This document shows positions 1 to 56,016 of a stretch of 56,016 bases of DNA, one piece after another; position 1 is the first letter of the stretch, and every line of letters begins with the position of its first letter. The stretch lies in contig JAAYKP010000145.1 in assembly GCA_012522335.1 (NCBI GenBank), positions 1-56,016 on the forward strand, given 5' to 3'. Source of the stretch: Bacillota bacterium (GTDB lineage Bacteria; Bacillota; Dethiobacteria; Dethiobacterales; Dethiobacteraceae). A program made the translations under genes and the position numbers. The notes below the pieces were generated by a model, which ran no database searches, was not told the origin of the DNA, and worked only from the letters and a program-made list of their open reading frames with translations.

Positions 1-16
1 AAATTCTATTTAACGA

Positions 17-46
17 TTGACATGCAGTAAATATTCTGATTATAAT
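17..46 (+). promoter_or_regulatory. Sigma-A promoter of the liv operon
   Basis: A perfect TTGACA at 17-22 is followed, after an 18-nt spacer, by a perfect TATAAT at 41-46. Transcription would start near 52-53, exactly where a long inverted repeat begins. This is the best match to the housekeeping consensus in the window and fits strong expression of the downstream binding protein. No transcript data were available. Confidence 0.8.
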
Positions 47-52
47 GGAATA

Positions 53-88
53 ATCAAAAGATAAAATTGGGGGATTTTATCTTTTGAT
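53..88 (+). promoter_or_regulatory. 15-bp stem-loop at the 5' end of the liv transcript
   Basis: The arms 53-67 (ATCAAAAGATAAAAT) and 74-88 (ATTTTATCTTTTGAT) are perfectly complementary around the loop TGGGGG at 68-73. The first base lies at the predicted transcription start, so the mRNA would begin with this hairpin. There is no U-tract after the right arm, so it is not a plain terminator. It could stabilise the mRNA, bind a regulator as RNA, or act as a DNA operator over the start site. Confidence 0.6.
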
Positions 89-90
89 CT

Positions 91-106
91 GTACCGCAGG
101 CGGTAC
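91..106 (+). promoter_or_regulatory. 16-nt hairpin motif, copy 1 (livK leader)
   Basis: GTACCGC and GCGGTAC form a 7-bp stem around AG. A closely similar 16-nt sequence lies upstream of acsA at 14590-14605, where an A-T pair is replaced by G-C. The hairpin ends 36 nt before the livK start codon. Function is unknown. Confidence 0.5.
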
Positions 107-142
107 ATAATTATTATATGAGGAAAAATTGGAGGGGAAAAA

Positions 143-1300
143 ATGAAAAAAAAGCTTAGTGTACTTTTGGCAGTAGTTTTGTTAGTTGCCGCGGCTCTGG
201 CAGGATGCTCGGGCGGTGGCGGCGGTAATGATGTTGAGGATGAGGACGTAATTAAAATCGGCTCTGTTAGTCCTACAACCGGACCTGTTGCCACCTTTGG
301 TCAATCAGTGCTGGATGCCACTAAGCTGGCTTTTGAAGAGATAAATGCCAAAGGCGGAGTTTTAGGCGGCAAAAAATTACTGCTGCTTAACGAAGATAAC
401 CAAAGTAAGGGCGAAGAAACGGGTGCTGCTTTCCGTAAGCTGATTGAGCAGGAAAAAGTAGTAGCCATCCTCGGCTCCGTAACTACCGGTGACTCGCTCA
501 TAGGTGCCCCCATTGCGCAGGAGGCAAAAATACCGATGCTTACCCCCACTTCAACTGCGCCTGCTGTAACTGAAGTAGGTGACTATATCTTCCGGGCCTG
601 CTTCCTTGATAATTACCAATCAGAAGCCATGGCTACCTTTGCGGTAGAAGAACTTAATGCTAAAACGGCGGCCATAATTAAGCAGTCAGATTCAGATTAT
701 TCTGTGGGCCTCGCCGAGTTCTTCGCGAAAACATTCGAAGCTGCAGGCGGCAAAATTGTGGCTGAAGAATCTTATTTGGAATCAGACATTGACTTTAGTG
801 CGATCTTGACAAATGTTAAAGCAGCCAAACCTGATGTCATCTTTTTACCTGCCTACTATGATACGGTCGGTCCCATTATGCAGCAGGCAAGGGCCGCCGG
901 TATTGAAGCGAAATTCTTGGGCGTAGACGGCATGGATTCTTCAGAGCTTTTCTCCCTGGCGCAGGGAGCCGAAGAAGGCGCATATTTCTCTAACCACTAT
1001 TCACCGGCGGCAGATGTTGAGCTGGTACAGCACTTCCTCAAGGCATATGAAGAAAAATACGGCAAGACCCCGGACGCCCTGGCTGCACTGGCATATGATG
1101 CTGCTTACATTATGGCACAAGCCATCGATGAAGCCGGTTCTACCGAACCACAGGCTATTCGTGATGCTTTAGCCAATATTAGCTATACTGGTGTCAGCGG
1201 TAACGTTACCTTTGATGAAAACCGGAACCCTGTCAAGCCTATCTGGGTCAACGTGATCAAAGATGGCAAATATGAAGTAGCTAAGGTTGTTGAACCATAA
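143..1300 (+). CDS. livK: Branched-chain amino acid type ABC transporter substrate-binding lipoprotein
   Basis: This is a 385-residue periplasmic-binding-fold lipoprotein of the LivK/Leu-Ile-Val-binding family. It has a lysine-rich N terminus, a hydrophobic signal segment and a lipobox L-A-G-C ending at Cys22, so it should be anchored outside the membrane. The mature part contains typical family stretches such as IKIGSVSPTTGPVATFGQS and, later, ALAALAYDAAYIM. It delivers ligand to the LivHMGF importer encoded next. The family also includes urea, amide and other amino acid binders, so the exact ligand is not certain. The start has a strong GGAGGGG site upstream. A hairpin after the stop probably reduces read-through into livH, giving excess binding protein. 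Confidence 0.9.
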   Translation: MKKKLSVLLAVVLLVAAALAGCSGGGGGNDVEDEDVIKIGSVSPTTGPVATFGQSVLDATKLAFEEINAKGGVLGGKKLLLLNEDNQSKGEETGAAFRKLIEQEKVVAILGSVTTGDSLIGAPIAQEAKIPMLTPTSTAPAVTEVGDYIFRACFLDNYQSEAMATFAVEELNAKTAAIIKQSDSDYSVGLAEFFAKTFEAAGGKIVAEESYLESDIDFSAILTNVKAAKPDVIFLPAYYDTVGPIMQQARAAGIEAKFLGVDGMDSSELFSLAQGAEEGAYFSNHYSPAADVELVQHFLKAYEEKYGKTPDALAALAYDAAYIMAQAIDEAGSTEPQAIRDALANISYTGVSGNVTFDENRNPVKPIWVNVIKDGKYEVAKVVEP

Positions 1301-1317
1301 GCATTTTTGAACAAGTT

Positions 1318-1345
1318 AAAAGAGGGGTTTCCTCACCCCTCTTTT
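1318..1345 (+). terminator. Intra-operon attenuating terminator between livK and livH
   Basis: A perfect 11-bp stem (AAAAGAGGGGT with ACCCCTCTTTT) around the loop TTCCTC ends in a run of T. It lies between the livK stop and the livH start. Partial termination here would explain high binding protein and low permease levels, a pattern common in such operons. Confidence 0.7.
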
Positions 1346-1369
1346 ATTCTTATATGGAGGGGAGTAACA

Positions 1370-2266
1370 TTGACACTGGCACAGCAAGTGTTACAGCAGT
1401 TAATTAACGGCATCGCTTTGGGTAGTGTCTATGCACTGATCGCCCTCGGGTATACCATGGTTTATGGCATCATCCGCTTAATTAACTTTGCCCACGGGGA
1501 AGTTTTTATGATTGGTGCTTTTGCCGGTTACTTTATTATCACATTATTTAATATTCCTATTGTTCCTACCCTTATTTTGGCGATGGCCTTCTGCGCTCTT
1601 ATAGGCATTGTAATGGAGCGGCTGGCATATAAGCCTTTGCGTAATGCACCGCGGATCGCGGCATTGATGACGGCAGTAGGGCTTTCCAATCTCTTTCAGA
1701 ATCTAATGGTTTACTTCAAGGCAGTCGGCGCGTCTCCTAAAGCATTTCCCCGGGTGATCGACATTTCCCGCTATGAAGTGATGCAGGATGTCTATCTTAC
1801 TTCGGACAAAATACTGACTTTGGTTGTGGCTGTACTTTTAATGGTTGCCCTGCAGTATATTGTGCATAACACAAAAATGGGTAAAGCGATGCGTGCAGTT
1901 TCACAGGATAAAGATGCAGCCCAACTGATGGGGATTAATGTCAACACTACTATCTCTTTTACCTTTGCCCTGGGTTCGGCTCTGGCAGCTGCCGGCGGTA
2001 TTCTCTACGCTGTTTCGTACGGTAAAATTATTTATAACATGGGCAGTATGCCCGGTTTAAAAGCTTTTGTTTCGGCAGTTTTGGGCGGTATCGGCAGTAT
2101 TCCGGGTGCTGTGGTAGGGGGAATGATCCTGGGGATAACCGAGAACGCCATTAGTGCGGCAGGTTATTCCATGCTGCGTGATGCCGTTGCTTTTGCTATC
2201 CTTATTATTATTCTACTGATTAAACCGGCGGGTATTTTTGGTAAGAACGTCAGGGAGAAGGTGTAG
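1370..2266 (+). CDS. livH: Branched-chain amino acid ABC transporter permease LivH
   Basis: This is a multi-spanning membrane protein of the LivH permease family, with about eight hydrophobic segments and the hallmark GYTMVYGIIRLINFAHGE near the N terminus. An upstream in-frame ATG at 1307 would place the livK attenuator hairpin inside the coding region. The TTG at 1370, six bases after GGAGGGGAG, gives a normal N terminus (MTLAQQVLQQL) and about 298 residues, the usual family length, so I chose it. It pairs with LivM to form the channel driven by LivG and LivF. The next gene begins one base after the stop. Confidence 0.9.
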   Translation: MTLAQQVLQQLINGIALGSVYALIALGYTMVYGIIRLINFAHGEVFMIGAFAGYFIITLFNIPIVPTLILAMAFCALIGIVMERLAYKPLRNAPRIAALMTAVGLSNLFQNLMVYFKAVGASPKAFPRVIDISRYEVMQDVYLTSDKILTLVVAVLLMVALQYIVHNTKMGKAMRAVSQDKDAAQLMGINVNTTISFTFALGSALAAAGGILYAVSYGKIIYNMGSMPGLKAFVSAVLGGIGSIPGAVVGGMILGITENAISAAGYSMLRDAVAFAILIIILLIKPAGIFGKNVREKV

Positions 2267-2267
2267 C

Positions 2268-3281
2268 TTGCCGATGAAAAAATTCCGTCCAATTATAAGT
2301 TTAGTTGTTGCCCTTACATGTGGCTTTGTGCTGCAGGTTTTTATAAATGCCGGCATTATTAATGGTTATTATGATCATATCATGAGTAAAATGGCGATGT
2401 TTATTATTGCTGCCGTTAGTCTAAACCTGATCAACGGTATCTGCGGTCAGTTTTCTATTGGCCATGCCGGCTTCATGGCTGTCGGAGCCTACGCTTCAGC
2501 AATTATTACCAAGAATCCGGCATTATTGCTCCCTGAGACAGTGGTGGGTATGCCTCGCTATCTGTTGGCCCTGATCATCGGGGGAATAAGCGCTGCCATA
2601 GTCGGCTTCTTGGTCGGTCTGCCTACCCTGCGTTTACGTGGTGACTACCTGGCTATTACCACGCTTGGCTTTGGTGAGATCATCAGGGTGCTGTTAATTA
2701 ACTGGAAGTTTGTCGGTGGGGCAAGTGGCTATTTTGGCATCAAACCCTATGCCAATTTTATTACCACCTATCTTTTAGCCATGTTAACTGTAGTTATTAT
2801 CCGCAACTTTATTACCTCTTCCTATGGTCGTGCCTGTATTGCGATCCGGGAAGATGAAATTGCGGCCGCAACTATGGGTATACACACTACGAAGTATAAG
2901 ATTATTGCTTTTGTTATGGCTGCTTTTTTCGCCGGTCTGGCCGGTGGTATTTATGCCCATTTAATGCAGTCAATTTCACCGCGTGACTTTTCTTTCCTTG
3001 TCTCCATAGATATTTTGCTCATGGTGGTGCTGGGCGGTCTGGGCAGTACCAGTGGCTCCATTGTGGCTGCTATCTTCCTGACCTTTGCCACGGAATCGCT
3101 GCGTGCATTCCAGGCTCTGCGGGTGATTATCTATTCGTTTATGCTCATTATCATTATGCTCTTCCGTCCCCAGGGCCTCATGGGTGGTAAAGAACTGTCG
3201 TGGGATGCAGTTCAGTCATTTTTCAAGAGCAAGCAGAAGCAGGATTTAACCTCCGCTAAGAGTACGGAAGGGGAGGGATAA
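2268..3281 (+). CDS. livM: Branched-chain amino acid ABC transporter permease LivM
   Basis: This is the second permease of the importer. It has multiple membrane segments and the family motif ISLNLINGICGQFSIGHAGFMAVGAYA-like region (seen as NLINGICGQFSIGHAGF near residue 55), followed by the EAA-type cytoplasmic loop around GRACIAIREDEIAAATMG. Two starts are possible: TTG 2268, better spaced from AGGGAGAAGG, or ATG 2274, two codons later. A longer frame from 2238 overlaps livH and is unlikely. The stop is immediately followed by the livG start, indicating tight co-translation. Confidence 0.88.
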   Translation: MPMKKFRPIISLVVALTCGFVLQVFINAGIINGYYDHIMSKMAMFIIAAVSLNLINGICGQFSIGHAGFMAVGAYASAIITKNPALLLPETVVGMPRYLLALIIGGISAAIVGFLVGLPTLRLRGDYLAITTLGFGEIIRVLLINWKFVGGASGYFGIKPYANFITTYLLAMLTVVIIRNFITSSYGRACIAIREDEIAAATMGIHTTKYKIIAFVMAAFFAGLAGGIYAHLMQSISPRDFSFLVSIDILLMVVLGGLGSTSGSIVAAIFLTFATESLRAFQALRVIIYSFMLIIIMLFRPQGLMGGKELSWDAVQSFFKSKQKQDLTSAKSTEGEG

Positions 3282-4061
3282 ATGATGCCGGTTTTAAAAA
3301 CAACAGATCTAACGATGCGTTTTGGTGGTTTAACAGCAGTTTTGGACTTAAATCTGCAGATCGAGCAGGGAGAGCTGGTTGGCCTGATCGGCCCTAACGG
3401 TGCCGGTAAAACTACAGTGTTTAATATGCTGACCGGAGTTTATAGACCTTCAGAGGGTCAAATCTACTTTTGTGACGAGCTGCTTTGTTCGGCTCAACAA
3501 AGCTTGTTAGCCAGCAGTATAGCTAAAAAGGGAATTTCGCGTACCTTCCAGAACATTCGGCTTTTTAAAGATCTTTCCGTGCTGGAAAATGTGAAAACAG
3601 CTTATCATCAGCATGTCAATTATGGGTTCTTAGCTGCAATTACACACTTCGGTAAATTTGTGGCGGAAGAGCGCGAGATTGAAGAAAAAGCACTTAATTT
3701 TCTTGAATTGTTTGGTTTAGAGGACAGAAGGGATGAATTGGCCAAAAACCTGCCGTATGGAGAACAGCGGCGTTTGGAAATAGCAAGAGCTTTAGCGACA
3801 GAACCTAAATTGTTGCTGCTGGATGAGCCGGCAGCGGGCATGAACCCTCAGGAAACGCAGCAATTAATGGAGTTAATACAGTTTATACGGGAAAAATTTG
3901 CCCTCACAATTCTTTTAATTGAGCATGATATGTCACTGGTTATGGGTGTGTGTGAGCGCATTTATGTGCTGGATTACGGCAAAATTATTGCAGAGGGTAC
4001 ACCGGTCGAGATCCGTACAAATCCCAAGGTAATTGAAGCCTACCTCGGGGGGGATAAATGA
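3282..4061 (+). CDS. livG: Branched-chain amino acid ABC transporter ATPase LivG
   Basis: This cytoplasmic ABC ATPase of the LivG subtype has Walker A GPNGAGKT at residues 37-44. The signature region is the LivG variant LPYGEQRRLEIARAL, followed by Walker B LLLLDEPAAGM and the subtype's C-terminal DYGKIIAEGTPVEI. It powers transport together with LivF. Two ATG codons are adjacent (3282 and 3285). The last four bases overlap the livF start (ATGA), typical of translational coupling. Confidence 0.93.
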   Translation: MMPVLKTTDLTMRFGGLTAVLDLNLQIEQGELVGLIGPNGAGKTTVFNMLTGVYRPSEGQIYFCDELLCSAQQSLLASSIAKKGISRTFQNIRLFKDLSVLENVKTAYHQHVNYGFLAAITHFGKFVAEEREIEEKALNFLELFGLEDRRDELAKNLPYGEQRRLEIARALATEPKLLLLDEPAAGMNPQETQQLMELIQFIREKFALTILLIEHDMSLVMGVCERIYVLDYGKIIAEGTPVEIRTNPKVIEAYLGGDK

Positions 4062-4780
4062 TGCTGAAAATTGAAAATTTGCATGTTTACTATGATGCTA
4101 TTCATGCCATTAAAGGAGTAACGCTAAATGTGCAGGAAGGTGAGATAGTTTCGCTGATTGGCGCCAATGGTGCAGGCAAGACTACAATCCTCCGCACTAT
4201 TTCGGGACTCGAACGGGCTAAAGAAGGTAGTATTGAATTTATGGGCAGCAAGCTGACCGATATGTCTGCTCCGGAAATTGTTAAGTTAGGTATCTCGCAC
4301 GTGCCGGAAGGACGCCGGGTTTTTACCAGTATGTCTGTCCTCGAAAACCTGGAGTTAGGTGCTTATCTTTCGCAGAATAAGCAGAGCAGGGATAAAAATC
4401 TGGAGAAAGTATTTGAGCATTTCCCCCGTCTCTATGAGCGCCGACAGCAGCTGGCCGGTACACTTTCGGGCGGAGAACAGCAAATGCTGGCCATGGGGCG
4501 GGCTCTAATGTCCAGACCAAAACTAATGATGCTGGATGAACCGTCCATGGGTCTGGCACCAATTTTAGTACGTCAGATTTTTGATATTATTAAGGAGATT
4601 CATAAACAGGGAACAACAATTCTTCTTATTGAGCAAAATGCTAATATGGCTCTCTCCATTGCGGATCGAGCCTATGTCCTGGAAACCGGTAAAATTGTTA
4701 TGTCCGGTTCAGCCAAGGAAATCATGCAGAGTGAAGATATTAAAAATGCTTACCTTGGCGGCGCTGTGCACGGTTCGTAA
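4058..4780 (+). CDS. livF: Branched-chain amino acid ABC transporter ATPase LivF
   Basis: This is the second ATPase of the importer, 240 residues. It has Walker A GANGAGKT at 35-42, the canonical signature LSGGEQQMLAMGRAL, Walker B LMMLDEPSMGLAP and the switch histidine position occupied by the LLIEQN variant common in LivF. It overlaps livG by four bases and ends the operon before a strong terminator. Confidence 0.93.
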   Translation: MMLKIENLHVYYDAIHAIKGVTLNVQEGEIVSLIGANGAGKTTILRTISGLERAKEGSIEFMGSKLTDMSAPEIVKLGISHVPEGRRVFTSMSVLENLELGAYLSQNKQSRDKNLEKVFEHFPRLYERRQQLAGTLSGGEQQMLAMGRALMSRPKLMMLDEPSMGLAPILVRQIFDIIKEIHKQGTTILLIEQNANMALSIADRAYVLETGKIVMSGSAKEIMQSEDIKNAYLGGAVHGS

Positions 4781-4790
4781 GATAAACATG

Positions 4791-4820
4791 AAAAGAGGCT
4801 GGCAGCAGCCTCTTTTACGC
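4791..4820 (+). terminator. Rho-independent terminator of the liv operon
   Basis: A perfect 10-bp stem pairs AAAAGAGGCT (4791-4800) with AGCCTCTTTT (4807-4816) around GGCAGC. It lies ten bases after the livF stop. Confidence 0.8.
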
Positions 4821-5124
4821 TGTCAGGCCAGGAGGATGCCGGCAGTACAAGGCTGCAGCACCGGTGCTGACAAACTGCGGCGAATGAATTGCATTATACG
4901 GGAGAAGCTACAATTGTTAACGATACTGTAATACTCTTTTGGTTCAGGTTTGGTACAATTACTGCAGGAAAAGATCATTGCGGGTAAGTATTGCGGGTAA
5001 CAGCGGTTATTTGGTACAATATGTATATTCCTTCCCTGAACTTATCCTGACTGGATGTGTTATGACAGTGGAATATTTGGCTGCTTAGTTAATAAAACCG
5101 GTAAACAGACAAGGAGGTTTTGTA
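4817..5124 (+). promoter_or_regulatory. Upstream region and promoter of trxA
   Basis: The 308 bases contain no convincing gene. A likely promoter is TTGCGG at 4991-4996, an 18-nt spacer and TACAAT at 5015-5020. The decamer TTGGTACAAT occurs twice (4950-4959 and 5011-5020), and TTGCGGGTAA also occurs twice (4978-4987 and 4991-5000). This suggests a duplicated promoter segment or two start sites. A strong AAGGAGG site precedes the trxA ATG. Confidence 0.5.
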
Positions 5125-5457
5125 ATGAGTGAACATGTGTTAGAGATCAGTGATGGCCAATTTGCGAGTGAAGTTTTACAGGCAGATCTGCCGGTAGTAG
5201 TTGATTTTTGGGCGTCTTGGTGTGGTCCCTGCCGGATGATGGCACCGGTATTTGAAGAGGTGGCAGCGACAATGGCCGGCACGGTAAAGTTTGTCAAAGT
5301 TAATGTTGATGAAAACCGTACAACGGCAGGCAAATATAATGTCATGAGCATCCCGACGCTGTTGTTTTTTAAAGATGGGGCAGTAGTAGATAATCAGATT
5401 GGCTTTGTGCCGAAAGAGCAGCTGCAGCAGAAAATTAAGACTGCTTTTGGTGTGTAA
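5125..5457 (+). CDS. trxA: Thioredoxin
   Basis: This is a 110-residue classical thioredoxin with the active site WCGPC (Cys33 and Cys36) and the cis-proline loop SIPTL. It reduces protein disulfides in the cytoplasm using electrons from a thioredoxin reductase, which is not encoded in this window. The gene is monocistronic, with its own promoter region and its own terminator. Confidence 0.95.
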   Translation: MSEHVLEISDGQFASEVLQADLPVVVDFWASWCGPCRMMAPVFEEVAATMAGTVKFVKVNVDENRTTAGKYNVMSIPTLLFFKDGAVVDNQIGFVPKEQLQQKIKTAFGV

Positions 5458-5468
5458 TTCCTGATGGC

Positions 5469-5500
5469 AAAACTACCGGCATTAACCGGTAGTTTTTTTT
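5469..5500 (+). terminator. Terminator of trxA
   Basis: An 11-bp perfect stem (AAAACTACCGG with CCGGTAGTTTT) around a 6-nt loop is followed by a run of eight T in total. It lies 11 bases after the trxA stop. Confidence 0.9.
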
Positions 5501-5571
5501 ACCATAAATAGCTGCTTTCCCCTGAATATTGTTTGCAATCGGAATTACACTAGTTCTGAGGAGGGCAGACA

Positions 5572-6408
5572 ATGCGAACTATTTGGAAAGGTGCTATCAG
5601 TTTTGGCCTGGTTAGCATTCCGGTTAAACTCTTTCCCGCCACTGAACAAAAAGATGTAAGATTCCGTAATCTGCACAAACAATGTCAGGCACCGCTTAAG
5701 TACCAAAAGATTTGTACAGTTTGTGGCCAGGAAGTAAAGCAGGAAGATGTTGTTCGCGGCTATGAATATGAAAAAGGAAGATTTGTGATTATTAGTGACG
5801 AGGATTTAGCCAGGATACCGGATGAGCGATCCCGCACCATTGACATTATTGATTTTGTTTCCCTGCAGGAAATTGATCCTGTTTATTTTGATAAAGCCTA
5901 TTATCTGGCGCCGGGCGAGGCCGGCGAAAAAGCTTATGCTCTGCTGCGTAAAGCCATGGAAGAGACAGGGAAAATAGCCATCGCTAAAGTAGTGATGCGC
6001 AGCAAGGAATCTCTGGTTGTCATTCGCAGCTATCAAGATTTGTTAGTAATGGAAACAATCTTTTATCCCGATGAAATACGCAATCCTGAACTGCTGCCCG
6101 GTTTCGAGCGGGAAATTAAGCTGCAGGATAAAGAAATGAAAATGGCATGTGAGTTAATAGAAAGCCTGGCAGCTGACTTTAAACCTGAAAAATATGAGGA
6201 TGAGTACCGAAAACAGCTCTTAGATATTATTTATGCTAAGATAGAGGGTGAGCAGATTGCCATTCCTGAGCAGCCTGCTGCGGGAAAAGTGGTAGATTTA
6301 ATGGAAGCATTAAAAGCTTCGGTTGAATTAGCAAAAAAAGCGGCCGGTAATGAGACAGAGGACGAGAGGCCTCGGAAAAGGAAAAAGAAAAAAGCTGCAG
6401 GTGAGTAG
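5572..6408 (+). CDS. ku: Ku protein, non-homologous end joining
   Basis: This is a 278-residue bacterial Ku homologue. It starts with the family signature MRTIWKGAISFGLVSIPVKL and carries the central beta-barrel features (VVRGYEYEKGRFVIISDED, SLQEIDPVYFDKAYYLAP). Ku forms a ring homodimer that threads onto broken DNA ends and recruits the LigD activities. The C-terminal tail is short and very rich in Lys and Arg (RKRKKKKAAGE), as often seen in bacterial Ku tails. It is followed after two bases by a ligase gene and then a polymerase gene, a complete two-step end-joining operon. In spore formers such systems typically repair breaks during germination or dormancy; that role is inferred. Confidence 0.95.
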   Translation: MRTIWKGAISFGLVSIPVKLFPATEQKDVRFRNLHKQCQAPLKYQKICTVCGQEVKQEDVVRGYEYEKGRFVIISDEDLARIPDERSRTIDIIDFVSLQEIDPVYFDKAYYLAPGEAGEKAYALLRKAMEETGKIAIAKVVMRSKESLVVIRSYQDLLVMETIFYPDEIRNPELLPGFEREIKLQDKEMKMACELIESLAADFKPEKYEDEYRKQLLDIIYAKIEGEQIAIPEQPAAGKVVDLMEALKASVELAKKAAGNETEDERPRKRKKKKAAGE

Positions 6409-6410
6409 TT

Positions 6411-7358
6411 TTGCTTTTTGAATATGTTAAGCCGATGGAGCCTGTTCCGGCCGCTGTTATTCCCCGAAGTCCCGATTATCTGTTTCAAGTCAAATGGGAC
6501 GGTGTGCGTCTGCTGGCCCATGTCCAGGGTCAGCGCGTGTGGCTGCATAACCGAAAATTACATAATCGCACTGCCCACTATCCCGAACTGACGGGATTAA
6601 ATCGGCTCATAGCCGGAGAGGCAGTTCTGGATGGGGAAATCGTGGCTATGCGCGATGGCAGGCCAAATTTTCCCTTGGTTCTGACCCGGGATTTAGTCAA
6701 CCCCCGGCAGACAGATTTTCCATATAAGATACGCCGGCTAATGACCGAAGCGCCGGTTTGCTATCTTGTTTTTGACCTGCTGTGGCATGCAGGGCAGGAT
6801 TTGCGCTCCCTGCCCTTATTAGACAGGCAAAATCGCCTGGCGGAAATTCTGCGCAATGATGATACTGTTTATCTGGTGGAAAACTTTGCGGACGGAGAAA
6901 AGCTTTTTACTGCCATCGCTGAGCAAAAGCTGGAAGGAATCGTGGCCAAGAAAACCGACAGCAGCTACATAGCGGGTAAGAAGCATACTGCCTGGCTAAA
7001 AATCAAGCATCGTCAGCAGCAGCTGGTTGTAATCGGCGGCTACACAATGAAAAATGGGCAGATCAATGCCTTGTTAGCCGGTGCATATTATCAGGAAAAG
7101 CTAATTTATGTGGGGAAAGTAGCTGCAGGTCTCAGTCTTCAGCAGTTGCGGGAGTTAACGCCATTTTTGCAGAAAAATACACTGGCGGCACCTCCATTTG
7201 CCAATCTCGAGCTGAAAAACCAGAGCAATATCTATTGGGTGAAACCGCTGCTGACAGCTGTGATTACCTTTCAGGAGTGGACTGATGATTTGCGTATGCG
7301 GCACCCGGTGCTCAGCGGGTTTACTAAAGAAGAGCCGGCAGCCTGCATTCTTACTTAG
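6411..7358 (+). CDS. ATP-dependent DNA ligase, LigD ligase-domain type
   Basis: This stand-alone ligase has 315 residues. The nucleotidyltransferase motif I KWDGVR places the AMP-accepting lysine at Lys28, and later motifs include VLDGEIVAM, VFDLLW, EGIVAKK and AWLKIK. An OB-fold domain follows (GGYTMKNGQINALLAG onward). It seals breaks held by Ku. Compared with the fused LigD of many bacteria, this chain has neither polymerase nor 3'-phosphoesterase domain; the polymerase is the next gene. The start is TTG 6411, two bases after the ku stop, with only a weak GGTGAG site, so translation is probably coupled to ku. Confidence 0.92.
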   Translation: MLFEYVKPMEPVPAAVIPRSPDYLFQVKWDGVRLLAHVQGQRVWLHNRKLHNRTAHYPELTGLNRLIAGEAVLDGEIVAMRDGRPNFPLVLTRDLVNPRQTDFPYKIRRLMTEAPVCYLVFDLLWHAGQDLRSLPLLDRQNRLAEILRNDDTVYLVENFADGEKLFTAIAEQKLEGIVAKKTDSSYIAGKKHTAWLKIKHRQQQLVVIGGYTMKNGQINALLAGAYYQEKLIYVGKVAAGLSLQQLRELTPFLQKNTLAAPPFANLELKNQSNIYWVKPLLTAVITFQEWTDDLRMRHPVLSGFTKEEPAACILT

Positions 7359-7368
7359 GAGGTAGCAG

Positions 7369-8262
7369 ATGCCCCAGCTGGTAATTAATGAACAAGCTAT
7401 ATCTTTAAGCAATTTGGAAAAAGTTTTCTGGCCTGAGGATGGTTATACTAAGCATGATCTGCTGACTTTTTATATTGAAATATCAGCATTTTTACTGCCA
7501 TATCTCAGGGATCGCCCCTGTAATTTCCAGCGTTTTCCTGACGGGATCCACGGCAAAAGTTTTTATCAAAAAAATCTGCCGGAATTTGCACCGGATTGGA
7601 TTCAAACCTTTCCTATCCCTGCCGCAGAACGGGTGATAGACTATGTTATTGTTAATAGTCTGGAGACATTAGTGTATGTCGTTAATTTAGCCTGTCTGGA
7701 AATTCATCCCTGGCATTCCTGCATACAAGCATTAAATTATCCAACCTGGGGTGTAGTTGATTTAGACCCACAGGCCGGGGTAGATTTTTGTACGGTACTG
7801 GATACTGCCTGTGTGGTCAAAGAGGTGCTTGATGAACTGCAGCTGGTCGGTTATCCAAAGACGTCCGGGGCAACGGGGCTGCAGATCTATCTGCCGCTGC
7901 AGCCCCGTTATAGCTATGAACAAGTACGGGATTTAATTAAATTTATATGTAATAAGGTGCATCAGCGTCTGCCCCAAACTACTACTATGGAACGACTGGT
8001 CCGGAAGCGTGCTGCCGCAGTTTATCTGGATTATCTGCAAAATTCATGGGGTAAAACCATTAATGCGCCCTATACGGTACGCCCTGTGGCGGGCGCCCAA
8101 GTTTCAGCGCCTTTGACCTGGGACGAGGTGTTTAGTGGTAAAGTGCACCCCAACCAGTTTACCATTAAAAATATGATGGCAAGAGTAAAAGAAAAAGGTG
8201 ATTTATTTGCGCCCGTGTTAGAGGAGAAGCAGGAGGTAAGCTCTGTTTTACGTCAGCTATAG
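7369..8262 (+). CDS. LigD-type polymerase (primase-like) for end joining
   Basis: This 297-residue protein matches the polymerase domain of LigD (archaeo-eukaryotic primase superfamily). Seen features are LSNLEKVFWPEDGYTK near the N terminus, RDRPCNFQRFPDGIHGKSFYQK, the HPWHS motif and the catalytic acidic pair in VVDLDPQ. The C-terminal APYTVRPVAGAQVSAPL is also typical. It fills or extends DNA ends with nucleotides, preferring ribonucleotides in studied relatives. It lies 10 bases after the ligase gene, so Ku, ligase and polymerase form one operon, with the domains of LigD encoded separately. Confidence 0.92.
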   Translation: MPQLVINEQAISLSNLEKVFWPEDGYTKHDLLTFYIEISAFLLPYLRDRPCNFQRFPDGIHGKSFYQKNLPEFAPDWIQTFPIPAAERVIDYVIVNSLETLVYVVNLACLEIHPWHSCIQALNYPTWGVVDLDPQAGVDFCTVLDTACVVKEVLDELQLVGYPKTSGATGLQIYLPLQPRYSYEQVRDLIKFICNKVHQRLPQTTTMERLVRKRAAAVYLDYLQNSWGKTINAPYTVRPVAGAQVSAPLTWDEVFSGKVHPNQFTIKNMMARVKEKGDLFAPVLEEKQEVSSVLRQL

Positions 8263-8277
8263 TGTGGGCAGAATGAA

Positions 8278-8306
8278 GAAAGCGGAAACTTTTGATTTCC
8301 GCTTTC
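8278..8306. terminator. Bidirectional hairpin between converging genes
   Basis: An 11-bp perfect stem pairs GAAAGCGGAAA with TTTCCGCTTTC around CTTTTGA. It lies between the end of the end-joining operon on the + strand and the end of the small minus-strand gene, so it can serve both. The U-tracts are weak in both directions. Confidence 0.6.
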
Positions 8307-8314
8307 GCAGTTCT

Positions 8315-8503
8315 TTAGCAGCCGCCACCGCCCCGCTTAGTACGGTTTTTGTTTTTACGTTTCTTGTCATTGATGTCCAGGTCAAATGGTTCATCAGCAA
8401 ACTCAACGCTATCAGTAAGATCGGAAATGCTGCAGTTTGGCCCTACATCACAATTAGCTCGCTCTGCCTTTCTGCGGTCAAATCGTTTATCTTTTTTGGC
8501 CAC
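8315..8503 (-). CDS. Small conserved-looking hypothetical protein, 62 residues
   Basis: I do not recognise this protein. It is short, highly charged and has no membrane segment. It begins MAKKDKRFDRRKAERANC, has a central CDVGPNC motif and an acidic patch (DEPFDLDIND), and ends in a basic run, four glycines and a C-terminal cysteine. The GTG start at 8503 lies 11 bases after AAGGAG; a GTG at 8515 overlaps that site and is less likely. Support for reality comes from the ribosome binding site, a promoter-like TTGTGC-17-TACAAC pair upstream, a palindrome over the -10, and a shared terminator. The paired cysteines and basic tail could mean metal or nucleic acid binding, which is speculation. Confidence 0.5.
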   Translation of the reverse strand: MAKKDKRFDRRKAERANCDVGPNCSISDLTDSVEFADEPFDLDINDKKRKNKNRTKRGGGGC

Positions 8504-8531
8504 TTCGGCAATCACTCCTTTTTTGATATTG

Positions 8532-8567
8532 AACTACAGTTGTAGTTTGGAGCAAAGACAAGCACAA
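8532..8567 (-). promoter_or_regulatory. Promoter with CopY/BlaI-like operator for the small minus-strand gene
   Basis: On the minus strand, TTGTGC (8567-8562) and TACAAC (8544-8539) are separated by 17 nt. The -10 is inside the inverted repeat AACTACA-GT-TGTAGTT (8532-8547). Its core TACA-GT-TGTA matches the TACAnnTGTA box bound by CopY, BlaI and MecI family repressors. No such repressor is encoded in the window. A chance palindrome cannot be excluded. Confidence 0.45.
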
Positions 8568-8680
8568 TATGTCTGGATAATGCAGCACGGCTGCTTAAGA
8601 AATGTCTCTGGATGATAAAAATACAAAAAATTATCCTAAAAAGTGTAAAAAAAAGCAAAGCTGCGCAAAATAAAGCTAAA

Positions 8681-8697
8681 GGTCAGATATGGTCAAT
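8681..8697 (+). promoter_or_regulatory. CtsR operator, distal copy
   Basis: GGTCAGA-TAT-GGTCAAT is two heptads separated by three bases, each one mismatch from the CtsR half-site GGTCAAA. It lies upstream of the -35 of the ctsR promoter. Autoregulation by CtsR is established in Bacillota. Confidence 0.65.
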
Positions 8698-8725
8698 ATA
8701 GAAGTAAAACGGCACTAACGAGTAC

Positions 8726-8753
8726 TTGTAAGCAGCGCAGATTATGGTATAAT
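8726..8753 (+). promoter_or_regulatory. Sigma-A promoter of the ctsR operon
   Basis: TTGTAA at 8726-8731, a 16-nt spacer and a perfect TATAAT at 8748-8753 lie about 40 bases before the ctsR start. The promoter is flanked by two CtsR-like operators. The 8568-8680 stretch upstream is AT-rich and I see nothing else in it. Confidence 0.75.
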
Positions 8754-8759
8754 CTAATT

Positions 8760-8776
8760 AGTCAGTAAAGGTCAAA
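8760..8776 (+). promoter_or_regulatory. CtsR operator, proximal copy
   Basis: AGTCAGT-AAA-GGTCAAA lies just downstream of the -10, with one perfect and one diverged heptad. Binding here would block transcription start of ctsR-mcsA-mcsB-clpC. Confidence 0.65.
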
Positions 8777-8793
8777 CAGGGGGCTGCTTCATA

Positions 8794-9258
8794 ATGAGTA
8801 ATTTAGCTAGCAGTATTGAACTCTATATCAAACGGTTACTTGAGGCAAGTCCGAACGCAACGCTGTTACTGCAAAGAAAAGAGTTAGCAGAGCGTTTTCA
8901 GTGTGTACCTTCGCAGATTAACTATGTGCTGTCTACCCGTTTTACAGCAGAACGGGGTTATTTAGTCGAAAGCCGACGGGGCGGTGGAGGTTACTTAAGA
9001 ATCAGACGTTTGGACTTAAGCCGTGATCAAGTCCTGCAGATAATTGAGATGCTTAATGAGTTGGAAGAAGGTGTTTCTGATACTGAAGCTTTGGATTTTG
9101 TCAGGCGCTTAATGGACGCCCGCCTGATTACGCGGCGGGAAGGGCATTTGATGCGGGCTGTCTTAAGTCCGAATTGGCAGGACACGGCAGAAGGATCTGC
9201 TGAGATGCGAACGCAAATGTTAGTTGGCATGCTGGAAGTATTATTGCGGGAATCATAA
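8794..9258 (+). CDS. ctsR: Transcriptional repressor CtsR of class III heat-shock genes
   Basis: This 154-residue CtsR has the helix-turn-helix LAERFQCVPSQINYVLSTRF and the glycine-rich DNA-reading wing ESRRGGGGYLRIRRL. CtsR represses clp genes and is inactivated on heat or protein stress, with McsA and McsB controlling its stability and activity. It heads the classical four-gene operon ctsR-mcsA-mcsB-clpC. A GGGGG-rich site precedes the ATG. Confidence 0.96.
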   Translation: MSNLASSIELYIKRLLEASPNATLLLQRKELAERFQCVPSQINYVLSTRFTAERGYLVESRRGGGGYLRIRRLDLSRDQVLQIIEMLNELEEGVSDTEALDFVRRLMDARLITRREGHLMRAVLSPNWQDTAEGSAEMRTQMLVGMLEVLLRES

Positions 9259-9276
9259 CGAACGAGGTGAAGAGTG

Positions 9277-9816
9277 ATGCTCTGTCAGGAATGTCAAAAA
9301 AATCAAGCTACAGTTCATTTGACAAAAATTGTTAATGGTGAACATAGTGAGCAGCATCTTTGTGAGCAGTGTGCCCGGGAAAAAGGGGAGTTTGTTTTTA
9401 ATCACCAACCATTTTCTATTCACCATTTGTTAACAGGTTTAATGAATATTGATGCTCAGCCTGCGGATAAATTGATGGGATTTACTTCTGCAAAAGTGCA
9501 GTGTAATAATTGTGGCCTAACCTATGCTCAATTCGGGCAAATCGGCCGTTTCGGCTGCAGTGAATGTTATCATGCCTTCGGTGAGTGGTTAGTGCCGCTG
9601 ATGCGGCGTATTCATGGTTCCACGCAGCATGTGGGAACGGTGCCGCGGCGGGCAGAAGGTGCGGTGAAGCTGCGCCGCAGCCTGGAGGAGTTAAGGCAGC
9701 AGCTGCAGCACCTGGTAGAACAGGAAGAGTTCGAAAAAGCTGCTGAAGTGCGTGACCGGATACGTGAACTGGAGGAGCAGGAGCAGGAGCAGGAGGGAGG
9801 AGCGGCAAATGGTTAA
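9277..9816 (+). CDS. mcsA: McsA, zinc-binding activator of the McsB arginine kinase
   Basis: The protein has paired CxxC zinc sites (CQEC, CEQC, CNNC, CSEC) in the N-terminal half. The C terminus carries a UVR-type coiled motif (LRQQLQHLVEQEEFEKAAEVRDRIRELE-like stretch near residues 130-160) and a Glu/Gln-rich end. McsA stimulates McsB and helps control CtsR. The ATG at 9277 is six bases after GAGGTGA; the GTG one codon earlier is too close. The end overlaps the mcsB start by eight bases, implying coupling. Confidence 0.93.
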   Translation: MLCQECQKNQATVHLTKIVNGEHSEQHLCEQCAREKGEFVFNHQPFSIHHLLTGLMNIDAQPADKLMGFTSAKVQCNNCGLTYAQFGQIGRFGCSECYHAFGEWLVPLMRRIHGSTQHVGTVPRRAEGAVKLRRSLEELRQQLQHLVEQEEFEKAAEVRDRIRELEEQEQEQEGGAANG

Positions 9817-10876
9817 TGATTATAAAAAAATAGTTCAGCCAAGTAAATGGATGAGTGCACCAGGCCCTGATGGCGATGTCGTCTTAAGCAGCCGTGTACG
9901 CTTAGCTCGTAATCTGGCCAAAATTCCTTTCCCTTATTTAGCTTCGGACAGCCAAACAGCAGCGGTTGCCGAGCAGGTTTATGCGGCAAGCCAAGACTTG
10001 GACGGTGACTTGGGAAAAATGACATACTACCGCATGCAGGAACTGCCGTCCTTAAGCCGTCAGGCCTTAGTAGAAAAGTATCTGATCAGTCCACTGCTGG
10101 CCAAAGAATCGCATAACTCCGCAGTTTTACTGCGTGATGACGAAGGCGTCAGTATTATGGTTAACGAAGAGGATCATCTGCGCATTCAGTGTTTGCTGCC
10201 AGGACTGCAGCTGGAAGAGGCGCTGCAAGAGGCCAACCGTTATGATGAACTTTTGGAGCAGCGGTTAGACTATGCCTATGATGAACGGTGGGGCTATCTG
10301 ACTGTTTGTCCCACCAATGTGGGTACCGGTCTGCGGGCTTCAGTGATGCTGCATTTGCCGGCACTTGCTGTTACCAAGCAGTTAAACCGGATCTTATCGG
10401 CTATTGCGCAGGTAGGTCTGGCAGTACGCGGTATTTATGGCGAAGGTTCCGAAACTACCGGTAATCTGGTGCAAATTTCTAACCAGGTTACTTTGGGACA
10501 AAGTGCAGAAGAAATAGTCAGCAACTTGTTTGGCGTAACCAGACAGATTGTTGAGCAGGAAAAACAGGTCAGACAAGTACTGTTAAATGAGGACAGGGAT
10601 CGTACTGCAGACAGGGTTAACCGTGCCTATGGCGTGCTGAGTCATGCACGGCTGTTATCTTCGCAGGAAGCAATGCAGTTGATGTCAGATGTGCGGTTAG
10701 GTGTTGATTTAGGGTTAATTGAAGAAGTGCAGGGAGATCTGTTAAAGGAATTATTGGTTTTACAGCGTCCGGCCAATCTGCAGTTATATACTAATCGTAC
10801 TTTAAATGCTTTAGATCGTGACCGGGAAAGAGCTCGTTTATTTAGACAAAAATTAACACAAAGTAAGCAAGCTTAG
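9809..10876 (+). CDS. mcsB: McsB, protein arginine kinase
   Basis: This is a 355-residue member of the ATP:guanido phosphotransferase family that phosphorylates arginines on CtsR and on proteins marked for ClpCP degradation. Seen motifs include [13 protein letters not shown] near residue 25, NEEDHLRIQ, the loop [15 protein letters not shown] and [20 protein letters not shown]. The frame extends upstream to 9752 but that part overlaps mcsA. ATG 9809 inside the mcsA end has GGAGGGAGGAG just upstream and gives the family N terminus. Confidence 0.95.
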
Positions 10877-10889
10877 GAGGGATAGGAGA

Positions 10890-13346
10890 ATGTTTATGTT
10901 TGGTCGTTTCACAGAAAGAGCGCAAAAAGTGCTCGTGTTGGCGCAGGAAGAAGCACGGCGTTTTAATCATAGTTATGTAGGCACCGAGCATCTCTTGTTA
11001 GGTTTGGTGCGGGAGGGAGACGGTATTGCCGCCAAGGTTCTGCTGTCATTAGGTGTGGAATTAAATGCCGTGCGTCAGCAGATTGAAAAGTTAATTGGCA
11101 AAGGTGACCAGCCGGTGCGTGTTCAAGGTGTAAACTATACCCCCCGTGCCAAGAAAGTAATTGAATTGGCGATTGAAGAAGGCCAGGGGCTTGGGCATAA
11201 CTATATTGGCACCGAGCATCTGCTGTTAGGTCTGATCCGCGAAGGTGAAGGAATAGCGGCACAGGTGCTTACTAAAATGGGTGTCGATCTGATGAAGGCA
11301 CGTAAGTCAGTCTTGTCATTGCTGGGTGAAGCAGGGGACACTATGCCTGCACAAGCCGGCAGGCAGGGTGCAGCAACCCCGACATTGGATCAATTCGGTC
11401 GTGACCTGACAAAAATGGCTAAAGAAGGTAAGCTTGATCCCGTTATCGGCCGTACCATGGAAATCGAACGTGTTATCCAGATTTTATCCCGCCGGACAAA
11501 AAACAATCCTGTTTTAATTGGCGAACCCGGCGTCGGTAAAACTGCCATTGCCGAAGGACTGGCGCAGCATATAGTGGAGGGTAAAGTTCCGGAATCACTG
11601 AAAGGAAAGCGCGTGGTGGCACTGGAACTGGCGGCCATTGTCGCAGGAACAAAATATCGCGGTGAATTTGAAGAGCGTTTACGCAAACTGATGGAGGAAT
11701 TAAGAGAAGCCGGCGATGTAATCATCTTTATTGACGAGCTGCATACAATTATCGGTGCCGGTGCAGCGGAGGGAGCTATTGATGCTTCTAACATTCTGAA
11801 GCCGGCTTTGGCGCGCGGTGAGCTGCAGGCCATCGGTGCAACTACGCTGGATGAATATCGTAAACATATTGAAAAAGACCCTGCTTTGGAGCGCCGTTTT
11901 CAGCCCATTACTGTCGGTGAGCCCAGTAAGGAAGAAACTTTAGCTATCCTCAAAGGACTGCGCGATCGCTATGAAGCGCATCACCGCGTGAAAATTACGG
12001 ATGAAGCGCTGGAGGCTGCGGTAACATTGTCAGATCGCTACATCAGTGATCGTTACCTGCCTGACAAAGCAATCGACCTAATTGATGAAGCTGCTTCCCG
12101 TGTCCGGATGAAAGCTCATACAACTCCTCCTGATCTGAAGGAGCTGGAAGAAAAGCTGGAAACGCTGCGACAGGAAAAAGAAGCGGCTGTGCGCGGACAA
12201 GAGTTTGAACTGGCGGCAAAACTGCGCGACCAAGAGCAGCAGCTAAAACAAGAACTGCAGGATTTAAAACAGGAATGGGAACAGCGTCAGTTAACGGAAA
12301 CTAAATCAGTACAGGTGGATGATATTGGTGAAATAGTCTCCTCCTGGACAGGTATACCGGTAACACAATTAACACAAGAGGAATCCGAGCGGTTATTGAA
12401 TATGGAAGAAATACTGCATAAGCGTGTCATCGGTCAATCTGAAGCAGTAAAGGCCGTTTCCCGGGCTATTCGCCGGGCACGTGCCGGTCTGAAAGATCCC
12501 AAGCGTCCCATCGGTTCCTTCATTTTCCTTGGTCCGACGGGGGTGGGTAAAACTGAACTGGCGCGGGCGTTAGCAGAAAGTCTCTTCGGCGATGAAGATG
12601 CCATGATCCGTCTTGATATGTCCGAGTATATGGAAAAGCATACTACGGCGCGTTTAATCGGTTCGCCTCCTGGCTATGTTGGCTATGATGAAGGCGGTCA
12701 GCTGACGGAACAGGTCCGCCGCAAGCCATACTCAGTCATCCTGTTTGACGAAATCGAAAAAGCCCATCCCGATGTCTTTAACATCCTTTTGCAGGTGCTG
12801 GAGGATGGACGCTTAACAGATGGTAAGGGCCGGACCGTTGATTTCCGTAACGCTGTCATTATTATGACTTCCAATGTTGGTGCCAGTGAACTGAAAAAGC
12901 AAACAACTCTGGGCTTCCAGGCAGTTGATGAGGAACAAACTTATGAAGTGATGAAGGAAAAAGTAATGACCGAGTTAAAACGAACCTTCAGGCCGGAATT
13001 CCTCAACCGCGTTGATGAAGTAATTGTGTTCCCGGCACTGTCCGAAGCACAATTGTCGGAAATTGTAAGCTTAATGCTGCAGGATTTGCGGAATCGTTTG
13101 GCCGGTTTTGAAATTGGTCTTGAAGTAACCGAGGCAGCTAAAGCCAAACTGGCTAAAGAAGGTTATGATCCAACTTATGGCGCTCGTCCCCTCAGACGCG
13201 TTATCCAGCGGCTGATTGAGGATGAAGTGTCTGAACAGATGCTCCGTGGTGATTTTCAAGCCAATGATATTATTCACGTCGATGTAAAAGATGATCAGTT
13301 GGTATTTACGAAAAAAGCGGCTGCGCCGGCAGGCAGCGCCGAATAA
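10890..13346 (+). CDS. clpC: ClpC, AAA+ unfoldase of the ClpCP protease
   Basis: This 818-residue Hsp100 protein has two N-terminal Clp repeats (the paired [18 protein letters not shown] and [18 protein letters not shown] segments). The first AAA module has GEPGVGKT near residue 210. A coiled UVR-like middle region ([14 protein letters not shown]) marks the ClpC subtype, and the second AAA module has GPTGVGKT near 547. It unfolds phospho-arginine-tagged and misfolded proteins for ClpP, encoded about 30 kb downstream. A strong AGGAGGG site precedes ATG 10890, and a terminator follows. Confidence 0.97.
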
Positions 13347-13362
13347 AGCATGAGCTGCCAGG

Positions 13363-13395
13363 AAATAGCTCGCCCTTGGGGCGAGCTATTTTTTA
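13363..13395 (+). terminator. Terminator of the ctsR-clpC operon
   Basis: A 13-bp perfect stem (AAATAGCTCGCCC with GGGCGAGCTATTT) around TTG is followed by more T. It closes the heat-shock operon 16 bases after the clpC stop. Confidence 0.9.
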
Positions 13396-13804
13396 AGTAA
13401 TGGTGGTCAGACCGCAGGGGAAGGGCTTGGCTGAGCAGGGCAGGCGAGAGAGAAAAGACAGACTACTCCGAAAATTACCAGGGGTCTTCTCTTAATCCAA
13501 CTTTGTGATATAATGTTGTCGTAGCGCAGCTGTGTTAAAAGAACAACAATAGTGATTATTATCACTAATTACCATTACATGACAAATATAGCGGATTGTT
13601 CGGTACGTAATGGTGAGACATTTAGCCTTAGAAAAAGGATTTTATATTTACTCGTCGAACATTAAAAGCCAAGCTGTCTACAGGCATGCATTGTCATATT
13701 TTGCTAAATAATCATTATTTTTGGCAAAAATGAGGTGCCCTCAAAACTGCCGGACGAGACAGAAGTAAAGAGCATAATCGATTTCAGGAGAGGAGGGGAA
13801 CACC
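13392..13804 (+). promoter_or_regulatory. Promoter and long structured leader of the Wood-Ljungdahl cluster
   Basis: This 413-base stretch has no gene I can support. An extended -10 element TG-A-TATAAT lies at 13506-13514 with no good -35, leaving a leader of about 290 nt before cooC. The leader holds several inverted repeats: TAGTGAT/ATCACTA at 13550-13567, ACCATTAC/GTAATGGT at 13571-13614, and a stem with TTTTGC/GCAAAA outer arms at 13699-13729. I could not match it to a known riboswitch; there is no obvious cobalamin or THF riboswitch core. Confidence 0.5.
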
Positions 13805-14575
13805 TTGAAAATAGCGATCTCTGGGAAAGGCGGCGTTGGCAAAAGTACTTTTGCCGCCAATCTGGTGCGGGAATTTGCTGAACGTGGTTTTAACGTGTAT
13901 GCCGTAGATGCTGATCCTGATGTTAGTCTAGGCGCGACATTAGGTTTGGATCCGGCTGATCTTGAGCGGCTGAAGCCGGTCATTGACATGAAAGCCGTTG
14001 TTGATGAACGTTCAGGTGGCGGTGGCGGTGCCCTGTACAACCTCAACCCGAAAGTTGATGATTTGATTGATGATTTTACTCTTCAGCAGGGCAATATCAA
14101 ATTTTTGCGTATGGGAGCCGTTAAGCAGGGAGGAACTGCCTGCTATTGCAAAGAGAATTCTTTTCTGTATGCTGTGCTCAGCAGCCTGCTGTTAGATAAA
14201 AATGATGTGGTTGTAATGGACATGAGCGCCGGGATTGAACATTTAACACGCGGTACTTCCCGTGGTGTAGATATGTTAATAATTGTTACCGAACCTACGC
14301 GTGTTTCTGTGCAGACAACCAGAGTGGTACAGCGGCTGGCTGCCGAATTAGGCATTAAGCAGGTTAAAGTTTTAGTCAACAAGGTGAGGACAGAGAAGGA
14401 AAGAGAATTTGTCAGCAGCCAGTTTACTGAGGCAGAATTGTTGGCGCTGCTACCCTTTGATGAAGGGGTGCTGGAAAATGCTTTGGCTGAGGCGAGTGGG
14501 CTGCTCTCAGGCACAGGAGTTATGCCTGGTGTAGATAAAATAGTCGATGAGATTTTACAGGAGGTGGAGCGATAA
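13805..14575 (+). CDS. cooC: CooC/AcsF-type nickel-insertion ATPase for CODH/ACS
   Basis: This 256-residue MinD/ParA-like ATPase starts with the deviant Walker A GKGGVGKS (residues 8-15). It has DADPD after strand 2 and the CYC pair (GTACYCKENSF) that binds metal at the dimer interface in CooC proteins. Family members load nickel into CODH or ACS. The start is TTG 13805 behind GGAGAGGAGGGG. It is the first gene of the acs cluster, 70 bases before acsA. Confidence 0.9.
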   Translation: MKIAISGKGGVGKSTFAANLVREFAERGFNVYAVDADPDVSLGATLGLDPADLERLKPVIDMKAVVDERSGGGGGALYNLNPKVDDLIDDFTLQQGNIKFLRMGAVKQGGTACYCKENSFLYAVLSSLLLDKNDVVVMDMSAGIEHLTRGTSRGVDMLIIVTEPTRVSVQTTRVVQRLAAELGIKQVKVLVNKVRTEKEREFVSSQFTEAELLALLPFDEGVLENALAEASGLLSGTGVMPGVDKIVDEILQEVER

Positions 14576-14589
14576 GGACTTTAGATTTT

Positions 14590-14605
14590 GTGCCGCAGGA
14601 GGCAC
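14590..14605 (+). promoter_or_regulatory. 16-nt hairpin motif, copy 2 (acsA leader)
   Basis: GTGCC and GGCAC pair around GCAGGA. The sequence differs from copy 1 (91-106) at three positions, two of which are a compensatory A-T to G-C exchange in the stem. It ends 40 nt before the acsA start, nearly the same distance as copy 1 from livK. Confidence 0.5.
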
Positions 14606-14645
14606 ACAGCTTTATGGAATTAAAAAAGGGAGGTATTAAAAACGC

Positions 14646-16613
14646 ATGACTGATGTTGCAAAGAAGAAAAAAGCCGATCGCAATCGGTCAATTGACCCTG
14701 CCGTTTTAGAGGTCCTTGCCCGGGAACTGCCAGTTGACACGGCGTATGATCGCTATTTGTCGCAGCAGCCACAGTGTAAATTTGGTGATACCGGAATTTG
14801 CTGCCGGATTTGTATCCAAGGTCCTTGCCGTATTACACCTAAAGCGCCTAAGGGTGTTTGTGGCGCGACGGCCTATACCATTGTTGCCAGGAATTTAGTT
14901 CGTACTGTAACAGGTGGCGCTTCTGCCCACTCCGACCATGCAAAACATATCTTACTCACACTTAAAGCATTGCTAAATGGTCATGCTCCTGACTACAGTA
15001 TTAAAAGTCCCGAAAAGCTGCGTGCTGTAGCTGAACGTTTCGATATTCCGACAGATGGCCGCACTGATCTGGAAGTTTTGGCCGACTTGGTACAGCTTGG
15101 TTTGGAGGACTTTACCCGGATGGGTGAAGGCAGTGTGAAGTGGGTTGAGAAAACCGTAACCCCAGGTCGTGTACAGAAGTTCCAGGAGTGCAACGTAATG
15201 CCAACCAGTGTTTTTGAAGCTATTGCCAGTGCAACCGCGCAAACACACGTTGGTATGGATGCCGACCCTGTCAACTTGATCTTTAAAGCATTAGAAACGT
15301 CTTTGGCCGACTACACCGGTATGCATATCGGCACAGATATGTCTGACGTCCTCTTCGGTGTCCCACAACCTGTATATACTGAGGCTAACATGGGTGTTAT
15401 CGACCCGGCAAAAGTTAATATTGCCGTACACGGACACAATCCCCTGCTGTCTGAAATGATTGTCTTGGCTGCACGTGAACTGGAAGAAGAAGCGAAAGCA
15501 GCCGGCGCCGCAGGGATTCAGTTAATGGGTATTTGTTGTACCGGTAACGAAGTATTGATGCGTCAGGGTGTTCCCCCGGTGACAAACTTTATGTCGCAGG
15601 AGCTGCCTATCATGACCGGCGCCATTGATGCCATGGTCGTTGACCTGCAGTGTATTATGCCGGGAATCCAAACAGCAGCCGAGTGTTTCCATACAAAAAT
15701 CGTAACTACTTGTGAGAACGTAAAAATCCCCGGAGCCCATCATATTGATTTTAAAGAAGAAAAAGCGCTGGAGGATGCCAAAACCGTTATCCGCATTGCT
15801 ATTGACAGCTATAAGGAACGGATTGGCCAAGAGTGCATTATTCCGGAAATCAAGAATAAAGTTGTGGCCGGTTTCAGTATGGAAGCGCTATACGATTTGT
15901 TCAGTGCCATCAATCCTGATGCCCCAATTAAAGTGCTTACAGACGCCCTGAAATCCGGCGAACTGCGCGGCGTTGTCCTGCTTTGCGGCTGCAATAACTT
16001 AAAAGCAATGCACGATGAAAGCCACACTGTAATTGCGCAGGAGCTGGCGAAAAATGATGTCTTTATGGTGTCTACCGGATGCGCGGCCGGAGCTTACGCT
16101 AAGCTGGGCCTGTTATCTCCGGAAGCTGTTGATAAGTATGCCGGTGAGGGGCTCAAACGCTTTATTAACCGCCTCAATGAAGCTAATGCCGATAAGCTGG
16201 AGGGTAAACTGCCGCTGATCTTCCATATGGGATCCTGTGTTGACAACTCACGTTCAATGAATCTTGCTACAGCCATTGCTAATGACTTTGGTGTAGATAT
16301 TCCCAAGATTCCATATGCGGCCAGTGCTCCCGAAGCTATGAGTGAAAAGGCTGTTGCCATTGGTTCTTGGAATGTTACCATGGGTCTTCCGGTCCATGTT
16401 GGAGTCGTACCTCCTGTTACAGGTAGTGAGTTGGTAAACGGTGTTGCTACGCAAATCGCCCATGATGTTTATGGCGGTTACTTTATCTGGGAAACAGATC
16501 CGCATGCAGCTGCACAGAAGCTTTTAGAGGCACTTGATTATCGCAGCTGGAAGCTCAGAGTGCATAACCAGACTGCTGAAAGATATAGCGCAGCAGCTTC
16601 CACTACCTGGTAA
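14646..16613 (+). CDS. acsA: Carbon monoxide dehydrogenase catalytic subunit
   Basis: This 655-residue Ni-Fe CODH of the CooS/AcsA family reduces CO2 to CO, which is channelled to acetyl-CoA synthase. The N-terminal cysteine group (CKFGDTGICCRICIQGPC, about residues 45-65) supplies the B and D iron-sulfur clusters. Later cysteine and histidine motifs (ICCTGNEVL, LLCGCNNLKA, STGCAAGAYAKLG, HMGSCVDNSR) are those that hold the C-cluster. The product is soluble and forms the beta subunit of the CODH/ACS complex. Adjacent acsB and cooC make assignment to the ACS-associated type secure. Confidence 0.97.
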   Translation: MTDVAKKKKADRNRSIDPAVLEVLARELPVDTAYDRYLSQQPQCKFGDTGICCRICIQGPCRITPKAPKGVCGATAYTIVARNLVRTVTGGASAHSDHAKHILLTLKALLNGHAPDYSIKSPEKLRAVAERFDIPTDGRTDLEVLADLVQLGLEDFTRMGEGSVKWVEKTVTPGRVQKFQECNVMPTSVFEAIASATAQTHVGMDADPVNLIFKALETSLADYTGMHIGTDMSDVLFGVPQPVYTEANMGVIDPAKVNIAVHGHNPLLSEMIVLAARELEEEAKAAGAAGIQLMGICCTGNEVLMRQGVPPVTNFMSQELPIMTGAIDAMVVDLQCIMPGIQTAAECFHTKIVTTCENVKIPGAHHIDFKEEKALEDAKTVIRIAIDSYKERIGQECIIPEIKNKVVAGFSMEALYDLFSAINPDAPIKVLTDALKSGELRGVVLLCGCNNLKAMHDESHTVIAQELAKNDVFMVSTGCAAGAYAKLGLLSPEAVDKYAGEGLKRFINRLNEANADKLEGKLPLIFHMGSCVDNSRSMNLATAIANDFGVDIPKIPYAASAPEAMSEKAVAIGSWNVTMGLPVHVGVVPPVTGSELVNGVATQIAHDVYGGYFIWETDPHAAAQKLLEALDYRSWKLRVHNQTAERYSAAASTTW

Positions 16614-16645
16614 GATTAAAATATACTTGAAAGGGAGGAAAGAGC

Positions 16646-18829
16646 ATGTCTACAATAGACTTTGATCAAATTTATGCCGATGCAATTCCTGCAGGGGCGA
16701 AGGAACCAACCAAACTGTTTCAGCGTGCCTATAACGGTGCCATCATTGCTACCAGCTATGCTGAAATTTTGTTAAATCAGGCAATTCGTAAATATGGTCC
16801 TAATCATCCTGTAGGTTATCCGGATACAGCATATTATTTGCCTGTGATCAGCAGTCTTTCCGGTGAAAAAGTTGAAACACTAGGTGAGCTTGTACCAATT
16901 CTGAACCGGATGAGAAATCAAATCAATTCTAAACTAAATTTCGCCAATGCTCGTTTATGCGGTGAATCTACAGCTTATGCTGCTGAAATAATTGAAGCAC
17001 TCCGCTATCTAAACGGTGCTCAGCCTCACGTGGAACCGTGGACAGGATATTTGACAGACCCGATTCTGCGTAAATTCGGTATTCAGTTAGTTGACTGGAC
17101 TATCCCCGGTCAAGCGGTAATCGTTGGTAAAGCCCGCACCAGCCCTGATGCCGTAAAAATTGTCCAGGAGCTTCAGTCCAAAGGTATGATGATTTTCCTG
17201 GTCAATGAAGTGATTGAGCAGCTGCTGGAAGAAAATATGAAGCTGGGTGTAGATTATATTGCTTTCCCGCTTGGTAATTTCACCCAGGTTATCCACGCTG
17301 TGAACTTTGCTTTACGCGCCGGTATGGCTTTTGGCGGTATCGCCCCTGGGCTGCGCGCAGAACATCGCGATTACCAACGCCGCCGGATCCGTGCCTTTGT
17401 AATGCATTTAGGGGAAATTGATGATGTGCAGGTGGCTGCACACTTTGCCGCCATTTTCCTTGGTTTCCCGGTAATTTGCGATACCGAGCTGGAAGAGGAA
17501 ATTCCTGACTGGTATGTTTCCCATACAGATTATGATACACTAGTAAAGTACTGTATGGAATTACGCGGCATCAAGCTGAAAATTGTTGATATCCCCGTTC
17601 CCATTACCATTGGTCCCGCTTTCGAAGGTGAAACAATCCGCAAAGGTGATATGTATGTGGAAATGGGCGGCGGCCGTACCACAGCCTTTGAGCTGGTACA
17701 AATGGTAGGAGAGAACGAAATCGAGGACGGTAAAGTCACAGTAATTGGTCCGGAAATCGATCAATTTAAAGAAGGCGACCGACTGCCCTTTGGCATCATC
17801 GTAAAAATCTTTGGTCGTAAAATGCAGCAGGACTTCGAAAGTGTGTTAGAGCGTCGAATTCACTATTTCATTAACTATGGTGAAGGGCTCTGGCACGTAG
17901 CTCAGCGTGACCACTGCTGGCTGCGGATCTCTAAAGAAGCTGTCGCTAAAGGATTCCAGTTTAAGCATTATGGGGAACTGCTGATTGCCAAGTTCAAAGA
18001 TGAGTTCCCTGCTATTGTGGACCGTGTGGAAGTTGTTATTCTAACCGAGCAGTCAGAAGTTGACAATGCCATCAAGGTGGCACGGGCAGCATACGCTGAG
18101 CGGGACGCCCGCCTGCAGGGATTAACGGATGAGTCTGTTGATGAATTCTATTCCTGCATCCTCTGTCAATCTTTTGCTCCGAACCACGTGTGCATTGTTT
18201 CACCGGAACGTGTGGGACTGTGTGGTGCTGTTAGCTGGTTGGATGCCAAGGCTTCCTATGAAATTGATCCTAATGGTCCCAACAGACCGATTAAAAAAGA
18301 GGGCGTTATTGACGAAGAAAAAGGGATGTGGCAGTCTGTTAACGAATATATATATGCGGCATCAAACAATAGCGTCGATGAAGTTAACCTCTATACGTTA
18401 ATGGATCGTCCCATGACCTCTTGCGGCTGTTTTGAAGCTATTTTAGCTCTGGTGCCTGAAGCTAACGGGCTGATGATAACCACCCGTGAACACGGTGGGG
18501 AAACTCCCTGCGGTATGACTTTCTCCACTTTAGCCGGTTCTGTCGGCGGTGGCGTGCAGGCTCCCGGTTTCATGGGTATTGGACGCAGCTATCTGCTGTC
18601 GCGCAAATTTATTCAGGCTGATGGCGGTCTGGCCCGCATTGTCTGGATGCCCAAAGAACTAAAAGATTACCTCGGCGACGATTTGCGCAAACGGGCAGAA
18701 GAAGCCGGATTGGGAGCTGACTTTGTTGATAAAATAGCTGATGAATCGGTAGGGACAACAGCAGATGAAATTCTCCCCTTCTTGGAAGAGAAGAATCATC
18801 CGGCCTTAACGATGGATCCGCTTATCTAA
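16646..18829 (+). CDS. acsB: Acetyl-CoA synthase, CODH/ACS alpha subunit
   Basis: This 727-residue protein joins CO, a corrinoid-bound methyl group and CoA to make acetyl-CoA. The A-cluster ligands are visible as SCILCQSFAPNHVCIVSPER with a further cysteine in GLCGAVSW (about residues 502-530), and as SCGCF near 592. The length matches bacterial AcsB with its N-terminal CODH-binding domain, unlike the shorter archaeal form. It lies 32 bases after acsA behind a strong GGGAGGAAAG site. A hairpin separates it from acsC. Confidence 0.97.
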   Translation: MSTIDFDQIYADAIPAGAKEPTKLFQRAYNGAIIATSYAEILLNQAIRKYGPNHPVGYPDTAYYLPVISSLSGEKVETLGELVPILNRMRNQINSKLNFANARLCGESTAYAAEIIEALRYLNGAQPHVEPWTGYLTDPILRKFGIQLVDWTIPGQAVIVGKARTSPDAVKIVQELQSKGMMIFLVNEVIEQLLEENMKLGVDYIAFPLGNFTQVIHAVNFALRAGMAFGGIAPGLRAEHRDYQRRRIRAFVMHLGEIDDVQVAAHFAAIFLGFPVICDTELEEEIPDWYVSHTDYDTLVKYCMELRGIKLKIVDIPVPITIGPAFEGETIRKGDMYVEMGGGRTTAFELVQMVGENEIEDGKVTVIGPEIDQFKEGDRLPFGIIVKIFGRKMQQDFESVLERRIHYFINYGEGLWHVAQRDHCWLRISKEAVAKGFQFKHYGELLIAKFKDEFPAIVDRVEVVILTEQSEVDNAIKVARAAYAERDARLQGLTDESVDEFYSCILCQSFAPNHVCIVSPERVGLCGAVSWLDAKASYEIDPNGPNRPIKKEGVIDEEKGMWQSVNEYIYAASNNSVDEVNLYTLMDRPMTSCGCFEAILALVPEANGLMITTREHGGETPCGMTFSTLAGSVGGGVQAPGFMGIGRSYLLSRKFIQADGGLARIVWMPKELKDYLGDDLRKRAEEAGLGADFVDKIADESVGTTADEILPFLEEKNHPALTMDPLI

Positions 18830-18836
18830 AGTTGGT

Positions 18837-18865
18837 AGGCAGGCTGATGCTTTACCAGCCTGCCT
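18837..18865 (+). promoter_or_regulatory. Intercistronic hairpin between acsB and acsC
   Basis: A perfect 10-bp stem pairs AGGCAGGCTG with CAGCCTGCCT around a 9-nt loop. It is followed only by CCCTTCTTG, a poor U-tract. It is more likely an mRNA-stabilising or partial attenuating element than a full terminator, because acsC has no clear promoter of its own. Confidence 0.5.
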
Positions 18866-18920
18866 CCCTTCTTGTATATCTTGTGACATTTTTTTAAGGA
18901 AAGGAAGGAATCAATCAATT

Positions 18921-20252
18921 ATGGCTTTAACAGGTCTGCAGATTTTCAAACAACTCCCCAAGACCAACTGCAAGGATTGTGGTCATCCCACTTGCTTGGC
19001 ATTTGCCATGGCCTTGGCTGCTGGAAAAACATCATTAGATAAGTGCCCACATGTTTCTGAAGAAGCCAAAGAAGCGCTTGGTGCTGCCTCTGCACCCCCT
19101 ATTAAGTTGGTCAAAATCGGTGTCGATCAAACAGTAGTTGAATTAGGTGATGAAACAGAATTATTCCGTCATGATAAGCGCTTTTATCATCCAACGGCTG
19201 TTGCCATTTTGGTTGAAGATACGGAAGACATTGCCGCCCGTTTGGCAGACTTCAATGATTTAGAATTTGACCGTGTAGGGCTGCACTATGTTACAGATAT
19301 GGTTGCGCTGCAGTGCACTTCCGGCGATGCTGCCACCTTTAAGGCGGCTGCTGAACAGGTTGCCGCCAATACGGATAAATCCTTCATGCTCATCTGTGAA
19401 GATGCGGCAGTGATGGAGGCTGCCGCTGAGGCCGTAGCTGCGCGTAAGCCTTTACTGTATGCTGCTACCAATGATAACTATGAAGCAATGACTGCTCTGG
19501 CGCAAAAGGTTGAGTGCCCCCTTGCTGTGAAGGGCAATGGTTTGGCTGATCTGGCGGAGCTGGTTGACAAAATTACCAAACTCGGATATAAAGAATTAGT
19601 ACTTGACAGCGGTAATCGTGAGACTTCGCAAGTATTGGCGGATCTGACACAGATGCGCCGTTTAGCCGTGAAAAAACGTTTCCGTTCCTTTGGCTATCCC
19701 ACCATGGCTTTTACCAGTAAAGAAGATGCACACGAAGAAATCGTTCAGGCCAGTGTTTATGTGGCAAAATATGCAGGCTTGGTTGTGCTTAAAGCACATA
19801 AAAAAGAAGAGATTCTACCGCTCTTAACCTGGCGGCAAAACCTCTATACTGATCCGCAAAAACCAATTCAGGTGGAAGCTAAAGTTAACGCTATCGGTGA
19901 TGTCACACCCGATTCCCCGGTTTATATTACTACCAACTTCTCCCTGACCTACTACATTGTCGAAGGTGAAGTGGAAAACAGTAAGATTCCCGCCTATATT
20001 TTACCAATTAATACCGATGGCATCTCTGTCTTAACTTCTTGGGCTGCCGGCAAGCTGACTGGTGAAGCCATTGCCAAGGCGCTTGAGGAAAATGAGATGG
20101 AAGCAAAGGTTAATCATAAAACATTAGTACTGCCTGGCTACGTTGCAGTGCTGTCCGGAAGCACCGAAGAGGCATCCGGCTGGAAAGTACTTGTCGGCCC
20201 GCGCGAAGCCGCCGGTATTCCGAGCTTTGCCAGAGAGCACTTTGCTAAGTAA
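18921..20252 (+). CDS. acsC: Corrinoid iron-sulfur protein large subunit
   Basis: This is a 443-residue CoFeSP gamma subunit. The N-terminal [4Fe-4S] domain has cysteines at 17, 20, 25 and 42 (TNCKDCGHPTC...DKCP). A TIM-barrel and a C-terminal cobamide-binding domain follow. With AcsD it carries the methyl group from methyl-THF to acetyl-CoA synthase. Reductive repair of its cobalt is done by the AcsV-type protein encoded next. Confidence 0.95.
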   Translation: MALTGLQIFKQLPKTNCKDCGHPTCLAFAMALAAGKTSLDKCPHVSEEAKEALGAASAPPIKLVKIGVDQTVVELGDETELFRHDKRFYHPTAVAILVEDTEDIAARLADFNDLEFDRVGLHYVTDMVALQCTSGDAATFKAAAEQVAANTDKSFMLICEDAAVMEAAAEAVAARKPLLYAATNDNYEAMTALAQKVECPLAVKGNGLADLAELVDKITKLGYKELVLDSGNRETSQVLADLTQMRRLAVKKRFRSFGYPTMAFTSKEDAHEEIVQASVYVAKYAGLVVLKAHKKEEILPLLTWRQNLYTDPQKPIQVEAKVNAIGDVTPDSPVYITTNFSLTYYIVEGEVENSKIPAYILPINTDGISVLTSWAAGKLTGEAIAKALEENEMEAKVNHKTLVLPGYVAVLSGSTEEASGWKVLVGPREAAGIPSFAREHFAK

Positions 20253-20288
20253 AATAACCTAAGCCGGCAGAGGAAGAGGTGACACCAC

Positions 20289-22193
20289 GTGGAAAAGGCA
20301 ACCGTTTTGTTTACTCCTGACAATCTGGCAGTCGATGTAGAACCCGGCACTTCTTTGCTGCAGGCAGCTAATTTGGCAGGTATAGAACTGGTAAGCAGTT
20401 GCGGCGGCGATGGTACGTGCGGACGCTGCCTGGTAAAAGTACAAGATGGTTATGTTAAAGTTAAAGATGGCGGCAATATTTCTCCCCGTGCGAAAAAGGC
20501 CGGTCTGGTTTTAGCCTGTAAAACTTTCGCTGAGGGCAATGTGGTGGTTGATATTCCCAGCAGGTCTCGCCTGGAAGAGCATCAGGTGCTTTTAGATGAG
20601 CAGCTGCTGTTGGAAAAGGATATTGACGGGGCAGAAGGTTTTAGTCTGCAGCCTCTCTGTCAAAAGCTGGCTGTTACCCTCACACCACCGACGCTTGAGG
20701 AGAATATTGCTGACTGGGAGCGTTTACAGACAGCGATTCGCAGCGCATTATCATGTTCAGATGTTCGCATCAGCATGTCGGTGCTCAGACAGCTGCCGGA
20801 GGCGCTGCGGGCAGGTGACTGGCAGGTTACAGTTGGTGTCACGCAAATAAATGGCTGCGCTGAGGTTATTACCATAGAGCCGGGTCACACTACCTCTCGG
20901 GAAGTATATGGTGTGGCCATTGATATTGGCACGACTACAGTTGCTGCACAGCTGATTGATTTGGTTAATGGCTTTACTGTCAGTAAAAAAGGCAGCTACA
21001 ACAAGCAAGCTCGCTTTGGTGACGACGTCATTTCCCGCATTATACATGCCAGTGAGCGCCCTGAGGGATTGGCAGAGCTGCATCAGACAATTATCAGTAC
21101 GATCAATGACTTATTGGCCGAACTGCTGCAGCCCGGTAATTTGGCAGCAAAAGATGTATTAATGGTGACGGTAGCCGCTAATACCACCATGACACATTTG
21201 TTTTTAGGACTACCGCCCAAATATATCCGCCTGGAACCATATATTCCGCTGGCAGCTGCCACCCCGCCGGTTAAGGCGCAGGAACTGGGGATTAATGTTA
21301 ATCCGGAGGCTTACGTCGTTTGTTTCCCCTCGGTAGCCTCCTATGTTGGTGGTGATATTGTTTCCGGGACACTGGTGACTAATGTTGCTAAAGATGAGCG
21401 GGTAACGCTGTTCATTGATATTGGTACTAACGGCGAAATGGTGCTGGGCAATCAGGACTGGTTAGTTTCAGCTGCTTGTTCCGCCGGTCCTGCCTTTGAA
21501 GGAGGCGGCATTACTTATGGGATGCGCGCCATGAAGGGGGCCATTGACAGCGTAGACATTGATCCTGAAACTTTTGAGGTAAAAGTGTCTACCATTGGCC
21601 GCTGTAAAGCCAGGGGCATTTGCGGCTCCGGCTTAATCGATTGTCTGGCTACTTTTCGCAATGTAGGTATCATTGATCGTGCCGGGAAAATGCAGACAGA
21701 TATCCAAACGCCGCGGCTGCGTCAAAGCGACGAAGGCTGGGAGTTTATTCTGGTCTATGGAGCAGAGTCGGAGAGCGGTCGGGATATTGTAATTACGGAA
21801 AATGATATAAAAAACCTGCTGCGGGCTAAAGCAGCAGTATACGCCGGTATTCGCAGTATGCTCAATGCAGTCCAGCTTGAGATGGAGATGATTGAACGGG
21901 TACTGATTGCGGGTGGTTTCGGCAATTACCTTAACATTGGCGATGCCATTACAATTGGCCTGCTGCCTGATTTGCCGGCAGAAAAGTATACCTTTATCGG
22001 TAACTCCTCGTTAAAAGGAGCGCGTTTAGCTTTAATTTCCAAGGAGGCCTGGCAGGAAGCGCAGGAGTTAGGGGAGAAGATTACTTACCTGGAACTATCT
22101 GCGGGCAATGATTTTATGGAAGAATTTATGTCAGCCCTCTTTTTACCCCATACAGATATGTCTTTGTTCCCATCGATAACAAATGTAAAATAG
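20289..22193 (+). CDS. acsV: RACo/AcsV: ATP-dependent reductive activator of the corrinoid iron-sulfur protein
   Basis: This 634-residue protein has an N-terminal plant-type [2Fe-2S] domain with Cys38, Cys44, Cys47 and Cys77. A linker and a C-terminal ASKHA-type ATPase region follow, with the phosphate motif AIDIGTTTVAAQL near residue 210 and IDIGTNGEM near 380. Known relatives use ATP hydrolysis to return inactive Co(II) CoFeSP to Co(I). The start is GTG 20289. Its place between acsC and acsD supports this role over the related O-demethylase activators. Confidence 0.93.
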   Translation: MEKATVLFTPDNLAVDVEPGTSLLQAANLAGIELVSSCGGDGTCGRCLVKVQDGYVKVKDGGNISPRAKKAGLVLACKTFAEGNVVVDIPSRSRLEEHQVLLDEQLLLEKDIDGAEGFSLQPLCQKLAVTLTPPTLEENIADWERLQTAIRSALSCSDVRISMSVLRQLPEALRAGDWQVTVGVTQINGCAEVITIEPGHTTSREVYGVAIDIGTTTVAAQLIDLVNGFTVSKKGSYNKQARFGDDVISRIIHASERPEGLAELHQTIISTINDLLAELLQPGNLAAKDVLMVTVAANTTMTHLFLGLPPKYIRLEPYIPLAAATPPVKAQELGINVNPEAYVVCFPSVASYVGGDIVSGTLVTNVAKDERVTLFIDIGTNGEMVLGNQDWLVSAACSAGPAFEGGGITYGMRAMKGAIDSVDIDPETFEVKVSTIGRCKARGICGSGLIDCLATFRNVGIIDRAGKMQTDIQTPRLRQSDEGWEFILVYGAESESGRDIVITENDIKNLLRAKAAVYAGIRSMLNAVQLEMEMIERVLIAGGFGNYLNIGDAITIGLLPDLPAEKYTFIGNSSLKGARLALISKEAWQEAQELGEKITYLELSAGNDFMEEFMSALFLPHTDMSLFPSITNVK

Positions 22194-22217
22194 CTGGAAA
22201 GAAAGGAGCGCAACCAT

Positions 22218-23198
22218 ATGGCTTTCAGTGCAATGAAAGAAAGGTATAGAAATAAGATTAATGAAGTAGTATTAGGCGCCACCAAAGAAGAAGGCGGTAC
22301 CCGTGGTTACACCGTTACTGTCGGCGGTGAAAGTGCGCTGCCCTTTTTACATTTTGAAGGTGAAATCCCCAACCGTCCCATCGTAGCTTTAGAGGTGTGG
22401 GATGTTGCACCAACCGACTGGCATGAATCGTTCACGACGTATTTTGGTGATGTTTTTGACAATCCTGCCCAGTGGGCAAAAAAATGTGTTGAGGAATATG
22501 GTGCAGATGTGATTGCTGTCCGGCTCAAGGGTGCAGATCCTGATGTAGCCGATGCTTCTCCCGAAGACTGTGTCAAGGTTGTCAAGGATATTTTAGCTGC
22601 CGTTTCCTGTCCGCTGATTGTCCTGGGCTGCGGCAAGGCAGAAAAAGATAATCAGGTGCTGCCTGCGGTGGCAGAAGCAGCAGCCGGCGAAAACCTCCTT
22701 ATTGGTTCTGCAGAGCAGGAGAATTATAAATCACTTGCTGCCGCCTGCATGGTGCATAAGCACAGCTTAATTGCCAGCTCCCCCATTGACATTAATATCT
22801 GTAAGCAGCTTAATATTTTAATTACAGAAATGAATTTGCCGGCCGAACGCATTGTCATTGATCCCACAACTGCTGCCTTAGGTTATGGCCTGGAATATGG
22901 TTACTCCATTATGGAGCGTGCCCGCATTGGCGCGCTGCAGGGTGATAAAATGCTGGCCATGCCTATTCTTGGCAACGTAGGTCACGAAGTGTGGCGGGCC
23001 AAAGAAGCAAATATCTCTGCGGAAGATATGCCCGGATGGGGTGAACAACCGAGCCGTGGCTTTTTATGGGAAGCTACTACAGCAACCGCCCTGCTGCAGG
23101 CCGGTATGAACATTGTCGTCATGCGTCATCCCGCAGCTGTAGCTTTAGTCAAGCAAAATATTACTGAACTAATGAAACCGACCAGCTTTGAAGAATAA
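22218..23198 (+). CDS. acsD: Corrinoid iron-sulfur protein small subunit
   Basis: This 326-residue TIM-barrel delta subunit of CoFeSP pairs with AcsC. Recognisable features are the start [20 protein letters not shown] and the region [17 protein letters not shown]. The heterodimer presents cobalamin alternately to AcsE and AcsB. It follows acsV by 24 bases with an AAAGGAG site. Confidence 0.95.
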
Positions 23199-23247
23199 GT
23201 AGTACACAGCTTGCTGCAAACGGTTGTTAACTACCGACTATTACTAA

Positions 23248-24057
<810 letters not shown>

Positions 24058-24083
24058 AGATAGCTGAAAGGAGGAAGATTCTT

Positions 24084-26177
24084 GTGAGCAATATCAAGTA
24101 TGATTTGTCTTCTCCTGCTCCCGAGTACCCCCCCTGTCAAGCAGGCTGCCCTGTTCATACCGATGTACAGGAGTATGTACGGCAGATCTCCCTGGGTAAT
24201 TACGACAAAGCAGTAGAAGCAATCATTGCTCCGAATCCCATGGCTTCAGTGTGCGGTATTATCTGTGCACACCCTTGCGAGACGCAATGCCGGCGCAAGG
24301 ATGTGGATGAGCCCGTCGCAATTCGCGCCCTGAAGCGCTTTGCTCTGGAGAATGGCGCTTGGCCGGAAGTTAAAAAAGCGGAAGTAACACGTAGTGAAAA
24401 AGTGGCGGTGGTTGGTGGCGGGCCAGCCGGTTTAGCTGCTGCCAAAGAGCTGGCAGAAATGGGCTTTGCGGTAACAGTTTTTGAACGCAGTGCCGAGGCC
24501 GGCGGTGCAATTACTAACTACATTCCCACTTATCGTTTACCAATGGAGGCTGTGCGGAAGGATGTTGACCGTATAGCCGCTCTTGGTGTGGAAATTAAAA
24601 CCGGTGTGGAGTTAGGTAAAGATTTTTCCCTTGATGATTTAGCTAAAGACTACCAAGCAATTGTTCTCGCTTTGGGGCTGCCGACAAGCCGTTCCATTAA
24701 TATCCCCGGCAGTGATGCTAAGGATGTAATGTTGGCTCTGCCCTTCCTGAGCAGTGTTAAATTTGAAGGTTTCAAGTTTGAGCCCGGCCGCAATGTTTTA
24801 GTTATTGGCGGCGGTAACGTGGCCATGGACGTGGCGCGCTCTGCAGTACGCTGCGGTGCTGAAAGCGTCCAGTTGATGTGCCTGGAGTGCCGTGCCGATA
24901 TGCCGGCTAACCCCTGGGAAATTGAAGAAGCATTAGAAGAAGGCGTTGTTATGCATCCCGCTTGGGGACAGCAGCGAATTCTTGTTGATGACCAGGGTAA
25001 CATTACCGGGGTAGAAGTGAAAGAAGTACTGTCAGTTCTGGACGAGCAAAAGCGTTTTAACCCCCAATTCGGCACAGCAGAAAAAGTTATCCCTTGTAAT
25101 GTAGTTGTTTTGGCCATTGGTCAAACCAATGATGATCTTTCTTATTTAACTGCTGCCGGTGTGGAGCTGACAGAACGCGGCACCTTAAAATTCAACAGAC
25201 ATACTTTGCAGACAACTCGTCCTGACGTTTTTGTGGCCGGTGAAGTTGCCTTTGGTCCTGGTTTAGCTGTGGAAGCTTTAGCATCCGGCCAAAAAGTGGC
25301 ACAGGCTGTTAAACAATATCTGGATGGTGTACCTTTTGACGCCGATTATGTGGATCGCTTTATCACTTTGGATCCGCTGGCTTCCGCCACCGTGGAAAAA
25401 GTGAAGCCTCTGCCCCGTCTGGAAGTACCAAACCTGGATCCGGAAACACGGACGCAGCATTTTGACGTGGTTGAAATCGGTTATGATGAGCGTGCTGCGC
25501 TCTGCGAAAGCCGCCGCTGCCTGGACTGCGCCGCCGGTGCTGAATGTATCGATGAGCTTTGTGCGGTCTGTCTCACCTGCCTGCGTACCTGTCCGTACGG
25601 TGTGCCGGTTGTTGATGAAAACGGTATCTTCACCATCCGTAATGAAGAGTGTCAGGCCTGCGGTCTTTGTGTCGGAATCTGCCCGGCATCTGCCATTCGT
25701 TTCCGTAACTATTATGCCCAACATGCTCTGGATCAATTAGCAGATGCTGTGAAGCTGGCACAAGGAAACGGCGGACCGACAACGGTAGTTTTCTGCTGCA
25801 GCTATGGCGCTTTTGCTGAACGTTCCTTCCTCGATTATGTTAACAACGGTAAGCCGCAAAACCTGGCTGTTGTACGTGTACCCTGCGTAGCCAAAGTTGA
25901 AGTGGAAAACATTCTGGAGGCCTTCAACCTTGGTGCCGAAGCCGTCTTTGTGGCCGGCTGCCAGGAGGAAGGGGAATGCACCTACTATGATGTAGAAAAG
26001 TGGGCTGCCAAACGTGTTGGTCGTGCCCAGGAGATTTTGGGTGAATTAGGTCTGGAAAAAGAGCGTGTAGAGTACGGCACCTTAGCAGTAGATGAAGTTA
26101 GAAACTTTAAGGCTGTTGCGGAACAGTACCTGGCAAAGGTCGATGCTGTGCTGAACGGTGAGGGAGGTGAAGAGTAA
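24084..26177 (+). CDS. Fusion: GltD-like FAD/NAD(P) oxidoreductase, two [4Fe-4S] clusters and an MvhD-like domain
   Basis: The 697-residue chain has four parts. Residues 13-85 form a cysteine-rich helical domain as in glutamate synthase small subunit (C18, C22, C57, C61, C65, C69). Residues 105-415 form a two-dinucleotide-binding flavoprotein (VVGGGPAG 109-116, IGGGNVAMDVA 241-251). Residues 479-533 hold ferredoxin-type clusters (eleven cysteines, CAVCLTCLRTCP and CQACGLCVGICP). Residues 565-690 resemble MvhD, the delta subunit linking hydrogenase to heterodisulfide reductase (VRVPC, ILEAFNLGAEAVFVAGC). The usual MvhD CNWCSY motif is shortened to FCCSY. The gene directly abuts metV, so it probably feeds electrons between NAD(P)H, ferredoxin and MetVF. 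It replaces the separate hdrA-mvhD genes of other acetogens; substrate and direction are inferred. Confidence 0.85.
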   Translation: MSNIKYDLSSPAPEYPPCQAGCPVHTDVQEYVRQISLGNYDKAVEAIIAPNPMASVCGIICAHPCETQCRRKDVDEPVAIRALKRFALENGAWPEVKKAEVTRSEKVAVVGGGPAGLAAAKELAEMGFAVTVFERSAEAGGAITNYIPTYRLPMEAVRKDVDRIAALGVEIKTGVELGKDFSLDDLAKDYQAIVLALGLPTSRSINIPGSDAKDVMLALPFLSSVKFEGFKFEPGRNVLVIGGGNVAMDVARSAVRCGAESVQLMCLECRADMPANPWEIEEALEEGVVMHPAWGQQRILVDDQGNITGVEVKEVLSVLDEQKRFNPQFGTAEKVIPCNVVVLAIGQTNDDLSYLTAAGVELTERGTLKFNRHTLQTTRPDVFVAGEVAFGPGLAVEALASGQKVAQAVKQYLDGVPFDADYVDRFITLDPLASATVEKVKPLPRLEVPNLDPETRTQHFDVVEIGYDERAALCESRRCLDCAAGAECIDELCAVCLTCLRTCPYGVPVVDENGIFTIRNEECQACGLCVGICPASAIRFRNYYAQHALDQLADAVKLAQGNGGPTTVVFCCSYGAFAERSFLDYVNNGKPQNLAVVRVPCVAKVEVENILEAFNLGAEAVFVAGCQEEGECTYYDVEKWAAKRVGRAQEILGELGLEKERVEYGTLAVDEVRNFKAVAEQYLAKVDAVLNGEGGEE

Positions 26178-26846
26178 ATGATTGTCGCTGAACGTAAACC
26201 GCTAGGGGAAATTTTAAAAAATCTTGAGCCTCACAAGAAGGTACTGATTCTTGGCTGCGGTGAATGTGTAACTGTTTGTATGACAGGTGGGGATAAAGAA
26301 GCGCGCGAAACAGCCCTGGCTCTTTCCATTGCCCGCAAAAAAGCAGGCAGCCCCATTGAAGTTAAAAGCCATACAGTAGAACGGCAGTGTGAACCGGAAT
26401 ATCTGGAATCTGCGCGCCACTTGGTGGAGGAAGCTGATGTTGTTGTTTCCTTGGCTTGCGGCGTAGGTATTCAGAATATGAATGAATATTACGCGGACAA
26501 ACGGACTCTTCCCGGTGTAAATACGACCTTTATGGGTATGCCCACTGAGCAGGGTGTGTGGACGGAAAACTGCCTGGGCTGTGGTAATTGTGTCTTAGAT
26601 GAAACTATGGGTATCTGTCCCATTGCCCGCTGCTCTAAGAGTATGCTGAACGGCCCATGTGGGGGCTCCCAAAACGGTAAATGCGAAGTAAGTAAAGATA
26701 TAGATTGTGCCTGGCATTTAATTGTGGAGCGGTTGATGAAGTTTAATAAACTGGGGGCTTTGCAGGAAGTGAAGGAACCGAAAGACTGGTCAACATCCCA
26801 CCACGGCGGGCCGCGTAAAATGATCAGGGAGGATGTGAGACTGTAA
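26178..26846 (+). CDS. metV: MetV, iron-sulfur partner of methylenetetrahydrofolate reductase
   Basis: This 222-residue protein of the MetV family has an N-terminal LGCGECVTVCMTGG motif. A C-terminal cysteine-rich part (CLGCGNCVLDETMGICPIARC, GPCGG, CEVSKDIDC) binds iron-sulfur and possibly zinc. MetV binds MetF and passes electrons to its flavin in acetogens such as Moorella. The ATG follows the stop of the fusion gene without any gap, and its stop shares a base with the metF start. Confidence 0.9.
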   Translation: MIVAERKPLGEILKNLEPHKKVLILGCGECVTVCMTGGDKEARETALALSIARKKAGSPIEVKSHTVERQCEPEYLESARHLVEEADVVVSLACGVGIQNMNEYYADKRTLPGVNTTFMGMPTEQGVWTENCLGCGNCVLDETMGICPIARCSKSMLNGPCGGSQNGKCEVSKDIDCAWHLIVERLMKFNKLGALQEVKEPKDWSTSHHGGPRKMIREDVRL

Positions 26847-27763
26847 TGACTAAAAGCAATCTGCAAAAAGTTTTGGAAAGCGGAGCGTTTGCGGTTACAG
26901 GTGAACTTGGTCCTCCAAAGAGCGGGCAGCGGGATGTTATTGAGCATCATGCAAGCCATCTGAAGGGCGTTGTAGACTCAGTTAACATTACTGACAACCA
27001 AACCGCAATTGTACGTACTTCCAGCATTGCTACCGGCAGAATTCTCCTGGATATGGGGATTGAACCTAATGTGCAGATGACAGTACGTGACCGCAACCGG
27101 ATTGCTATCCAGGCTGACGTCCTGGGCGCAGTTGCGTTGGGAATGAAGAATATCCTTTGTATCCAGGGTGACCATGCTACATTAGGTAACGAGCCCAAGG
27201 CCAAAAACGTTAATGACCTTGACTCCATGAACCTTATCAGCGCACTGAAAAAAATGCGCGATGAGCAGGAGTTCATCGGCGGCGATAAGTTGGATGCGCC
27301 CATCGATCTTTATATCGGTGCGGTAGCTAACCCCTTTGCCGATCCCTTTGAATATCGTCCTTATCGTTTGGCTAAGAAAATTGAAGCCGGAGCTCAGTTT
27401 ATTCAAACACAGGTTATTTTTGACATGGAACGCTTTGAGCGTTATATGAAAATAGTAGTCGATATGGGCTTACATGAAAAAGCGCATATTATTGCCGGTA
27501 TCACTCCCCTTAAATCCCTTGGTGCGGCACGTTATATGAAAAATAATGTGGCCGGGATGATTGTGCCGGATCATATTATTGACCGCCTCAAAGGCGCCAA
27601 GGATAAAAAAGCTGAGGGTGTAAATATCGCCGTCGAAATGATTGAGCATCTGAAGACCATCGAAGGTGTTGCCGGTGTTCATATCATGGCGGTTGCCTGG
27701 GAGGAAATTGTTCCGGAAATCGCCGAGCGTGCAGGGTTACTGCCGCGTCCCACTTTCGACTAA
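26846..27763 (+). CDS. metF: Methylenetetrahydrofolate reductase, MetF type
   Basis: This 305-residue flavin TIM-barrel enzyme interconverts methylene-THF and methyl-THF, the last step of the methyl branch before AcsE. Seen features are the N-terminal FAVTGELGPPKSG, SVNITDNQ, NILCIQGDHATLGN and FIQTQVIFDMERF. It overlaps metV by one base (TAATG), so the two are co-translated. A strong terminator follows, ending the 14 kb cluster. Other Wood-Ljungdahl genes (fhs, folD, formate dehydrogenase) are not in this window. Confidence 0.93.
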   Translation: MTKSNLQKVLESGAFAVTGELGPPKSGQRDVIEHHASHLKGVVDSVNITDNQTAIVRTSSIATGRILLDMGIEPNVQMTVRDRNRIAIQADVLGAVALGMKNILCIQGDHATLGNEPKAKNVNDLDSMNLISALKKMRDEQEFIGGDKLDAPIDLYIGAVANPFADPFEYRPYRLAKKIEAGAQFIQTQVIFDMERFERYMKIVVDMGLHEKAHIIAGITPLKSLGAARYMKNNVAGMIVPDHIIDRLKGAKDKKAEGVNIAVEMIEHLKTIEGVAGVHIMAVAWEEIVPEIAERAGLLPRPTFD

Positions 27764-27776
27764 TTTTCGCTTTACT

Positions 27777-27806
27777 AAGCCTGGCCGAACGGCCAGGCTT
27801 TTCTTT
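27777..27806 (+). terminator. Terminator of the Wood-Ljungdahl cluster
   Basis: A perfect 10-bp GC-rich stem (AAGCCTGGCC with GGCCAGGCTT) around GAAC is followed by TTCTTTT. It lies 13 bases after the metF stop. Confidence 0.92.
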
Positions 27807-27874
27807 TCAGCCAGGAAAACTGTCAGCCTTACCTTGCTTTCTTGTGGTTGACTGAAAAAGTGGAAAGAGGAAAT

Positions 27875-27902
27875 TTGCTGCCGGTGGGGAATAAGATATA
27901 CT
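27875..27902 (+). promoter_or_regulatory. Putative promoter of the yhaM-like gene
   Basis: TTGCTG at 27875-27880, a 16-nt spacer and TATACT at 27897-27902 lie about 40 bases before the GTG start at 27943. Confidence 0.5.
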
Positions 27903-27942
27903 ATGAAAACATTTCTTAATAGCCAGAAAAACGGAGGAAACA

Positions 27943-28905
27943 GTGGGCAAGCAATTTATTAATGAGCTAAAAGTAGGCGATGCTGTCCAGAGTGACTTTG
28001 CCGTCGTAGAAAAAGCTTTAAACGCCTTTTCTCAGCCTAATCGGGCCGGTGAATATTTCTTGCGCTTACAATTAGCCGATGTTACGGGTACCCTGCGCGC
28101 CGTAGCCTGGGAGCAGGGCCCGGAACTGGCAGCTTTATTTGAAGTCGGTGATGTGGTGCGCATACGCGGTGAAATCAGCAATTATCACGGTCCGCAGCTG
28201 ATAATCTATAGTTTGGAACCGGTAGCGCCGGCAGAGATAAACTATGAATATTTTCAGAAGGTTGCCCCGCGCAGCCGTGCAGAAATGCTGGACGAACTAC
28301 ATGAAATGATCAACAAAGTTTCCCATCCCTATCTGCAGAGTTTGTTGCAGGCTTTTTTTGCCGATGAAGCATTTTTACAGCGCTACAGTCAGGCACCGGC
28401 CGCCCGTACGGTACATCACAATTATGTGGGCGGGCTGTTAGAGCATGCACTGGAAACGGCAGCTCTGTGTGAATATTTTGTGCAGCTGCACCCCACCTTA
28501 GATTTATCTTTACTTATCTGCGGCGCCTTGCTGCACGATGTTGGCAAGCTGGAAGAATATGAAGTAAAGGGCATGTCGATACAGCTTACTACAGCGGGAA
28601 AACTGTTGGGGCATATTATGATCGGTAAAGAGATGCTGGATGCCAAAATTAGGCAGATCCCCGATTTTCCTGCTGACCTGCATATGCAGCTGGCACATTT
28701 AATGCTTGCTCACCATGGTCAAAAGGAATGGGGTTCGCCTGAAATTCCGCGTACTTTTGAAGCTTATGCTTTGCATCATGCTGATTTAATCTCAGCCAGG
28801 CTTAATCAATTTGCCCAAGCAGCGCAAAAAAGTGGGCATAATAGCAAGTGGACGGAATACGACCGTCTATTGGCCAGAGATATTTATCTGGGCAAGGCTG
28901 AATGA
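27943..28905 (+). CDS. yhaM: YhaM-type 3'-5' exonuclease (OB-fold plus HD domain)
   Basis: This 320-residue protein has an N-terminal OB-type nucleic acid binding region (LKVGDAVQSDFAVVEK, RLQLADVTGTLRAVAWEQG). A metal-dependent HD domain follows with the HD pair in GALLHDVGKLEEY near residue 197 and further histidines (LAHLMLAHHG, YALHHAD). The order and length match YhaM, which trims RNA and single-stranded DNA from the 3' end. The GTG start is behind GGAGGAAA. The stop overlaps the next gene's ATG. Confidence 0.85.
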   Translation: MGKQFINELKVGDAVQSDFAVVEKALNAFSQPNRAGEYFLRLQLADVTGTLRAVAWEQGPELAALFEVGDVVRIRGEISNYHGPQLIIYSLEPVAPAEINYEYFQKVAPRSRAEMLDELHEMINKVSHPYLQSLLQAFFADEAFLQRYSQAPAARTVHHNYVGGLLEHALETAALCEYFVQLHPTLDLSLLICGALLHDVGKLEEYEVKGMSIQLTTAGKLLGHIMIGKEMLDAKIRQIPDFPADLHMQLAHLMLAHHGQKEWGSPEIPRTFEAYALHHADLISARLNQFAQAAQKSGHNSKWTEYDRLLARDIYLGKAE

Positions 28906-30074
28906 AGGCAGGTGAGGAACTGGTGAAAAACTCTTCAACAAGAACAAGTATTTATGCTGCCAGAAAAAAGGTCGTTCCCTTTGAGCGGGATGCCACCTTT
29001 TATTTGCGCAGAGGCTTGTTATACTACCAAAAGAATAAGCAGGAGAAAGCTCTGCGTTATTTTAAAAAGGCAGTTAGTGTGGAGCCGCAAAACCCTTTTA
29101 ATCACTATAATTTGGCCTGCATGCTTAGTAAGCAGGGTCAGTTAAAAGAAGCAAACCGGATCTTTTTGCATATCATCAATCGTTTAGATGAAACCATGAC
29201 AGACTGCTACTTTTTATTAGCCGTAAACTACGGTCTCTTGGACGAGATGGAGAAATCACGGGAGTATCTGCTTCGCTACCTGCAGACTGATCCGGATGGT
29301 GATTTGTCGCTGGAGGCAGCAGAACTGCTGGCTGCCTTTGATGAAGATGCAGCCTTGTATGCCTTACCGGCCTATGCCCAAACTAATTTTGCCCTGGAGG
29401 AGATTATCACCGGTGCGCAAACTGAAGAAGCGGCGGCACTTTATCATAATAATTATCGCTTCCGCCGGGCACTGGACAATATGCTGTATGCCAGGACGGA
29501 TTTATATAAAGAAGAGATTTTATTCTTCTACGGTAGGTTAGGGGGCAGGGAAGCCTGCAGGGCATTGCGCAGGTTTGTCAGAAACCCGTGGATTAAGGAA
29601 CGCTTTCGGCAGCTGGCACTGTTGGAGCTGAAGAATCTGGGCGAGAGTAAAGTGAGAATTTATGCTGCCGGTCAGTTTCGGGAAGTAGATTTAACGCAAT
29701 ACCCACTGCGTACCCCTACTTGGCGGCCCGAATGGCAGCAGGTTATTGATTGTACGATTCGCACCATGCGTGCCAGTAACTGCTACGATGAATCCTTCTA
29801 TGCCGATGTACAGGCGATTTGGCTGGATTATATTAATACTGTTTACCCTAGAACACCACGCATTAACAAAATACAGACGTGGGCAGCTGCCCTGGAGTAC
29901 AGTCTGGCGCGTTACCATTTTTTGACTTTGACCCAGAAAGAGCTGGCAGCTGAATATGGTGTTTCTTGTGCCAGTATTTCTAATAAGTTTCGTAAAATTA
30001 ACCAGGCTTTACAGCTGGAGGAGCGTGCTTACCAAAACATGCTTTCCTACCTGCAGGAAGAGCCGGAATATTAA
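28902..30074 (+). CDS. TPR-repeat protein with a C-terminal helix-turn-helix-like segment
   Basis: About three tetratricopeptide repeats lie at residues 27-130 (YLRRGLLYYQKNKQEKALRYF, then HYNLACMLSKQGQLKEANRIF). A helical middle part follows, and near the C terminus LTQKELAAEYGVSCASISNKF looks like a helix-turn-helix. The protein lacks a signal peptide or membrane segment, so it should be cytoplasmic, and it may bind protein partners and DNA. I do not recognise a named family. ATG 28902 overlaps the previous stop (ATGA); GTG 28923 after AGGTGAGG is an alternative start. It is probably co-transcribed with the yhaM-like gene. Confidence 0.75.
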   Translation: MKAGEELVKNSSTRTSIYAARKKVVPFERDATFYLRRGLLYYQKNKQEKALRYFKKAVSVEPQNPFNHYNLACMLSKQGQLKEANRIFLHIINRLDETMTDCYFLLAVNYGLLDEMEKSREYLLRYLQTDPDGDLSLEAAELLAAFDEDAALYALPAYAQTNFALEEIITGAQTEEAAALYHNNYRFRRALDNMLYARTDLYKEEILFFYGRLGGREACRALRRFVRNPWIKERFRQLALLELKNLGESKVRIYAAGQFREVDLTQYPLRTPTWRPEWQQVIDCTIRTMRASNCYDESFYADVQAIWLDYINTVYPRTPRINKIQTWAAALEYSLARYHFLTLTQKELAAEYGVSCASISNKFRKINQALQLEERAYQNMLSYLQEEPEY

Positions 30075-30112
30075 CGGTCACCGGCCGGACCAACAGCATA
30101 AGATGAAAAGAA

Positions 30113-30148
30113 CCTCCCTACATAACCAATGTAAGGGAGGATTTTTTT
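30113..30148 (+). terminator. Terminator-like hairpin that contains the ribosome binding site of the next gene
   Basis: CCTCCCTACAT (30113-30123) pairs with ATGTAAGGGAGG (30129-30140), with one bulged A, and is followed by seven T. The right arm GGGAGG is also the only Shine-Dalgarno site for the ATG at 30149. The structure could end transcription of the upstream gene and, in read-through mRNA, hide the ribosome binding site. Confidence 0.7.
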
Positions 30149-30673
30149 ATGGATATTCGTGACGTGCAAAGAATGGCAGCATTCCTACCTATAGATCAAA
30201 GCGGTATTGGTCAGTGTGTGCAGTTATATTTCAGCGATGGCGAGACTGGAATTGCTCCTATAGGTTTGCGTTCATTTCTGCAGCAGCTGGCAAAATTATA
30301 TCTGCTGAATCTGACAGAAATGCGCACAAGGCTGGGTGCTATTATCGGCTGTAAGAATTTGGTGCCCCTGGCCCTGTCACCGCTTTTACTGTTTGTACCG
30401 CTCAAAACCAGGGTGCCCAGTGTTAAAGGAGACTGTGCATATGGTTATTTTAAGCTGCGTTCACTGTGGGAAGTACTGCCAAACCCTGCTCCCACCACGC
30501 TGGTTCTGGAGGGCGGACATCGCTTAACTATCAAACAATCCTACCGTATTGCCTGTCGGCGCCTGCGTTTGGCACGCAAATTAGAAAACTATTTGTTTGT
30601 ACAGTATTATGAAGGGCTGAACGCAGAAAAGCATAATTTATCATTTTTAAGCCAAACTGAGGATACACTTTAA
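30149..30673 (+). CDS. Hypothetical protein with weak ComK-like pattern
   Basis: The product is 174 residues, soluble, and belongs to no family I can assign with certainty. From residue 70 on, the spacing of features (LVPLALSPLLLFVPLKTR, then GDCAYGYFKL, then LVLEGGHRLTIKQS, then a basic helix YRIACRRLRLARKL) recalls ComK, the competence regulator of Bacillus. ComK has a comparable run of proline, hydrophobic strand, conserved serine and basic helix. This resemblance was judged by eye only. The start codon directly follows a terminator-like hairpin that includes its ribosome binding site, which suggests tight control. Confidence 0.5.
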   Translation: MDIRDVQRMAAFLPIDQSGIGQCVQLYFSDGETGIAPIGLRSFLQQLAKLYLLNLTEMRTRLGAIIGCKNLVPLALSPLLLFVPLKTRVPSVKGDCAYGYFKLRSLWEVLPNPAPTTLVLEGGHRLTIKQSYRIACRRLRLARKLENYLFVQYYEGLNAEKHNLSFLSQTEDTL

Positions 30674-30691
30674 ACTAAAGGGGAGGTTCTC

Positions 30692-31135
30692 TTGAGTTTA
30701 TATTCATTTACCTATACTCTGCATCACGTCTTGCTTTTAAAGTTAATTGCCAACTTTCCTTTTGACCGTGCCCGCACACTGCACAATTTTCTTTTTTTAG
30801 CGGCTGCCAATACACCGGCGGCGGAGCGTATCGGGATTAACTATGAGTTTTATCGTGGTGCAGCAAGTGTATATAGCTTTGAAATTCAGGGCTTTCTTAC
30901 TGATTTAAAGAGAGGAGCTCTGCTGCAAACTGATACTTTAGCGTTAACAAAGGAAGGACGAGACTTTTATTATCAAGTTGCCTCGCTGCTGCGTTATGAG
31001 CGTTTCCCTGCCTACTGTATGAATCTGGCTGCTCAATATCAACATAATTTATGGCGCGTTAATCACGAAATTATTTTCCATCCGCTGTTCAGAAAGTGCA
31101 AAGTAGGCCGGAAAATAAGTTTACCTGCCCTTTAG
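30692..31135 (+). CDS. Hypothetical protein, possible YwgA/DUF4065-like fold
   Basis: This is a 147-residue protein with a TTG start behind GGGGAGG. The pattern HHVLLLKLIANFPFDRARTLHNFLFL, then INYEFYRGAASVYSFEIQGFLTDLKRGALL, then LALTKEGRDFY resembles the winged-helix arrangement of YwgA and the DUF4065 (Panacea) group. Those proteins share a YxFyxyxxGxyS-type motif followed by an L-T-xxG strand. The assignment is tentative. It follows the ComK-like gene by 18 bases and is probably co-transcribed with it. Confidence 0.5.
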   Translation: MSLYSFTYTLHHVLLLKLIANFPFDRARTLHNFLFLAAANTPAAERIGINYEFYRGAASVYSFEIQGFLTDLKRGALLQTDTLALTKEGRDFYYQVASLLRYERFPAYCMNLAAQYQHNLWRVNHEIIFHPLFRKCKVGRKISLPAL

Positions 31136-31167
31136 ATGATACTGTTATCTTTGAACGCCTAACTGCC

Positions 31168-31190
31168 AAGACGCCTTGACGCGTCTTTCT
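31168..31190 (+). terminator. Weak terminator after the two small genes
   Basis: AAGACGC (31168-31174) pairs with GCGTCTT (31181-31187) around CTTGAC, followed by TCTTATTT. The 7-bp stem makes it a moderate terminator. The following 31191-31297 stretch shows no PyrR-type attenuator that I can recognise. Confidence 0.5.
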
Positions 31191-31297
31191 TATTTCCCTT
31201 CTGCTGCCGGCATCTCGACGGAGAAAAAAGGGAAACAGACTGCCGCCCTAGAACTAATACGAGGCCTTGAGATTATTGCAGCAGGCATGCTGCGGAC

Positions 31298-32629
31298 ATG
31301 ACATCAGGGAGAGCACGGCTAAAGGAGGTGGGTGAGCTGGACACGGTTGTGCGCGGCGGTATTGTCGTTGACCCCAGCCAACAAATTGAGGGACAGTATG
31401 ACATTTTAATCAGAGAAGGTAAAATTGTCGAGTTAGGCAGAAATATCGCTACAACGGGACGCAGAGTGATCGAGTGTCATGGTTTTACCGTGATCCCCGG
31501 CTTAGTTGATGTACATACTCATTTGCGTGAACCCGGCGGCGAAGAGAAGGAAACAATTTATACCGCCAGCCGTGCTGCGGCGGCCGGAGGTTATACAAGC
31601 ATTACTGCGATGCCCAATACACAGCCTGTCTGTGACGATGCCCAAAAGGTGCTGCAGTTATGGCGGCGAATAGAAGAAGACAGTCTGGTACGTGTTTGGC
31701 CTTTTGGAGCTGTGACCAAGCAGTCTGCCGGGACAGAACTGGCTGAAATTGCGCAAATGGTGCGGGCCGGAATTTACGCCGTAACCGATGACGGTCGGGG
31801 AGTACAGCAGGCCCGACTGGCGCAGGAGGCTCTGCAGCTTTGTGCTGAACTAAAGATACCTTATTGTGAACATTGTGAGGATGAGAGCATAGCGGGCAGC
31901 GGCCAGCTTCATGCGGGTGAAGCGGCAAAGCGGCTGCAGCTGCCGGGCATTCCGGTAAGTTCAGAAACATTGATGTTGGTTCGGGATGCGCTGCTGGCGC
32001 GAGAGTGTAATGCCCACTTACATATCATGCATGTCTCTTGTGCGGAAGCTGTATCTTGGCTGCGCATCCTGAAAGCAGCCGGGGTCCCGGTGACGGCAGA
32101 GGTAACACCACACCATCTGCTTCTTACCGAAACGGCCGTACTGAAGTACGGTACACTGGCAAAAATGAAACCTCCCTTACGCACTGAAGCTGACCGGCAG
32201 GCGCTGATTTCAGCCTTAGCTGACGGCACCATTGACTTAATAGCAACCGATCATGCGCCGCATACCTTGCAGGAAAAAGGGGCTGCCTTCAGTAAGGCAC
32301 CCTTTGGGATAGTCGGCTTGGAAACGGCCTTCCCCCTGCTGTATACTCATCTGGTCAGAAAGGGTGCTTTGACTTTGGCAGAATTGGTGGAGAGAATGTC
32401 CTGCCGTCCTGCAGCCTTATTGTCGGTTCCCCATGGTTCTTTAAAGCCGGGGTTTGCTGCTGATCTAACCATTCTTGATTTGGAGCAGCAGTGGGTTATT
32501 GATCGGGAACGCTTTTCCTCACGCGGCAGGAATACCCCCTTTCATGGCTGGTCTGTTTACGGTCAGTCAATCCTCACCATGGTGGAGGGCGAAATAGTGA
32601 TGGACCGGGGAAAGATAAAAATTTATTAG
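31298..32629 (+). CDS. pyrC: Dihydroorotase
   Basis: This is a 443-residue amidohydrolase of the type I dihydroorotase family that closes carbamoyl-aspartate to dihydroorotate. The metal-binding DVHTHLREPGGEEKE lies near residue 70, and HIMHVSCAEA, TPHHLLLTE and ATDHAPHT supply further ligands. The start is uncertain. ATG 31298 has no good ribosome site, whereas AAAGGAGGTG at 31321-31330 points to a CTG at 31337, which would give the natural N terminus M-D-T-V-V-R-G-G. It heads the pyrC-K-D-F-E operon; pyrB, carAB and pyrR are not here. Confidence 0.93.
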   Translation: MTSGRARLKEVGELDTVVRGGIVVDPSQQIEGQYDILIREGKIVELGRNIATTGRRVIECHGFTVIPGLVDVHTHLREPGGEEKETIYTASRAAAAGGYTSITAMPNTQPVCDDAQKVLQLWRRIEEDSLVRVWPFGAVTKQSAGTELAEIAQMVRAGIYAVTDDGRGVQQARLAQEALQLCAELKIPYCEHCEDESIAGSGQLHAGEAAKRLQLPGIPVSSETLMLVRDALLARECNAHLHIMHVSCAEAVSWLRILKAAGVPVTAEVTPHHLLLTETAVLKYGTLAKMKPPLRTEADRQALISALADGTIDLIATDHAPHTLQEKGAAFSKAPFGIVGLETAFPLLYTHLVRKGALTLAELVERMSCRPAALLSVPHGSLKPGFAADLTILDLEQQWVIDRERFSSRGRNTPFHGWSVYGQSILTMVEGEIVMDRGKIKIY

Positions 32630-32645
32630 GTTGGGAGGGGTGCTG

Positions 32646-33404
32646 ATGCCAAGAAAAATTACCATGCAAATTACTGCTAATGAGGCTTTGAGTGCTGAAG
32701 TGCGGCGTATAACTCTGACCGGAGATATTACTGCCCAGCCCGGACAATTTGTTCAGGTAGCTGTAACGGCCGCCCATGATCCCTATTTAAACCGTCCTTT
32801 TAGTGTTCATGATTGGCGAGACGGTGAACTGACCCTCTTATACCGGCTGGTGGGACGAGGTACCGCTATCTTAGCTGCCAGGCAGCCCGGGGAGTCAGTA
32901 ACGGTGGTCGGTCCTTTGGGACGTGGTTTCCCCATGGGCAGGGAGCACTCAGCCATCATAGTAGCCGGAGGTATTGGGGCCGCGCCGCTGCTTTTCCTGC
33001 TGCGCAGGCTGCAGGCGGCGGGGAAAGAAACTGCTTTTTTGTATGGTGCCCAAACTGCTGCCGCTTTGGTTCTGCGTGAGCAGTTCCAAGCTTTAGCCAC
33101 TACTTACGCGGAAAGCACAGATGACGGTTCGCGGGGCAGACAGGGGCAGGTTACTGAACTGCTGCAGGAAGTACTGCTGAAGCAAAAAGCCGACATTTAT
33201 GCCTGCGGCCCGGAGCCCATGCTGCGTGCTGTGGCTAAATTGGCTGCCGCTTATCAATGCCGCTGCTATCTGTCCTTAGAGGCCAGGCTGGCCTGCGGTG
33301 TGGGCGCATGTCTGGGTTGTGTCGTGCCCGCCAGGGACGGCTCATATCTGCGCGTCTGTGTCGATGGGCCGGTTTTTGCCGCGGAGGAGGTGTTTGCCCC
33401 ATGA
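32646..33404 (+). CDS. pyrK: Dihydroorotate dehydrogenase electron-transfer subunit
   Basis: This FAD and [2Fe-2S] subunit of class 1B dihydroorotate dehydrogenase passes electrons from PyrD to NAD+. It shows the FAD motif LNRPFSV, the pyridine-nucleotide loop GGIGAAPLLFLL and the C-terminal cluster motif CGVGACLGCVVPARDG with a further CVDGPVF. The frame opens at TTG 32631, but ATG 32646 follows GGAGGGGTG with correct spacing. The end overlaps pyrD by four bases. Confidence 0.93.
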   Translation: MPRKITMQITANEALSAEVRRITLTGDITAQPGQFVQVAVTAAHDPYLNRPFSVHDWRDGELTLLYRLVGRGTAILAARQPGESVTVVGPLGRGFPMGREHSAIIVAGGIGAAPLLFLLRRLQAAGKETAFLYGAQTAAALVLREQFQALATTYAESTDDGSRGRQGQVTELLQEVLLKQKADIYACGPEPMLRAVAKLAAAYQCRCYLSLEARLACGVGACLGCVVPARDGSYLRVCVDGPVFAAEEVFAP

Positions 33405-34324
33405 TGCCGGACTTAACTGTAACTATTGGTCAACTTGTCTTAAAAAATCCTGTCATGCCGGCCTCCGGCTGCTTCGGCTACGGCGAAGAGTACGCAGCCT
33501 TTTATGATTTATCCCAGTTAGGTGCCATTGTTGTGAAAGGGACAACGGTAGAACCGCGTCTCGGCAACGCACCGGTGCGGATAGCGGAAACAGCTGCCGG
33601 CATACTGAATGCCATCGGTTTACAAAATCCGGGTGTGGTGGCTGCCAAAGACAGAATAAGACAGCTGGCTCGCTACGGGACACCGGTTATTGTGAACGTG
33701 GCAGGCAACAGCAGCAGTGACTATCAGCGTGTGATTGAAATTCTGGAGGACGAGCCAACGGTAGCAGCCTACGAGATTAATATTTCCTGCCCTAACGTAA
33801 AGCAGGGGGGGCTGGCTTTCGGCACAGATCCGGAGGTGGTGGCGGAGCTGATCAACAAGCTGCGTTCGGCTACACACAGGACTTTAATCGTAAAACTATC
33901 TCCCAATGTGACTGATATAGTTGCTGTGGCACAGGCAGCAGAAAGTGCAGGAGCCGATGCCCTGTCCTTGATTAATACTTTAGTCGGGATGGCCATTGAT
34001 GCAGAAAAAAGACGTCCGGTGTTAGCCAATCTTACAGGGGGATTGTCCGGACCGGCGGTGAAACCTGTAGCCTTACGCATGGTGTGGCAGGTGACTGAGG
34101 CTGTACAGATCCCTGTAATTGGTATGGGAGGCATCAGCTGCGCTGAGGATGCTGTCGAATTTCTTTTGGCTGGCGCCAGTGCAGTAGCAATTGGTACGGC
34201 TAATTTTGTTAATCCTACTGTCTGTCCGGAAGTAATCGCCGGATTAAGTGAATATTTAAAGCGTCATCAATTGCGGTCAGTACAGGAGCTAATCGGACTG
34301 GCCAAAGCAGCCGGAAAAAATTAA
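33401..34324 (+). CDS. pyrD: Dihydroorotate dehydrogenase catalytic subunit, class 1B
   Basis: This 307-residue FMN TIM-barrel enzyme oxidises dihydroorotate to orotate. Seen are NPVMPASGCFGYGEEY near the N terminus, the active-site segment EINISCPNVKQGG with the catalytic cysteine, and the FMN phosphate site IGMGGI...GASAVAIGTANF. Adjacent pyrK defines the NAD-dependent class. The frame opens at 33257 inside pyrK; the ATG at 33401 after GGAGGAGGTG is the start. Confidence 0.95.
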   Translation: MMPDLTVTIGQLVLKNPVMPASGCFGYGEEYAAFYDLSQLGAIVVKGTTVEPRLGNAPVRIAETAAGILNAIGLQNPGVVAAKDRIRQLARYGTPVIVNVAGNSSSDYQRVIEILEDEPTVAAYEINISCPNVKQGGLAFGTDPEVVAELINKLRSATHRTLIVKLSPNVTDIVAVAQAAESAGADALSLINTLVGMAIDAEKRRPVLANLTGGLSGPAVKPVALRMVWQVTEAVQIPVIGMGGISCAEDAVEFLLAGASAVAIGTANFVNPTVCPEVIAGLSEYLKRHQLRSVQELIGLAKAAGKN

Positions 34325-34347
34325 TCATGGTGAAAGGAAGCAGGGAG

Positions 34348-35058
34348 ATGAAGAATAAAATAATTGTTGCCCTTGACGTCGATTCTGAAGCTAAGGCTTT
34401 AGCACTGACTGAAGCCCTGCAGGACTATGTGGGGGCGTTTAAAGTGGGACTGCAGCTATACAACAGCGTGGGACCAAACATAGTTAAAAAGATTGCTGCT
34501 GCCGGTGGTAAGGTCTTTTTAGATTTAAAGTTTCACGATATTCCTAACACTACCGCCCGGGCGGCAGAAGCAGTAGTAGGCTTAGGGGCTTTTATGTTTA
34601 ACGTACATGCCGCCGGCGGCAGGAAAATGATGCAGGCAACAGCACAGGCAGTCAAAGAGAAAGCTGCCGCTTTAGGTGTGCCGGCACCGTTAATTATTGC
34701 CGTAACGGTTTTAACTTCTCTTTCTGAAACGGAACTGCATGATGAGCTGGGTGTGCAGGCTCCTCTGCCGGAACAGGTGGCCAGACTGGCCCGGTTAACC
34801 AAAGCAGCCGGCCTCGACGGCGTGGTGGCTTCGGCCCGCGAAATACCCTGGATCCGCCAAGCCTGTGGTAATGATTTTTTAATTGTTACCCCTGGCATTC
34901 GTCCTGCCTGGGCTGCCGGCAATGATCAGGTACGTATTGTCACGCCGCAGGAAGCGCTGACTCAAGGTGCAGATTACTTGGTGGTTGGGCGTCCGCTAAC
35001 GGCAGCCCCTGAACCACGGGAAGCAGCAAAGCGTTTATTGGCGGAACTGCAGGCGTAA
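34348..35058 (+). CDS. pyrF: Orotidine 5'-phosphate decarboxylase
   Basis: This 236-residue TIM-barrel decarboxylase makes UMP. The catalytic Asp-Lys array is in FLDLKFHDIPNT, with IIVALDVDSEAKAL at the N terminus and the phosphate-binding VTPGIRP and VVGRPLTAA at the end. ATG 34348 follows AAAGGAAGCAGGGAG; the ATG at 34327 lacks a site. It lies between pyrD and pyrE in the same operon. Confidence 0.95.
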   Translation: MKNKIIVALDVDSEAKALALTEALQDYVGAFKVGLQLYNSVGPNIVKKIAAAGGKVFLDLKFHDIPNTTARAAEAVVGLGAFMFNVHAAGGRKMMQATAQAVKEKAAALGVPAPLIIAVTVLTSLSETELHDELGVQAPLPEQVARLARLTKAAGLDGVVASAREIPWIRQACGNDFLIVTPGIRPAWAAGNDQVRIVTPQEALTQGADYLVVGRPLTAAPEPREAAKRLLAELQA

Positions 35059-35085
35059 GCTTGCGAACAGGAAGGAGGTGAAATA

Positions 35086-35661
35086 ATGATCAGTAAAGAA
35101 AGAGTGCTGGAGGTACTGCAGCAGACAGGTGTTCTGCTGGAGGGGCATTTTCTTTTAACCTCAGGTCGTCATAGTGATCGTTATCTGCAGTGTGCCCGTG
35201 TTTTTCAATACCCTGATTATGCAGAAGAGTTTTGTCAGGCGCTGGCGGCAGCCTTTCAGGAAGAAAAAATTGATGTCTGCATCGGTCCTGCTTTAGGGGG
35301 GATAGTAATTGCCTATGAAACGGCACGGGCAGGCAAAACGCGCGCTATTTTTGCCGAGCGGGATCAGCAGGGTGTGATGGCACTGCGCAGAGGTTTCTCT
35401 ATCGCGCCTGGAGAGCGGGTGCTGGTGCTGGAAGATGTGGTGACAACCGGCGGTTCAGTGCGTGAAGTAATAGAACTGGTACGTAAGCATGGCGGTCAGG
35501 TGGTAGGTGTGGCCGCACTGGTCGATCGCAGTAATGGCCAAGTTGATTTTGGCGTTCCTTTTCAGGCCTTAATCAGCCTTGATGTTGCCTCCTATGATCC
35601 AGATGACTGCCCCCTGTGCAGGCAGGGAATTCCCGCGGTGAAACCGGGCAGCCGCAGATAA
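35086..35661 (+). CDS. pyrE: Orotate phosphoribosyltransferase
   Basis: This 191-residue type I phosphoribosyltransferase makes OMP from orotate and PRPP. The PRPP-binding loop is VLVLEDVVTTGGSV, and the N-terminal FLLTSGRHSDRYLQ is characteristic. The C terminus carries a CPLC pair seen in many Bacillota PyrE proteins. A consensus AAGGAGGTGAAA site precedes ATG 35086. It is the last gene of the pyr operon. Confidence 0.94.
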   Translation: MISKERVLEVLQQTGVLLEGHFLLTSGRHSDRYLQCARVFQYPDYAEEFCQALAAAFQEEKIDVCIGPALGGIVIAYETARAGKTRAIFAERDQQGVMALRRGFSIAPGERVLVLEDVVTTGGSVREVIELVRKHGGQVVGVAALVDRSNGQVDFGVPFQALISLDVASYDPDDCPLCRQGIPAVKPGSRR

Positions 35662-35737
35662 TTCTGTTGTCAGCACCTCATTTAGCCTTGACGATTATGA
35701 GCTGATCACATAGGCTAAGGGAAAGGGGAGGGAGAAC

Positions 35738-37090
35738 TTGGCACGAAGTAGGACTGTTTTTTATTGTTTAGAGTGCGGTTATGAAGCGCCCAAGTGGCTG
35801 GGTAAGTGTCCCGGCTGTGGTGCTTGGAATCAAATGACAGAGGAAGTGCGTCAGCCGCTGCAGACCGCTGTGCTGCCGCGGACGGCGGCAAAAATAATGC
35901 CCTTGGCCGCTGTGGACGAAACTGAACAGACAGAACGCCTGACAACAGGAAGCCATGAGTTGGACCGCGTCTTGGGAGGCGGGATAATTCCCGGTTCTCT
36001 GGTACTGATTGGCGGTGATCCGGGGATCGGCAAGTCAACTTTGGTGCTGCAGGCAGCGCAGGGTTTGGGCAGTGCCGGCAAACAGGTGCTTTATATAGCC
36101 GGCGAAGAATCGCCGGCACAGCTTTTGCTGCGTGCTAAACGTCTGGGTGTAGATAGTGAACACATAATGGTCTTGGCGGAAACAGATTTAAATCTGCTGG
36201 AGGAGCAGGTGCGTCAGGTACGGCCTGATGTACTGATTGTTGACTCTGTGCAGACAGTCTATAGTCCTAATCTATCCTCGGCTGCCGGTAGTGTGAGCCA
36301 GCTTAAGGAGGTTACTGCCATGCTGCTGCGTCTGGCCAAAAGGGAAAATATTGCGGTGCTGTTAATCGGTCATGTAACCAAAGAGGGGCAAATTGCCGGA
36401 CCGCGGGTGCTTGAGCATATGGTGGATTGTGTACTCTATTTTGAGGGAGACCGGCAGCATCTTTACCGCATTTTACGTGCCGTAAAAAATCGCTTTGGTT
36501 CTACCCATGAAATTGGTTTATTTACAATGGGTGCCGCCGGCCTGCGCGAGGTGGCTAACCCCTCGGAATGGCTGCTTTCCCAACGCTTACCTGATGCTGC
36601 CGGCTCTGTAGTGACGGCTTCCATGGAAGGAACACGTCCACTGCTGGTGGAAATCCAGGCCTTGGTTACACCAACCCGCTTTGGTAATCCGCGGCGTACG
36701 GCTGCAGGGGTAGAGTTAAACCGTGTGGCTTTAATTTTAGCAGTGCTGGAGCGGCATGTAGGTATTCATATTCAGGACTATGATGTTTTTGTCAATGCCG
36801 CGGGCGGGGTAAGACTGGTTGAACCGGCCATAGATCTGGCTGTGGCCGCCAGTTTAGTCAGTTCTTTCCGGGACCGGCCGACAGCACGCGACCTTCTGTT
36901 TTTGGGGGAAATTGGCCTGGCCGGTGAGGTGCGCGGGATCCCCCATTTGGAGCAGCGTCTGCACGAAGGTGCCCGTCTGGGCTTTAAAAGGGCAGTGGTG
37001 CCTAAATTCAGCCTGGCCGGCTTACAAAATACGGCCGGCTTACAGATCCATGCTGCTGCCACAGTGGCAGAAGCCATTAATATTTGTTAA
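35738..37090 (+). CDS. radA: DNA repair protein RadA
   Basis: This is a 450-residue RecA-like branch-migration helicase. It has an N-terminal zinc finger (CLECGYEAPKWLGKCPGCGAW), Walker A GGDPGIGKS near residue 91, the RadA-specific KNRFG motif near 249 and a C-terminal Lon-protease-like domain without the catalytic dyad. It extends heteroduplex during recombination. The start is TTG 35738 after AAAGGGGAGGGAG. In many Bacillota radA follows clpC; here it sits after the pyr operon, away from the ctsR operon at 8794-13346. Confidence 0.95.
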   Translation: MARSRTVFYCLECGYEAPKWLGKCPGCGAWNQMTEEVRQPLQTAVLPRTAAKIMPLAAVDETEQTERLTTGSHELDRVLGGGIIPGSLVLIGGDPGIGKSTLVLQAAQGLGSAGKQVLYIAGEESPAQLLLRAKRLGVDSEHIMVLAETDLNLLEEQVRQVRPDVLIVDSVQTVYSPNLSSAAGSVSQLKEVTAMLLRLAKRENIAVLLIGHVTKEGQIAGPRVLEHMVDCVLYFEGDRQHLYRILRAVKNRFGSTHEIGLFTMGAAGLREVANPSEWLLSQRLPDAAGSVVTASMEGTRPLLVEIQALVTPTRFGNPRRTAAGVELNRVALILAVLERHVGIHIQDYDVFVNAAGGVRLVEPAIDLAVAASLVSSFRDRPTARDLLFLGEIGLAGEVRGIPHLEQRLHEGARLGFKRAVVPKFSLAGLQNTAGLQIHAAATVAEAINIC

Positions 37091-37214
37091 TATTATGCAA
37101 GAGTTGCCATGAAAGTTGGAGCAGATGGCAGCTGATATATTTTTTCAGGCGGTGCAAACTAATAAAAGGTGCCAGCTTGGTGGTTTACACAAAATTAAGC
37201 AGGTGGTTGAAGAA

Positions 37215-37736
37215 GTGAGTATTTTACTTAATGCACTGTTTATTTTTTTTGCCAGGGTAAGCGATGTCACGCTCTCCACAGTGAGAATATTAATGATTAT
37301 GCGCGGTCGTTCCATTTCTGCCGCTGTAATTGGTTTTGTCGAAGTCAGTATTTACGTTTTAGCTTTGAGCAGAGTCATTGGCAGCCTGGAAAGTCCCATT
37401 TTAGTTGCAGCTTATGCACTTGGTTTCTCAGTCGGTACCCTGACAGGCGGTTTTATAGAAGAACGTTTAGCCCTAGGTTATGCGACAGCCCAGGTTATCT
37501 CCCTTGAGCAATCACAGCAGATCGCAGAACAACTGCGCGCCGAAGGTTTTGGGGTAACTATTATTGAAGGAAGCGGGCGAACAGGTAGACATCAAATTTT
37601 ACACGTGCTTTTAAAGCGTAAAGATATTCCTGATTTGCTTGCTCTGATTCAAAATGCTGACAAGCAGGCTTTTGTCAGTATTATGGATACACGCAAAATT
37701 CTGGGCGGCTATTTTAGGAAGATTAAGGCCAAATAA
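37215..37736 (+). CDS. UPF0316/DUF2179 membrane protein
   Basis: With the GTG start at 37215 (after AGGTGG) the protein has 173 residues, the usual UPF0316 length. The upstream TTG at 37116 would add 33 residues that look unrelated. About three membrane helices lie in the first 90 residues (LLNALFIFFARVSDVTLSTVR, then ISAAVIGFVEVSIYVLALS, then LVAAYALGFSVGTLTGG). A cytoplasmic DUF2179 domain follows (VTIIEGSGRTGRHQILHVLLKR). Function is unknown in general; related DUF2179 domains are thought to bind nucleotides. A GGAGGGAG site for murI follows within 15 bases. Confidence 0.82.
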   Translation: MSILLNALFIFFARVSDVTLSTVRILMIMRGRSISAAVIGFVEVSIYVLALSRVIGSLESPILVAAYALGFSVGTLTGGFIEERLALGYATAQVISLEQSQQIAEQLRAEGFGVTIIEGSGRTGRHQILHVLLKRKDIPDLLALIQNADKQAFVSIMDTRKILGGYFRKIKAK

Positions 37737-37751
37737 ACGCGGAGGGAGCAT

Positions 37752-38555
37752 ATGAAGTGTAATCATGCCATTGCCTTGTTGGATTCGGGGATCGGCGGCC
37801 TCACCGTTGTGCGTGAAATTCATAAACAGCTGCCGCAAGAGCGGATTGTCTATTTTGGCGATACCGCAAGAATGCCTTATGGCCCGCGTCCACAGGCTGA
37901 AGTGCGCAGCTTTGCCAGTCAGATTATTCGCTTTCTGTTGACTCAGGATGTTAAGCTGGTGATTGTGGCCTGTAATACGGCCACAGCAGCCGGTTTGCCT
38001 GCTTATCAGCAAACTTATGACCTGCCGATTATCGGCGTGATTGAGCCGGGTGCCCGGGCAGCCCTGCGCCAAACACGAAAGAAAAGAATCGGTGTAATCG
38101 GTACCCCCGGTACCATTGCCAGTAAAGCTTATGAAAAATCACTCCAGGCGCTTGATCCCACCGTGGAGGTTTTCTCCCAAGCCTGTCCCTTGTTTGTGCT
38201 GCTGGTGGAAAATGATTTGGTTAATACCCCGGAGGCTGTCTGTGTGGCGGAAAAATATTTGCACCCCCTGCGGCAAGCCGGTGTAGATACTTTAATCCTT
38301 GGCTGTACCCACTACCCTTTAATGGAGGAAGTAATCGCCCAGGTCATGGGACCTGATGTAACGCTTATTTCATCGGCTGCTGAAACGGCGCAGGAGGCGA
38401 AAGCCATATTAACGCAGCAGCAATTGCTGAGACATGAGGCCGGTGAACTGCCGCGGCATCGATTTTTTGTCAGCGGCAAACCTGACTCTTTTACGCAGCA
38501 AGCTGCAGCCCTGCTTGACTATCGGCCGGAAGCTTACCAGGTTATCCTCCCCTGA
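37752..38555 (+). CDS. murI: Glutamate racemase
   Basis: This 267-residue cofactor-independent racemase makes D-glutamate for peptidoglycan. The two catalytic cysteines are in VACNTATAAG (about residue 73) and LGCTHYPLM (about 184), and the N terminus shows LLDSGIGGLTVVREI. The order racemase, gerM, rph, rdgB that follows is conserved in Bacillus. Confidence 0.95.
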   Translation: MKCNHAIALLDSGIGGLTVVREIHKQLPQERIVYFGDTARMPYGPRPQAEVRSFASQIIRFLLTQDVKLVIVACNTATAAGLPAYQQTYDLPIIGVIEPGARAALRQTRKKRIGVIGTPGTIASKAYEKSLQALDPTVEVFSQACPLFVLLVENDLVNTPEAVCVAEKYLHPLRQAGVDTLILGCTHYPLMEEVIAQVMGPDVTLISSAAETAQEAKAILTQQQLLRHEAGELPRHRFFVSGKPDSFTQQAAALLDYRPEAYQVILP

Positions 38556-38617
38556 AGCCGGCATATCTTTCCTGTCATGTTCATACATTGCAGTAAAAAC
38601 ATGAACAGGAGGAGACC

Positions 38618-39598
38618 ATGCGTACAGGGATTATACTCTTGCTGCTGCTGCTTATTTTTATCAGCGGCTGCTCAATGCTACCGGTAAAAAAAGATACCCC
38701 TGAGCCGGCAGCGGACATGCTGCCCGAGACACCACCGCAGCGGCAGCCAAATGTGCGGGAAACTATACTATATTTGCCTGAACAGACACGCCGGTACCTG
38801 CTTCCCCTGCGCGTCTATATACCGTGGGAAACAGGTATTGCCAAAGCTGCAATTAAGTATTGTACAGAGGGCAGTTTGCTGCCGGAAGCTGCTACCGACT
38901 TTGCTCCCCTGCTGCCGGCGGGAACTTCCGTGTTGGGGCTTTCGCTGCGGGAGGGTGTAGCCCGTGTTGATTTCAGCAAAGAGTTTTTAAACTATCCAGC
39001 GGAACAGGAACAGCAGATAATCAACGGACTTATTTATACTTTAACTGAATTTCCCACCATTGACGCTGTTGAGATCTTTTGTGAGGGACAGCAGCTGCAG
39101 CTGTCGGATAATAAGGCTGCCGCTGCACCTTATACCCGTCAGTTTGGCCTGAATCCGGAAACCGCCGCAGGTGATTTTGCCGCGGCACAGTTTGTCACCC
39201 TTTATTTTCTGCATGAAGTGGGAGACCGTACTTTTTTTGTACCGGTTACACGGGTGGTGGAGAAAACAGGGGAACTGCTGACGGTCATTGCCGAGGAATT
39301 GCTGCGCGGTCCGCAGCAGGGAGAGACACTTTTTACTGCTATACCAAATGGTTTATCAGTAGAGGAGATAACGGCGGAAGGAAATAGAGTGGTGCTCCGT
39401 CTGTCCGGGGAGCTGCCTGCCGGCATTACACAGTTAGCAGCAGACAGACTGCGTCAGCAGCTGGCCCTGACCTTTACGGAAATCCATGGCATTACTGAAG
39501 TTACGGTGCTGATTAATAACCGGCCGCCTGATTTTGGAGCGGAAGTGAGCTTTCCTCCTGCCTTCGGCCGGCCAAAACAATGGAATCTCGTGCAGTAA
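38618..39598 (+). CDS. gerM: GerMN-domain lipoprotein, GerM-like
   Basis: This is a 326-residue lipoprotein with a leucine-rich signal segment and the lipobox SGC (Cys18). Two GerMN domains follow: one around VARVDFSKEFLNYPAEQEQQIINGLIYTL (near residues 105-145), one near the C terminus (VVLRLSGELPAGITQLAADRLRQQLALT). GerM is needed for normal sporulation and germination in Bacillus. The neighbourhood murI-gerM-rph-rdgB matches that of racE-gerM-rph-ysnA. This is one of the signs that the host forms spores. Confidence 0.85.
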   Translation: MRTGIILLLLLLIFISGCSMLPVKKDTPEPAADMLPETPPQRQPNVRETILYLPEQTRRYLLPLRVYIPWETGIAKAAIKYCTEGSLLPEAATDFAPLLPAGTSVLGLSLREGVARVDFSKEFLNYPAEQEQQIINGLIYTLTEFPTIDAVEIFCEGQQLQLSDNKAAAAPYTRQFGLNPETAAGDFAAAQFVTLYFLHEVGDRTFFVPVTRVVEKTGELLTVIAEELLRGPQQGETLFTAIPNGLSVEEITAEGNRVVLRLSGELPAGITQLAADRLRQQLALTFTEIHGITEVTVLINNRPPDFGAEVSFPPAFGRPKQWNLVQ

Positions 39599-39616
39599 GA
39601 AAGATAGGGGACTGAA

Positions 39617-39645
39617 TTGTAAAATTCATCATAAACAGCTATAAT
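39617..39645 (+). promoter_or_regulatory. Promoter of rph-rdgB
   Basis: TTGTAA at 39617-39622, a 17-nt spacer and a perfect TATAAT at 39640-39645 lie about 45 bases before the rph ATG. Confidence 0.7.
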
Positions 39646-39689
39646 GATAAAATGCAGGTTAATTAATAGTGAAAGACGGAGGTTCCTTT

Positions 39690-40439
39690 ATGAGAATAGA
39701 TGGACGCCAACCTACACAAATGCGCCCGCTGATTATTACACCCCATTATCTTAAGGCTCCGGAAGGATCGGTGCTGATCGAACTTGGGGAGACAAAAGTT
39801 ATCTGTACAGCTTCAGTCGAAGAAAAAGTGCCGCCCTTCTTACGGGGCACAAATCAAGGCTGGGTAACGGCAGAATATGCCATGCTGCCGCGGGCAACAG
39901 AGGTTCGTACCCAGCGGGAACGGGGTAAAATTTCCGGCCGCAGCTCGGAGATTCAGCGTCTGATCGGACGTACCCTGCGTTCAGTTGTTGATTTAAATGC
40001 TCTGGGTGAACGTACAGTCTGGCTGGATTGTGATGTGATCCAAGCAGACGGCGGCACAAGAACGGCGTCAATTAGCGGCGCTTATGTGGCACTGCGGTTA
40101 GCACTGACAAAACTAGTGTCAGCAGGAACACTGGCGGAACTGCCTATTCTGGATTATCTGGCAGCAACTAGTGTAGGTATTGTGGATCAGGAACTGTATC
40201 TTGATTTGGCTTACAGTGAAGACAGCAGGGCTGAAGTAGATATGAATATAGTGATGACGGGCAGCGGGAAACTGGTAGAAGTGCAGGGAACGGCTGAAGG
40301 AGCACCCTTTACGCGTCAGCAACTGCAGCAAATGCTTGATTTGGCCGCCCGTGGGATTGAGCAGATTGTAGCCATACAAAAGGAAATTTTTACCGGTAGG
40401 GAAAATGAAGATAGTAATTGCGACAAAAAATCAGGGTAA
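39690..40439 (+). CDS. rph: Ribonuclease PH
   Basis: This 249-residue phosphate-dependent 3'-5' exoribonuclease trims tRNA precursors. Family motifs are [32 protein letters not shown]-like segments, [17 protein letters not shown] and [18 protein letters not shown]. The frame opens at GTG 39669, but ATG 39690 follows CGGAGG and begins exactly as the family does. Its 3' end overlaps the start of rdgB by 35 bases in another frame. Confidence 0.95.
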
Positions 40440-41007
40440 ACTGAGGGAGTTTAAGACCTTACTGGCAGATTTACCGCTCACCGTTACCTCCTTAAGTGAT
40501 TATCCTGCCATAGGTGAAATTGCCGAGACAGGCAGCAGTTTTGCAGATAATGCTGCGCTTAAGGCTGAAGCTGTCGCCCGGCAGACAGGTCTCTTAACGC
40601 TGGCAGATGATTCAGGCTTAGAAGTAGATGCCTTGGGCGGTCGCCCGGGTATCTATTCTGCCCGCTTTGCCGGACCCGGGGCTGCAGATCAGGAGAATAA
40701 TGCGCGGCTGCTGGCAGAACTGCGCCATGTGCCCCTGCCGGAGCGGACGGCGCGTTTTCGCTCTGTAATTGCCCTGGCCAGACCTGGAGAGAAAACAATT
40801 TTTGTGGAAGGCATTTGTGAAGGTTTAATTGCTGAAAGACCTGCAGGCAGCGGTGGTTTTGGTTATGATCCTTTGTTTTTTGTACCTGCAGTAGGACAGA
40901 CTTTTGCGGAGATGCCTCCCGCAGTCAAGAATAAAATCAGTCATCGTGCCCGGGCCATGGCCGCAGCGCGAGTGATACTGCAGGAACTGCTGCAGGCAGA
41001 AAAGTAA
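40405..41007 (+). CDS. rdgB: XTP/dITP diphosphatase (RdgB/HAM1)
   Basis: This 200-residue house-cleaning pyrophosphatase removes non-canonical purine triphosphates. The N-terminal [42 protein letters not shown] and the C-terminal [12 protein letters not shown] identify the family. ATG 40405 lies inside the end of rph, so translation is coupled. The pairing rph-rdgB is conserved in Bacillota. Confidence 0.95.
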
Positions 41008-41064
41008 AGCCGGCGTCTTGAAATACATCTTAGTCGAGTTAATAAAAAAATGCAGATATTCCCT

Positions 41065-41094
41065 TTGACAAGTGACTGCCTAATCTGGTATACT
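41065..41094 (+). promoter_or_regulatory. Promoter of the tRNA cluster
   Basis: A perfect TTGACA at 41065-41070, an 18-nt spacer and TATACT at 41089-41094 lie 14 bases before the first tRNA. Confidence 0.75.
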
Positions 41095-41108
41095 GATCTT
41101 TGCAGCGT

Positions 41109-41185
<77 letters not shown>

Positions 41186-41193
41186 GCTTCTTT

Positions 41194-41267
41194 GCGGGTG
41201 TAGCTCAATGGTAGAGCGCTGGCCTTCCAAGCCAGTTACGTGGGTTCGATTCCCATCACCCGCTCCA
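41194..41267 (+). tRNA. tRNA-Gly (anticodon TCC)
   Basis: GCGGGTG pairs with CACCCGC. The anticodon arm CTGGC-CTTCCAA-GCCAG gives UCC. The T loop is TTCGATT and CCA is encoded. Confidence 0.95.
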
Positions 41268-41317
41268 TCTTCTACCTCTTGATTTTAAGCGTAAAATCGA
41301 TTATACTATTTTAGCAT

Positions 41318-41393
41318 ACGCCTGTAGCTCAGGGGATAGAGCAACGGACTTCTAATCCGTGGGTCGTAGGTTCGAATCCTACCAGGCGTGCCA
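41318..41393 (+). tRNA. tRNA-Arg (anticodon TCT)
   Basis: ACGCCTG pairs with CAGGCGT. The anticodon arm ACGGA-CTTCTAA-TCCGT gives UCU. CCA is encoded. The spacer to the next tRNA holds a small GTGCC/GGCAC hairpin at 41417-41433. Confidence 0.95.
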
Positions 41394-41466
41394 GATGTTA
41401 GATGTCGGAGGTCAGAGTGCCGGATGCAGGCACAGTTTCTGGATCCGATGTGATAATGTATATTGT

Positions 41467-41544
41467 GGTGGGTGTAGCTCAGCTGGTTAGAGCACCAGAT
41501 TGTGGCTCTGGGGGCCGTGGGTTCGAGTCCCATCATCCACCCCA
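41467..41544 (+). tRNA. tRNA-His (anticodon GTG)
   Basis: GTGGGTG pairs with CATCCAC, with an extra G at 41467 opposite C73, the G-1 identity element of tRNA-His. The anticodon arm CCAGA-TTGTGGC-TCTGG gives GUG. CCA is encoded. Confidence 0.95.
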
Positions 41545-41558
41545 AATTAAAATTTAAC

Positions 41559-41643
41559 GCGGGCGTGGCGAAATTGGCACACGCGCTAGACTTAGGATCT
41601 AGTGGGTTTTCCCTTGGGGGTTCAAGTCCCTCCGCCCGCACCA
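41559..41643 (+). tRNA. tRNA-Leu (anticodon TAG)
   Basis: GCGGGCG pairs with CGCCCGC. The anticodon arm CTAGA-CTTAGGA-TCTAG gives UAG. A long variable arm (GGGTTTTCCCTTGGG region) marks a class II tRNA. CCA is encoded. Confidence 0.95.
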
Positions 41644-41651
41644 TGATATAA

Positions 41652-41726
41652 GCGGAAATAGCTCAGTGGTAGAGCATCGCCTTGCCAAGGCGAGGGCCGC
41701 GGGTTCGAATCCCGTTTTCCGCTCCA
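41652..41726 (+). tRNA. tRNA-Gly (anticodon GCC)
   Basis: GCGGAAA pairs with TTTCCGC. The anticodon arm TCGCC-TTGCCAA-GGCGA gives GCC. CCA is encoded. It is the last tRNA before the terminator. Confidence 0.95.
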
Positions 41727-41738
41727 ACTGCATCTAAG

Positions 41739-41761
41739 ACGCCTGACAGGGCGTTTTTTTT
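41739..41761 (+). terminator. Terminator of the tRNA cluster
   Basis: ACGCC pairs with GGCGT around a 6-nt loop, followed by eight T. It lies 13 bases after the last tRNA. Confidence 0.8.
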
Positions 41762-41798
41762 GTCGGAGAGGACATGACATCAGCCTTGAGTCACTTTT

Positions 41799-41887
41799 GT
41801 TCCTATCCGCAGGGGGATGGGGGACTTCCCCTTAATCCTGCGGGCTTAGGAGCGCGGTCCGCCGCAGGGGTGACACCCTAAGGAACA
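41799..41887. other. Compact multi-hairpin element of unknown nature
   Basis: An outer stem TGTTCC (41799-41804) and GGAACA (41882-41887) encloses several inner hairpins. They are CCGCAGG/CCTGCGG (41808-41843) with a nested GGGG-ACTT-CCCC, a GCG/CGC-rich arm near 41854-41862, and GGGT-GAC-ACCC (41868-41878). The string CCGCAGGGG occurs twice in it. It is much more GC-rich than its flanks. It could be a small structured RNA, a REP- or MITE-like repeat, or a nucleoprotein site. It lies downstream of the tRNA terminator and upstream of the tig promoter. Confidence 0.5.
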
Positions 41888-41980
41888 TATGTATAATAAG
41901 GCAATTATTTCATTTAGCTTAAGAAATTATGATGTTTGTCCTGATTTACTTTAATTTTCTTTGATTTAATGGTAAAATAC

Positions 41981-42010
41981 TTGGCAGGCTGACAAATTAT
42001 ATGCTATAAT
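41981..42010 (+). promoter_or_regulatory. Promoter of tig
   Basis: TTGGCA at 41981-41986, an 18-nt spacer and an extended -10 TGC-TATAAT (TATAAT at 42005-42010) lie about 85 bases before the tig ATG. The AT-rich 41888-41980 stretch upstream shows no other feature. Confidence 0.75.
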
Positions 42011-42095
42011 GCAGCGCAGAACAAATGCTTTTGATGTCGTTCACTGCACTGTAATAACTCGCATACGATAAAATATGGTTAAAGGAGCATAGGGC

Positions 42096-43415
42096 ATGGT
42101 AAAACTGGAGAAAATAGACGGCAGTAAAGTGGTATTAGAAATTGAAGTGCCTGAGGAGAAGGTCGCCGAGGCTTTAGAAAAAGCATACAGAAAAGTTGTG
42201 AAAACTGTAAGCTTGCCGGGGTTCCGTAAGGGTAAAGTGCCCCGTCCTATCTTGGAAAGCCGCTTTGGTGTAGAGATTCTCTATGAAGATGCACTGGAAT
42301 ATTTAGTGCCGGACGCATATGATAGTGCAGTTAAGGAAACAGGCATAACTACCCTTGACAAGCCTGAAATAGATCTGGTGCAGTTTGAAAAGGGCAAAAC
42401 GCTGATATTTAAAGCTACCGTGGAGGTAACACCGGAGGTGCCCCTCGGAGAGTACCGCGGCATTGCCGTAACAAAACAGCTTCGGGAAATTACGGAAACA
42501 GATCTGGAAAATAGACTGCAGCAGCTGCAGAGACAGCATGCCACCTTGGAAACAGTGGAAGAGGGGACCGTAGAAAATGGTGACATTGTGGTTATGGACT
42601 TCACAGGTTACCTGGACGGTGAGCCCTTTGAAGGTGGAGCAGCTGAAGGTTATTCGCTGGAGATTGGTTCAGGTCAGTTGATTCCCGGTTTTGAAGAACA
42701 AATGATTGGGATGAAGCGGGGCGAGGAAAAAGAGCTGGAGGTTACTTTCCCCGATGATTACCATCAAGAAGCTCTGGCCGGCAAGCCTGCTGTTTTTAAA
42801 GTAATAGTTAATGAAATAAAAAGAAGAAATCTGCCCGAGCTTGATGATGCGTTCGCTCAGGAAGTATCCGAATTCGATACTCTGGCCGAATTAAAAGAAG
42901 ACATTATGAATAAGCTGAAACAACAGGAAGAAGATCGGGCTCAGACTGCCTTGGAAAATGAAGTTGTGGAAAAAGTCGCCGCAGCTACTGCTGATTTTTC
43001 TTTACCGCAAGTACTGGTAGAACGTGAAATTGACCGGCAGCTTGCTGAAATGGAGCAATTCTTGCGGATGCAGGGCCTAACACTGGAAAAATACCTGGAA
43101 TTGACCAATAAAGAACTTGCGGAAATGCGAGAAGAGCAGCGAGCAGAAGCGGAAAAACGTGTTAAAGCGAATTTGGTGCTGGATGCCATTATCACTAAAG
43201 AAGGAATTACAGCGGCAGATGAAGAATTAGATGAGCGTATTAACAAATTCGCCGAAAGTTACGGACAAAATGCGGAAACTATCAGGAACTATTTTGCCGC
43301 ACAGGGGCAGTTGGATGTCATCCGCCAGGAGATACAATTCCGCAAAGCAATTGATTTCTTAGTCGCAGAAGCACAGGTAACAACCGAAACTGCACCTGCT
43401 CAAACAGAGGCGTAG
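42096..43415 (+). CDS. tig: Trigger factor, ribosome-bound chaperone
   Basis: This 439-residue protein has three domains: N-terminal ribosome binding ([15 protein letters not shown] near residue 40), FKBP-type prolyl isomerase (about 160-245, with [14 protein letters not shown] and [15 protein letters not shown]), and a long helical C-terminal arm region. It folds nascent chains at the ribosome exit. It is followed by clpP, clpX and lon genes, the conserved protein-quality-control cluster of Bacillota. Confidence 0.97.
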
Positions 43416-43425
43416 GAGGGATATT

Positions 43426-44007
43426 ATGAGTCTGGTACCGATGGTTGTTGAGCAAACGAATCGCGGAGAACGTGCTTATGATATTTATTCAAGGTTATTG
43501 AAAGACCGTATTATTTTTATTGGCAGTGCCATTGATGACACCGTAGCTAATTTAGTAATCGCTCAGCTTTTGTTTTTAGAATCAGAAGACCCGGATAAAG
43601 ATATTAATCTCTATATCAACTCTCCCGGTGGTTCTGTGTATTCAGGTTTAGCCATATATGATACTATGCAGTATATCAAACCTGATGTTTCAACTATTTG
43701 TGTTGGTTTGGCCGCCAGTATGGGGGCAGTTTTGCTGGCTGCAGGAGCAGAAGGCAAACGCTATGCTCTGCCCAATTCCCGCGTCATGATTCACCAACCG
43801 CTGGGCGGAGCGCAAGGTCAGGCTGTAGATATTGAGATTCATGCACGGGAGATATTGCGCATTAGGGAAAAACTAAATGAAATTCTGGCTAAGCATTCCG
43901 GTAAACCAATTGAGCAAATTGCTCGTGACACGGACCGCGATAACTTTATGTCAGCCGAACAGGCAAAAGAGTATGGACTAATTGATGGCGTACTGCAAAA
44001 ACGCTAG
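43426..44007 (+). CDS. clpP: ATP-dependent Clp protease proteolytic subunit
   Basis: This 193-residue ClpP begins with [20 protein letters not shown]-like sequence and has the catalytic serine in [14 protein letters not shown] (about residue 97), the histidine in [10 protein letters not shown] (about 122) and the aspartate in [10 protein letters not shown]. It forms the barrel used by ClpX and by ClpC encoded at 10890-13346. It lies 10 bases after tig. Confidence 0.97.
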
Positions 44008-44028
44008 ACTCCTCTAGGAGGTACATTT

Positions 44029-45291
44029 ATGTTTAAGTTTAATGATGAAAAGGGGCAGTTAAAATGTTCCTTTTGCGGCAAAACCCAAGAGCAGGTACGC
44101 AAACTTGTAGCGGGACCCGGTGTATACATCTGTGATGAGTGCATCGAATTATGTAACGAGATTATTGACGAAGAGCTTTCCGAGGAAATGGAGCTCGATT
44201 TAATTGATTTACCCCGCCCTACCGAGATTAAGGAAATTCTTGACCAATATGTAATTGGGCAGGATGAAGCCAAGAAAATCTTGGCAGTTTCCGTCTATAA
44301 TCACTACAAGCGTATTAATGCAGAACAAAAACCTGATGATGTAGAAATTCAAAAAAGTAATATCCTGTTGATTGGTCCTACCGGGGTCGGAAAAACTTTA
44401 CTGGCGCAAACCTTAGCCCGCATTCTCAATGTACCTTTTGCCATTGCTGATGCCACATCATTAACTGAGGCCGGTTATGTAGGTGAAGATGTAGAAAATA
44501 TTTTACTCAAGCTAATACAGGCTGCTGATTATGATTTAGAAAAGGCAGAAAAGGGTATTGTCTACATTGATGAGATTGACAAGGTTGCACGCAAGACTGA
44601 TAACCCTTCCATTACCAGAGATGTTTCTGGTGAAGGTGTGCAGCAGGCTCTGCTGAAAATTTTAGAGGGAACTATAGCCAGTGTGCCGCCACAGGGTGGG
44701 CGGAAGCATCCGCATCAGGAATTTATGCAGATAGATACTACTAACATTCTCTTTATCTGCGGCGGCGCCTTTGATGGTCTGGAAAAGATTATTCAAAAGA
44801 GAATCGGTAATAAAGGCATAGGCTTTGGCGCCGAAATCTCCGGCAAGACAGAAAAGAATATTGGTGAGATTTTGCGCCAGGTTCTGCCACAGGATTTGAC
44901 CAAATTTGGCTTAATTCCCGAGTTCGTCGGTCGTGTGCCCGTAGTGGCAACTTTGGACGCTCTGGACAAAAATGCTTTAATACGCATTTTAACAGAGCCG
45001 CGCAATGCACTAATCAAACAGTATCAGCGCTTGTTTGAGATGGATAATGTAGCCCTGGAATTCAAAGAGGGTACTTTAGAAGTCATTGCGGAAGAAGCGA
45101 TTAACCGGGAAACGGGTGCCAGAGGACTGCGTTCCATTTTAGAAGGCATTCTTCTGGATGTAATGTATGAACTGCCAACATTTGAGGGTATTAGTAAATG
45201 CATCATCACGAAAGAGGTTGTTACCAGTCAAGACAAACCAATTCTCGTGACGGTTGATAAACGAAAAAAGAAAAAAGAAGAATCAGCATAG
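44029..45291 (+). CDS. clpX: ClpX, AAA+ unfoldase of ClpXP
   Basis: This 420-residue protein has an N-terminal zinc-binding domain ([19 protein letters not shown], then CDECIELC), Walker A GPTGVGKT near residue 116, Walker [10 protein letters not shown], and the ClpP-docking IGF loop seen as KGIGFGAE. It feeds tagged proteins into ClpP. A GGAGG site overlaps the end of the clpP region, and a hairpin follows the stop. Confidence 0.97.
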
Positions 45292-45296
45292 ACTGT

Positions 45297-45334
45297 GTAA
45301 AACTGCTAACCTGATGTTGGCAGTTTTACTGTTT
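45297..45334 (+). terminator. Terminator after clpX
   Basis: A 14-bp stem (45297-45310 with 45316-45329, one T-G wobble) encloses CTGAT. The following T-tract is short (TGTTTG), so termination may be partial. Confidence 0.7.
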
Positions 45335-45335
45335 G

Positions 45336-45351
45336 TGACAAACTTTTGTCA
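45336..45351. promoter_or_regulatory. Palindrome upstream of lonB
   Basis: TGACAAA-CT-TTTGTCA is a perfect 7-bp inverted repeat about 40 bases upstream of the putative lonB promoter. It has the size of a dimeric repressor site. The binding protein is unknown. Confidence 0.4.
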
Positions 45352-45369
45352 AGCTAGTCAGTGGCCTGC

Positions 45370-45398
45370 GTTTTTTTCCCTTTGCTTGGGGTTATACT
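45370..45398 (+). promoter_or_regulatory. Possible sigma-F-type promoter of lonB
   Basis: GGTTATACT at 45390-45398 fits the sigma-F -10 pattern GGnnAnAnT. GTTTT at 45370-45374, 15 nt upstream, is close to the -35 pattern. In Bacillus subtilis lonB is read by sigma-F in the forespore. The match is short and TATACT could also serve sigma-A. Confidence 0.4.
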
Positions 45399-45434
45399 AT
45401 CAGCAGTAGTTTAATGTACCAAGGGGGGAACAGC

Positions 45435-47108
45435 ATGTCACATTTAGCGCCGATTATTGGTGTTGTGCAAATCATTATTGCCATTGTGGTTGGGATCTAT
45501 TTTTGGAGTTTACTGCGCTCGCAGCGTTCTAATAAAGTTGCCGTCAAACAGGAATCTTACAAGGAAATGGATCAGTTAAGAAAAATGCGCGAGATTTCAC
45601 TGACGGAACCTTTGTCAGAAAAAACCCGGCCGACCTCTTTTACTGAAATTGTGGGCCAGGAAGAGGGCGTCAAAGCTCTGCGGGCAGCTTTATGCGGACC
45701 AAATCCACAGCATGTTATTATTTATGGCCCTCCCGGTGTTGGCAAGACAGCAGCCGCAAGGCTGGTGCTGGAAGAGGCGAAGAAAAACCCTGCTTCACCC
45801 TTTGGTCCTGATGCTAAATTTGTGGAGCTGGATGCTACAACGGCTCGTTTTGATGAGCGGGGCATTGCCGATCCTTTAATCGGTACTGTTCATGATCCTA
45901 TTTATCAGGGTGCCGGGCCTCTTGGTATGGCAGGTGTGCCGCAGCCCAAGGCAGGAGCAGTCAGTAAAGCGCATGGTGGGATTTTATTTATTGATGAAAT
46001 TGGCGAACTCCACCCTACACAAATGAATAAACTGCTCAAAGTGCTGGAAGATCGCAAAGTGTTTTTAGAAAGTGCTTACTACAATGCCGAGGATAAAAAT
46101 ATACCACCGCATATACACGAAATCTTTCAAAATGGTCTGCCGGCAGATTTTCGTTTGATTGGGGCTACCACCCGAACACCGGATGAAATTCCTCCGGCTA
46201 TTCGCTCACGCTGCCTGGAAATTTTTTTCCGCGGGCTTTTCCCCCATGAAATTGCCGTAGTTGCTGCCAACAGCGCCCAAAAGATAAACTTTACCCTGGA
46301 AAAAGCGGCTCTTGACTTAATCACAAAATACGCAAAAAATGGCCGTGAAGCTGTAAACACCGTACAAATTGCTGCCGGTCTGGCTATTTGTGATAAAGTG
46401 ACACAGGAAATTACCGCAGACGATGTGGAATGGGTGATTAATGCCAGTCAAATGTCGCCACGACCGGAAGTTAAGATCCCTCTCCGGCCGCAGGTAGGGT
46501 ATGTCAATGGTTTGGCTGTTTATGGACCGAATATGGGCATGCTTTTAGAGATCGAAGCAGCGGTGCACCAGGTGCAGGCAGGAAAGGGGCAGGTGCATGT
46601 AACCGGTATAGTGGAAGAAGAAGAAATGGGCGGGGGACAGCGCATCATACGACGTAAAAGTATGGCCAAAGGTTCTGTGGAAAATGTTCTGACAGTGCTG
46701 CGTGATTTTTTAGAGCTTGATACACGCGATTATGACATTCATGTTAATTTTCCCAGTGGCTCGCCTGTTGACGGACCTTCAGCCGGGATTGCGGTGGCGA
46801 CGGCCGTCTATTCAGCTTTGACTAATACACCTGTTTTGAATACGGTGGCCATGACAGGAGAAATCTCTGTACGGGGCTATGTACGTCCGGTGGGGGGTGT
46901 TGTCTGCAAAGTGGAGGCAGCGCGTCAGGCCGGTGCCACGAAAGTTCTTATCCCAAAGGATAATTGGCAAAAGATGTTTGCCGGACTGCCTGAGGTGGAA
47001 GTGGTCCCGGTGGAGAATTTACGTGAAGTTCTGGATCATGCCCTGTGCCGTCCCGCTCAGCCTGCACGCCAGGCACCGGCACAGGTATTATCGGCCTCCT
47101 CTGTTTAA
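45435..47108 (+). CDS. lonB: LonB, membrane-anchored ATP-dependent protease
   Basis: This 557-residue protein has one N-terminal membrane helix (IIGVVQIIIAIVVGIYFWSLL). An AAA domain follows with GPPGVGKT near residue 98, then a Lon protease domain with serine in DGPSAGIAVA (about 448) and lysine in GGVVCKVEAARQAG (about 490). It lacks the large N-terminal domain of LonA. Bacillus LonB acts in the forespore. ATG 45435 follows AAGGGGGG; the earlier ATG 45414 lacks a site. It supports a spore-forming host. Confidence 0.94.
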   Translation: MSHLAPIIGVVQIIIAIVVGIYFWSLLRSQRSNKVAVKQESYKEMDQLRKMREISLTEPLSEKTRPTSFTEIVGQEEGVKALRAALCGPNPQHVIIYGPPGVGKTAAARLVLEEAKKNPASPFGPDAKFVELDATTARFDERGIADPLIGTVHDPIYQGAGPLGMAGVPQPKAGAVSKAHGGILFIDEIGELHPTQMNKLLKVLEDRKVFLESAYYNAEDKNIPPHIHEIFQNGLPADFRLIGATTRTPDEIPPAIRSRCLEIFFRGLFPHEIAVVAANSAQKINFTLEKAALDLITKYAKNGREAVNTVQIAAGLAICDKVTQEITADDVEWVINASQMSPRPEVKIPLRPQVGYVNGLAVYGPNMGMLLEIEAAVHQVQAGKGQVHVTGIVEEEEMGGGQRIIRRKSMAKGSVENVLTVLRDFLELDTRDYDIHVNFPSGSPVDGPSAGIAVATAVYSALTNTPVLNTVAMTGEISVRGYVRPVGGVVCKVEAARQAGATKVLIPKDNWQKMFAGLPEVEVVPVENLREVLDHALCRPAQPARQAPAQVLSASSV

Positions 47109-47226
47109 CCGGCTGTAGACGGGCGGCTGGTTAGATGTGGAAAGTAGGTTGATTAAAAAGGAATTCAAACAACTTTAGCGAATACGACTACTGATGTAAC
47201 TATATGTGAAATGGAGGCAGAGCTAA

Positions 47227-49581
47227 ATGGCCAACGATACAAAACAAATACCGCTTCTGCCCTTGCGTGGAATTCTCGTTTTCCCCAATATGGTGCTGCA
47301 TTTGGATGTGGGAAGGGAGCGTTCTGTGAACGCTTTAGAGCAGGCGATGATTGAAGATAATAAAATTCTTTTGGTCGCCCAAAAAGAAGCCAAGATTGAT
47401 GATCCGACACCTGACGATATTTATACGATGGGAACAATCGCTCAAATCAAGCAAATGTTGAAGCTGCCCGGTGGAACCATTAGGGTGCTGGTAGAAGGAT
47501 TGTCACGGGCGAAAGTTCAGTCATTAATAGGTGAGGATCCTTATCTGCTGGCAGAAGCGGAGGAAGTTGCCGAAGATGATACAAAAAGTGTAGAAATAGA
47601 AGCATTGATGCGCAGTGTGATTTATCAGTTTGAGCAGTATATTAAGCTGAGCAAAAAAATCCCACCGGAAACACTGGTAGCAGTATCAAGTGTGGAAGAA
47701 CCGGGTCGCTTGGCAGATCTGATTGCTTCGCATCTTACACTAAGAATCCAGCAGAAACAGGAGATCTTAGAGGCTGTTTCCCCGGCGGAGCGGCTGGAGA
47801 AGCTCTCCAATATTCTCAGCCACGAAATGGAGATCCTGGAAGTAGAGCGTAAAATTAACCTGCGCGTGCGTAAGCAGATGGAACGTACACAAAAGGAATA
47901 CTACTTACGCGAGCAGCTGAAGGCGATCCAAAAGGAACTGGGAGAAAAGGATGAGCGTCTGGCCGAAGCTGATGAATACCGGGAAAAAATAAGTGAAGCG
48001 CAGCTGCCGGAAGAAGTTGAGGAAAAGGCACTGAAGGAAGTGGAGCGCTTAGAAAAAATGCAGCCGGCAGCAGCAGAGGCTGTAGTGATACGGACTTATC
48101 TGGATTGGATCTTGGCTTTACCCTGGACGATACAGACTGAAGATCGTCTGGATTTAGTAAAAGCGGAAAAAATTTTGGATGAAGACCACTATGGTTTGGA
48201 GAAAGTTAAGGAGCGGATCATCGAATATCTTGCCGTACGCCAGCTGACGCAGAAAATTAAGGGACCCATCTTATGTCTTGTCGGTCCGCCGGGGGTAGGA
48301 AAGACTTCCCTGGCTCGTTCCGTTGCCCGTGCTTTGGGGAGGAATTTTGTGCGTCTTTCTTTAGGCGGTGTCCGTGATGAGGCGGAGATTCGCGGCCACC
48401 GGCGCACTTATGTCGGGGCGCTGCCCGGTCGTATTATCCAGGCAATGCGGCAGGCAAAATCTAAAAACCCGGTCTTTTTATTAGATGAAATTGACAAAAT
48501 GTCTACAGATTTCCGCGGTGATCCTTCCGCTGCCCTCTTAGAGGTTTTAGATCCGGAGCAAAATAATGCCTTTTCCGATCACTATCTGGAAATGCCCTTT
48601 GACCTGTCGCATGTAATGTTTATTACTACGGCTAACAACCTTTATAATATTCCCCGGCCCTTACTCGACAGAATGGAGACTATTTACCTGCCTGGCTATA
48701 CAGAGGAAGACAAACTGCAGATAGCCAAACGCTATCTTTTGCCCAAACAGATTAAGGAAAATGGCTTGTCCAAAGAAAACATCTCAATTTCTGAGAAAAC
48801 AATCCGCAAAGTGATCCGCCAGTATACCCGCGAGGCCGGGGTGAGGGATTTGGAAAGGCAAATTGCCACCCTCTGCCGCAAAGTAGCGAAAGATGTAGTG
48901 CGTGACAATAAACTTAAGTCAGCTATAACGGCGCAGAACCTGCATAAATACCTGGGTGTGCCGCGCTTTCGTTACGGTCTGGCGGAAACGGATGATGAGG
49001 TGGGCATTGCTACCGGACTGGCCTGGACAGAAGCCGGCGGTGATACACTAATTATTGAAGTCACACTAATGAAGGGTAAAGGGAAACTGCTGCTGACAGG
49101 TAAGCTGGGCGATGTGATGCGGGAATCAGCGCAGGCCGGTTTATCTTATATCCGGTCCCGCGCTAAGGAATTAAATATAGATGAAGATTTTCATGAAAAA
49201 TACGATATTCATATTCATATACCGGAAGGGGCTATTCCCAAGGACGGACCGTCGGCAGGCATTACCATGGCCACCGCTTTAGTTTCAGCTTTAACTAAGC
49301 GTCCGTATAAAAGCAGTGTGGCGATGACCGGTGAAATAACCCTGCGCGGCCGGGTGTTACCCATCGGCGGGTTAAAAGAAAAAGTCTTGGCTGCCCACCG
49401 GGCCGGTATTAAAACAGTTATTCTGCCTGCAGACAACAAAAAGGATATTTCCGAAATACCAAAGAATGTACGCCGTCGTTTGGAGCTAATCCCTGTAGAA
49501 CTTTTGGATCAGGTTTTAGAACTGGCTTTAGCCCCTGCTCCTGAGACGGAGGCAGTTGAGGTTACCGAGGATGAAAATTAA
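47227..49581 (+). CDS. lonA: LonA, ATP-dependent protease
   Basis: This 784-residue Lon protease has the N-terminal substrate domain ([24 protein letters not shown]-like start), a coiled region, AAA with GPPGVGKT near residue 353, and the C-terminal protease with serine in [14 protein letters not shown] (about 675) and lysine in [14 protein letters not shown] (about 718). It degrades misfolded and regulatory proteins. The 118-base gap before it shows no clear promoter. The engB ATG begins within its last 11 bases. Confidence 0.97.
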
Positions 49582-50164
49582 GACGGCGGAGTTTATTATT
49601 AGTGCCGTTAAAGAAGCGCAATTTCCGCAAACGGGGCTGCCGGAGGTAGCTTTTGTCGGCCGGTCTAATGTGGGCAAATCTTCCTTATTAAACTCACTGC
49701 TTAATCGCAAAAAATTGGCTTTAACCAGCAGCAGTCCCGGTAAAACACGTTTGATAAATTTCTTTTTAATCAATAAAAGTTTTTATTTTGTCGACCTGCC
49801 CGGTTATGGTTATGCCCGTGTCTCCCGGGAGATGAAGCGGCAGTGGGGAGAGATCATTGAAGACTATTTGGCGCAGCGTGAACCACTCAAGCTGGTGGTG
49901 CAGTTGGTGGACGTCAGACATCCTCCGACAGCGGACGACCTGCAGATGTACCAATGGTTAACTTACTCAAACTTACCGACAGTCATTGTGGCAACGAAAG
50001 TTGATAAAATTACGCGCGGTCGGTGGCAGAAGCAGCTGCAGCAGATACGGACAGGATTAGGGCTGGGACCACAAGGACCGGTGATTTTCTATTCTTCACA
50101 AACAGGCCAGGGGAAAGAAGAACTGTGGCGGGTAATAGGTCAATATGTACTGCAGCAGGGGTAG
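49571..50164 (+). CDS. engB: Ribosome biogenesis GTPase EngB (YsxC)
   Basis: This 197-residue GTPase acts in assembly of the large ribosomal subunit. It has G1 GRSNVGKSS near residue 30, the G2/G3 region [11 protein letters not shown] and [12 protein letters not shown], and G4 ATKVDK. The frame opens at TTG 49556, but ATG 49571 gives the family start [14 protein letters not shown] and overlaps the lonA end. lonA-engB order is conserved in Bacillota. Its stop lies inside the terminator stem. Confidence 0.95.
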
Positions 50165-50188
50165 AATCGATCTGCCCCTGTTTTGTTT
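50156..50188 (+). terminator. Terminator of the lonA-engB transcript
   Basis: CAGGGGTAGA (50156-50165) pairs with TCTGCCCCTG (50171-50180), one T-G wobble, around ATCGA, followed by TTTTGTTT. The left arm includes the engB stop codon. Confidence 0.85.
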
Positions 50189-50197
50189 CTACCTTTC

Positions 50198-50226
50198 TTG
50201 ACATCAAAACTGCCATCTATTATAGT
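50198..50226 (+). promoter_or_regulatory. Sigma-A promoter of valS
   Basis: A perfect TTGACA at 50198-50203, an ideal 17-nt spacer and TATAGT at 50221-50226 lie about 45 bases before the valS ATG. The leader is too short for a T-box. Confidence 0.8.
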
Positions 50227-50274
50227 GATAAAAGAGCCAGAATTGAGGGCGTTTGTTAGTGAGGAGGTCTATTA

Positions 50275-52917
50275 ATGACGGATAAAAACCTTGCCCCTGT
50301 GTATAATCCTGCTGAAGTGGAGGAGCGGCTTTATCAGGCATGGCTGCAGCAGGATTATTTTAAAGCACCGCGTGACTGCAGTAAGGAGACCTTTACCATT
50401 GTTATCCCGCCGCCAAATGTCACGGGCTCTTTACATATGGGACATGCTTTAGATAATACTATTCAGGACATCCTGATTCGCCGCAAACGGATGCAGGGTT
50501 TTGATACTTTATGGCTGCCGGGTACAGATCATGCCGGCATCGCCACACAGATTAAAGTGGAAGAGCACTTAGCAGCAGAAGGGTTAACTCGTTATGATTT
50601 AGGTCGTGAAAAATTTATTGAGAGAGTCTGGCAGTGGAAAGAGGATTATCATCAGCGCATCATTAGTCAGCTGTATAAATTAGGTGTTTCCTGTGACTGG
50701 TCACGGGAGCGCTTTACCATGGATGAGGGTTGTTCAGAAGCAGTACGTCAGGTTTTTGTGTCGCTCTATAATAAAGGTTTAATTTACCGCAGCAACTACA
50801 TTATTAACTGGTGCCCGCGCTGTCACACCGCCCTCTCTGATATTGAAGTGGAGCATGAAGAAACAGAGGGCACTTTAACCTATATACGCTATCCTTTGGT
50901 AGACGGCGAGGGTTATGTGGTGGTGGCGACTACCCGTCCGGAGACAATGTTAGGTGATACAGCTGTGGCTGTACATCCACAGGATACACGCTATCAGACT
51001 TTAATCGGTAAAGAAGTGCTGCTGCCCTTAATGAACAGGAAAATCCCCATTATTGCTGATGACTATGTTGATCAGGAATTTGGCAGCGGTGCCGTGAAAG
51101 TCACGCCGGCTCACGATCCCAATGATTTTGCCATTGCCCAACGCCATCAACTGCCTTCCGTAGTGGTAATTGCCGAAGATGGCACGATGACAGAAGCAGC
51201 CGGTAAATATGCCGGTTTAGACCGTTATGAAGCCAGAAAGCAGGTGGTGACTGATTTAGCGGCAGCAGGTGTGCTCCTGCGGACAGAAGAACATCAGCAT
51301 GCCGTAGGTCACTGCCAGCGCTGTCATACTGTGATTGAGCCCCTTTTGTCAAAACAATGGTTTGTCAGGATGAAGCCTCTGGCAGAGCCGGCAATTCAAG
51401 CGGTGAAAAATGGGGACATACAGTTTGTGCCTGAGCGATTTACTAAGATTTACCTCAACTGGGTAGAAAATATTCGCGATTGGTGTATCTCCCGTCAGAT
51501 TTGGTGGGGTCATCGTATTCCTGCCTGGTATTGTGAGTGCGGTGAGACAATTGTGGCGCTGGAAGAGCCGCAGGTCTGCCCGCACTGCGGCGGTAAAGCT
51601 TTACATCAGGATGAAGATGTTCTCGACACCTGGTTTTCGTCTGCCCTCTGGCCCTTTTCTACTTTAGGCTGGCCGGCTGAAACGGCGGATTTAGCCCATT
51701 ATTACCCCACAGATGTTTTAGTTACCGGCTATGATATTATTTACTTTTGGGTGGCCCGCATGATTTTTATGGGACTGGAATTTATGCGGGAAAAACCGTT
51801 CCATACTGTCTATATTCATGGTCTGGTCCGTGATGCACAGGGTCGAAAAATGAGCAAATCATTGGGAAACGGCATCGACCCCCTGGAAATTATCGAGCAG
51901 TATGGTGCTGATACACTGCGTTTTACTCTGATTACCGGACAGGCTCCCGGAAATGATCAGCGTTTCCGTCAGGAAAGTGTAGACAACAGCCGTAACTTTG
52001 CTAATAAAATTTGGAATGCTTCCCGTTTTGTGCTGATGAATTTAGGGAAGTCTGCGCCGACAGAGTTAGACCTGACTGCCTTAACCGATGCGGAGCGTTG
52101 GCTGCTGCATCGCTATAACCAAACTGTGGGTGAAGTTAACCGTCTGTTGGATGCGTACGAACTGGGTGAAGCTGCCCGCACCATTTATGAGTTCCTCTGG
52201 AGCGACTTTTGCGACTGGTATATTGAACTGGCCAAAATTCCTCTTTATGCTGCCCGGACAGAGGCAGAAAAAGATACAGTACGTGCGGTGCTGACTTATG
52301 TTCTGGAGCGTACACTGCGGCTGCTGCATCCTTTTATGCCCTTTATTACCGAGGAGATCTGGCAGAAGCTGCCGCACAGCGGTGAAACGATTATGCTGGC
52401 CCCCTGGCCCACTTATGACCCGGCGTTGGAGTTTCCTGACGCCCATGACAGAATGGTTACTGTCATGGAGGTGACCCGCACCGTTCGCTATCTGCGCAGT
52501 GAAGTGCAGCTGCCGCCCGGGAAAAAGGTGCAGGTAATAATTAAGGCTGACAGTGAGTCCTCGCTGCAGACTTTGGCTGCCGGGGAAGCAGTTTTGCAAA
52601 AACTGGCAGGTTTAGAAAAGCTAACTGTGCTGCGGGAACTGCCGGAGCAGCCCAAACAGGCGCTGGCAGCGGTAGTAGGTGATTTGGAAGTTTATCTGCC
52701 TTTGCAGGGCCTCATCGATATTGAACAGGAAATAAAACGTTTGGAAAAAGAATTGCAAAAGTTAGAAGCTGAAGTTGCGCGTGCTGAAGGAAAACTTAAC
52801 AATCAGGGCTTTTTGGCTAAAGCTCCGCAGCAGGTGGTAGCAGCAGAACGGGCTAAAGCCGAGAGTTATAGATTACAGCGCGACAAGATCCGTGAGCGGA
52901 TTCTCAGTTTGCGCTAA
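50275..52917 (+). CDS. valS: Valyl-tRNA synthetase
   Basis: This 880-residue class I synthetase has the HIGH motif as [13 protein letters not shown] (about residue 45-57) and KMSKS as [11 protein letters not shown] (about 524). It has zinc-type cysteine pairs (CPRC, CQRC, CECG, CPHCGG), the editing domain region [18 protein letters not shown] and a C-terminal coiled coil ([23 protein letters not shown] region). It charges tRNA-Val and removes mischarged threonine. A GGAGG site precedes ATG 50275, and folC follows. Confidence 0.97.
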
Positions 52918-52933
52918 GACGGAGGCAAGGGTA

Positions 52934-54232
52934 ATGAAGTATGAAGATGCGTTAAACTGGATTCATGGGCTGTACCGTTTTGGCTCCAACCTGGGTTTGA
53001 CACGCATGACAAAGTTGATGGAGCTGTTGGGAAACCCGCAGCACAAATTTCGTAGTGTTCATGTTGCCGGCACCAACGGCAAAGGTTCCACATCAGCTTT
53101 TTTAGCGCAAATTCTGCAGGCCGAAGGTTTAAGCGTAGGACTTTACACATCGCCTTACATTGAAGCTTTTACGAATCGGATGGCGCTTAACGGCCAGGAT
53201 ATAGCAGAAGATGAACTGGTAGAGCTGGTCAGGCAGGTAAAGTGGGCCGTGGAGGAGCTGGCAGCGTCAGAGATCGGACAGCCTACGGAATTTGAAGTGG
53301 TTACGGCGCTGGCTTTTACCTACTATGCTCAACATCAACCGGACTGGGTAGTGGTAGAAGTCGGTTTGGGGGGACGGCTTGATGCGACAAACGTCATTAC
53401 CCCTGCTGTGTCAGTAATCACCAATATTGCTTTAGACCATACAGATGTCTTAGGCGGTACGATTGCGGCTATTGCCCGTGAAAAAGCCGGCATTATTAAA
53501 CCAGGGATCCCTGTAGTTACAGGCACAGAAAAGGAAGAAGCACTGGCCGTTTTTCGGGAAGCGGCAGCTGAACGGCAGTCCCGGCTTTATGCTTTAGGCC
53601 ACGAGTTTACGGAAGAAGTAACAGCATCTTCCTTGGCAGGTCTGACCTTTAACTATCAAAGCCCCTGGCACCGGCTGTCTGATTTACAGGTTAAGCTGTT
53701 AGGACGTCATCAGGCTCGCAATGCTGCGGTAGCGATTGCTGCCCGGGAATTAATGCCAATACCTTTTAACGAAGCTGCTGTGCGTGAGGGGCTGAGCAAA
53801 ACAACCTGGCCGGGCCGCTTAGAAGTATTTTCGCAGCAGCCCTTAGTAATTGTTGATGGGGCTCATAATCCTGACGGTGTTTTAGCGCTGCGTGCAGCGC
53901 TGCTGGAGCTGTTGGGTGATAGGAAACTGCGTTTAGTTGTTGGTATCCTGGGGGATAAAGCGGTGGAGGAGATTATTGGCGTTATAGTGCCGCTGGCTAA
54001 AGCAGGTGTTATTGTTACCACACCGAATAACCCCCGTGCAGCTGATCCTTACGTGGTGGCAGAGCTGGCGAAAAAGTTTGCCGGTGATGCCCCTGTGGAA
54101 GTGCTGCCAAAAATCCAGGATGCGGTACAGCGGGCTGTAGCGCTGACACAGCCGGATGAGGCGTTATGTGTTTCCGGTTCTTTGTACACAATCAGTGAAG
54201 CACGCGAAGTCCTGAAAGAGATTTATAAATAA
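52934..54232 (+). CDS. folC: Folylpolyglutamate synthase / dihydrofolate synthase
   Basis: This 432-residue Mur-ligase-family enzyme adds glutamates to folates. It has the phosphate loop GTNGKGST near residue 46, the ALDHTDVLGGT segment and the C-terminal VDGAHNPDG. ATG 52934 follows GACGGAGG; the frame upstream to 52892 overlaps valS. The valS-folC order is common in Bacillota. Polyglutamylated THF is the C1 carrier of the Wood-Ljungdahl pathway. Confidence 0.95.
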   Translation: MKYEDALNWIHGLYRFGSNLGLTRMTKLMELLGNPQHKFRSVHVAGTNGKGSTSAFLAQILQAEGLSVGLYTSPYIEAFTNRMALNGQDIAEDELVELVRQVKWAVEELAASEIGQPTEFEVVTALAFTYYAQHQPDWVVVEVGLGGRLDATNVITPAVSVITNIALDHTDVLGGTIAAIAREKAGIIKPGIPVVTGTEKEEALAVFREAAAERQSRLYALGHEFTEEVTASSLAGLTFNYQSPWHRLSDLQVKLLGRHQARNAAVAIAARELMPIPFNEAAVREGLSKTTWPGRLEVFSQQPLVIVDGAHNPDGVLALRAALLELLGDRKLRLVVGILGDKAVEEIIGVIVPLAKAGVIVTTPNNPRAADPYVVAELAKKFAGDAPVEVLPKIQDAVQRAVALTQPDEALCVSGSLYTISEAREVLKEIYK

Positions 54233-54252
54233 AACAATCAGGAAAGTTTAAT

Positions 54253-54290
54253 AAAGAAAAGGGGATGGCAAATCCCCCCTTTCTTTTTTC
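54253..54290 (+). terminator. Terminator of valS-folC
   Basis: A purine-rich left arm (AAAGAAAAGGGGA) pairs, with a bulge, with TCCCCCCTTTCTTT around a 6-nt loop and is followed by T-rich sequence. Confidence 0.8.
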
Positions 54291-54529
54291 TCTGCAGCTG
54301 TGTGGCAGCTGTCGTGCACTGAGGCAAAACGGTGGGACATGGAAAAAACCCAGGTATGATCCCGGGGGGATACAAACAGAATAACTGGTAAGCAGGTCAG
54401 ACAGGACTGGAGAACCTGCTATAATTAAATCTTATGGTAGGGCAGGATTCTTCTTGTACTTCTCGAATAGATTTATGATTAGGCCTTTATTTTATATTTT
54501 TTAATTATCATTAAGGGGTGAATTGACAC
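54291..54529 (+). promoter_or_regulatory. Regulatory region of the rnf operon
   Basis: There is no gene here. An extended -10 element TGC-TATAAT (TATAAT 54420-54425) is preceded by an inverted repeat AGCAGGT (54391-54397) and ACCTGCT (54414-54420). The repeat spans the -35 to -10 spacer and runs into the -10. This looks like a promoter with an overlapping operator. The remaining 100-base leader is AT-rich, and GGGGTG lies before the rnfC ATG. Confidence 0.5.
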
Positions 54530-55864
54530 ATGAGCGTAAAAACTTTTAAGGGAGGCGTTCATCCCGGAGATTTTAAAAGTCTCACGGAAAAGAAGGCTGT
54601 TGTTCCGGCCAAGCCCCCTGCAGTAGCGGTAATCCCGCTGTCACAGCATATCGGTGCTCCCTGTGAACCACTGGTGGCTGTCGGTGACGAAGTGAAGATG
54701 GGGCAAAAAATCGGTGACAGTGACGGTTTTATTTCGGCTCCTGTACACGCCAGTGTTTCCGGGAAAGTAGTAAAAATAGCTCCTTGTAATACTGCTTTGG
54801 GGCGAACTGTCGATGCTGTATATATTGAAAATGATTTTCAGGATACCTGGCATGAAAATGTTAAGCCTAATGAAAACTGGGAGCAGCTGACAGCCGACGA
54901 AATAAAAAAGATTGTGCGTGAGGCCGGAATCGTAGGGATGGGCGGCGCGACCTTCCCTACGCATGTCAAGTTATCGCCGCCTGCCGAGCAAAAGATTGAA
55001 TATGTGCTGGTTAACGCGGCAGAATGTGAACCGTATTTAACGGCAGATCATCGGGCCATGCTGGAGCGGGCAGAAGATATCATCGTGGGTCTTAAATTGA
55101 TTATGAAGGCTGTAGATGCTGCCAAAGGTTATATCGGTATTGAAGACAATAAGCCCGATGCCATTGCCGTCATGCAGGAGGCTGCTGCCGGTGAACCTGG
55201 GATTGAAGTTTTTGCCCTGCATACTAAATATCCACAAGGGGCAGAGAAACAATTAATTACGGTTTTAACCGGGCGCGAGGTGCCCTCCGGCGGTTTGCCT
55301 GCTGCCGTTGGCTGCATAGTACAAAATGTTGGCACCTGTATCGCCATTGCTGAGGCAGTACGTTTTGGCAGACCCTCCATTGAGCGCATTGTCACAATCA
55401 CCGGCGCCGGCGTAAAAGAGCCCAAGAATATGTTGGTGCGTGTAGGCACACCGGTGACACAGGTAGTTGAGGAATGCGGTGGGTTTGCCGCTGATCTGCG
55501 GAAGCTGATTATGGGTGGACCGATGATGGGTCTGGCCCAGGAAAGCCCGGAAAACTTACCCGTTACCAAAGGAACCTCCGGCATTCTGTGCCTGACAGAA
55601 AAAGAAGTTGAACTGGATGAAATTCATCCCTGTATAAAATGTGCCAAATGTGTCGAGGTTTGTCCTGTAAGCATTATGCCGATCTTTATTGGCTCCAGTG
55701 TAGAGCAGGGCATGTATGAACTGGCAGAAACTTATCGTGCTCTGGACTGCATTGAGTGTGGCTGTTGTTCCTACATCTGTCCGGCGAAAAGGCCCCTTAC
55801 TCAGTGGATCCGGATAGGCAAAGCTGAGATTGCGGCCAAAAGACGGGCTGCCGCAGCTAAGTAA
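54530..55864 (+). CDS. rnfC: Rnf complex subunit C (ferredoxin:NAD+ oxidoreductase)
   Basis: This is a 444-residue RnfC, the NADH- and FMN-binding peripheral subunit of the Rnf complex. It has a lipoyl-like N-terminal domain (HIGAPCEPLVAVGDEVKMGQKIG), the nucleotide-binding GMGGATFPTHVKLSPP region near residue 140, and two [4Fe-4S] motifs (CIKCAKCVEVCP near 366 and CIECGCCSYICP near 406). Rnf couples electron flow from ferredoxin to NAD+ with ion export in acetogens. It is the first gene of the rnf operon and is followed by rnfD. Confidence 0.96.
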   Translation: MSVKTFKGGVHPGDFKSLTEKKAVVPAKPPAVAVIPLSQHIGAPCEPLVAVGDEVKMGQKIGDSDGFISAPVHASVSGKVVKIAPCNTALGRTVDAVYIENDFQDTWHENVKPNENWEQLTADEIKKIVREAGIVGMGGATFPTHVKLSPPAEQKIEYVLVNAAECEPYLTADHRAMLERAEDIIVGLKLIMKAVDAAKGYIGIEDNKPDAIAVMQEAAAGEPGIEVFALHTKYPQGAEKQLITVLTGREVPSGGLPAAVGCIVQNVGTCIAIAEAVRFGRPSIERIVTITGAGVKEPKNMLVRVGTPVTQVVEECGGFAADLRKLIMGGPMMGLAQESPENLPVTKGTSGILCLTEKEVELDEIHPCIKCAKCVEVCPVSIMPIFIGSSVEQGMYELAETYRALDCIECGCCSYICPAKRPLTQWIRIGKAEIAAKRRAAAAK

Positions 55865-55892
55865 GCAGTAATAGTAAAGGAGGGATACCCTA

Positions 55893-56016
55893 ATGGATAA
55901 GCAATTAGTAGTTTCACCGGCGCCGCACCTTAAGTCGCCGGAGACGATAAAAAGTGTAATGGTAGATGTTCTGGCAGCGTTAGTCCCGGCTGCGATTGCT
56001 GCTGTTATCTTTTTTG
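55893..56016 (+). CDS. rnfD: Rnf complex subunit D, 5' part only
   Basis: The first 41 codons run off the window edge. The start MDKQLVVSPAPHLKSPETIK is typical of RnfD (SPHxxS-type segment), followed by the beginning of the first membrane helix (LAALVPAAIAAVIFF). RnfD carries covalent flavin in the membrane part of the complex. An AAAGGAGGG site precedes ATG 55893. Confidence 0.85.
   Translation, partial: MDKQLVVSPAPHLKSPETIKSVMVDVLAALVPAAIAAVIFF

Follow-up and report, generated by a model that had tools for sequence, protein, structure and literature searches.

Which protein hands electrons to the methylene-THF reductase MetVF at the end of the CODH/ACS operon in a member of the Dethiobacteraceae (Bacillota)? 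The ATP balance of the Wood–Ljungdahl pathway depends on the electron donor of MetVF, whose identity is unsettled for several acetogens (PMC8760232). We analyzed a window, that is, the whole stretch of 56,016 nt on contig JAAYKP010000145.1 (assembly GCA_012522335.1), in which the gene directly in front of metV encodes a flavoprotein module, a ferredoxin region and an MvhD domain in one chain.

A fused flavoprotein gene in front of metVF

The fusion gene has a GTG start with an aggagg-type ribosome site on its 5' side, and begins 26 bases behind the end of acsE. Its TAA stop abuts the ATG of metV at position 26178 with a gap of 0, in agreement with the initial annotation, whereas metV and metF overlap by one base (26846). 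The three genes form the end of the CODH/ACS operon in the window (Table 1), of which AcsC, AcsV, AcsD and AcsE were assigned by Pfam/NCBIfam, and CooC, AcsA and AcsB by sequence reading. The adjacent metV and metF, each with its family domain, identify a MetVF-type methylene-THF reductase. Elsewhere in the window, an RnfC-like ORF (54530-55864; Complex1_51K, 2.4e-58) is located near the contig end, which cuts off the remaining cluster. In addition, three successive ORFs (5572-8262) resemble, by eye, Ku and split ligase/polymerase parts of LigD, proteins of non-homologous end joining.

Table 1 Features of the fusion-metVF locus within the window.
Feature	Positions	Strand	Assignment or evidence
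Upstream operon: CooC-like, CODH (AcsA), ACS (AcsB), AcsC, AcsV, AcsD, AcsE	13805..24057	+	
Fused flavoprotein-ferredoxin-MvhD gene, 697 aa	24084..26177	+	Putative NADH-oxidising electron donor of MetVF
GltD-like module, residues 1-416	24084..25331	+	Fer4_20 and FAD/NAD(P) Rossmann domains
Ferredoxin region, residues ~473-552	25500..25739	+	Pfam and invariant Cys
MvhD/FlpD domain, residues 561-697	25764..26174	+	Pfam, PDB sequence match, fold
metV, 222 aa, iron-sulfur subunit of methylene-THF reductase	26178..26846	+	DUF5981, 9e-36 (Pfam)
metF, 305 aa, flavin-binding catalytic subunit	26846..27763	+	MTHFR, 2.5e-41 (Pfam)

The Pfam order along the fusion (Fer4_20 at residues 16-89, Pyr_redox_2 at 106-402, Fer4/dicluster at ~490-540, and FlpD, i.e., MvhD, at 568-687 with E=7e-24) confirms the predicted arrangement, in which a GltD-like FAD/NAD(P) module is followed by ferredoxin clusters and MvhD within 697 residues. 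The expectation that the C-terminus folds like MvhD is also borne out. In a PDB sequence search it matches MvhD chains (5odc_D, 4.8e-16), the AlphaFold2 model of the last 137 residues reaches pLDDT 85 and pTM 0.83, and MvhD or delta subunits take the first four places among the Foldseek matches of this model (TM 0.70-0.71). The full-chain AlphaFold model built with 16 homologues is poor (pLDDT 58, pTM 0.38), and its Foldseek matches, which repeat the GltD similarity, were set aside. Matches to HdrA models are confined to residues 471-689, in the C-terminal part of the fusion.

Ten cysteines of the ferredoxin region (479, 482, 493, 496, 499, 503, 523, 526, 529 and 533) are invariant. The fusion carries at least two ferredoxin-type [4Fe–4S] clusters, and additional invariant cysteines point to more. 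The MvhD domain lacks the NWC cysteine of canonical MvhD. It keeps four invariant cysteines (572, 601, 626 and 632), the number looked for in a [2Fe–2S] site, and these would suffice for one such cluster.

The solved structures closest to residues 1-416 are the large subunits of NfnABC, Stn and Nfn, and two positions of the module are informative. Lys84, invariant in 26 sequences, occupies the position of StnC Lys170, whereas NfnL has a Glu there that belongs to its proximal cluster (PMC9503767); when this Glu is mutated in Nfn, the two branches become uncoupled. StnC, with its Lys170 at this site, is reported to have lost bifurcation, and its FAD is described as non-bifurcating (PMC10482914). 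Moreover, the fusion carries C266-L267-E268 (CLE), likewise invariant in 26 sequences, at the place of the YRR-type motif that follows the second Rossmann fold. The YRR motif, which marks NADPH use, is present in NfnL-like, Stn-type and NuoF-GltD rows and absent from the fusion, which shares CLE, and likewise the Lys at residue 84, with three of the four sampled GltD domains of Moorella-type HdrA.

The GltD tree agrees with this kinship. The modules of the host family are monophyletic (support 100/99), with the lone homologues of the class as their sister group, followed outward by the f115 rows and three of the four GltD domains of Moorella-type HdrA. The join to the latter is supported by 93/69, or by 100/99 with one long-branch row included.

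Conservation of the fusion and gene content of the host

Full-length fusions with 66-100% identity are found in 18 of the 20 host-family genomes, the host included, and metV directly follows in all 18, with zero or overlapping gaps. In the other two, a short contig carries a fragment of the fusion gene in one case, and both genes are lacking in the other. Since the full-length fusion and its metV neighbor recur in 18/18 genomes, a chance fusion or an assembly artefact is ruled out.

Among 399 genomes drawn evenly across the phylum, the ~700-residue fusion is confined to the host class and three genomes from two other families. Three related families of the class (f3, f5 and f6) hold a homologue, 44-50% identical, as a lone gene, which in several f3/f6 genomes lies between genes read as ppdK and dnaG/sigA. 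In the five f3/f5/f6 genomes examined, acsE is directly followed by metV and metF (L076-L080), and a genome of another family (G148) likewise combines a bare acsE-metV-metF with a lone fusion. Direct coupling to metVF is therefore a feature of the host family, not of the fusion as such. Among class genomes outside families f1 and f4, 30 have both fusion and MetV, three have the fusion only, none has MetV only and two have neither (Fisher p=0.017, uncorrected for kinship). Two f115 genomes (G304 and G327) deviate from this pattern: an HdrA-MvhD donor is encoded next to metVF, and a lone fusion is present too; because metVF already has a donor in f115, some members of the fusion family may serve another acceptor.

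The host MAG (2.0 Mb, 169 contigs) is 99% complete, and its gene content was probed family by family. The only MvhD in the genome is that of the fusion, and no HdrB CCG domain was found by a search whose control was positive in 12 of 14 genomes. These MvhD and HdrB results speak against a separate hdrABC-mvhD set elsewhere in the host, which would have counted against the initial annotation. The host operon itself contains neither hdrB nor hdrC, no HdrA core or further HdrA-like gene, and no NuoF/HydB-type FMN module. Given the order kept in 18/18 genomes and the lack of another MvhD and of HdrB in the host, the sequence data indicate that the fusion is a real, fixed candidate partner of MetVF.

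No FeFe or NiFe hydrogenase was found in the host genome. RnfC-like genes lie on two of its contigs, and it also encodes formate dehydrogenases, one of which has NuoE/NuoF-type partners. On one host contig (L081:2407-8543, G000:C55), genes read from sequence as RnfC-like and RnfD-like lie beside a TAT-signal formate dehydrogenase, whose frame reads as split by a stop, possibly a selenocysteine. Formyl-THF synthetase was not found in the host genome and is present in 18 of the 19 family members; its absence from the host may reflect a gap in the assembly or a real loss.

The slot upstream of metV

The position held by the fusion is functionally equivalent to that of the Moorella hdr/mvhD genes, as had been proposed, both lying in the slot between acsE and metV. 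Several arrangements are found just upstream of metV in the genomes compared: the Moorella set hdrC-hdrB-hdrA-mvhD (L117, L121) with an HdrA of 1486-1491 aa, HdrA-MvhD (L120, L124), single-chain HdrA-like-Fd-MvhD proteins of 659-675 aa (L119, L123) or 931-980 aa (L118, L122), and a 431-aa flavoprotein with separate MvhD in f4 (L061, L063, L064). In two genomes of different families, an FMN-binding Old-Yellow-Enzyme-like barrel is fused to Fd-MvhD and followed by metVF (L071:5933-10401 and L116:6599-11114). The gene on the 5' side of this fusion encodes a methylaspartate ammonia-lyase in L071 (Pfam) and a similar-looking 416-aa protein in L116.

The element common to the slot proteins is the ferredoxin-MvhD end, and by sequence the slot is a site of interchangeable flavoproteins sharing this putative output. 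The MvhD domain tree is too weak to show a single origin of all slot proteins, and the Met-linked MvhD rows do not all group together in it. We tentatively propose, at somewhat less than even odds, that a ferredoxin-MvhD end serves as a common plug for feeding MetVF and has been joined in evolution to varied flavoproteins (GltD, HdrA-like, Old Yellow Enzyme), in some cases at loci distant from metVF. On this view, the lone fusion would be the physiological reductant of the seemingly bare MetVF in these lineages.

Other metVF neighborhoods were also observed. A second metVF set stands behind a ~1030-aa NuoF-GltD fusion in L065, L066, L067 and L070 (f3/f5/f6 genomes and G003 of f1); upstream of this fusion, L065 has genes for a NuoE-like protein and for a molybdopterin oxidoreductase whose N-terminus is of NuoG type. 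With its YRR motif, the NuoF-GltD fusion looks like a different MetVF donor. Furthermore, metVF adjoins a NiFe hydrogenase large subunit, as read from sequence, in G022 (L062:6513-9669) and G012 (L072:5004-8146), a neighborhood already noted for Contubernalis (PMC10608574).

Proposed electron path and alternative readings

We propose, with a probability of about 0.68, that the fusion passes electrons from NADH to the methylene-THF reductase MetVF as a single-chain, linear, non-bifurcating donor. It would be a reduced relative of the HdrA-MvhD donor of Moorella. NADH would most likely reduce the FAD of the GltD module, from which electrons would pass one at a time to the Lys-ligated proximal [4Fe–4S] cluster and the ferredoxin clusters, then to the [2Fe–2S] cluster of the MvhD domain, the MetV clusters and finally the MetF flavin. 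There, methylene-THF would be reduced to methyl-THF; in acetate oxidation the reaction would run the other way. The linear path is favored because of the kinship of the GltD module, the CLE motif, Lys84, the StnC precedent and the NADH oxidation reported for Moorella HdrA (PMC8760232, PMC9430772). We infer the physical fusion-MetVF complex, the NADH specificity, the electron path and the lack of bifurcation alike: gene order and residue patterns support the putative donor role, and one motif together with the kinship to HdrA suggests the preference for NADH.

Among known systems, Moorella thermoacetica HdrABC-MvhD-MetVF (type IV) shares the slot, the MvhD output and an MvhD-like protein whose gene accompanies metVF; the GltD domain of the 1485-1491-aa Moorella-type HdrA is 36-50% identical to that of the fusion, and the respective MetVF subunits are 50-61% identical. 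The Moorella donor, however, consists of several chains with a separate MvhD, whereas here MvhD is part of one chain, which would have kept the NADH-input and MvhD output domains. The HdrA core flavin domain, HdrB and HdrC of the Moorella complex are missing from the fusion and its operon, and for this reason the fusion does not hold the full Moorella module set, contrary to the initial view that one chain combines all the electron-transfer modules. In the f4 split system, which occupies the same slot and fits Candidatus Contubernalis alkaliaceticus, a flavoprotein with ferredoxin clusters and MvhD likewise precede metVF, but the flavoprotein is TrxR/HdrA-like and the genes are separate. Such a pair has been interpreted as belonging to an HdrABC whose HdrBC genes lie at another locus (PMC10608574). 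StnC of the Sporomusa Stn transhydrogenase has a GltD-like module with the proximal-cluster Lys as in the fusion (PMC10482914), although it carries YRR/NADPH and a NuoG-like part instead of CLE and MvhD. In function, the fusion is best read as similar to Acetobacterium woodii RnfC2-MetVF, built from Moorella-type parts. The A. woodii donor is an RnfC-type subunit, with a fold different from the GltD-ferredoxin-MvhD chain. In this type III system one NADH-input subunit likewise feeds MetVF, and bifurcation is not reported (PMC8760232).

A minimal bifurcating complex, in which the fusion and MetVF split NADH electrons between methylene-THF and ferredoxin, had been suggested for this locus. The GltD fold includes the bifurcating NfnB, and in methanogens MvhD works with an HdrA that bifurcates. 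Bifurcation has also been proposed for the Moorella complex (PMC8760232), and the RnfC-type subunits of the host could use reduced ferredoxin. Nevertheless, the Glu ligand at the proximal [4Fe–4S] cluster of NfnB/NfnL is replaced by the invariant Lys84, and the GltD module is of the StnC/Moorella-HdrA type, with StnC having lost bifurcation (PMC10482914). In addition, the operon has no HdrA core and no NuoF/HydB-type FMN module, HdrB is absent, and the drop from NADH (-320 mV) to methylene-THF (-200 mV) is small. Lys84 and the case of StnC led us to set aside a bifurcating GltD flavin as the main reading, and we consider the bifurcating complex very improbable. This argument from homology may fail if the second branch is provided by MetVF itself.

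It is only slightly less improbable that the fusion serves another acceptor, as an oxidoreductase of NAD(P)H or ferredoxin, and is just co-transcribed with metVF. The solitary homologues of related families, near ppdK/dnaG-type genes in f3/f6, and the f115 genomes with their separate donor fit such a role. It is at odds with the strict fusion-metV adjacency in the host family, with an MvhD output end common to several different proteins upstream of metV, and with the association of lone fusions with MetV in the class (p value uncorrected for kinship). A reading compatible with the linear donor, which we regard as possible though rather unlikely, is that the fusion runs mainly backwards, oxidizing methyl-THF and reducing NAD+ in syntrophic acetate oxidation. 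The host combines formate dehydrogenases and RnfC with a lack of FeFe/NiFe hydrogenase, and the f4 genome G022 fits Contubernalis, a syntrophic acetate oxidiser described with an HdrA-MvhD pair beside metVF (PMC10608574). Gene content, however, does not set direction, and the reduction of NAD+ by methyl-THF is uphill by ~120 mV.

A search of the openly accessible literature, with subscription papers outside its scope, found no description of the fusion beside metVF. As a donor encoded by one gene in one chain, it makes the choice between NADH, NADPH and ferredoxin directly testable, and the comparison separates the NADH-input part of the Moorella complex from its HdrA part. In this little-known anaerobic family, the multi-subunit electron feeder of MetVF would be replaced by one fused protein; if the path is linear, the family forgoes the energy saving of a bifurcating complex.
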